A stretch of 34,240 bases of DNA from Gammaproteobacteria bacterium (lineage in GTDB: Bacteria; Pseudomonadota; Gammaproteobacteria; JAHELT01). Where the stretch lies: assembly GCA_029861595.1 (NCBI GenBank), contig JAOTYY010000013.1, positions 1-34,240 on the forward strand, read 5' to 3'. The first letter of the stretch is position 1. Each line of letters opens with the position of its first letter. The position numbers and the translations under genes are program-made. The notes beneath the pieces were generated by a model. The model had not been told where the DNA came from. It worked only from the letters and a program-made list of their open reading frames with translations, and did no database searches. Shown one piece after another: positions 1 to 34,240 of this stretch.

Positions 1-234
1 GAGGAAGAGTCCGCCATAGTGGAAACGGTTGAATTGTCAGAAGATTCTGTAGGACCGTCGTCGGTAACCGTCGAAGCGGGCGGGTTTGACGACGGGTCAG
101 CGATGGCGGATGAGGCCGAATTAGCGGAAGATTCTACGGATCGGTCGTCTGTACGTAGTGAGGACGACGGGCACACGGGATTTGAGGAAGAGTCCGCCAT
201 AGTGGAAACGGTTGAATTGTCGGAAGATTCTGCA
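1..234 (+). repeat. Acidic tandem repeats in the GspE N-terminus
   Basis: Positions 1-49 and 184-232 are 48/49 identical. A more diverged copy lies between them (from about 82), so the protein carries units of about 29-32 residues built on GF(E/D)(E/D)xSA...EL(S/A)EDS. The first unit is cut by the window edge. The units are rich in Glu, Asp and Ser and look unstructured. The near-identical outer copies suggest recent duplication. Confidence 0.8.
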
Positions 235-1770
235 AAAGAGGTGCAAGACGACGCTCACCCCGACCGCGAGATCGGACAGTCGATACCCGTACACATGCCG
301 CACGAACCGCGGATTCCCTACGCGTTCGCCAAACGCCACGGTGTGCTGGTAGGAGAAGTTGGCGCCAATCATGTAGACGTCGTCTATCGTGAAGGCGTAA
401 GCAGCACCGCGTTACTCGAAGTGCGACGCCTTTTCGGGCGAGCGCTAAGACCGCGCAAGCTCGAAGCCGAGGCATTCGAGCAGTTGTTGGTACGCCACTA
501 TGAAGGCGGTTCCGGGCAGGCCAACGAAATCATGGACGACCTCGGCGAGGATCTCGACTTGCAGACAGTCGCAGATGCTCTGCCAGAACCCGAAGATCTG
601 CTGGAAGCGGAAGACGATGCGCCCATCATCCGGCTGATCAACGCGATTCTCACCGAGGCAGTGCGCAAAAACGCTTCCGACGTACATGTCGAGCCGTTCG
701 AACGACGCCTTTCCATCCGCCTGCGAATCGACGGCGTGATGCTGGAGATTCTGGAGCCACCACGTACTCTGGCGCCGCTGTTGATCTCGCGTATCAAGGT
801 AATGGCGCGTCTGGATATCGCCGAAAAAAGGTTGCCGCAGGACGGGCGCATATCTTTACGGGTCGCGGGGCGTGCGGTGGATGTACGCGTATCCACGCTG
901 CCCTCCGGACACGGCGAACGCGTGGTGTTGAGGCTGCTGGACAAACAAGCAGGCCGGCTCGATCTCGAACAACTCGGCATGGAGGCGGACATACGCCACC
1001 GCATTCACGAACTGATACGCTTGCCGCATGGCATTCTACTGGTGACCGGTCCCACGGGTTCCGGAAAAACCACCTCGTTGTACGCTGCGCTGACGCGCCT
1101 AAACGATCGCAGCCGCTCGATCCTCACCGTCGAAGACCCGATCGAATACTACATCGATGGGATCGGGCAAACGCAGGTCAACACGCGCGTGGACTTGACG
1201 TTTGCCAGGGGGTTGCGAGCAATTCTGCGGCAGGACCCGGACGTGGTAATGGTAGGCGAAGTCCGCGACCTGGAAACCGCCGAAATTGCCGTGCAGGCGA
1301 GTCTCACCGGCCACCTGGTGATGTCGACGCTGCACACCAACACCGCGGTCGGTGCCGTGACCCGTCTGCGCGACATGGGCGTCGAGCCGTTTCTGCTGTC
1401 ATCCAGCCTGATCGGTGTAGTGGCACAGCGACTGGTACGTCTGTTGTGCCCGAAATGCAAAACCCCGCACGAGCTGAACGAAGCGGAAAGGGCCGCGCTG
1501 GGTATCGTCAATGGCAACCGCTACGAGGTTTTTGCGCCAGTCGGCTGCGAAAACTGCAACGGCACCGGCTATTACGGACGCAGCGGCATTTATGAGCTGC
1601 TGCTTATCGACGAGACGCTGCGCACCCTGATTCACGACAGCGCCAGCGAACATGACCTCGAGAAACACGCTCGAACCCTGACTCCGAGTATTCGCGATGA
1701 CGGACGGCGCCGGGTGCTGGCGGGCGATACGTCGCTGGCCGAAGTGCTGCGTGTTACGCGCGAAAACTAG
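1..1770 (+). CDS. gspE: Type II secretion ATPase GspE (5' partial)
   Basis: Cytoplasmic hexameric ATPase that powers type II secretion. The frame is open at the left edge (589 residues seen), so the true start lies outside; the GTG at 19 is only the first possible internal start. Visible parts: an acidic, Ser-rich repeated region (residues about 1-85); the usual GspE N-domain beginning near IPYAFAKRHGVLVGEV (about 102); the N2 domain with RLRIDGVM; Walker A GPTGSGKT (350-357); the Asp box and Walker B region with ILRQDPDVVMVGEVRD; the His-box STLHTN; and a four-Cys zinc site (C483, C486, C516, C519) that separates GspE/PilB from PilT. The next gene is gspF, which favours GspE over PilB. The acidic leader is not normal for the family. 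The family call is secure. Confidence 0.95.
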   Translation, partial: EEESAIVETVELSEDSVGPSSVTVEAGGFDDGSAMADEAELAEDSTDRSSVRSEDDGHTGFEEESAIVETVELSEDSAKEVQDDAHPDREIGQSIPVHMPHEPRIPYAFAKRHGVLVGEVGANHVDVVYREGVSSTALLEVRRLFGRALRPRKLEAEAFEQLLVRHYEGGSGQANEIMDDLGEDLDLQTVADALPEPEDLLEAEDDAPIIRLINAILTEAVRKNASDVHVEPFERRLSIRLRIDGVMLEILEPPRTLAPLLISRIKVMARLDIAEKRLPQDGRISLRVAGRAVDVRVSTLPSGHGERVVLRLLDKQAGRLDLEQLGMEADIRHRIHELIRLPHGILLVTGPTGSGKTTSLYAALTRLNDRSRSILTVEDPIEYYIDGIGQTQVNTRVDLTFARGLRAILRQDPDVVMVGEVRDLETAEIAVQASLTGHLVMSTLHTNTAVGAVTRLRDMGVEPFLLSSSLIGVVAQRLVRLLCPKCKTPHELNEAERAALGIVNGNRYEVFAPVGCENCNGTGYYGRSGIYELLLIDETLRTLIHDSASEHDLEKHARTLTPSIRDDGRRRVLAGDTSLAEVLRVTREN

Positions 1771-1785
1771 CCTGCATGCTGCAGG
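1771..1785. other. Short inverted repeat after gspE
   Basis: Six-base arms cctgca/tgcagg around tgc directly follow the gspE stop codon. There is no T-run, so this is at best a weak hairpin in the 110-base gap before gspF. Confidence 0.25.
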
Positions 1786-1880
1786 AAAGCGATTGCGTTG
1801 AAATAATGGTGCGCAGTAACACACCTGCGCGGTGGTCCGGCTGCCGCTAACCCGCAAGTAATAACGCCACCAACCCCACC

Positions 1881-3095
1881 ATGAGTGCTTTCGATTACGT
1901 TGCCCTGGATCAGCGCGGCCGCGAGCGCAAGGGTGTGATGGAGGGCGACAACGCTCGGCAGATTCGCCAGCAGCTGCGTGAACGAGGCCTGAGTCCGCTT
2001 AGCGTAGACGAAACTGCCCGTGTCGAACGTAGGCGCTCAGCAGGTCCGCTGGCTAGGCGCCGTGTCGGCGCAGCTGATCTCGCGCTGGTCACCCGGCAAC
2101 TGGCGACACTGGTTCAGTCCGGCATGCCAGTAGAAGAAGCATTGCAGGCGGTCAGTCGGCAAACCGAGAAGCCCCGCGTTGCGGCGCTGATTCTGGCCGT
2201 TCGCGCGCGCGTGCTGGAAGGCCATTCGCTGGGCGCCGCGCTGGCCGACTTTCCGCGCGTGTTCGATGAACTCTATTTCGCCACGGTAACCGCCGGCGAG
2301 CAATCGGGGCATCTGTCGACTGTGCTGGAGCGCCTGGCCGATTACACCGAAGCACGCCAGGCCACCCGTAGCAGGATCAGCGTGGCGCTGTTCTATCCCA
2401 GCATTCTGTGCGTGCTCGCGCTGTCCATTGTGGCGTTGCTGCTGGCCTACATCGTGCCTCAGGTGGTGGACGTGTTCGAAGGCCTGGACGCGGAACTCCC
2501 CTGGTTGACTCAGGCGTTGATCGCGGTCAGTGATTTTATTCGTGCCTGGGGGTGGTATCTGCTGGCCGGCATCGCCCTGGGCCTTTGGATGTTCCGGCGG
2601 GCACTGCGCATTGACGGCTTTCGCGAGCGCGTTCACCGCATCGTGCTGCAGCTGCCCTACATTCGGCGGTTAGCGCGTGGTCTCAACAGCGAACGCTTCG
2701 CACGCACGCTGAGCATCCTCACCACCAGCGGCGTACCGGTTCTGGATGCGCTGAAGATCTCGGCAGCGGTAGTGGTCAACCTGCCGATGCGCGGCGCCGT
2801 ACTGAAGGCCGCGAACCAGGTACGCGAAGGGCGCAGCCTGGAGAAATCGCTGGGCGAGAGCGGGTTATTTCCGCCCATGATGGTACATCTGGTGGCGAGC
2901 GGGGAAGCGTCGGGCAATCTCGATCAGATGCTGGAACGCGCTGCGGTGCAGCAGGAGCGTGAAATGAGCACACTGTTGTCGATATTCCTGAGCCTGTTCG
3001 AGCCGCTGGTGATTCTGGTAATGGGCCTGATAGTCTTGGTGATCGTGCTCGCAATTCTGCTGCCGATTTTTGAACTCAATCAACTCGTCCAGTAG
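1881..3095 (+). CDS. gspF: Type II secretion inner-membrane platform protein GspF
   Basis: Polytopic platform protein that couples the GspE ATPase to pseudopilus assembly. The 404-residue length is normal. It begins MSAFDYVALDQRGRERKG, the usual GspF opening, followed by two T2SSF domains (about 70-195 and 275-395). Each domain ends in a hydrophobic segment (about 168-195, 220-240, and a last one around ILVMGLIVLVIVLAILLPIF). The motif LVTRQLATLVQSGMPVEEAL is typical of the family. It lies 110 bases after gspE on the same strand. The ATG at 1881 has only a weak ribosome site but fits the family N-terminus. No gspG-like pseudopilin follows, so gspE-gspF is a split-off pair here. Confidence 0.95.
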   Translation: MSAFDYVALDQRGRERKGVMEGDNARQIRQQLRERGLSPLSVDETARVERRRSAGPLARRRVGAADLALVTRQLATLVQSGMPVEEALQAVSRQTEKPRVAALILAVRARVLEGHSLGAALADFPRVFDELYFATVTAGEQSGHLSTVLERLADYTEARQATRSRISVALFYPSILCVLALSIVALLLAYIVPQVVDVFEGLDAELPWLTQALIAVSDFIRAWGWYLLAGIALGLWMFRRALRIDGFRERVHRIVLQLPYIRRLARGLNSERFARTLSILTTSGVPVLDALKISAAVVVNLPMRGAVLKAANQVREGRSLEKSLGESGLFPPMMVHLVASGEASGNLDQMLERAAVQQEREMSTLLSIFLSLFEPLVILVMGLIVLVIVLAILLPIFELNQLVQ

Positions 3096-3158
3096 ATTGT
3101 CACCCGTCTGCCGCTATCCGGCGTGATGAGGCGCTAGTCTGTCTAAGCGGAAAATGTA

Positions 3159-4736
3159 ATGGTGCGTACACAACGACTGACACTCTGGCTGTGCCTGGTT
3201 TTCGCCCTGCCGCTCAGCGCCGCTCCGCGCGACGACCGCGTGGGCGGCATAATCATCAAGTTGCAATCAGCGGTCGCTACCGCCGGTGTGTCAGCCGCCA
3301 TGGCCAGCAATCTGTCCGCTACCGCTAGCCACGCCCTGCATGTCGTACGTGAGATGTCGGGCGACGCGACGCTGCTGGGATTGGAAGCACCGGTCGATCG
3401 TGCCACCGCGGAAGCCATGGCCGTTGAGCTCAGCCGCCGCGCCGACGTTCTTTATGCCGTACCCAACTACCGTCGCTGGCCAAGCCTGGTGCCCAACGAC
3501 GCACGCTATAACGAGCAGTGGTATCTGCATGCCGCGACGGTCGAACCCGGCGGCGCCAATCTCCCACAAGCCTGGGATATAACCACGGGCGCTGCCAGCA
3601 CGGTGGTGGCGGTACTCGACACCGGCATCCTCGCGGCGCACGAAGACCTGGACGTGAGCCGCATCCTGCCAGGCTATGATTTCGTGGAGGACAATTTAGC
3701 GCTCAACATCGACGACAACGATCCCCCCGATGAAGGCCGCGATCCCGATCCAACCGACCCCGGCGACGCGGTGGTGGCGAACGAGTGCGGGGGCTTTCCG
3801 ACTGTTAACGTACCCAGTTCCTGGCACGGCACCCTGGTCACCGGTGTTATCGGCGCCACCACCAACAACGGTCTCGGCATCGCCGGCATCGATCACAACA
3901 CGTCGATCCTGCCGGTAAGAGTGCTGGGAAAGTGCGGCGGTACCGATGCCGATATCGTCGACGGTGCCCGCTGGGCGATGGGTCTGAGCGTTCCCAACGT
4001 GGCGGATAACCCCAATCCGGCCAAAATCCTCAATTTGAGTCTCGGCGGTTTCGCCCCGTGCACGCAGATTTATCAAGAGGCGTTCGACTATGCGCAAGCG
4101 CAAGGCGTCGTCGTGGTAGTTTCGGCGGGTAATGAAGGGCTCGACCTGGATGTCGAGGGCGCCGACGTAGCGCCTGCAGAATGCAGAGGTGCATTTACGA
4201 TTGCTGCGACCACGCGGCAGGGTGGAGAGACCGACTATACCAACATCGGCAGCGCGGTTGACATCGCCGCTCCGGGGGGCACCGCCAATACCGCCAGCGA
4301 AGGCATACTGACCACCAGCGACAGCGGCACCATCGGGCCGTTGAACGATAACTTCTACGAGGCCGTTATCGGCACCAGCTTTTCCGCACCGGTAGTGAGC
4401 GGTATCGTTGCGCTGGCGCTGGCGCTCAATCCGTCGCTCACCCCGGAGCAGCTCAAGCAGACCCTGGTTTTTACTGCACGCGAGTTTCCGGAGAACACAA
4501 CCGACAGCATGACCGGCGCCTGCACGACCTCGCGCTGCGGCGCCGGGCTGGTCGATGCCCACGCGGTGGTCGACGCCGTGCAAAGCGGCAATATCCCAGG
4601 CTTTTTTGCCGGTGGGACGAAAATCGAGGTATTCGGCAGCAACGAAAGCCGCGGCGGCGGTCTCGCCACGACCGGTCTGGTGCTGGGTCTGTTCGCGGCT
4701 GCCGGTTGGCGATATTCGATGCGCCGGCGCTGCTGA
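3159..4736 (+). CDS. Secreted S8 (subtilisin-like) serine protease with GlyGly-CTERM tail
   Basis: Exported serine endopeptidase of 525 residues. It has a signal peptide (LTLWLCLVFALPLSAAP, about 6-22), a propeptide region (about 24-110), and an S8 catalytic domain with Asp154 (VLDTGI), His223 (SSWHGTLVTG), oxyanion Asn325 (SAGNEG) and Ser407 (GTSFSAPVVSG). The C-terminus is a GlyGly-CTERM sorting signal: SRGGG, a hydrophobic stretch (LATTGLVLGLFAAAGW) and a basic end RYSMRRRC. In the family this tail is cut by rhombosortase, and such proteins are type II secretion substrates, which fits the gspE-gspF genes just upstream. No rhombosortase gene is in the window. Triad and tail are clear; the link to this gspEF pair is inferred from position. 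Confidence 0.93.
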   Translation: MVRTQRLTLWLCLVFALPLSAAPRDDRVGGIIIKLQSAVATAGVSAAMASNLSATASHALHVVREMSGDATLLGLEAPVDRATAEAMAVELSRRADVLYAVPNYRRWPSLVPNDARYNEQWYLHAATVEPGGANLPQAWDITTGAASTVVAVLDTGILAAHEDLDVSRILPGYDFVEDNLALNIDDNDPPDEGRDPDPTDPGDAVVANECGGFPTVNVPSSWHGTLVTGVIGATTNNGLGIAGIDHNTSILPVRVLGKCGGTDADIVDGARWAMGLSVPNVADNPNPAKILNLSLGGFAPCTQIYQEAFDYAQAQGVVVVVSAGNEGLDLDVEGADVAPAECRGAFTIAATTRQGGETDYTNIGSAVDIAAPGGTANTASEGILTTSDSGTIGPLNDNFYEAVIGTSFSAPVVSGIVALALALNPSLTPEQLKQTLVFTAREFPENTTDSMTGACTTSRCGAGLVDAHAVVDAVQSGNIPGFFAGGTKIEVFGSNESRGGGLATTGLVLGLFAAAGWRYSMRRRC

Positions 4737-5127
4737 TCGTCGCTGTCGCGGTGGTTCAGTTCTCGCGCTGGCGGCGCGAGACGTGCCCGAGATGAACGGG
4801 GAACAATTCCGTCGATCGCGATGCCCTGGACGCGGCTTTGCGGTGGCCGAACAGCGTGCCGCGAGCGCGCTGTTCGCTTGACCAGAAACGCCGTATGGAT
4901 GCCGCAACCTGCCGGTAAAATTTACACTGCATGATATTCCGGCGTTTCCCATAACTGATTGTTATTCTTGGTTATTGTCAAAATATCCAGCAACAGGATC
5001 GTTGGTTGTTTTGACAGTCTGCGCGCGGGCGTTCGCGTAAGTGATTGATTGTGCAGTGCGGTCCACTTTTTGCTATTTCTAGATTCCCGGTCCGGCGACC
5101 GGTGAAACAACATAGGATCCCCTGGCA
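4737..5127. other. Intergenic region before the PilZ-like gene
   Basis: A 391-base stretch with no convincing gene. The second half (about 4910-5020) is clearly more AT-rich than its surroundings and probably carries the promoter of the next gene. An imperfect inverted repeat has arms tgtcaaaa (4976-4983) and ttttgaca (5009-5016). The right arm contains a perfect TTGACA -35-like hexamer (5011-5016), but no good -10 box lies 17 bases downstream. Confidence 0.35.
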
Positions 5128-5460
5128 ATGGCAAGAGCATCGAGTGTGGAACAGGAACGGCGTGTCAGTGATCGGAAAAAGACGCGCGAAGTTGCAGACC
5201 TCTATTTCGAAGATCAGTTTATCCGATCGTGCAATGTAAGTTGCGTAAGCCCCACGGGTGTTTTCGTACGCGGCATGCTGCCCCACACCCTGACGCGTGG
5301 AATGCGCGTTGACCTGTACTTTCCGATCGACCCGATTACGATGCCTGACGATAAATTACTGTGCTTGAGGGGTGTTATCACCCGTAAAACCAATGACGGC
5401 ACGGGGATTCGAGTTTTCAGCAAGCGCTTGCCGATCGTTCCGCCTGCGTTGCAGGCGTAG
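5128..5460 (+). CDS. PilZ-like domain protein
   Basis: Small cytoplasmic protein (110 residues) resembling single-domain PilZ c-di-GMP receptors. An RxxxR motif (RKKTR, residues 16-20) is followed about 20 residues later by CVSPTGVFV (39-47), which matches the second PilZ motif (D/N)xSxxG except that Cys replaces the acidic residue. The remainder (VDLYFPIDPI, LLCLRGVITRKTNDGTGIRV) has the alternating pattern expected of a PilZ beta-barrel. The gene stands alone, is convergent with the histidine kinase downstream, and ends inside a hairpin. If the Cys abolishes binding it may be a non-binding PilZ relative. The family call is by motif and pattern only. Confidence 0.6.
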   Translation: MARASSVEQERRVSDRKKTREVADLYFEDQFIRSCNVSCVSPTGVFVRGMLPHTLTRGMRVDLYFPIDPITMPDDKLLCLRGVITRKTNDGTGIRVFSKRLPIVPPALQA

Positions 5461-5476
5461 CGTGCAAATTGCACGC
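5441..5476. terminator. Two adjacent hairpins between convergent genes
   Basis: The first hairpin, cgcctgc-gtt-gcaggcg (5441-5457), overlaps the last codons of the PilZ-like gene. The second, gcgtgca-aat-tgcacgc (5460-5476), spans its stop codon. Both have perfect 7-base arms with 3-base loops and sit between convergent genes, so a bidirectional terminator is plausible, although no T-run follows. Confidence 0.45.
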
Positions 5477-5502
5477 CGCTTGCGTCCCCTTGCGGGCTGG
5501 CT

Positions 5503-7281
5503 TCAAGACGGCAGAAAACTCCGCAACAGCGAGCGTAATTCGGCCGGCCGCACCGGTTTATAGAGCAACGGTATGCCGCTGGCCTGTGCCTGACGCAGCC
5601 GGTCCGGGGCCGTATCGCCGGTAAGGAGCACAGCCGGTACATTCTCCTCCAACAGATGCTGCAGGCCGTGGATCGCCTGGATGCCGGTACCGCGATCCTG
5701 CAAACGGTAATCTACCAGTAACAGTTGCGGCCGGTGCGTCGACGATTCCAGCAGATCCGCCGCTGCGCTTATCGACGCGGCGCCCAGCACTACCACCCCC
5801 CAGCTGCGAAGCAGCGATTGCATTGCGTCGAGGATATACTTATCGTCGTCCAGCACCAGCACACAGAAACCGTGTAAATCGTCCCGATCCGGCGCCGTAT
5901 CCGGTTCCTCGCGCGCACTCTGCGAGGCCGGCTGAGCACGCTTGAGCGTCACTCGGAAACGCGAGCCGCGCCCCACCAGCGAGTGCACGTGTATATCGTG
6001 GCCGAGCAGATCCGCGATGCGTTTCACGATAGCCAGACCCAGACCCAGGCCCTGGCGACGATCGCGCTGTGGATTGCCGAGTTGATGAAACTCGGTAAAT
6101 ATCTCCTGCAATTGTGCGCCCGGTATACCGATCCCGGTGTCACAAACGTCTACGCGCACCGTTGTGCCAAGCGGTCTTACGGCCAGCAGAACCTTGCCGC
6201 GCTGCGTGTAGCGCAAGGCGTTGCTCAACAGGTTTCTCAGCAACCGTTCGAGCATGAGCCCGTCGCTGGTAACGTCGGCCTCGCGGACCCTTACGTGCAA
6301 CGCATTGCCGGTGCGCTCCGCGACGGGTTGAAATTCCTTCTGCAAGCGTCTTACCAGCGGCCGCAAGGCGACCGTGCCGTAATCCGGTTGCACCACGCCG
6401 GCATCGAGTTTCGAGATGTCCAGCAAGGCACTCAGCATCGAATCGATCGCACGTATCGAATCGTTGATGCGTTCGATCAACGGTTGCGAAGCCGGCGAAT
6501 TCACCTGATTTGCCAGATCCTCGAAAAACAAACCCAAGGCGTGCACAGGTTGGCGCAGATCGTGACTGGCCGCTGCCAGGAACCGTGTCTTTGCGGCATT
6601 CGCGCGTTCCGCCGATTCGCGTGCCTGACTGGCACTGCGCAAGCTGACTTCCAGCAGACGGTTCTTCTGCTCGGCATCCTCGCGCAATCGCTGGTTGTCG
6701 TGCGTAAGCCGCACATTTTCGCTCAGGCGCCGGTGTACCATCACGCTGTTGGTTAGATTTGCCGCCAACGCGTACCCCGCAAGCGCCGCAATGGCAAGCG
6801 TCAACGGCTGTGGTTGATTGAGCAATGCACTGATCAAGCCTAGTTGTGTCGGCAACGCGAATGCCAGGCAGGCCGGCAGATAGGGCGCAAGCGCCACAAC
6901 GGCGCCGGCACCCAGGCCCATGTTGATTACACAGATGATTACCAGCGAGTTCAGGTTATCCGGGGCCATGAACAGCCACGGGCAGGCGCCCCACAGAATC
7001 CCGAACGCGCCGGCAAAACCGCTCGCCAGCCGCCCCCAGAAGACCGGCGACGGATGTGGCCCGGGATAGCGGAAAAACCACCACACCGATGCGCCCCGTA
7101 GCGCACTCAACGCATAAACGGCAGCCAGCCACGGCCACAGTTTTCGATCGGCGACGTCACCCCACAGAAACGCTGCCAGTACGCTGCTGGTGACGACGTG
7201 GGCGACGATGCCCGGCGATGTCTGCCGGTACAGAACCGGAATCAGCTCCGCAACGGCCCGCGTCTTTCCCAACCGTTCCAT
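5503..7281 (-). CDS. Membrane hybrid sensor histidine kinase with C-terminal receiver
   Basis: Inner-membrane sensor kinase, 592 residues. The N-terminal third (about 10-180) has roughly six hydrophobic segments with short loops and no periplasmic domain, so it probably senses through the membrane region itself. A short coiled segment (about 180-225) leads to HisKA with the phospho-His box ASHDLRQPVHALGLFFEDL (His240). HATPase_c follows, with LLRNLLSNALRYT (N box), DVCDTGIGIPG (G1) and GLGLGLAIVKR (G2). A receiver domain begins VLVLDDDKYILDAM and has phospho-acceptor Asp524 (LLLVDYRLQD). It starts ATG at 7281 after a G-rich stretch. The NarL-type regulator at 8874-9506, on the same strand, is the likely partner; the gene between them runs the other way. 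Confidence 0.93.
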   Translation of the reverse strand: MERLGKTRAVAELIPVLYRQTSPGIVAHVVTSSVLAAFLWGDVADRKLWPWLAAVYALSALRGASVWWFFRYPGPHPSPVFWGRLASGFAGAFGILWGACPWLFMAPDNLNSLVIICVINMGLGAGAVVALAPYLPACLAFALPTQLGLISALLNQPQPLTLAIAALAGYALAANLTNSVMVHRRLSENVRLTHDNQRLREDAEQKNRLLEVSLRSASQARESAERANAAKTRFLAAASHDLRQPVHALGLFFEDLANQVNSPASQPLIERINDSIRAIDSMLSALLDISKLDAGVVQPDYGTVALRPLVRRLQKEFQPVAERTGNALHVRVREADVTSDGLMLERLLRNLLSNALRYTQRGKVLLAVRPLGTTVRVDVCDTGIGIPGAQLQEIFTEFHQLGNPQRDRRQGLGLGLAIVKRIADLLGHDIHVHSLVGRGSRFRVTLKRAQPASQSAREEPDTAPDRDDLHGFCVLVLDDDKYILDAMQSLLRSWGVVVLGAASISAAADLLESSTHRPQLLLVDYRLQDRGTGIQAIHGLQHLLEENVPAVLLTGDTAPDRLRQAQASGIPLLYKPVRPAELRSLLRSFLPS

Positions 7282-7341
7282 GCCGCACCCCCCCCTGCGC
7301 GCCGACTACAAGTAACACTAATCGACTGGTTTAGCCGAAGC

Positions 7342-7426
7342 CACTAGACGAAAGTTCTATAACTTTCGTTTTAGTGTCCTGCCCCAGACTCCCGAAAAGG
7401 TCAACGACTCGACTTTCGTACTAGTG
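7342..7426. promoter_or_regulatory. Operator-like array between divergent kinase and pseudo-peroxidase genes
   Basis: Three copies of one motif lie in the 277-base divergent gap. Copy 1 is cactagacgaaagt (7342-7355); copy 2 is reversed, actttcgttttagtg (7362-7376); copy 3 is reversed, actttcgtactagtg (7412-7426). Copies 1 and 2 form a perfect 9-base inverted repeat acgaaagtt-ctat-aactttcgt (7348-7369), and copy 3 is exactly 50 bases from copy 2. This layout suits a dimeric regulator; the NarL-type regulator encoded at 8874-9506 is the obvious candidate (inference). Confidence 0.55.
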
Positions 7427-7558
7427 CGCCGGTCGTATTCAGTTGCCTGACGGCTTCGCTTAGGCTGGATTGCGAGCGAAGTGAAACCGACTGCGGAGCG
7501 TGCGGGCAGGGATGCAACCGGCCTGGCCACACCCGGAGACATGCCAGGAGGATGGACT

Positions 7559-8857
7559 ATGAGGAGCGCACGGACAGGGAAGTATCATTGCAGCGGTTGT
7601 CACTGCATGGGCGGGGGAAGGATCCCCCGTCCACGCTTACCTGCCTGGCCGCAAATCATGCGTGTCTGGCGCGGCGCAGTGTCGAAAACCGCAGCGCGCA
7701 ACACACCTGACAAAGTGTCTGTCCCGATTATGAATCGTGCACCGTGCCTGCCACCACGTCGCGGCCGCGGTGCGCTGATCAACCCGCAAAAACTCACTGA
7801 ACGGCTGTTGAAACGCGACGGGTTCGTAGCGTCGTGTTTGCAGAACGTCCTGGCCGCTGCGTGGCCGGTATTTTATCGGCGCGTCACGCAGCCCGCGGAG
7901 ACTTGTGACAAACCGCGTGATTGGTGGACAGGACCCGCGCTTCTGCAGCTCTTGTTTGCGCAGGAGCACAACACACTCTACCGCCAGCTCGCGAAAGCGC
8001 ACCCGAGCCTCGGCAACGCTCGCCTGCACGCGGAAGCACGAAACATCTGCATCGCGTTGCTGAGCAAAATTCACTCGCAATGGCGGGCGAGCCTGATACC
8101 GGTCACAGAGTGGCACCGTCCGTTGCAGCGACTCCGGCACTACGCGCTCCCACACGAGAGCATACGGCGCAGCGGTCCTTCCAGCATCGACCATTTGCTT
8201 GCCTGCATAATCCCATTGTTACCCGATCGTTTCGACATCCATTCGGCCGTGAGCGGCGTGCGCCTCGGTCCGGCCGAAGGTTTTGGTTTTGTTGCGTTGT
8301 GCGATCCGCACGCACGCGAATTCATCGAGTACCACGATGCCGCGAATCTCTGGTATTCGTTCGGCATCGGCAGCGCGGGGGCTTTCCAGTTGCGAAACCA
8401 CTGCATGGCCTCACGGCGCCTGCCCGTTCAGGACGGTAGGCACTTCGAGAACCTGGCAGCGAACGCGATTAAACGCCACCGCAGATCGCATCCCGCTTCC
8501 TACAACGCACTCCGTCAACTGCTCGGATTGACGCCAATCCGCGACTTCTCCGACCTGGATCCGCATTGGACGGCGTGCGTCGCGGAATGCTATTCACGCG
8601 CCGGCGACATCGACTGCTTGATCGGTCTGCTGGCAGAAAGGCGCAACGACAATAGCGCCATGGGCGAAACTGCATTGCGCTGCCTGACGTTGTTCGAACG
8701 GGGCCCCTGCGTTCCCGAGCTCAGCAGTTTCGGCAAAACGTGGCTGCGTGAAAACTCGCTGAAGACACTGCTGCTACGTCACTACCCCATCCTGCAGGAC
8801 GCGCTCTACCGTATCGACAACCCGTTCGCGCACTGGCGAGCGTTAAACTTGATCTAG
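7559..8857 (+). CDS. Degenerate animal-haem-peroxidase/cyclooxygenase-superfamily protein
   Basis: A 432-residue protein with the C-terminal architecture of the animal haem peroxidase/cyclooxygenase superfamily. Recognisable blocks in order are LTERLLKRDGF and QNVLAAAWPVF (about 86-105); LLQLLFAQEHNTL (EHN at 136-138) with HPSLGNARLHAEAR after it; IIPLLPDRFDIH (about 217-228); NAIKRHRRSHPASYNALRQL (302 on); DIDCLIGLLAE; and GETALRCL. By hand alignment the proximal haem His (cyclooxygenase ...HWHPLLPD) is Ile218, the distal His region after LAAAWxxF reads YRRVTQ with no His, and the long segment normally separating that region from EHN is missing. It is probably non-catalytic. ATG 7559 is chosen because AGGAGG lies 6 bases upstream; the frame is open further back to a GTG at 7481. 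No signal peptide is seen. It is transcribed against the kinase and regulator genes around it. Function unknown. Confidence 0.65.
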   Translation: MRSARTGKYHCSGCHCMGGGRIPRPRLPAWPQIMRVWRGAVSKTAARNTPDKVSVPIMNRAPCLPPRRGRGALINPQKLTERLLKRDGFVASCLQNVLAAAWPVFYRRVTQPAETCDKPRDWWTGPALLQLLFAQEHNTLYRQLAKAHPSLGNARLHAEARNICIALLSKIHSQWRASLIPVTEWHRPLQRLRHYALPHESIRRSGPSSIDHLLACIIPLLPDRFDIHSAVSGVRLGPAEGFGFVALCDPHAREFIEYHDAANLWYSFGIGSAGAFQLRNHCMASRRLPVQDGRHFENLAANAIKRHRRSHPASYNALRQLLGLTPIRDFSDLDPHWTACVAECYSRAGDIDCLIGLLAERRNDNSAMGETALRCLTLFERGPCVPELSSFGKTWLRENSLKTLLLRHYPILQDALYRIDNPFAHWRALNLI

Positions 8858-8873
8858 TACCCCGTACTGGCGA

Positions 8874-9506
8874 TCAGTCGTCCAGCAGACCCCGGTCGTG
8901 TGCGGCAATAACCGCTTCGGTGCGGTTGCGTGCGCCAAGTTCCTTGAGAATCGCGGACACGTGCTGCTTTACGGTCGCCTCGACAATGCCCAGTTGCCGG
9001 GCAATCGACTTGTTGGACATACCGGCCGCGAGCAGCCGCAACACCTGGAGCTGGCGTCCGGTCAAACCGCCCGCAGCGCACGGTGACCTGCTTGCAACGC
9101 TTTGCGCTCCCTGCTCGAGGTAACGTGGCGGAATATAGACATCTCCCGCCAGGACGATTTTCAAGGCGTTCAGCAACGTGTGGCTGTTGGCGGTTTTCGG
9201 GACATAGCCCGAGGCGCCCGCACTGATCGCCGCCCTCACCGTGGCAGCATCTTCGTCGGCAGACAGCACGACAATGGGAGTGTGCGGACAACGTGCCTGC
9301 AGGGCGGGGATCGCGTCCACGCCGTTCAGCCCGGGCATCGCATGATCCAGTAATACGAGGTCAAGGTTCTGGTGATGCGCGACCAGGCTTTGCGCTTCGC
9401 TGGCGGTTGCCGCCTCGAGCACTGTCGGGTGGTCGGCCAAACGCGCGAGCGTGCCGCTGATCGCTTCACGAAAAAGCGTGTGATCGTCGACGATGAGAAT
9501 TCGCAC
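8874..9506 (-). CDS. NarL/LuxR-type response regulator
   Basis: Two-component DNA-binding regulator, 210 residues. The receiver begins MRILIVDDHTLFREAI, has phospho-acceptor Asp54 in LVLLDHAMPG, and conserved Ser/Thr and Lys positions (VLSAD, VPKTA). A LuxR-type helix-turn-helix follows (about 145-205) with LTGRQLQVLRLLAAGMSNK and IVEATVKQHVSAIL. The start is GTG at 9506, since the receiver begins directly there. It lies 24 bases after the agmatinase stop and could be read through from that operon, but its functional partner is probably the hybrid kinase at 5503-7281. It is convergent with the pseudo-peroxidase, with a 16-base gap. Confidence 0.93.
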   Translation of the reverse strand: MRILIVDDHTLFREAISGTLARLADHPTVLEAATASEAQSLVAHHQNLDLVLLDHAMPGLNGVDAIPALQARCPHTPIVVLSADEDAATVRAAISAGASGYVPKTANSHTLLNALKIVLAGDVYIPPRYLEQGAQSVASRSPCAAGGLTGRQLQVLRLLAAGMSNKSIARQLGIVEATVKQHVSAILKELGARNRTEAVIAAHDRGLLDD

Positions 9507-9530
9507 CCGCCGCGGCCTGTTCCCTAGTAT

Positions 9531-10478
9531 CTAGCCACGGCGGCGCGCCGCGGCGAGGCACAGGTAATCCAGCATGAGCGTCGCACCAGCCAACGCGGTG
9601 ATCTCGCCAACGTCGTAAGCGGGCGCGACCTCGACCAGGTCCATGCCGACAAATTCGATGGCTGTCAGCCCGCGGATGATGGACTGCGCCTGCCAGCTGC
9701 TCAGGCCTCCGCATACAGGTGTTCCAGTGCCCGGGGCGAAGCTCGGATCCAGGCAGTCGATATCGAAAGTCAGATACGCGTGCCGGTTACCGACGATCTC
9801 GGTGACGCGTTTCGCCACTGCCTGCGGGCCGTTTTCGTGTACCCAGTTGGCATCCAGGATATTGAAATCGTGCGTCTCGTCATTGTGGGTACGCAAACCG
9901 ATCTGTACGGAATGCGACGGGTCCACCAATCCGTCCTGTGCCGCATGAAAAAACATTGTGCCGTGATCGATGCGTTTTTCATCTTCCCGCCAGGTATCGG
10001 AATGGGCGTCGAAATGCACCAGCGACAGCTGCCCGTACTTGGCATGGTAAGCGCGCAACAGTGGATAGGTAATGAAGTGATCGCCGCCCATGGTCAGCAA
10101 GGTGGCTTGCGAAGCGAGCAGCTTATTTGCATAAGCCTCGATTTCCGCCGGCACCCCTGCCGGCTTGCCATGATCGAACTCGTGGTCGCCGTAATCCACC
10201 ACTGCCAGCGTCTCGAACGGATCGAATCCCCACGGCCACGGTCCGCCCGACCAGGCGAGATTCGTCGAGGCCGCACGAATAGCGCGCGGCCCGAAGCGCG
10301 CACCCGGTCGATTGGTGGTGGCGGTGTCCAATGGTATCCCACTGATCACGATGTCCACGCCGTCCAGATCGCGGCTGTAATTGCGCCGCATGAAGCTGAG
10401 CGCACCCGCGTACGCGTACCCCTTCCCCATGCCATAAAGACTATCGCTGGTGAAAGCCCGTTCTCCGTCATCGGACAC
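9531..10478 (-). CDS. speB: Agmatinase-family ureohydrolase
   Basis: Dimanganese ureohydrolase of 315 residues, normal for agmatinase/guanidinobutyrase, expected to release urea from agmatine or a related guanidino compound in the cytoplasm. Metal-ligand motifs are all present: MGGDHFITYP, HFDAHSDTW and TFDIDCLDPSFAPGTGTP. The N-terminal ARFGPRAIRAAS and C-terminal GMDLVEVAPAYD are typical. The start is GTG 10478, preceded by AGGAG seven bases upstream. The HDAC/acetylpolyamine-deacetylase-like gene is 72 bases upstream on the same strand, so a joint role in polyamine or guanidine breakdown is plausible. The exact substrate cannot be read from sequence. Confidence 0.9.
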   Translation of the reverse strand: MSDDGERAFTSDSLYGMGKGYAYAGALSFMRRNYSRDLDGVDIVISGIPLDTATTNRPGARFGPRAIRAASTNLAWSGGPWPWGFDPFETLAVVDYGDHEFDHGKPAGVPAEIEAYANKLLASQATLLTMGGDHFITYPLLRAYHAKYGQLSLVHFDAHSDTWREDEKRIDHGTMFFHAAQDGLVDPSHSVQIGLRTHNDETHDFNILDANWVHENGPQAVAKRVTEIVGNRHAYLTFDIDCLDPSFAPGTGTPVCGGLSSWQAQSIIRGLTAIEFVGMDLVEVAPAYDVGEITALAGATLMLDYLCLAAARRRG

Positions 10479-10550
10479 GCTGATTACTCCTCTGCGACGT
10501 TTGCACTAGGGTGAGGTGTTTCGACCACCGGGGCCACGCAACGCCAACGC

Positions 10551-11567
10551 TCAACCCTGCAGGTAGCCGGTCAGCACATTCACGGTGTTGACACCGATCT
10601 CGGCTACCGCGTACCCGCCTTCCATAACAAACAAGGTCGGTATCCGTAAGCGGGCAATACGTTCACCGTACACGCTGAAATCTTCGCTTCCGAGCCTGAA
10701 AAAGCCGATCGGATCTCTGGCGAACGTATCCACACCCAGCGACACTACCAGCACATCCGGTGCATAGCCGGCGATACGTTTACAGGCATCCTCCAGTGCC
10801 TGTTCCCCCCACACATCGTACGCTGTGCGAGGCGGCAGAGGATAGTCGCGATTGAAGCCTGCGCCTGCGCCCAGTTCGTCCGCGTAGCCGAGAAAGTGGG
10901 GGAAGACGTCCTGCGGCCGGCCATGCAACGACAGATAATAAACATCGTCTCGCGCATAAAATATATTCTGCGACCCGTTACCGTGATGAAATCCACGTCG
11001 AGCAACGCCACTCGTGAGGCGCCACAGTCGAGGCAACCCTGCGCTGCGATCGCCGCATTGTTGAGGAAACAATAGCCACCGTACAAATCTTTGCCGGCAT
11101 GATGACCCGGTGGACGGCATAGCGCGAACGCGTGTTTTTCACCCGCGGCGATGTAGCGCTGGGCGCTCAACGAGCACGCGGCGCTCGATTGCGCTGCCTG
11201 CCAGGTGCCGGAGGTAATCGCCGTTTCGATCGCCATGCAGTAGTAACCGAGTTTTCCTTCGATGTGGTCGGGCACTTTCTGGCGCATGCGCCCCGCCGGT
11301 ATAACGCTGGGGATTGCGTCACCGCGATGGTCTTGCGCCTTCCACATTGACCAGGCTTGTGCGAGGAACTGCAGAAAGTCGGCGCTGTGGACTTTCTCAC
11401 GGGAACCATGTCCAGCGGCTCCGGATCGACACCGTCGTGCAATCCCTGTTCGTGCAAACGGGCCACTATGTGGTCCCAGCGCTCCGGGCATTCGTAAGGC
11501 CGCACCAACTCGCTGCCGCACAACTCGCCTCTGGGAACCTGTGATCTTCGCTGCGGACTATTTTCAC
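10551..11567 (-). pseudogene. HDAC/acetylpolyamine amidohydrolase family gene with three -1 frameshifts
   Basis: Zinc deacetylase of the histone deacetylase/acetylpolyamine amidohydrolase family, expected to remove acetyl groups from polyamines or lysines. Family landmarks sit in three successive frames: [10 protein letters not shown]; then GSELVRPYECPERWDHIVAR; then REKVHSADFLQFL, CRPPGHHAGKDLYGGYCFLN and LLDVDF; and finally HHGNGSQNIFY, SLGVDTFARDPIG and VMEGGYAV. Joining them needs one extra base near 11533-11535, near 11401-11403 and near 10989-10991. Each spot is a run of three identical bases, and the three shifts together restore the starting frame. The start is GTG 11567, overlapping the MeaB-fusion stop as GTGA, which implies translational coupling. 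Zinc ligands and the catalytic HH pair are preserved, so either the gene is newly broken or the assembly has indel errors. Confidence 0.85.
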
Positions 11568-12757
11568 TGTGGCGCGCCGGGTCGCGCGCCGCCGACAGTT
11601 GCTACAGTCCCGGTGAACGTCGCTACCGTGGCACCATCGCTGCGGGTGACGATAACGCGATAGGTCGCGAACCGTCGGCTGCGGGTTTCCTCGACCGCGC
11701 CTGCAGTCAGGACATCGCCGACTTTCACCGCGCGTGGATACGTGATGTGGGCATCGATTCCGGCGGCGACAACACCGTGCGAATTCGAAGCAAGACCAAA
11801 GGCCGCATCCGCCAGCGAAAACAGCGCGCCGCCGTGGCAGGTTCCATTGAAACTGATGTGGCTCGGTTGCACCCGCATGCGCACGCTGGCATGACCGCTG
11901 CCGCCAGTAATGAATTCGATTCCGAGATGCCGCACATAGGGGTCCTCCGACGCCAGCTTGCGCAACAGATCGGCGACAGTATGAGTCTGCGTCGCAGCGG
12001 GCGTATCAGTCACGATTGAGTCGTGATGCTCCTGCAGTGCTTCGGCTAGCTGGTCCACACCTTGTCCGGTGTGTCCACTGGTCATGACGACCGGTGGTTG
12101 CCATCGCTGTGCATCGCGCAAACCAAGCATTATGCGCAACTGCCTGGCTGTTTGTTCGGCGTGCGGCAAGTCCGCTTTGTTGACCACCAGGACGTCAGCG
12201 ATTTCCAGGATGCCCGCTTTGAGCGCTTGTACCTCGTCGCCAAATCCCGGCGCGCTGACTACCACCGTGGTTTTCGCGACACCTGCTATGTCGACCTGCG
12301 ATTGCCCGCTGCCGACCGTTTCGATCAACACACAGTCCATGCCCGCGGCATCCAGTACCACTATCGCACCGGCTGTGCTCGCGGCGAGGCCGCCTCCATT
12401 GGTGCGCGCCGCGAGCGAACGAATGAAAACGAAGTCGTCCTGATCATGCTCGTGCATACGTACACGATCGCCGAGTACGGCGCCGCCGCTCAGAGGGCTG
12501 CTGGGATCGACCGCAATCACCCCGACCCGATGCCCGCGTGTACGCCACTCGCGAATCAACGCATTGCACAGTGTCGACTTGCCCACACCTGGCGGACCGG
12601 TGACGCCGACCACGCGCGCGCAACCGGTGTGCGGCCGCAATGCCTCCAGCAGTTCGGCGGCATGCGGATACGCATTTTCCACCGCCGTCAGGGCGCGCGC
12701 CAGCGTCGCCTTGTCGCCGCCGATCAACCTGTCAACGGCCGCCGCAACGTCGGTCAT
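11564..12757 (-). CDS. MeaB/ArgK-type GTPase chaperone fused to a PaaI-like hotdog thioesterase
   Basis: A two-domain protein of 397 residues. Residues 1 to about 270 are a MeaB-type G3E P-loop GTPase that loads and protects B12-dependent acyl-CoA mutases: Walker [10 protein letters not shown] (54-62), [33 protein letters not shown] and LVVNKADL. From about 280 on is a hotdog domain of the PaaI/acyl-CoA thioesterase type with [19 protein letters not shown] and [14 protein letters not shown]. The usual MeaB C-terminal dimerisation segment seems replaced by the hotdog domain. The start codon overlaps the mutase stop as ATGA, so it is coupled to the mutase it probably serves. The thioesterase may hydrolyse a product or a misformed CoA ester (inference). 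Confidence 0.9.
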
Positions 12758-14442
12758 ACGATGACCAGGGGTTGTCCGAATTCCAGCTCACGCCGCAGGC
12801 ACGCGCAGATTTCACCATGCGTCAGTCCGGCGATCGCTGCATCGACAATGTGTTCGAAGACGTTTTTGTCCACTGTATTACAGGCACGCTGCAATTCGCT
12901 CAACGCGGCCTGAACCTGCTTATTGCTGCGTGATGATTTATACGCCTGCAGCGATTGCAGGTAGTTCTCCATGGTGCCCGGCGCAGGACGCTGGCTCGCC
13001 GGGCTGACGTGCGCGGATTCATCCACCTGGTATGCGTTCACGCCAACGATTTTTTGCGCGCCGTTTTCGATGCGCTCCTGAAACGCCAGCGCTGACTCGC
13101 CGATCATGCGCTGTACCGCGCCGCTTTCGACCGCTCGATACATACCGCCCAGTGCATCGATCTGCCCCACGACCGCTTCGATCTCCGCCTCCATCTGGCT
13201 GGTCAGGGTTTCCACATAGTAGGAACCCCCCAAAGGATCGATAACGTCAGTCAGGTGTGCTTCCTCACGCAGAATATTCTGAGTATTGATGGCAATCCGC
13301 GACGGTTCTTCGGTAGGCGTGGTCAGCACCTCATCGTAAGCGTCGGTATGCAGCGACTGTGTGCCGCCGAAGATACCGGCCATCGCCTGCACCGCGACCC
13401 GCGCGATGTTGTTCAACGGCTGCTGACGCGTCAAATCCGCTCCCGATGTCTGCGAATGAAACTTGAAACGGCAGGCTCGTCCGGCATCGGCTTTAAATCG
13501 CTCGCGCACAATGCGTGCCCAGATTCTGCGCCCGGCGCGAAACTTGGCGATCTCCTCGAAGAAGCTCAGCGAAATGTCAAAGAAAAATGTAAAGCGCGGT
13601 AAAAACTCGTTCGCCTGCATGCCGCGTTCCAGGCAGTCCTCGGCAAACTGGATCGCCGTGCACAATGCAAATGCCATCGCCTGAGCCGGCGTCGCACCCG
13701 CCTGCTGCATATGCTGGCCGACAATCGACACCGGATTCCAGTTCGGCACGTGCTGCTGGCAGAAGTCGACTTCGTCCACCAAAACCCTGCGATTGCCGGG
13801 CAGACCCAGGCGCAGGAACATATGATTGGCGACGAAATGAGATATGTAGTCGCTCTGGTTCGAAGTGCCGGTGATTGCGGTCCAGGCGATACCGCGCCGT
13901 TTCGCCACGCCCAGAACGAAAGCGAGCAAGGTAAAAGGCAACGGGTCGTTCATGGCGGTGGATACGCGATCGATCGGTATCTCATCCAGACACACCTGCA
14001 TGTCATCGACGTTGTTCACTACGGCGCCGCAGGTGCCCAGCAGTTCGATATCCACTTCATCGGCGTCGTAGCCACGGTATACCGAGTTGCAGGGAATCAG
14101 ACTGACTGCTGTGACGCCGGCATCCATCAATTTACGCAACCGCCGGTTGTAGTCCTGGGGTGTGCCGTAACCGATCAACTGACGCTGCGTCCAGGTACGC
14201 CCGCGATGCATGCTCGAATAGATCCCGCGCGTCATCGGCGCAACGCCGGGAAACCCCAGATCTTCCATATAGCGTGACGCCGGCCAGTCGTCCGGCGTGT
14301 ACAACGGCTTTATCTCGATGCCGGAGCGGTTGTGCAATACTGGTTCTTCGCCGACCTGCGACGCATAGTCGCGCTGCCAGGTCGAAAGCGCCGAGTCGAA
14401 ACCCGGCAACGGTAACTGCACGCTTTTGGGTTTAGCGCTCAT
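12754..14442 (-). CDS. B12-dependent acyl-CoA mutase, large (substrate-binding) subunit, divergent
   Basis: Catalytic TIM-barrel subunit of an adenosylcobalamin acyl-CoA mutase, 562 residues, without the C-terminal B12 domain, which is encoded separately just upstream. Family blocks: [67 protein letters not shown] and [13 protein letters not shown]. By hand alignment to methylmalonyl-CoA mutase, His244 is kept, but the substrate-selecting Tyr89 is Leu89, Arg207 is Asn206, the neighbouring Tyr243 is Gln243, and the AFDLPT loop reads IPCNSV (116-121). Isobutyryl-CoA mutase has Phe/Gln and 2-hydroxyisobutyryl-CoA mutase Ile/Gln at the selecting positions, so neither fits. ATG 14442 has GGGAGA six bases upstream, better than an upstream TTG at 14463. 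The substrate is undetermined. Confidence 0.92.
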
Positions 14443-14478
14443 GTATTCTCCCGCTTCGCACAAGGCAGCGCGTGAACG

Positions 14479-14910
14479 TCAAATCTCCGGACGTTCGCAG
14501 CGCGCCTGTTCGGCCAGTTGTTGCACGGCCGCGACTATTTCTTCCCTGGAACTCCCCGGGTGAAACACTTTACTTACCCCGTTCTCGTGCAACATTGACA
14601 CTTCGTCGTCCGGCACTATGCCGCCAACCACCACGCGCACGTGAGCAAGCCCGGCGTCGCGCAGAGCCCGCATCAGCTTGGGCACTATCAGATGATCGGT
14701 CGCCAGCGAGCTGATACCCACCACGTCGACGTCCTCTTCCTGGGTCAGGGCCACTACGGCGGGTATCTGCTGCCACGGCCCCGTGTAGATGACTTCCATG
14801 CCGGCATCGCGCAGATAAGCGGCCACCACGCGGCTGCCGCGATCGTGACCGTCAAGACCGATTTTGGTTACCAGCACCTTGGCCGGTATGCCATCGCCGT
14901 TTGCGTGCAT
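14479..14910 (-). CDS. B12-binding small subunit of acyl-CoA mutase
   Basis: Cobalamin-binding Rossmann-type subunit (143 residues) that pairs with the large subunit 36 bases downstream. It carries the DxHxxG signature as LDGHDRG (His is the lower cobalt ligand), preceded by AKVLVTKIG and followed by VVGISSLATDH and VRVVVGGIVPDDE, as in small subunits of isobutyryl- and 2-hydroxyisobutyryl-CoA mutases. A split two-subunit layout is typical of those enzymes, while most methylmalonyl-CoA mutases carry this domain on the catalytic chain. ATG 14910 is the natural start; the ribosome site is weak. It is the first mutase gene of the run and lies 80 bases after the flavoprotein gene. Confidence 0.93.
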   Translation of the reverse strand: MHANGDGIPAKVLVTKIGLDGHDRGSRVVAAYLRDAGMEVIYTGPWQQIPAVVALTQEEDVDVVGISSLATDHLIVPKLMRALRDAGLAHVRVVVGGIVPDDEVSMLHENGVSKVFHPGSSREEIVAAVQQLAEQARCERPEI

Positions 14911-14990
14911 AATCCGCGAGTCTCAAGACGAATATGCATGTTAAACGCATCTGCGCCGCTGCATCCATTCGAATCGCGCTCGCGCGTCCC

Positions 14991-16091
14991 CTACCCGTTC
15001 GCCGTATCTGCCAGATGCACCACCTGCTCGGCGATGGCCAGCGACGCGGTAAGTCCCGGCGATTCGATCCCCAGGAGATTGATCAGACCGCCGATGCCGT
15101 GTGAGCGCGGTCCGTCGATGCGGAAATCCGCCGGCGCCTCGCCGCGTGACGACAACTTGGGGCGAATACCCGTGTAACTCGGGTGCAGGCGGGATTCCTC
15201 CAGTGCCGGGTAATAGCGCCTGATTGCCGTAACGAACGCCTTGCGATTGTTCGAATCGAACGTGTAATCGGGTGTGTCTATCCATTGCACATCGGGGCCG
15301 AATTTAGCCTGCCCGGACAAATCCAGCGTTACGTGCACGCCTAACCCCCCCTGCTCGGCGACCGGATATACCAGCCGTTGAAAGGGTGCGGCACCGGACA
15401 GGGCATAGTAGTGCCCGCGTGCGAAAAACGCGGCGGGCGCTGCGGGATCGATGGTTCTGGCGAGCTGCGGGGCATGCAGTCCGGCGCTGTTCACCACCAG
15501 CCGGGCCTGCAGATCCATAGCCGGCGTGCGCACGACGATCCCGTCACTGGCGGACTGGAGTTCGCTTACCGCGGTGTCGCGGGCCAGCATCCCGCCGTGG
15601 CGCTCCAGCAACATCTGCAGACTCAGCATGTAACCGTGACTGTCGATAATTCCGGTGGACGGCGAGAGCACCGCGGCCAGACAGCGCAATTGCGGCTCCA
15701 GATCAGCCACCTGTGCTGCGTTCAGCCAGGGTAACTCGCCGGCGCCGTTGAGCGCGGCTTGACGCTGATAATCACCCAACATGGCCAACTGCTGTTCGCT
15801 GGTCGCGACGATCAGCTTGCCGCAGCGCCGGTAGTCGACAGCAAACTCTTTGCAATGCGCATACAGCAGCTGTTTGCCGCGCACACACAGCTGCGCTTTC
15901 AGACTTCCGGTCGGGTAGTAGATGCCTGCATGGATGACTTCGGAGTTGCGGCTGCTCGTTTCCTCACCGGGTGCGGCATTGCGCTCCAGCACCAAAACCT
16001 CGCGACCGGACTGAGCAAGCGCCTGCGCCACTGCGAGTCCCACGATGCCCGCCCCGATGACTACGCATTCGACGCGTTCCGTCACCGGCAA
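14991..16091 (-). CDS. FAD-dependent oxidoreductase, L-2-hydroxyglutarate oxidase-like
   Basis: DAO-family flavoprotein of 366 residues related to LhgO (L-2-hydroxyglutarate dehydrogenase/oxidase). The N-terminal FAD-binding dinucleotide fold is VVIGAGIVGLAVAQALAQ, followed by the family motif SSRNSEVIHAGIYYP. Later come CGKLIVA, STGIIDSHGYM, VVNSAGLHAPQLA and the C-terminal LINLLGIESPGLTASLAIAE. It would oxidise an L-2-hydroxy acid to the 2-oxo acid and pass electrons to the quinone pool or oxygen. The start is uncertain: TTG 16091 or GTG 16085, with no clear ribosome site. It lies 24 bases after the cyclase stop and 80 bases before the B12 subunit, so it could belong to either block; the mutase block fits better as metabolism. 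Confidence 0.88.
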   Translation of the reverse strand: MPVTERVECVVIGAGIVGLAVAQALAQSGREVLVLERNAAPGEETSSRNSEVIHAGIYYPTGSLKAQLCVRGKQLLYAHCKEFAVDYRRCGKLIVATSEQQLAMLGDYQRQAALNGAGELPWLNAAQVADLEPQLRCLAAVLSPSTGIIDSHGYMLSLQMLLERHGGMLARDTAVSELQSASDGIVVRTPAMDLQARLVVNSAGLHAPQLARTIDPAAPAAFFARGHYYALSGAAPFQRLVYPVAEQGGLGVHVTLDLSGQAKFGPDVQWIDTPDYTFDSNNRKAFVTAIRRYYPALEESRLHPSYTGIRPKLSSRGEAPADFRIDGPRSHGIGGLINLLGIESPGLTASLAIAEQVVHLADTANG

Positions 16092-16115
16092 CTCATGCGG
16101 GCGATTGCGCGAAGA

Positions 16116-17237
16116 CTAACTGATCGAGCGGAGAAACTGCCGCCGTTCCTTCTCACCATCGATCTCAGCCGCCAGGACATTGTGCAGTTCTTCGCGGCTG
16201 CCCGCTGCGCGCGCGGCCTTACTGACCAGCACTTTGGCCAGCGGACCGACGAACTCGGCCAGTTTCACTTGCAGATCGGCAAGTTCCGCCTCGCTCCAGG
16301 CTGGTGCCGGTCCGCTGGGCGGCTCCGTCACGGGACCGGAGGGCACGTCCAAGCCGGGTTTACTCGATCGCAGCCCGAACTGTTTCAGTTCACGCAGAAA
16401 ACTGCGCTGCTCTCTTTCACCCGTGATCGATTGCACCAGTTCCTGCATGAAGGCATCGTCGCCGGGATGCCTGGCTTGCGCCTTCTTCACCAGCACTTTA
16501 GCCAGTGGACCCATGTGCTCGGCGAGTGCGCCCTCGATGCGCTGCAGCACATCGGGCGTGCGCGTTTCCTGTCCCGCTGCCGGCACCGCTACGGGGGCTT
16601 CGGTCGCGGGCGGTGCCGTCACCGCTGGACCGGTGTCGATATCTACGGGATCGGTTGCCGAAAGCTCCAGCGTTCGCGCCTCGCTGGGCAGATTCACCTC
16701 ATAGATAGCGTGCTCGCGCACATGTTTGTCCTTGTGCACGCCCCGATAGTGGAACAACTCCGCGTATTCCTGCGACAGACAACTGATGACTTCGTAGAAC
16801 GAGCGCGAGACGAAGATCTGGTTCTCGTCGGCGAACGCCATCACACGCTGCGCGACGTTGATCCCGTCGCCCAGCACGTTTGCTCTGTCGTTGATATCCC
16901 GCACCACCTTGACCGGCCCGAGATTGATGCCGATGCGTACATCATAATCCGGGCGATCCTCGGGGTGCATGTAGCTGTCACGAATTTTCACGGCGGAAAA
17001 CAGCGCGTCTTCCGGATCGCCGAGAAAACACAGGGCCGCGCCGTCGCCGGCGTCGACGACCACCCGGTCGCGCTCCGCCACCTCGTCCATGGCACCGGCA
17101 ATGATTTCGTTCATGTGATCCTTCATCTCGATCTGGCGCGCCACCGAACACTTCGAATACCCGACTATGTCGAGAAAAACGACGGAACTCAACCAGGTTC
17201 TATGACTTTCCATTCCTGTGGCGCGCCCCCGATACAC
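16116..17237 (-). CDS. Class III adenylate/guanylate cyclase with two C-terminal repeat modules
   Basis: Soluble class III nucleotide cyclase, 373 residues, making cAMP or cGMP. The catalytic domain covers about 15-185: VVFLDIVGYSK (metal Asp23), VVDAGDGAALCF (metal Asp65), VRIGINLGPVK, and LGDGINVAQRV with the transition-state Asn/Arg pair. A Pro/Ala-rich linker follows (about 195-228), then two copies of a roughly 55-residue module (230-284 and 319-373), both with GPLAKVLVxKA and ending FLR. The same module occurs twice in the kinase of this operon. The GTG start at 17237 shares one base with the haem-sensor stop (TAGTG), implying coupling; an in-frame ATG at 17213 is an alternative. The upstream haem sensor is the likely input (inference). 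Confidence 0.88.
   Translation of the reverse strand: MYRGRATGMESHRTWLSSVVFLDIVGYSKCSVARQIEMKDHMNEIIAGAMDEVAERDRVVVDAGDGAALCFLGDPEDALFSAVKIRDSYMHPEDRPDYDVRIGINLGPVKVVRDINDRANVLGDGINVAQRVMAFADENQIFVSRSFYEVISCLSQEYAELFHYRGVHKDKHVREHAIYEVNLPSEARTLELSATDPVDIDTGPAVTAPPATEAPVAVPAAGQETRTPDVLQRIEGALAEHMGPLAKVLVKKAQARHPGDDAFMQELVQSITGEREQRSFLRELKQFGLRSSKPGLDVPSGPVTEPPSGPAPAWSEAELADLQVKLAEFVGPLAKVLVSKAARAAGSREELHNVLAAEIDGEKERRQFLRSIS
16119..16283 (-). repeat. Shared tail module, cyclase copy 2
   Basis: Residues 319-373, the extreme C-terminus of the cyclase, with FVGPLAKVLVSKAARAAGS, then REEL and ERRQFLRSI. It is very close to kinase copy 2, which has YVGPIAGMLVRKAAKRADS and REEF. Confidence 0.75.
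16386..16550 (-). repeat. Shared tail module, cyclase copy 1
   Basis: Residues 230-284 of the cyclase. Conserved positions with the three other copies in this operon are L.....GP.A..LV.KA, then an acidic patch, and (E)....FL at the end. It is predicted helical from its pattern. Confidence 0.75.
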
Positions 17238-18109
17238 TACTCGTCGAGCATGCTCATGGCTTTTTCAAGGCTTCTGCGCATACGGTTGAAAGAGGCACCC
17301 AGCACCGCAATCTCGTTTTTACCACCCTCTTCGAACTCCGGCGAATCCATCTTGCCCTTGCTCACCTGATCTGCGATTTCGGCCATTCTGGTTACGGGCC
17401 TGCTGACTATGCTGCGCAGCATGACATTTAGTACCACGATTACGAATATGAAAACCCCGCCGAGCGTGCCCATGAAGGTAGTGAGTGCGGCTTCCGCGTG
17501 TTTGATAGGTACCGACATGGGTACCGACACCACCTGCGCGCCAACCACTTCGTTCAACTGCCAGCCGAAACCGTTGGCATCGCCGTACAAGTCGATCATC
17601 GAAGCAGGCGCCGCGTCGGGTGTGCTGTGACATGCGAGGCAGGCCGGTTTGGTGATTTTTATCGGTCGCGCGAAGTACAGCGACTGGCCCGACGGCGTAT
17701 CACGCACACCGACGAGCTCTTTGCGATTCTCATTGTTGCGAAATTCCTGAATCAAATCATTTTCCCATTCGACTGCGCGGTCCCTGGGGTTGGTCGGATT
17801 GAGCGTGGCTTCTTTGTAAGTATATTCGGGATGCGCATCGCGCAATTTGTTGAAGGTCTGGGTGGCGGCATACGCGGGCACGGTCTGCGGCAGGAACTTG
17901 CGCTTGATTTGTACCGCCAGCAACGGGCGTACCTCGCCCACGGTGTAACTGCGCATCGCCAGTGCCGCCTCCATCATGATCCCCGCCCGATCACGGATCT
18001 CCGCTTGCGCGTTCTTCTGCAGAATCGTGTAGGAGCTGTAGCCGGTCACGCCAAAGCCAAGCAGCAGCACGAAGATCAACACGAGATTGAATTTAGTCGC
18101 TAGTTTCAT
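17237..18109 (-). CDS. Tll0287-like (DUF3365) periplasmic c-haem sensor with HAMP domain
   Basis: Membrane sensor of 290 residues. It has an N-terminal membrane anchor (about 8-28), a periplasmic DUF3365/Tll0287-like domain (about 35-200) with one c-type haem site CLACH (157-161), a second membrane segment (about 212-234), and a HAMP domain (about 232-285, SIVSRPVTRMAEIADQVSKG), ending there without an output domain. GGAGAGG eight bases before ATG 18109 is a strong ribosome site. The protein must therefore act through a partner; the cyclase whose start overlaps its stop, or the kinase upstream, are the candidates. Such haem domains are thought to sense redox state or small gases. The family and haem motif are clear; the ligand is unknown. 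Confidence 0.9.
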   Translation of the reverse strand: MKLATKFNLVLIFVLLLGFGVTGYSSYTILQKNAQAEIRDRAGIMMEAALAMRSYTVGEVRPLLAVQIKRKFLPQTVPAYAATQTFNKLRDAHPEYTYKEATLNPTNPRDRAVEWENDLIQEFRNNENRKELVGVRDTPSGQSLYFARPIKITKPACLACHSTPDAAPASMIDLYGDANGFGWQLNEVVGAQVVSVPMSVPIKHAEAALTTFMGTLGGVFIFVIVVLNVMLRSIVSRPVTRMAEIADQVSKGKMDSPEFEEGGKNEIAVLGASFNRMRRSLEKAMSMLDE

Positions 18110-18137
18110 TTTTATCCTCTCCTGCGTCGCGAGTCCG

Positions 18138-18611
18138 TCACTGGCAATCTTTCATTTGCTGGTGCGCCCTGGAAAACCCGATCAGACTGAATTCGACGGT
18201 TTTCGGACCCGTGGTCGGCCAGGTCGGCCAGAAACGCAATTGTAACGTCGCACTGCGCCCGGCGATGAACTGATCCACAAGGGCCGGCACGCCGGTTTCG
18301 AATACGACGTTCGTCTCCCTGACCACGGAATCGACCATGACCATTTCCTTGCCGTCAACGCTGATACCGAGATCACCGAATTCCGCATCGATGTTCGAAT
18401 TAGTGGTCACGTGCAAACGCGTCGCATCGAGCCGCAGCGACACTGCCGTCTGACCCTGTCCGTCGTCAACCGATTTTACAGGTGTGAACATAAAACACGG
18501 TGTGCTTTCACTCACCCGCCAATTCGGCTCAGAGCCGCTCACGGTGTTTGCACCACCTGCGCACAGCAACGCTGCGCTGAAGAGATGCAAAAAAATGGGT
18601 TTGAGATTCAC
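18138..18611 (-). CDS. Small secreted protein of unknown function
   Basis: Exported protein of 157 residues with a signal peptide (hydrophobic core IFLHLFSAALLCAGGA, likely cleavage near VSG-SEP). No lipobox: Leu, not Gly/Ala, precedes the Cys. The mature part is beta-rich by pattern, with two Cys (in STPCFMF and in the last three residues KDCQ) that could pair. I do not recognise the family; it faintly resembles small periplasmic proteins of the IalB kind, without enough signal to call it. It begins GTG three bases after the kinase stop and ends 28 bases before the haem sensor, so it is firmly within the operon and may be a periplasmic partner of that sensor. Confidence 0.75.
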   Translation of the reverse strand: MNLKPIFLHLFSAALLCAGGANTVSGSEPNWRVSESTPCFMFTPVKSVDDGQGQTAVSLRLDATRLHVTTNSNIDAEFGDLGISVDGKEMVMVDSVVRETNVVFETGVPALVDQFIAGRSATLQLRFWPTWPTTGPKTVEFSLIGFSRAHQQMKDCQ

Positions 18612-18614
18612 GAT

Positions 18615-20066
18615 TCACCCCATCTGCGTATTGATCGCACGCAGAAACTCTGCACGGCTCACCTCGTCCGGGATTTCACCGGCCAGTCTGCGGACAAACT
18701 CCTCGCGGCTGTCTGCACGTTTCGCCGCCTTGCGTACCAGCATTCCGGCGATCGGACCAACGTAAGTGGCAAGACATTCTTTGGCACGCTGAATGGCGTG
18801 TTCACTGACTTCCTCTCGCGCAGGGGGTGGTGACTGTATTGCGCCGGCAACCTGCGCCGCCTGGTCTAACTCCTGGGTGTTGAGCATGCGCGTCTTGCCA
18901 AGAAACTGTGTCTTTTCCTCCTCCGACGGAATGAACCTCGCCAGCAGTTGTGTCAACTCCTCGACGTTCGATACCTGTTTGCCAGCTTTACGCACGAGCG
19001 CTTCCGCCATCGGTCCGATATGCGGCTCGAGGCTGGCATGCACCGTTTTCAGCACCTCGGGGCCGACCGCCGCGGCACGGGCATCCTGAGTTGCCGGGAC
19101 ATCGTGCGCAGCGGACCCGGTGGCAGACCTTCCCGCGTAACGCTGCCAGTCCGCATCGCCGTTTTCGCTCTTTAAACGCCGTAACACCGCGTCGGTGGAT
19201 TGCGGTCTGTCTTTGGCGTGCGGCGCGAGCAGCCACCTGGCGATGTCCAGCAACAGCGGAGAAAAACTCTGGCCCGCCAGTTCCAGCGGCTTGTCGACCG
19301 GATCGATTTCGCCGTCGTATAACGCCGCGACCCGTTCGGTGGCGGCCGGCGGCGGCATACCCGTCATACAGTGGTAAATCGTCGCGCCGACGCTGTACAG
19401 ATCGGTCCAGGGGCCCTGCCGGTCCTTGGTGTGGTATTGCTCGAACGGCGCGTATCCCGGCGTGACCATCGCGGTCAGGGCCTTGGTGTGCTCGCCCAGC
19501 GCCTGCCGCGCGGCGCCGAAATCCAGCAGCACGGGCGGGCCCTCAGTGCGCAGCACGATGTTCGCAGGTTTCACGTCGCGGTGTAGAAACTGTTGCGCAT
19601 GGACGTTACGCAGACCCTGCAGCAGAGGGGTCAACAACGCCGTTATCTCGTCCTCTCGCAGCACGCCGCGCGCGCGCAGGCGTTGCGCCAGTGAGTCGCC
19701 ACTCTCGAAATCCATTACCAGGTACGCGGTGCCGTTGGCCTCGATAAAACGAATCACGCGCACGATGCTCGGATCGCGAAACTTCGCCAGGGTGCGCGCC
19801 TCGTCGAGGAATCGGTCCAGTCCGTATTTGTAATGTTTGACGTCGCTTTCGGATCTGTGTGTGAGCGTTTCGCCGTCGGGCAGCCGATAGGCCAGACCGT
19901 CGGGCAAATACTCCTTGATCGCCACCGTCTGATTGAGCGTGTGGTCGTGCGCCCGGTAGGTAATGCCGAAACCGCCGACACCGAGCACGTCCTGCACCTC
20001 GTAACTCTCGATGCGGGTGCCCTTGGACAGGGCGTGGTTGTAACCCAGATTCATACACACACTCAC
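18615..20066 (-). CDS. Ser/Thr protein kinase with two C-terminal repeat modules
   Basis: Cytoplasmic Hanks-type kinase, 483 residues, no membrane segment. Kinase domain about 20-300: glycine loop GVGGFGIT (29-36), ATP-binding Lys51 in VAIKEYLP, catalytic loop HRDVKPANIVL (His162, Arg163, Asp164), metal motif DFGAAR (182-187), and activation-segment end GYAPFEQY. All catalytic residues are present. After a linker come two copies of the module also found in the cyclase (337-391 and 424-478), with IGPMAEALVRKA and VGPIAGMLVRKA. The GTG start at 20066 has a weak GGGA upstream; ATG 20054 is an alternative. It appears to open the operon kinase - secreted protein - haem sensor - cyclase. Its substrates are unknown. 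Confidence 0.93.
   Translation of the reverse strand: MSVCMNLGYNHALSKGTRIESYEVQDVLGVGGFGITYRAHDHTLNQTVAIKEYLPDGLAYRLPDGETLTHRSESDVKHYKYGLDRFLDEARTLAKFRDPSIVRVIRFIEANGTAYLVMDFESGDSLAQRLRARGVLREDEITALLTPLLQGLRNVHAQQFLHRDVKPANIVLRTEGPPVLLDFGAARQALGEHTKALTAMVTPGYAPFEQYHTKDRQGPWTDLYSVGATIYHCMTGMPPPAATERVAALYDGEIDPVDKPLELAGQSFSPLLLDIARWLLAPHAKDRPQSTDAVLRRLKSENGDADWQRYAGRSATGSAAHDVPATQDARAAAVGPEVLKTVHASLEPHIGPMAEALVRKAGKQVSNVEELTQLLARFIPSEEEKTQFLGKTRMLNTQELDQAAQVAGAIQSPPPAREEVSEHAIQRAKECLATYVGPIAGMLVRKAAKRADSREEFVRRLAGEIPDEVSRAEFLRAINTQMG
18633..18797 (-). repeat. Shared tail module, kinase copy 2
   Basis: Residues 424-478 of the kinase. It contains YVGPIAGMLVRKAAKRADS, then REEFVRRLAGEI and AEFLRAI. 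It is the closest partner of cyclase copy 2. Confidence 0.75.
18894..19058 (-). repeat. Shared tail module, kinase copy 1
   Basis: Residues 337-391 of the kinase. It contains HIGPMAEALVRKAGKQVS, then EELTQLL and EEEKTQFL, matching the cyclase copies position for position. Confidence 0.75.
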
Positions 20067-20092
20067 GCTGATCCCGGCAAGTATACCGTCAG

Positions 20093-20123
20093 CGCCCTCA
20101 ACGCGGTAACCGCGTTGAGGGCG
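20093..20123. terminator. Perfect 15-base palindrome between DUF4153 gene and kinase
   Basis: The arms cgccctcaacgcggt and accgcgttgagggcg are perfect complements around one base. It lies 25 bases after the DUF4153/DUF4173 gene stop and 27 bases before the kinase start. As RNA it would form a very stable hairpin (terminator or attenuator); as DNA it could be an operator. No T-run follows on the minus strand, so simple intrinsic termination is not certain. Confidence 0.55.
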
Positions 20124-20148
20124 AGTAATTCAGCGTAACCGTGCTACG

Positions 20149-21630
20149 TCAAGGCCGAGGGGCACCCCGGGGCAGGTCTGGCTGCTCGGCAGCGGGCCAG
20201 TTGAACACTGCGCGGTTCGCCCTGTGCCTCGCCCAGTTCCAGCTCCGCCATGCAGGTGCACGGTATACCAGTGCCCGTTGCAGCAGTGCGTTGTCAATCG
20301 CCAGGCGAAGGTCTCGATCGAGTTCGTTGCGGTAACCCAGTATCGCCGGCACTGCATCGTCGCTGAGTGACAACAGGTAGTCGACGTCCAGCGGCTGTCC
20401 GATCGCGGCGCGGCTGAGGTTGATCTTCGCGATGCGCGCGTCGGGATTTGCCAGCACCAGCAGGGCGACGATGCACAGCGCGGATACAAGAGCACCACAC
20501 AGGAACCGTTCGCGTCGCCCGCGCAAAACGGTCCATGCAATCCATGCCAGCATTACAATGACCCACGACAGGACGGCGGCCGCATACAAACGCTGCTCGG
20601 TAAGCCCGTATGCCTCGATGTAGAGCAACAGGCGGTGTGCGGCAGAACAACCGACCAGGGCCACCAGGATTGTGGTCGCCAGCGAAGAGAAACGCTGTGC
20701 CACGCGAATGCGGCCAGACGCTTTCTCACACAACCAATCACCGCACAACAGCACGGGTACCGTCAATCCCCCGACCGCTACCAGTTCAAAAAATCCGCGC
20801 CGCGCGTAACCGGCATAGGTGAGCGATTGTGTCGAACGCACCAGTGTGTCACCGCCAACGAAATAGGTCAGCTGCACTGCAATGTACAGAGCCAGCAAAG
20901 CGTCAAGCGCGATAAGCACGGTGATGACTTCCAACGGTTGCAACGCCACCTGGCGCGCCGGCCCGCTCCCGCCCAGGTGCACCGTGCGTGCACGCAGTAG
21001 AAAAATTGCGATCCAGAAACACACGCCAAATGTGATTGTCGAGCGCAGCAGGCTGACGAAGTCCAGTGCCAGGAATTCCCAGGCCACCTCGGCAAACCGC
21101 GCATCGGCGCTGATCAACAGCCAGCCGAACAACACCAGCAGCGGCACGGACAGTATCAGTCCCCGCGCTACGGCCACGGTGTGAGTGGCGCGCAGCGAGC
21201 AGCTGGCATCGGCGTTGTTCAGTTGCTGGCGAACAGCGCATACCGGGCCACGCAGAAATGCCCGGGTGAGCGGTGGCAGACGGGTAAAAAACGCGGAAAC
21301 CGGGATCGACAGTGAGCCGAATTCGCGCCACAGGTACACGATGTACAGGGTCGTAGCTAGGGCCAACCCGGCGAGCGAGTGCAGCGCGGGCGAAGCGCGC
21401 CACGCGAAAACACACGACCAGCCAACCGCGATCGCCCCGGCCATCGTGCGATCGATCGCGAGCGGTTTACCACCAGCCCGCGTCGCACCCAGCACGGCGG
21501 CGAAACAGGCGCTGGTAAAAACCGGAACGTTGAGTCCCAGGCCCACCACGTCGAACATCACCACGCCAATTGCACCGAGCAACAGTGAGGTGGGCACCGT
21601 GCTCGTAGTAAGCAACAATACCCGCCTCAT
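20149..21630 (-). CDS. DUF4153/DUF4173-family polytopic membrane protein
   Basis: Integral membrane protein of 493 residues with about ten or more hydrophobic segments. Family-like stretches are RGLILSVPLLVLFGWLLISA, LTYAGYARRGFFELVAVGGL and a soluble C-terminal part with INLSRAAIGQPLDVDYL. The start is set at ATG 21630 because GGGAGG lies 7 bases upstream; the open frame extends back to 21756 without a better site. It is the first gene of the minus-strand run that continues into the kinase operon, but a strong palindrome separates them. The biochemical role of this family is not established; in other genomes it occurs beside sensor kinases (recollection, not checked). Confidence 0.78.
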   Translation of the reverse strand: MRRVLLLTTSTVPTSLLLGAIGVVMFDVVGLGLNVPVFTSACFAAVLGATRAGGKPLAIDRTMAGAIAVGWSCVFAWRASPALHSLAGLALATTLYIVYLWREFGSLSIPVSAFFTRLPPLTRAFLRGPVCAVRQQLNNADASCSLRATHTVAVARGLILSVPLLVLFGWLLISADARFAEVAWEFLALDFVSLLRSTITFGVCFWIAIFLLRARTVHLGGSGPARQVALQPLEVITVLIALDALLALYIAVQLTYFVGGDTLVRSTQSLTYAGYARRGFFELVAVGGLTVPVLLCGDWLCEKASGRIRVAQRFSSLATTILVALVGCSAAHRLLLYIEAYGLTEQRLYAAAVLSWVIVMLAWIAWTVLRGRRERFLCGALVSALCIVALLVLANPDARIAKINLSRAAIGQPLDVDYLLSLSDDAVPAILGYRNELDRDLRLAIDNALLQRALVYRAPAWRSWNWARHRANRAVFNWPAAEQPDLPRGAPRP

Positions 21631-21772
21631 GATGGTGCCTCCCGCAAAGAAGTTCATCGCAGCTTTGACGCCAATCGTGACACCCGCATGGTCGAATTGC
21701 GTTGCAGTTGTGACGTTGCGTGGCACGATCGGGCGAATATACTGACCCGCCCGCAACTCGCCGGCGACGACT

Positions 21773-23116
21773 ATGAAATCAGAAAATCAATTGTCCAGTT
21801 TGACCGCCAGCGCGGTGGCCGCCGCAATTCGCTCAGGCGAGTTGGGGTCACAGGAACTGGTTCAGGCCTGCCTGGACCGGATCGATGCGGTGGACGGAGG
21901 TATTCAGGCATGGACCCACCTGGACCCGGATTTCGCGCTGCAACAGGCGGCTGCAGTAGATGCGGCACAGGGCACGGGCCAGGCGCTTGGCGCATTACAC
22001 GGCGTCCCGGTCGCCGTGAAGGATATCTTCGACACGCACGATATGCCGACCGAAAACGGCAGCGTATTGCACGCAGGACGAGCACCTTCATCCGACGCGG
22101 AAGTGGTCTCGCGACTGCGCGCCGCAGGCGCCGTGATTCTCGGTAAAACGGTTACCACCGAGTTCGCGACTTACTTCCCGGGCAAGACCCGCAACCCACA
22201 CAACGCCGCGCATACACCGGGCGGATCCTCCAGCGGCTCCGCCGCCGCGGTCGCTGCCGGCATGGCGCCTCTGGCTCTTGGCAGCCAGACCAACGGCTCG
22301 GTCATCCGCCCGGCGGCATATTGCGGCGTATTCGGTTTCAAGCCCAGCCACGGCTGGATCTCGCGGGCCGGCGTGCTGAAACTGTCGCGGATTCTGGACC
22401 ATGTGGGTGTGTTCGCCCGTTCACTGGAGGACATTGCACTGCTGACCGGGGAACTGGTGGGTTACGATGAGAACGATCCCGACACCCGCCCGCGAGCGAC
22501 ACCGCGGTTCGCCGAAGTGCTCGCGCAGCAGCCCCCTGTGGCTCCGCGGCTGGCATGGATAAAAACCCCGGTGTGGCCGCAGGCCGAGCAGGATATGCGC
22601 GACGCCTTCGCGGGACTGGTGAAAACGCTGGGCGACAGCACGGATGAAATCGCCCTGCCGGGCGAATTCGACGCAGCGGTCGCCCGGCACGGCCTGATCA
22701 TGGAGACCGATCTGGCGCACAACCTGGCCGCCGAGTACGAGAGAGGTGCAGACCGGCTGAGCGACAGACTGCGTGAAATGATCGAACGCGGTCACACTCA
22801 CCGAGCCCTCGACTACAATCGTGCAGTCGATGGCATCGCCAAGCTCAACGGTCTGCTCGATAAGGTGTTCGATGATTTCGATGCCATCATCACGCCGGCC
22901 GCGACGGGCGAGGCACCCCAAGGACTGGACACTACCGGCAGCCCGGTGTTCTGCACGCTGTGGACATTGTGCGGCGTGCCGGCTGTCACCCTGCCGCTGC
23001 TGCAGGGCAGTAACAGCCTGCCGATTGGTGTACAGCTGGTCGGTAGGCGTGGCGATGATGCACGTCTGCTGCGCACCGCGCGCTGGCTGTTTGCGCATTT
23101 TCGTAGTGACGGATGA
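21773..23116 (+). CDS. Amidase signature family enzyme
   Basis: Amidase of 447 residues with the Ser-cisSer-Lys triad. The Lys is Lys83 in VAVKDIFDT, the glycine/serine loop is TPGGSSSGSAAAVAAG (about 149-163), and the nucleophile Ser176 is in GSQTNGSVIRPA. It hydrolyses a carboxamide; the family also includes GatA, but this one is monofunctional by context, since gatB and gatC are absent. No signal peptide. It is divergent from the DUF4153/DUF4173 gene and followed 129 bases later by a broken MFS transporter gene, which may once have carried its substrate. The ATG at 21773 is well placed but lacks a strong ribosome site. Substrate unknown. Confidence 0.9.
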   Translation: MKSENQLSSLTASAVAAAIRSGELGSQELVQACLDRIDAVDGGIQAWTHLDPDFALQQAAAVDAAQGTGQALGALHGVPVAVKDIFDTHDMPTENGSVLHAGRAPSSDAEVVSRLRAAGAVILGKTVTTEFATYFPGKTRNPHNAAHTPGGSSSGSAAAVAAGMAPLALGSQTNGSVIRPAAYCGVFGFKPSHGWISRAGVLKLSRILDHVGVFARSLEDIALLTGELVGYDENDPDTRPRATPRFAEVLAQQPPVAPRLAWIKTPVWPQAEQDMRDAFAGLVKTLGDSTDEIALPGEFDAAVARHGLIMETDLAHNLAAEYERGADRLSDRLREMIERGHTHRALDYNRAVDGIAKLNGLLDKVFDDFDAIITPAATGEAPQGLDTTGSPVFCTLWTLCGVPAVTLPLLQGSNSLPIGVQLVGRRGDDARLLRTARWLFAHFRSDG

Positions 23117-23245
23117 GCAAGCAGAGATTTCCGCAGGCCGATACCGTAACGTCGTAGCTCCCACCCTCTCAGGAGACCTTTGTACAAGTCGTACAAATAG
23201 ACGTAATCCTTCTCCCTTTTTTTCTTCAGGGCGGCGTTCTCCACA

Positions 23246-24676
23246 ATGAGCGCCCCTCATAACGGCGACAGCGGGGCCAACTCCGGCACCTGGCGGGAAT
23301 TGTTCGAGGGTGACCGCCTGCCACGCTTTGTGGTCCTTTGCCTTGGGCTGTGGCTGCATGCGGCAAGCAGCATGCTGGCAGCAACCACGCTGCCGCGCGC
23401 CGTTATCGATATCGGTGGCCATCAGCTCATTGGTTGGGCATTCTCACTCTATCAACTCGGCTCCATACTGGCGGGCGCCGCGACGGCGCTGATGGTCGCA
23501 CGCGTCGGTCTGCGTTCCGCGTTGCTGGGCGCGGCCAGTGTGTACGGCCTTGGTTGTTGCGTATGCGCACTCGCCCCGGAGATGCCGACATTGCTTGGCG
23601 GGCGTCTGCTGCAAGGTCTTGGCGGCGGCGCGCTAGTGGCACTTAACTACGTCGGCTTGAGCCGGCTGTTTCCGAGCGCTCTGCTGCCGCGCCTGATCGC
23701 GCTGACCTCGGCGATCTAGAGCGTGTCGGCATTCTGCGGACCGTTGATTGGCGGCAGTTTCGCCAGCGTCGGGCTGTGGCGATTCGCATTCTGGGTGTTC
23801 GCATTGCAGGCACTGGTGCTGATCATCGCCGTATTCAGAGTGCTTGCCGCGTAGCCGGCGGAACCTGTCGCGGATAACACTGCGTTTCCTGGTGTCCGCC
23901 TCGCAGCGCTCACCGCTGCCGTGCTGCTCGTCTCCGCAGCCGGCGCGGAGGTAGATGTACTGTTGTCGCCTGTGCTCGGTATCACCGGTATTTCTTTCTT
24001 GTGGCTTTTTCTCAAGCTCGACACCATCACGTCGCGCACGCGTATGTTCCCAAACAGGATTTTTGACTTGAACGACCCGGTGGGTGCTGGCCTGCTGATG
24101 GTTTTCGCAGCCTCCGCCGCAACCATGTCGTTCATGGTGTACGGCGCGTTTCTGCTGGATGTACTGCACGCGGTGAACCCATTGACCGCAGGCTATATCC
24201 TTGCCATGGAATCCGTCGCGTGGGGCGTCGCGGCGATAGTTTTCTCACACGTTCCGCAATCATTGGAGAAATGGTTGATCCGCACGGGGGTCGCGGTTAT
24301 CACCGCGGGTGTGCTTGGCTTGGCGCTTTGCATGCGCAGCGACGAACTGTGGATGATCCTGCCGTGGCCGGTGTGCCAGGGTGCGGGCTTCGGCATGATG
24401 TGGGGTTTCGTCGTGCGGCGCTTCGTGGCAGAGGTGCCGGAGCAAGTACAGGCATCGTCCGCTTTACCGACCACGCAACAAATCGGATTCGCTGTGGGCG
24501 CTGCAGCCTGCGGGGTGGTCGCCAATGTCACCGGTTTCGCCGACGGTGTGTCGGCTGACGCAGCGCAGCGGGTAGCGTTCTGGGTGTTCGCGGTTTTTGT
24601 GCCGCTGATGCTGTTTGCCAACGCGGCGGCATGGAAGTTTACCGGCCAGGTGTACGCTGTCCCACGCGACGTCTGA
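23246..24676 (+). pseudogene. MFS transporter interrupted by two in-frame TAG codons
   Basis: One continuous frame of 476 codons encodes a drug-efflux-like MFS permease (14-helix type by length). Hydrophobic segments run throughout, with GRLLQGLGGGALVALNYVGL early and LWMILPWPVCQGAGFGMMWG late. TAG at 23717-23719 follows LTSAI and TAG at 23852-23854 follows FRVLAA; the reading frame is otherwise unbroken. The first fits a Trp codon (TGG to TAG; SAIWSVSAFCGPLIGG would be normal MFS sequence) and the second a Gln codon. TAG is an ordinary stop for intact genes here (gspE, gspF, urc1), so recoding is unlikely. Probably a recent pseudogene. Confidence 0.85.
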
Positions 24677-25062
24677 GACTCTGTGGTATTGCCGTCCAGC
24701 CTGCCGATCGCGTTAACAATTGAATTAATTGCTCAGTATTCCTAACGTTTTCCTGCAACAGTCCGCCACTAATCTGCTCCCCGTACGGCGAGAAGCCAGC
24801 TTGCAGCGTTCCACTAGATTGGCGCTGGCATGATACAACGCGCTTGCGGCGGCGCTGAGGACGTCGCCGTACATTGCACCATCGTCGCCGAACCTGCGAC
24901 AAATCCCGACTATTGGACAGACCGCTGAATTTTCGGCGATCCGGCCTGATCCAGATCAAAATATCGTGGCTTGTGGTCTGCTTAACATCAGCGGTCCTGG
25001 CGATAGATCATTTTTATCGTACACCAACAACAATCTTGAACCCCAGAAACGACGCTGCACCC
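24677..25062. other. Region between MFS pseudogene and histidine kinase
   Basis: About 386 bases with no supported gene. It contains a small inverted repeat caatt-gaatt-aattg (24717-24731) in an AT-rich patch that could hold a promoter. The kinase frame is open through the last 189 bases (from an ATG at 24874), with a hydrophobic stretch ISWLVVCLTSAVLAI, so part of this region may be coding if the earlier start is used. Confidence 0.35.
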
Positions 25063-26907
25063 ATGTACCCGTTGACACGATTCTTCGTACTGACCAGCAT
25101 CGTTGTAGTAGCGGCGATCGCACTCGTCACATGGTTGCACAGATACAGCGAGGTGCAGCGCCTCATAAATCTCGCGGAGAGACAGAATGTAGCGCTCGGG
25201 CAACTGTTCGCAAACACCTCGTGGCCGCGCGTCTCGGCGCACGTCGCCTCAGCGTCGGACCTCAGCGAGCGCGAGTTGCGCCAACGCCCGGAAACGCTGG
25301 AAATACAACAGACCATACAGGCAGCATCGGCCGGGCTCCCAGTGATCAAGGTAAAAATCTACGGTCTGCACGGGCGTACCGTTTATTCTACTGACCCCAC
25401 CGAGATCGGCGAGCGCAAGGCCAATAATCCCGGATACTTTGCTGCCGCGCGCGACGGCAGCACGGCCAGCAAGTTAGCTTTTCGCGAAACCGTGAGCTCG
25501 TTCGAGGGCACGATTCACCACCGTTCCCTGGTGGAGAGTTACCTGCCGATATTCAAAGACGGTGACGTCGAAGGTGTCTTCGAGTTGTACACCGACGTTA
25601 CACCTTTGATGACCGAGATCGAACAAGACACGAAAAACCTGGTACTAGGCTTCATTGCCGTTTTCGGTCTGCTGTACGCGATTCTGTTCCCTATCGTACG
25701 ACGCGCGGATCGAACCATCGGCCGGCAATACAGTGAGATCGCGACAAAAAATGCCGCGTTGCAGCAGGAGGTGACGGATCGTGAACGCGCTGAGAGCGCC
25801 CTGAAGCTGACGATCGACAATGCACCGGTGGGTATCGTATCGCTCGATCTCGACGGCCAGATCACCGGCGCCAACGCGGCTTTTTGCCAGATGCTGCGTT
25901 ATACCGAAGCCGAGCTGACCGCCAGGCATCTGGACGTGGTACTTCACCCATCCGACCTGAATCTAAACGACAAAGCGAGCCGCGCAGCGATCGATTCAAA
26001 CCGCCCCATACTACCGGTCAATATAAGATTCCGGCGTAGCGACTCAGTGCTCGTATACACGGAAATGCATCTCGCTGTAGCGACGAACAATGCGGGACGC
26101 CCGCTACAGTTCATCGCGCAAATAGCGGACCTTACTGAGCAGGTGGACCTGGAGAGGGAGATGGAGTTGCAGCGACAGAAGCTGGCTCACGTTTCACGGC
26201 TTTCCACGCTTGGAGAGATGGCGGCGGGCATCGCCCACGAAATCAACCAGCCGTTGACAGCTATCGCCACCTTCGCAGATGGTTGTACCCGTCTGGTCCA
26301 CTCAGGTCAGGGGGATAGCGTGGTGCTGACCGATGTCTTGAACAAGATATCTGAACAGGCACGACGCGCGGCGGAGGTGATCCGGCGCCTGCGGAACATG
26401 GTCAGGCAGGGCGCTCAGGAGAAAGAAATCGTGGATATCAACGATCTGGTCACCGAAGTCATCAAGCTGATGACGACTGACACGCGTACACAGTGCATGC
26501 GCATACAAACCAAGATGTCGGACGCGCTGGCGCCCGTGGAAATCGACAAGATCCAGATACAGCAGGTGTTGCTCAACCTGCTACGGAATGCAGTCGACGC
26601 GTTGGAGTCACCGGATGACGAGCGTATGTCGATCGCTGTCGTAACTGCACACAACGAAAAAGGCGAAATCACCGTGTCGGTTGTCGATAGCGGCGACGGT
26701 GTGCCAGCTAACGTTGTCGACAAATTGTTCTCGCCGTTTTTTACGACCAAAGAGTCCGGCATGGGGATAGGGCTGTCGATCTGCCAATCGATTGTGCATG
26801 CTCACGGTGGCAGGCTCTGGTATACGCCGAATCCTGACAAAGGCAGCGCTTTTCACTTCGCGCTCCCCAATAATACGGACCGTGAAACAGAGCTCTCAGC
26901 CGCATGA
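25063..26907 (+). CDS. PAS-domain sensor histidine kinase with periplasmic domain
   Basis: Membrane sensor kinase of 614 residues from ATG 25063. It has a first membrane segment FFVLTSIVVVAAIALVTWL (about 6-24), a periplasmic sensing region (about 30-190), a second membrane segment LGFIAVFGLLYAILFPIV, a coiled segment, a PAS domain (LKLTIDNAPVGIVSLDLDGQ onward), and HisKA with GEMAAGIAHEINQPLTAIAT (His392). HATPase_c follows with LLNLLRNAVDALE (N box), VVDSGDGVP and GMGIGLSICQSIV. The layout is that of the DctB/FixL-like group. ATG 25063 is preferred because the membrane anchor follows directly; ATG 24874 would add a second N-terminal hydrophobic segment. No cognate regulator is adjacent; the genes after it encode a hemerythrin and a Crp/Fnr protein. 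Confidence 0.92.
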   Translation: MYPLTRFFVLTSIVVVAAIALVTWLHRYSEVQRLINLAERQNVALGQLFANTSWPRVSAHVASASDLSERELRQRPETLEIQQTIQAASAGLPVIKVKIYGLHGRTVYSTDPTEIGERKANNPGYFAAARDGSTASKLAFRETVSSFEGTIHHRSLVESYLPIFKDGDVEGVFELYTDVTPLMTEIEQDTKNLVLGFIAVFGLLYAILFPIVRRADRTIGRQYSEIATKNAALQQEVTDRERAESALKLTIDNAPVGIVSLDLDGQITGANAAFCQMLRYTEAELTARHLDVVLHPSDLNLNDKASRAAIDSNRPILPVNIRFRRSDSVLVYTEMHLAVATNNAGRPLQFIAQIADLTEQVDLEREMELQRQKLAHVSRLSTLGEMAAGIAHEINQPLTAIATFADGCTRLVHSGQGDSVVLTDVLNKISEQARRAAEVIRRLRNMVRQGAQEKEIVDINDLVTEVIKLMTTDTRTQCMRIQTKMSDALAPVEIDKIQIQQVLLNLLRNAVDALESPDDERMSIAVVTAHNEKGEITVSVVDSGDGVPANVVDKLFSPFFTTKESGMGIGLSICQSIVHAHGGRLWYTPNPDKGSAFHFALPNNTDRETELSAA

Positions 26908-26980
26908 TGAACTCATGCGCTGTCCGTTTCGGCTTCGCTACCCGAAAAATCCGCTAAGCACCCAAGGATCGTACCGCGCC

Positions 26981-27364
26981 ATGTCACTTTTGCATTGGAA
27001 GGTCGAATATCTCCTCGGCATCGAGAGTGCTGGACTACGAGCACCGGGATCTTTGCGACCGTGTGAACGTCCTTTTTGAGCTGTGTTCACGCAAGGCAGA
27101 GCATGACACGGTAGCGGATTGTCTGGGCGTCTACACGCCAGGCTGGCGGCACATTTCGCACTCGAGGAAAACACTATGCGTGCGCTGACAAACTTGCACT
27201 ACGCCGCGCACAAAATCGAGCACGATCGATTTCTTACCGAAGTTTCGGACGTCGTGGCCAACTTCGGCGAAGAGAGCATGGATGGGCTGGCCCGCCGCGT
27301 CCGGGACTGGATCGTTAGCCACATCACGACATTCGACCGGCAATTGCTAACGCACGGTCTATAG
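26981..27364 (+). pseudogene. Bacteriohemerythrin with two compensating frame shifts
   Basis: Small di-iron oxygen-binding protein of the hemerythrin family. The reading starts MSLLHWKVEYLLGIE, moves to the next frame near 27026 for VLDYEHRDLCDRVNVLFELC, and returns to the first frame near 27125-27130 for LHARLAAHFALEENTM to the end. One inserted base and one missing base account for it. All seven iron ligands are recognisable: His in DYEH, His and Glu in HFALEE, two His in HKIEH, and His and Asp in HITTFD. Fully kept ligands suggest that either the break is very recent or the sequence has errors. It sits between an oxygen/redox-type sensor kinase and a Crp/Fnr regulator, which suits oxygen or NO handling. 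Confidence 0.8.
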
Positions 27365-27436
27365 TCAGGGCACGTGCGCCTGATCAGGCGCAGCGTATAC
27401 CGAGATTCGTGCAGCGATCTGTTGCGTTTTACGCCA

Positions 27437-28159
27437 TCAGGTGCTGTCGTCGGCAACGGAGATATTGGCTTCGGCGAACAGCCTGGCCATGTCGGGAACT
27501 GAGACGTTGCGGTGACGGAAAAAGGCGACGCCGTCATGCTCGAGCTCTCTGATAGCCCTGGTGACCGATTCGGGACGACTGCCGATCAATGATCCGATGT
27601 CGTGCCGCTTCAAAGGCAATCGATACTCGATACTATTGTCGGGCAGTTTGGACCCGTAATCGTTGAGAAGGATCAACAGTAAATAGACCAGCCGCACACG
27701 CACCGGGGTGTGCTGACTTCGCAACAACAGCCCATCCGCCGGTCCTCGGTCGCGCGCCAGGGTATGGAGGAACCGGCGAACCAGTATCGGCGTCGTATCC
27801 AGTATGCCGAACAGCGACACTTTAGGAAAAAAACACACCGTACACGACGTCAACGCACGAGCACTGGCCGTATGCACATCATCGCCAAACAGACTCCGGT
27901 AGCCCATCATTTCCCCGGGACCGACGACTCTGAACGCAGTCTTGTTCCCGAATGCATCGACGTGTGTCAGCATCGCATGACCACTTCGCAGGCAATGTAA
28001 CCCCGTAGCTTCGGAGTTCTGCGAAAAAATGTCCTGGCCGCTTTCAAAGCGGTCCACTCTGCGCGACATTTCCAGCACGTTAAACTCGAATTCCGGGACA
28101 CCACTGACGAGCTGCATCAACTCACAACCTGAAGCCTGACACGCATTGCTACTCGACAT
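27437..28159 (-). CDS. Crp/Fnr-family transcriptional regulator
   Basis: Cytoplasmic DNA-binding regulator, 240 residues. It has a cyclic-nucleotide-binding-like beta-roll (about 35-125; FESGQDIFSQNSEATGLHCL, VVGPGEMMGYRSLF), a long dimerisation helix, and a C-terminal winged helix-turn-helix with LKRHDIGSLIGSRPESVTRA. Cysteines sit at 7, 12, 56, 106 and 109; the N-terminal pair CQASGC recalls FNR but lacks the full FNR spacing, so an iron-sulfur cluster is possible, not shown. ATG 28159 is chosen over GTG 28177 because GAGGG lies 7 bases before it. It is convergent with the hemerythrin gene. The operon's cyclase could supply cAMP to such a protein, but nothing here proves it binds cAMP. Confidence 0.92.
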   Translation of the reverse strand: MSSSNACQASGCELMQLVSGVPEFEFNVLEMSRRVDRFESGQDIFSQNSEATGLHCLRSGHAMLTHVDAFGNKTAFRVVGPGEMMGYRSLFGDDVHTASARALTSCTVCFFPKVSLFGILDTTPILVRRFLHTLARDRGPADGLLLRSQHTPVRVRLVYLLLILLNDYGSKLPDNSIEYRLPLKRHDIGSLIGSRPESVTRAIRELEHDGVAFFRHRNVSVPDMARLFAEANISVADDST

Positions 28160-28336
28160 TGACGAACCCTCTTGCACAGTACTGCATCGATGTACATCCG
28201 CCGGAACACCATGTCAAGTTGAGCCGCAACACTGTGCTTTGATGCAGCCGTGCAGGCAGCTTCGGTATCAGTGTTCCAGGCATGCAGTCTGTCGGATTCA
28301 GAGATTTTCTGCCGCTACGTTGCCGACCTGCCGGCC

Positions 28337-29065
28337 CTAGAAGATCTCCTCGAACAGTCCCTGCATCGCCTGCCAAGAGCCCTGGTCGGCAGCTTCGTTA
28401 TAGGCCAGCGGCAAACCATACTTCTTGCCGTTTTCGTCGGCTGCTTTGTTGGTGAAGCCGTGCAGCGCGCCATCGTAAGCGACAAACTCGTAGTTCGCGC
28501 CCGCAGCGTCCATCTCGGCTTTGAAGTTGTCGATATCGGACTGCGGGACGAACTCGTCCGCGGCCCCGTGACAGACCAGCACCTTGGCCTGAACCTCACC
28601 CGCGGCCGGTCTATGGAACGAACCCAGCGCGCCGTGAAAACTCACCACACCTTTCAGCGGCATACCGATGCGTGCCATGTGTAGGACCATCGCGCCGCCG
28701 AAACAGTAGCCGATAGCCGCCATCCGCGAGCCATCAACGGACTCATGATCCTGCAGCGTAGCGAAACCAGCCTTGAGCCGCGCAGTACCCGTTTCCATGT
28801 CTTCGAGCACAGTGTTCATCTGCGCGCCCGCGTCGCCAGGATTGTCGGCGGTGCTTCCTTCCCCGAACATATCGACGGCGAGTGCGCTGTAGCCCAGCGC
28901 GGCGAGTTGCTGGGCACGTGACTTGATATAGTCGTTCAAGCCCCACCATTCGTGCACCACGATCACTCCGGGCCGCTCACCCTCCACATTGTCGTCGTAA
29001 GCAAAATAACCCCTGAGATTGGTGCCATTGGCTGAATAAAGTACTGTTTCGGTTTGGATTGGCAT
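28337..29065 (-). CDS. Dienelactone hydrolase family protein
   Basis: Alpha/beta hydrolase of 242 residues with the dienelactone-hydrolase Cys-Asp-His triad: Cys121 in IGYCFGGAM, Asp170 in HGAADEFVP and His202 in ALHGFTN. The N-terminal VIVVHEWWGLNDYIK carries the conserved Glu of the family. No signal peptide. AGAGG lies eight bases before ATG 29065. It begins 25 bases after the cytosine deaminase stop on the same strand, so the two are probably co-transcribed. In dienelactone hydrolase proper the substrate is a cyclic ester from chlorocatechol breakdown; nothing nearby supports that, so the substrate here is open. Confidence 0.9.
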   Translation of the reverse strand: MPIQTETVLYSANGTNLRGYFAYDDNVEGERPGVIVVHEWWGLNDYIKSRAQQLAALGYSALAVDMFGEGSTADNPGDAGAQMNTVLEDMETGTARLKAGFATLQDHESVDGSRMAAIGYCFGGAMVLHMARIGMPLKGVVSFHGALGSFHRPAAGEVQAKVLVCHGAADEFVPQSDIDNFKAEMDAAGANYEFVAYDGALHGFTNKAADENGKKYGLPLAYNEAADQGSWQAMQGLFEEIF

Positions 29066-29090
29066 GTGCGATACCTCTGCAGGGTTTTAT

Positions 29091-30362
29091 TTAAGGCATT
29101 TTGAAACTGACATCATAACGAGTCTCGCCCATCGCGACGCGGCTGAACACGGGTGCGGTCTCAGCCACTACTTTCCCTCGTCGCACCACGTACAGCCGCA
29201 CCGGACGCAGGCGCAGCGCTTCGACCGGATCGGTGCACTGCAGTATAACGAAATCCGCCGAGTTGCCTTTTTCGATGCCATAGTCGCCGAGCTGCAGGAT
29301 CGCCGCGCCGTTCTTCGTTACCGCGTCGAATGCCGCGAGCATTTCGCCGCGTCCGGTGAGGTGTCCCACGTGCAATCCCATGTGCGCCACGTCCAGCATG
29401 TCGTGCGAGCCTAGTCTGTACCAGGGGTCCATCACGCAATCGTGCCCCATCGCGACATTGATGCCGGCGGCCATGAGCTCTTTTACGCGGGTCATACCGC
29501 GGCGCTTGGGATAGGTATCGTGACGGCCCTGCAGCGTTATGTTGATCAGCGGGTTAGCAATCACATGCAGCTGCGCCTCCTGCATCAACGCCATCAGCTT
29601 GGACACGTAATAGTTATCCATGGAGTGCATGGACGTAAGGTGCGAACCGCTTACCCGCCCATGCAACCCCAGGCGCTGCGTTTGCGCCGCGAGTTCCTCT
29701 ACCTGGCGTGACCAGGGATCGTCCGACTCGTCGCAGTGCATGTCGACTGGCAGGTCTCTGGCAGCCGCAAGTTCGCACAGCAGACGTACCGACTCGCGTC
29801 CTTGCGCTTCGCTGCGTTCGAAATGTGGGATGCCGCCGACCACCTCCACACCCAGGTCCAGGGCGCGCGCGAGATTATGCACTGCGCCCGGCTGGCGCAG
29901 GTAACCGTTTTGCGGAAATGCGACCAGCTGCAGGTCCAGCCACGGGCGCAGCTCCTCGCGTACTTCGAGCAGCACCTCGACTGCCAGCAGACTCGGATCG
30001 CTGACGTCCACGTGGCTGCGAATCGCCAGGGTGCCTCGCGCGATCGACCAGCGGCACAGCTCCAGTGCGCGTTCTTTCACCGCTTCGGCCGTAAGCGAAG
30101 GCTTCAGTTCGTCCCACAGCATAATACCCTCGAGCAGGGTCCCGGACTCGTTGTGGCGGGGCAGACCGCAAGTGAGCGTCGAGTCCATATGAAAATGACT
30201 GTCGACAAACGGCGCGGTAACCAGTTGCCCGGCAGCGTCGATGACCTCGTGCGCAGGCCCTTTGATACCAGGCGCAACCTCGCTGATGCGCCCATCGGCC
30301 ACCGCAATGTCGACGGCCTTTCCATCGGTCAAATTCGCGTTGGTGACCAGCAGGTCAAGCAT
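29091..30362 (-). CDS. codA: Cytosine deaminase (CodA-like amidohydrolase)
   Basis: Metal-dependent amidohydrolase, 423 residues, collinear with E. coli CodA, which converts cytosine to uracil and ammonia. Matching blocks: VDSHFHMDSTLTCGLPRHNE (metal His56 and His58), SHVDVSD, LQLVAFPQNGYL, VVGGIPHFE, VDMHCDESDD (metal His and catalytic Glu), QGRHDTYPKRRGMTRVKEL and MGHDCVMDPWY (metal Asp). The residue after the metal Asp, which I align with CodA Asp314, is Cys; that position influences substrate choice in E. coli, so a related aminopyrimidine cannot be excluded. It is divergent from urc1-urc4-upp, which would consume the uracil. ATG 30362 is the start; the ribosome site is weak. Confidence 0.88.
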   Translation of the reverse strand: MLDLLVTNANLTDGKAVDIAVADGRISEVAPGIKGPAHEVIDAAGQLVTAPFVDSHFHMDSTLTCGLPRHNESGTLLEGIMLWDELKPSLTAEAVKERALELCRWSIARGTLAIRSHVDVSDPSLLAVEVLLEVREELRPWLDLQLVAFPQNGYLRQPGAVHNLARALDLGVEVVGGIPHFERSEAQGRESVRLLCELAAARDLPVDMHCDESDDPWSRQVEELAAQTQRLGLHGRVSGSHLTSMHSMDNYYVSKLMALMQEAQLHVIANPLINITLQGRHDTYPKRRGMTRVKELMAAGINVAMGHDCVMDPWYRLGSHDMLDVAHMGLHVGHLTGRGEMLAAFDAVTKNGAAILQLGDYGIEKGNSADFVILQCTDPVEALRLRPVRLYVVRRGKVVAETAPVFSRVAMGETRYDVSFKMP

Positions 30363-30798
30363 GCACGGGAAGCTCGGGATATTTTGTCAACAGCTGGATC
30401 ACAGAGTTACGATTGCACAGCGAGGCCCCGGGGTAAACCGGCAAGATCCGGTGCCGCGGCGGGCAGCGTGCAAAAGGTGAAAATATCACCGAATTTCGCC
30501 TACTAATGTCACTGAATTGGCCGTCGGGTCCGCTTAGTCTTGCTGTTCACGGACCACACTTGCAGTGCCGTTCAGGGACGAACACCTTCTCACCGACCCG
30601 GCGGCACACCTCGAATACCCAGCTTCGCATACACCGTCTGGCATACTGCCGTCCTCTCAGTTTTGTCCTGCATTGGCCGCTAAGTGCATGTTGTCAGAGT
30701 GAAAAATCCTTGATTACCGCACGCTGGATAGGCAACCTCGCCGCTTTTGGCTGCGCGGCTGCGCGAATCAGCTGGCCGCATAGCAGGGCAAAACCAAC
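30363..30798. promoter_or_regulatory. Divergent intergenic region between codA and urc1
   Basis: A 436-base gap that must hold both promoters. One perfect inverted repeat ggtga-aaata-tcacc (30476-30490) lies in an AT-richer patch and is a possible operator. I see no convincing gene: a 98-codon plus-strand frame at 30506-30802 has no family features and overlaps the urc1 start. No riboswitch or T-rich terminator was recognised. Confidence 0.4.
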
Positions 30799-32073
30799 AT
30801 GAAAGACGAGACGTCAATCGATAACGGCGGGAAAAGCCGGCATATCATCCTGACTTCACACCCGACCGGCGATCAGAAACCGGTCCCACTGAAGTGGGGG
30901 GCGTCGTCAGCGCGCGAGCGTGGACCGGTGGTTGGCACGCTGGGCGCAGGGGCACAGCGCAACGCGATCGGCGCCCACTCCGGATCCTACGCGTTGTATC
31001 GCGCCCTGGCCGTGGCATCGGGCTCGCTCAGCCCGGAACACATTCCCGATTTGACTGACACGACACCGGCGACTCGCATCGGTCCTAACCGGCAGTGGTA
31101 CGACGCGGAAAAAATTGTTTCCCTGGACCCGTTCGGTCACACCGTCACCGACAGTTTCGCCGAGCATGCCGAACAAGGGCTGGACATACGACCGACGATT
31201 GCGGTTACCAAAGCAAGGCTGACGGTGCCGGAACTGCTCGGTGAAATTGACAGCGGGCGTTTGCAACCGGACGGCGGCATTCTGCTGGAAACCGGCGAGG
31301 CCAATGTGACCAAGGTCGCGATCGAACCGGTGTGGTATCTGCCAGGTGTGGCGAAGCGCTTCGGCACGGCGGAGGCGGATTTGCGCCGCACGCTGTTCGA
31401 GCAGACCGGCGGCATGTTTTCGGAACTGGTGACGCGCCCGGATCTGAAAGTTTTTCTGCCGCCAATCGGCGGCATCACGATGTACATTTTCGGTGCGCTG
31501 GCGGCGATCGCCGACCCGGCTCGTAAAGTCGCATGCCGGGTACACGACGAGTGCAACGGCTCGGACGTTTTCGGATCGGATATCTGCACCTGCCGGCCGT
31601 ACCTGATTCACGGCATCGACGGCTGCATCAAGACGGCGCAGGGAAACGGCGTCGGCATCATCGTTTACAACCGCAAGGAGGGCCGCGCACTAGGCGAAGT
31701 CACCAAATTTCTGGTTTACAACGCGCGCAAACGGCAGGCGGGCGGTGATCGTGCGGACGCCTATTTCGAACGCACCGAATGCGTGGCGGGTGTGCAGGAC
31801 GTGCGCTTCCAGGAATTAATGCCGGATCCCCTGCACTGGCTGGGAGTTACCCGCATCGACCGGTTCATCTCCATGAGTAACATGAAATACGATGCGATGG
31901 TGGAGCAGGGCATCGAGATTGGCGAACGCATCGCGATTCCCGACGAGATGATTCCGGAAGACGCGCAAGTCGAAATGCAGGCGAAAAAGGCCGCCGGCTA
32001 TTTCAGCGGAGAGCCGGCGCCCGCCGCGGAGGACTTGACGGATACCCGCGGACGCAATCTGCACGATTACTAG
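30799..32073 (+). CDS. urc1: URC1-type GTP cyclohydrolase II homologue (uracil catabolism)
   Basis: Enzyme of 424 residues whose C-terminal half is a GTP cyclohydrolase II domain. The zinc cysteines Cys252, Cys263 and Cys265 (HDECNGSDVFGSDICTCRPY) have the RibA spacing, followed by VGIIVYNRKEGRALG. An N-terminal domain of about 200 residues, absent from RibA, marks it as the long URC1 type. In the yeast URC pathway URC1 acts after uracil is converted to UMP. The two following genes are a URC4 (DUF1688) homologue and uracil phosphoribosyltransferase, so the pathway call rests on both sequence and context. AGGG lies about nine bases before ATG 30799. The stop shares one base with the next start. 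Confidence 0.9.
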   Translation: MKDETSIDNGGKSRHIILTSHPTGDQKPVPLKWGASSARERGPVVGTLGAGAQRNAIGAHSGSYALYRALAVASGSLSPEHIPDLTDTTPATRIGPNRQWYDAEKIVSLDPFGHTVTDSFAEHAEQGLDIRPTIAVTKARLTVPELLGEIDSGRLQPDGGILLETGEANVTKVAIEPVWYLPGVAKRFGTAEADLRRTLFEQTGGMFSELVTRPDLKVFLPPIGGITMYIFGALAAIADPARKVACRVHDECNGSDVFGSDICTCRPYLIHGIDGCIKTAQGNGVGIIVYNRKEGRALGEVTKFLVYNARKRQAGGDRADAYFERTECVAGVQDVRFQELMPDPLHWLGVTRIDRFISMSNMKYDAMVEQGIEIGERIAIPDEMIPEDAQVEMQAKKAAGYFSGEPAPAAEDLTDTRGRNLHDY

Positions 32074-33296
32074 TGCCCGATTCGGTAGCCTGGCTGTGCT
32101 CGGCCGACGCGGTGCGCGAGCGCTGCGCACAACTGTACGCCGCGGCATTGGCGAATGACACTCCGCACTTCAGCGTAGACCTGAAGCGCATCGACGCCTG
32201 CGTTGATCTGGTCATCGGGATCACGCTGGAAAACTACCCCGATCTGAAGGTCCCCTATCACAGCCGCTGGCGCCACTTCACTGTCGCCGGTGTCGATCAC
32301 TGGGTACTGTTGCGGCAAGCGAATCCGGGACTGGCGGGAGCAGAACTGGCGCGGGTTGCAATCGATCTCGTTTTCGTCAGCGTATTGCTGGATGCCGGTG
32401 CCGGCAACGACTGGCGTTACCACAGTGCAAGAACGGCGACTACGGTGTCACGGTCCGAAGGCCTGGCACTGGCCAGTTTCGACATGTTCGAAAACGGCGT
32501 CTTCTCGTCGCAGCCTCAGGCGCCGCTGCAAGCTGACGCACAGGCACTGCGCAACCTCAGCGAGCAAGTGCTGGAGCACGGATTTCAATCGACACCGGAA
32601 AATCGGTTGCTGGGTGCAGCAGGCCGCTGCGAAATTCTGCGGCGACTAGGCGAGACACTGCAGAATGCTTTTCCGGAAGTGCCGAGCGCAAATCCAAGGA
32701 TCGGTCATCTGTTCGATGTACTACAGGCGCAAAGCGACGGCGCACGACTCACGGCGAGTGCAGTCCTGCACGAAGTGTTGCAACGCTTCGTGTCGATCTG
32801 GCCGAGCGCACAACATTGCGGTGGCATCCCGGTCGGCGATGTAGGTACACATTCGAGCCTTCACGACGGCACTGTCACGCGTGGGCTCGTACCGTTTCAC
32901 AAACTTTCCCAGTGGTTGACCTATTCGCTCGTGGAGCCGCTGGAGTGGGCCGGCATCGAGGTTTGCGAACTCGATTCACTCACCGGACTCGCTGAATACC
33001 GCAATGGCGGTTTACTCATCGACACCGGCGTGTTGACCGCGCGCGATCCAAAACTTCTGGCTAGCGCGCTGGCGGTATACTCCGAGCCGGTAGTCGAGTG
33101 GCGTGCGCTTACCGTGGCGGTGCTCGATGAAATCTCCCTGCGAATGCGCGAACGCCTGCAGTTGACCGCGCAACGTCTGCCCCTCGCGAAAGTGCTCCAG
33201 GGCGGTACCTGGGCCGCAGGCCGGCGCATCGCCAGCGAACGGCGTAAAGACGGTGCGCCGCCGGTTCGACTTGTCAGCGACGGCACGGTATTCTGA
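32073..33296 (+). CDS. urc4: URC4/DUF1688-family protein (uracil catabolism)
   Basis: Protein of 407 residues of the DUF1688 family, whose yeast member URC4 is required for uracil catabolism. Family-like stretches include [43 protein letters not shown] and [20 protein letters not shown]. The reaction is not securely assigned; it acts with URC1 on a ring-opened UMP-derived intermediate. GTG 32073 overlaps the urc1 stop (TAGTG), indicating tight coupling, and upp follows after 28 bases. No signal peptide or membrane segment. Confidence 0.88.
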
Positions 33297-33324
33297 TTTC
33301 CACTTGCGCATTGCAGGAGCCCAC

Positions 33325-33969
33325 ATGCCGCATAGAAAAGAACTGAAAGTAAAAATCGTCGATCACCCACTCGTGCAGCACAAGCTCACGTTGATGCGTC
33401 GCAGGGAAGAATCGACCTCCAAATTCCGGCAACTGATGCGCGAGATTTCGTTGCTGCTGGCTTACGAAGTCACCCGCGATCTTCCGCTCAGCACCCACGA
33501 GATAGATACACCGCTCGCGGCCATGGAAGCGCCGGTTCTGGCGGGCAAGAAATTATGCTTCGTGTCGGTGCTGCGCGCCGGCAATGGTTTGCTCGACGGC
33601 ATGCTCGATCTATTGCCCTCGGCGCGGGTCGGCCATGTCGGCCTGTACCGCGATCCGGAAACGCTGGTTGCGGTCGAGTACTACTACAAAGTTCCGCAGG
33701 ACATCGGCGACCGTCTGGTGATCGTCGTCGACCCGATGCTGGCCACCGCTAATTCGGCGATCGCCGCAGTGCAGCGTCTCAAGCAGAGTGGCGCGAAGCG
33801 CCTCAAGTTCGTGTGCCTGCTGGCGGCCCCGGAAGGTGTGCGCGCATTCAACGGGGCTCACCCGGACGTGGAACTCTACACTGCGGCAGTGGACGAACGA
33901 CTCGATGAGCACGGCTATATCGTGCCGGGATTAGGCGATGCGGGTGATCGGATTTACGGAACCAAGTAA
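33325..33969 (+). CDS. upp: Uracil phosphoribosyltransferase
   Basis: Transfers ribose-5-phosphate from PRPP to uracil to give UMP; in the URC route this is the first step (URC6). At 214 residues it is near the usual 208. Matches include [30 protein letters not shown], the PRPP loop [16 protein letters not shown], and the C-terminal [19 protein letters not shown]. The PRPP loop normally reads DPMLATGGS; here GG is AN. ATG 33325 is chosen because AGGAG lies 7 bases upstream; the frame extends back into urc4. It is the third gene of the urc operon and is followed by an inverted repeat. Confidence 0.93.
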
Positions 33970-34060
33970 CCCCTCACCCTTATCCCCAAGCAGAGTTGCA
34001 GCAATAGCCTTCACCGCCTGCCATTGTCTCCCCTCTCGGGGTTGGGGGTGAGGGCGGAGG
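33970..34060. terminator. Inverted repeat between convergent upp and enoyl-CoA hydratase genes
   Basis: The left part ccctcacccttatcccc (from 33972) pairs imperfectly (13 of 17) with ggggttgggggtgaggg (about 34038-34054). It sits between convergent genes and can serve as a bidirectional terminator. Its C/T-rich then G-rich wording resembles intergenic repeats common in gammaproteobacteria, so it may be one copy of a genome-wide element. Confidence 0.5.
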
Positions 34061-34075
34061 AACGCTCATTCACCC

Positions 34076-34240
34076 TTGAACTGCGGCTCGCGCTTTTCGA
34101 AAAAAGCCGCTGCGCCTTCCTGATTATCACGTGTCATGTGTGCCTGAACCACGGACTCGATCTCGAAATTGAGCGCGGTATCCAATGACGATTGTTGTGC
34201 CGCGTCGATCATTACTTTATGCAACTGTACGGCAATGGGC
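34076..34240 (-). CDS. Enoyl-CoA hydratase/isomerase family protein (3' part only)
   Basis: Only the last 54 codons are in the window; the 5' end lies beyond the right edge. The end reads MTRDNQEGAAAFFEKREPQF, the classic crotonase-family C-terminus (D..EG..AF.EKR.P.F), preceded by ALNFEIESVVQA. Enzymes of this family hydrate or isomerise enoyl-CoA esters. The catalytic Glu residues and oxyanion loop are outside the window, so the exact activity cannot be named. It is convergent with upp. Confidence 0.88.

Follow-up and report, generated by a model that had tools for sequence, protein, structure and literature searches.

The C-termini of a Ser/Thr protein kinase and a class III nucleotidyl cyclase both carry two copies of a repeat of ~58 residues, and the module family defined by these repeats is paired near-exclusively, in several bacterial classes and with varying sensors and effectors, with genes for HAMP receptors that own no output domain. 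It seems likely (a probability of roughly 75%) that the module is a receptor-coupling element, by which effectors dock in trans onto such output-less receptors. In the window (i.e. the whole stretch of DNA analysed, 34,240 nucleotides), one such receptor is encoded between the kinase and the cyclase.

The four genes and their repeated module

The kinase, a 157-aa protein, the receptor and the cyclase are encoded in this order on the same (minus) strand, with intergenic gaps of ~0-30 nt and with the receptor stop codon overlapping the cyclase start codon. Judging from this spacing, the four genes probably form one operon, which comprises the following features:

18615..20066, minus strand: Ser/Thr protein kinase with two C-terminal modules (Pfam Pkinase, E 4.9e-36; FGITY type; VAIK, HRDVKPAN, DFG)
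18888..19061, minus strand: module copy K1, kinase aa 336-393 (profile match and shuffle test)
18630..18803, minus strand: module copy K2, kinase aa 422-479 (profile match and shuffle test)
18138..18611, minus strand: probably secreted 157-aa protein of unknown family (without Pfam match)
17237..18109, minus strand: output-less receptor, i.e. TM helix, Tll0287/DUF3365 (sCache_heme) sensor, TM helix, HAMP, stop (PF11845, E 2.6e-41; HAMP, E 1e-9)
17519..18019, minus strand: Tll0287-like heme-Cache sensor domain of the receptor (Pfam)
17627..17641, minus strand: CLACH, a CXXCH c-type heme motif, receptor aa 157-161 (sequence; orthologues)
17264..17419, minus strand: HAMP domain, receptor aa 231-282 of 290 (Pfam HAMP, E 1e-9)
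16116..17237, minus strand: class III nucleotidyl cyclase with two C-terminal modules (Guanylate_cyc, E 8.8e-9; Foldseek to Rv1900c, E 7.9e-11)
16380..16556, minus strand: module copy C1, cyclase aa 228-286 (profile match and shuffle test)
16119..16292, minus strand: module copy C2, cyclase aa 316-373 (profile match and shuffle test)

An earlier note on this DNA had placed the kinase and the cyclase at these positions, where open reading frames with Pkinase and Guanylate_cyc matches in Pfam indeed exist on the minus strand; the two genes between them, for the 157-aa protein and the Tll0287-HAMP receptor, went unmentioned. The identical four-gene order recurs in another species of the genus (L038), where a homologue of the 157-aa protein is likewise encoded upstream of the receptor; further such homologues are found in L040, L042, L116, L117 and L123.

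The note had also described two modules at the end of each enzyme that align without gaps in the core, which was borne out. All four copies do so (with GP, A, LV, KA and FL invariant), at pairwise BLOSUM62 scores of 86-114 over the six pairs, compared to a mean of 22-24 and a maximum of 58 after shuffling; in none of the 5,000 shuffles per pair was the observed score reached. A profile made from these four rows gave significant matches in the 4.33-Mb genome of origin in the kinase and the cyclase only, and a deeper profile adds one further locus. The module does not match a named domain in Pfam, NCBIfam or the PDB: 26 copies scanned against Pfam-A, NCBIfam and the PDB returned no recurrent or significant family, and Foldseek with the module tail gave no informative structural neighbour (best E 0.81). 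A candidate family name, DUF8082, was dropped, its accession being absent from the Pfam copy used and the term from the papers searched. In the AF2 model each copy is predicted to form one helix of ~29 aa and two shorter ones, with a linker of pLDDT below 50 between the catalytic domain and the modules. Position-specific profiles recognise second copies as a consistent type (36/39) and first copies more loosely (24/39), while kinases with a single copy, and several of the single-copy cyclases, are similar to the second-copy type; such a division into two types is suggestive only.

Both enzymes appear equipped for catalysis. The kinase has K51 (VAIK), D164 (HRDVKPAN) and D182 (DFG), and the cyclase, which matches PF00211 with 35.7 bits (cut-off 21.9), has D23 and D65, which we take to be the two metal-binding Asp, as well as N127 and R131, presumably the transition-state Asn and Arg (roles assigned from the alignment and from what is known of class III cyclases). 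Among its relatives N127 and R131 are invariant and the Asp nearly so. The canonical base-recognition Lys and Asp/Thr were not found in the alignments; V61 and N120 take their places, and the choice between ATP and GTP cannot be predicted, with cyclase activity nonetheless plausible. The TOMM kinase/cyclase fusion family (TIGR03903) was considered and rejected, as the kinase part alone matches, and weakly so (69.7 bits vs a cut-off of 705.75).

The receptor matches PF11845 with 141.8 bits (cut-off 24.1), its TM helices were read by eye, and C157, C160 and H161 of the heme motif are invariant across three orthologues. It stops 8 residues past the HAMP domain, without an output domain, and is presumably present as a homodimer. 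Its signal is probably nitric oxide or the redox state at the heme. Nitric oxide is a candidate ligand because, according to PMC12889525, the sCache_heme family (DUF3365/Tll0287, PF11845) binds c-heme and NO binding was demonstrated for a HAMP-bearing relative from P. azotoformans. This 34.5 kDa protein, with two TM helices and a HAMP domain, apparently also lacks an output, judging by its anatomy as described there.

Pairing of the module with output-less HAMP receptors

One search for related loci used the cyclase profile. In the survey of module loci, 50 have a receptor, one is a readable exception and two run into contig ends. The 50 loci, which span Gamma-, Beta- and Alphaproteobacteria, hold 52 module genes. 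Each is close to a HAMP-terminated receptor gene of the same orientation, in most cases as its immediate neighbour (the gap has a median of 14.5 nt), and the receptors end at most 12 aa past the HAMP fit. In the genome of origin, only two of the 22 HAMP proteins are output-less, and these are exactly the two that adjoin module genes. By comparison, an output-less HAMP receptor lies near none of the 40 kinases without a module that were taken from the same 8 genomes, and among relatives of the cyclase a receptor accompanies 5/5 with the module (two of them from genomes already counted) vs 0/8 without. The pairing also appears in reverse: when plasmids were searched by receptor alone, a module kinase was next door in 6/6 proteobacterial output-less receptors. 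New module loci in a second bacterial class likewise had the receptor in 6/6, one of them with an MscS channel as the carrier.

Both partners vary. The sensor is a heme-Cache or, in L049, L050, L136, L138 and L288, part of a dCache-HAMP protein without output, and the module is carried by kinases, cyclases, a kinase-cyclase fusion, an MscS channel and a small DUF4388-like protein. No module neighbour was found for the 7 Tll0287 proteins with fused outputs that were checked, nor for one without HAMP. Exceptions do exist: the kinase of G567 has no adjacent receptor (its genome has a 299-aa Tll0287 frame at another place), in G624 a HAMP-terminated Tll0287 protein adjoins a REC-kinase without module, and no module gene was found in the 2.6 kb downstream of the receptor of the cyanobacterium Rippkaea. 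A CorA-like candidate carrier (L051, E 3e-5) was taken as a false positive, with a match of 45 residues only and no HAMP neighbour detected.

On plasmids of Skermanella, Caballeronia and Paraburkholderia, the receptor-kinase pair lies inside T6SS clusters, twice together with a PP2C phosphatase; T6SS genes adjoin the pair in L045 and L267-L271. For the operon described here, no TssB/C/H/M, Hcp or TagF match was found in the window.

A proposed receptor-coupling role and its alternatives

Since the module occurs almost only beside genes of output-less receptors, it probably serves to plug different enzymes into them. The membrane receptor (periplasmic c-type-heme Cache, two TM helices, HAMP) would sense the signal without owning an output, and the three-helix module of separately made effectors would dock on its exposed HAMP bundle or short C-terminal tail, allowing the receptor to regulate them in trans. 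One receptor, encoded between them, would thereby control both the kinase and the cyclase. What we infer is physical docking and its site on the HAMP, that the effect is activation and not inhibition, that the ligand is NO, and which product the cyclase makes. Against this reading, adjacency by itself can reflect a shared operon function, and the 157-aa gene stands between the kinase and the receptor in the window.

Alternatively, the module could be a homotypic self-association domain that joins kinase to cyclase or dimerises each of them, with the receptor as a mere operon neighbour. Class III cyclases must dimerise, and tandem copies on both enzymes with a predicted helical fold would suit such a role. 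However, the genomes of most carriers encode no further module protein, single-copy carriers exist (L047, L054, L126, L320), and the MscS channel and DUF4388-like carriers have only the adjacent output-less receptor in common, which makes self-association unlikely. Less probable still is an internal regulatory tail (e.g. for autoinhibition or substrate recruitment) that responds to a factor other than the receptor. The position of the module, C-terminal to the catalytic domains behind a linker predicted to be flexible, would fit this, but its absence from the 40 kinases and 8 related cyclases without receptor neighbour is left unexplained, as is its use on unrelated carriers.

The earlier note proposed a docking element that puts kinase and cyclase on one scaffold and creates a combined phosphorylation and cyclic-nucleotide pathway. 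As a model built on the kinase-cyclase pair this is very improbable, for although the pair is kept in two species of the genus and Polaromonas (L064) has a natural kinase-cyclase-module-module fusion beside a receptor, joint occurrence is rare and the output-less receptor is the one partner that stays constant. Parts of it survive in the receptor-coupling reading: docking fits, with output-less HAMP receptors as partners rather than kinase-cyclase pairs specifically, and a common scaffold is retained. The module does occur on kinases and cyclases alike, but the module cyclase of G339 stands alone (no other module protein was found in that genome) and most module kinases lack a module cyclase, yet nearly all adjoin an output-less receptor; the scaffold is therefore most likely the receptor between the two enzymes, not module-module contacts. 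A combined output remains plausible here, reinforced by the L064 fusion and the L038 gene order.

More broadly, the balance tips slightly towards a general adaptor domain, through which output-less sensor-HAMP receptors recruit interchangeable effectors in trans, including a heme/NO receptor driving phosphorylation and cyclic-nucleotide signalling as well as T6SS control elsewhere, which would amount to a new class of signal transduction. Bacterial receptors use HAMP as their standard relay, and those that end at it appear as dead ends in annotation; the module points to their missing outputs and, if the proposal is true, would bring to light a class of split signalling systems that has so far been hidden. 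Apparently incomplete sensors would become testable receptor-effector pairs, including one NO binder (going by its anatomy as described in PMC12889525), and the module itself would be a natural plug-in part for linking sensors to kinases, cyclases or channels.

Comparison with known systems

The receptor belongs to the family of sCache_heme NO sensors, with which it shares the CXXCH motif, TM helices and HAMP. In the parts of PMC12889525 on distribution, targets and NO binding, in its discussion and in its legends, fused outputs or stand-alone domains are the only ones named, and no trans effectors, no module and no kinase, cyclase or channel neighbours are described. In one-polypeptide HAMP-linked class III adenylate cyclases, the same order and logic of sensor, HAMP and cyclase is found, and since the receptor stop overlaps the cyclase start, the operon reads as if one of these proteins had been cut in two between HAMP and cyclase. 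Here, however, there are two proteins, the cyclase has C-terminal modules, and a kinase would share the receptor. TOMM kinase/cyclase fusions similarly combine both activities in a single signalling unit, but this family is without module and receptor.

The plasmid receptor-kinase pairs in T6SS clusters, with their occasional phosphatase, resemble the T6SS threonine phosphorylation pathway of the kinase PpkA and the phosphatase PppA. Known PpkA proteins are mostly membrane kinases that contain a sensor of their own, whereas the sensor and the kinase described here are two proteins. The operon of the window lies away from T6SS genes. A parallel to the proposed logic is the coupling of MCPs to CheW/CheA, in which a receptor with a HAMP domain but no enzymatic activity governs a separate kinase via a dedicated docking domain. 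MCPs have a long signalling hairpin, whereas the receptor described here ends at the HAMP and the module is found on many kinds of effector.

A repeated C-terminal module on the kinase and cyclase

The earlier note had described one C-terminal repeat shared by a Ser/Thr kinase and a class III cyclase, and alignment together with a shuffle test bears this out. The two enzymes and the genes between them are:

18615-20066, minus strand: Ser/Thr kinase (Pkinase, E 4.9e-36)
18138-18611, minus strand: probably secreted 157-aa protein, between kinase and cyclase
17237-18109, minus strand: receptor with a Tll0287-like domain (E 2.6e-41), a CXXCH motif and HAMP
16116-17237, minus strand: class III cyclase (Guanylate_cyc, E 8.8e-9)

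Each enzyme ends in two repeats of ~58 residues. Gap-free local alignments of the four copies span 44-54 residues (35-54% identity), and for every pair the score exceeds those of all 5,000 shuffles. The module is real and has no name in the libraries searched: scanning 26 diverse copies against Pfam-A, NCBIfam and PDB turned up no significant match that recurred.

The kinase retains K51, D164 and D182, and the cyclase D23, D65, N127 and R131; since V61 and N120 are found at the base-recognition positions, the substrate of the latter may be either ATP or GTP. The genome itself (4.3 Mb) has a large cyclic-nucleotide repertoire, with 19 class III cyclase matches, some interrupted or at contig ends.

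In the window receptor, HAMP ends at residue 282 of 290, without an output domain (i.e. the receptor is output-less), and its stop codon is overlapped by the cyclase start. A Chromatiales MAG belonging to another species of the genus has the identical four-gene order (L038/L052). Probably secreted proteins of 155-254 aa without a Pfam match lie upstream of many receptors (window 18138-18611; loci L038, L040, L042, L116, L117 and L123), and this family may partner the heme sensor in the periplasm.

Pairing of module genes with output-less receptors

By profile search, 31 of the 369 genomes sampled in the same class carry the module, as do scattered genomes across the wider phylum, and upon reading the neighbourhoods nearly all module genes were seen to adjoin a receptor built as sensor, HAMP and stop. 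The final tally, which is not a purely module-first sample because it takes in loci reached via the cyclase (L053, L054, L064) and via the receptor (six plasmids), comprises 52 module genes at 50 loci, all with the receptor on the same strand. The median gap between them is 14.5 nt, a few gaps being distorted by mechanically assigned ORF starts, and the receptors run at most 12 residues beyond the HAMP region as fitted with a profile built partly from these same receptors. Within the 369-genome sample, the pairing holds by our own count at 31 of 32 readable loci, with module genes L121 and L135, at contig ends, falling outside the readable set; the sole misfit is a kinase in genome G567, which has a 299-aa Tll0287 frame elsewhere. 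Applied to a second class (taken to be Alphaproteobacteria), the finished profile gave six new loci, all of which fit.

The genome holding the window encodes 22 HAMP proteins. Of these, 20 run at least ~190 residues past HAMP without a module gene next to them, while the two that end within 6 residues of HAMP both have a module neighbour, a coincidence with a chance of 1 in 231 by hand calculation; in this count the tail of L306 was judged by eye. The second of these pairs surfaced only with a deeper module profile; it lies on contig C252 and consists of a dCache-HAMP receptor and a neighbouring protein with two weak modules. No Tll0287 gene lies close to any of 40 kinases without the module taken from the same eight genomes, and the one HAMP protein nearby has a fused output. 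Likewise, no receptor lies near eight module-less cyclase relatives from delta- and betaproteobacterial MAGs, whereas module-bearing cyclases have one, and fused-output Tll0287 proteins have no module neighbour.

In the reverse direction, a receptor-first search of named plasmids (Skermanella, Paraburkholderia, three Caballeronia and Rhodovulum) found a two-module kinase beside all six proteobacterial output-less receptors. Among Tll0287 loci, sampled in part with 20 further loci fetched, there are exceptions: an output-less receptor in G624 adjoins a REC-kinase without the module, and a Rippkaea receptor has no module neighbour either. G554 has two contig-end receptors; the kinase that follows one of them is truncated ahead of its tail. 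Within Proteobacteria, the module-receptor association is close to certain.

Range of sensors, carriers and contexts

The shared repeat of the earlier note thus stands, within a broader pattern in which carriers extend beyond kinase and cyclase and the partner is an output-less HAMP receptor; module plus adjoining receptor is what all carriers have in common. The sensor is heme-Cache or dCache (the latter in L049, L050, L136, L138 and L288). Module kinases fall in two subfamilies and module cyclases carry one or two copies. Further carriers are an ACT-like protein (L132), a protein beside an MglA-like GTPase (L136), DUF4388-like proteins (L049, L050, L137, L138 and L288; a sub-threshold DUF4388 match in L137 only, the others by eye), and:

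L064, 6888-9098: natural kinase-cyclase-module-module fusion, Polaromonas eurypsychrophila
L323, 2354-5478: MscS-type channel with module, beside a Tll0287-HAMP receptor

The L323 arrangement suggests a receptor-gated ion channel. In the Polaromonas fusion Glu replaces Asp at both metal positions (FLEMV, SGEG), and therefore the cyclase half may be inactive, a possible pseudo-cyclase judging from these residues. In L136 (2367-5624) the MglA-like small GTPase, the module protein and a dCache-HAMP receptor lie in a row, and both the module protein and the tail of the GTPase protein look Roadblock-like by eye. The Tll0287-HAMP receptor next to the module cyclase in L118 (4339-4935) misses profile positions 128-206, the region with the CXXCH heme motif, and is possibly heme-less or decayed.

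On five of the six plasmids the receptor-kinase pair is surrounded by type VI secretion genes (TssM, TagF, TssH or TssB/C/Hcp), twice accompanied by a PP2C phosphatase, and L045 likewise adjoins TagF and TssM. DUF3365 (i.e. Tll0287-like) receptors with module kinases are thus found within type VI secretion clusters at L267-L271 and L045, two of them with PP2C; among the papers searched, none links DUF3365 with type VI secretion. The window operon lies outside any such cluster. The window also holds an unusual acyl-CoA mutase cluster:

11564-12757: MeaB-type GTPase (PF03308) fused to a C-terminal 4HBT thioesterase (PF03061) in one ORF
12754-14463: methylmalonyl-CoA mutase-type large subunit, upstream of the fusion
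14479-14910: separate B12-binding protein, upstream of the fusion

Proposed docking in trans and a candidate signal

HAMP domains form parallel four-helix bundles and relay sensor motion to the downstream part. With the receptor stopping after HAMP, the module would provide the output in trans. AlphaFold2 models, resting on shallow alignments of 11 and 6 sequences, give each module copy one ~29-residue helix and two shorter helices behind flexible linkers, and Foldseek found no structural counterpart for the module tail. Docking of the module on the output-less receptor is the best explanation, to which we give a probability of roughly three in four; that the module binds at all, where it does so and whether the effect is activation or inhibition are inferences on our part.

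NO is suggested as the signal of the heme-Cache sensor: a HAMP-bearing sCache_heme member binds NO and releases it slowly, with an off-rate of 6.25e-4 per second (PMC12889525). The receptor-cyclase pair of genome G339 has nitrite and nitrate reductase-like genes in its vicinity (by eye), neighbours that are compatible with NO, though no proof of it. The NO-binding member, with two TM helices and HAMP at 34.5 kDa, is, as described, itself output-less (PMC12889525).
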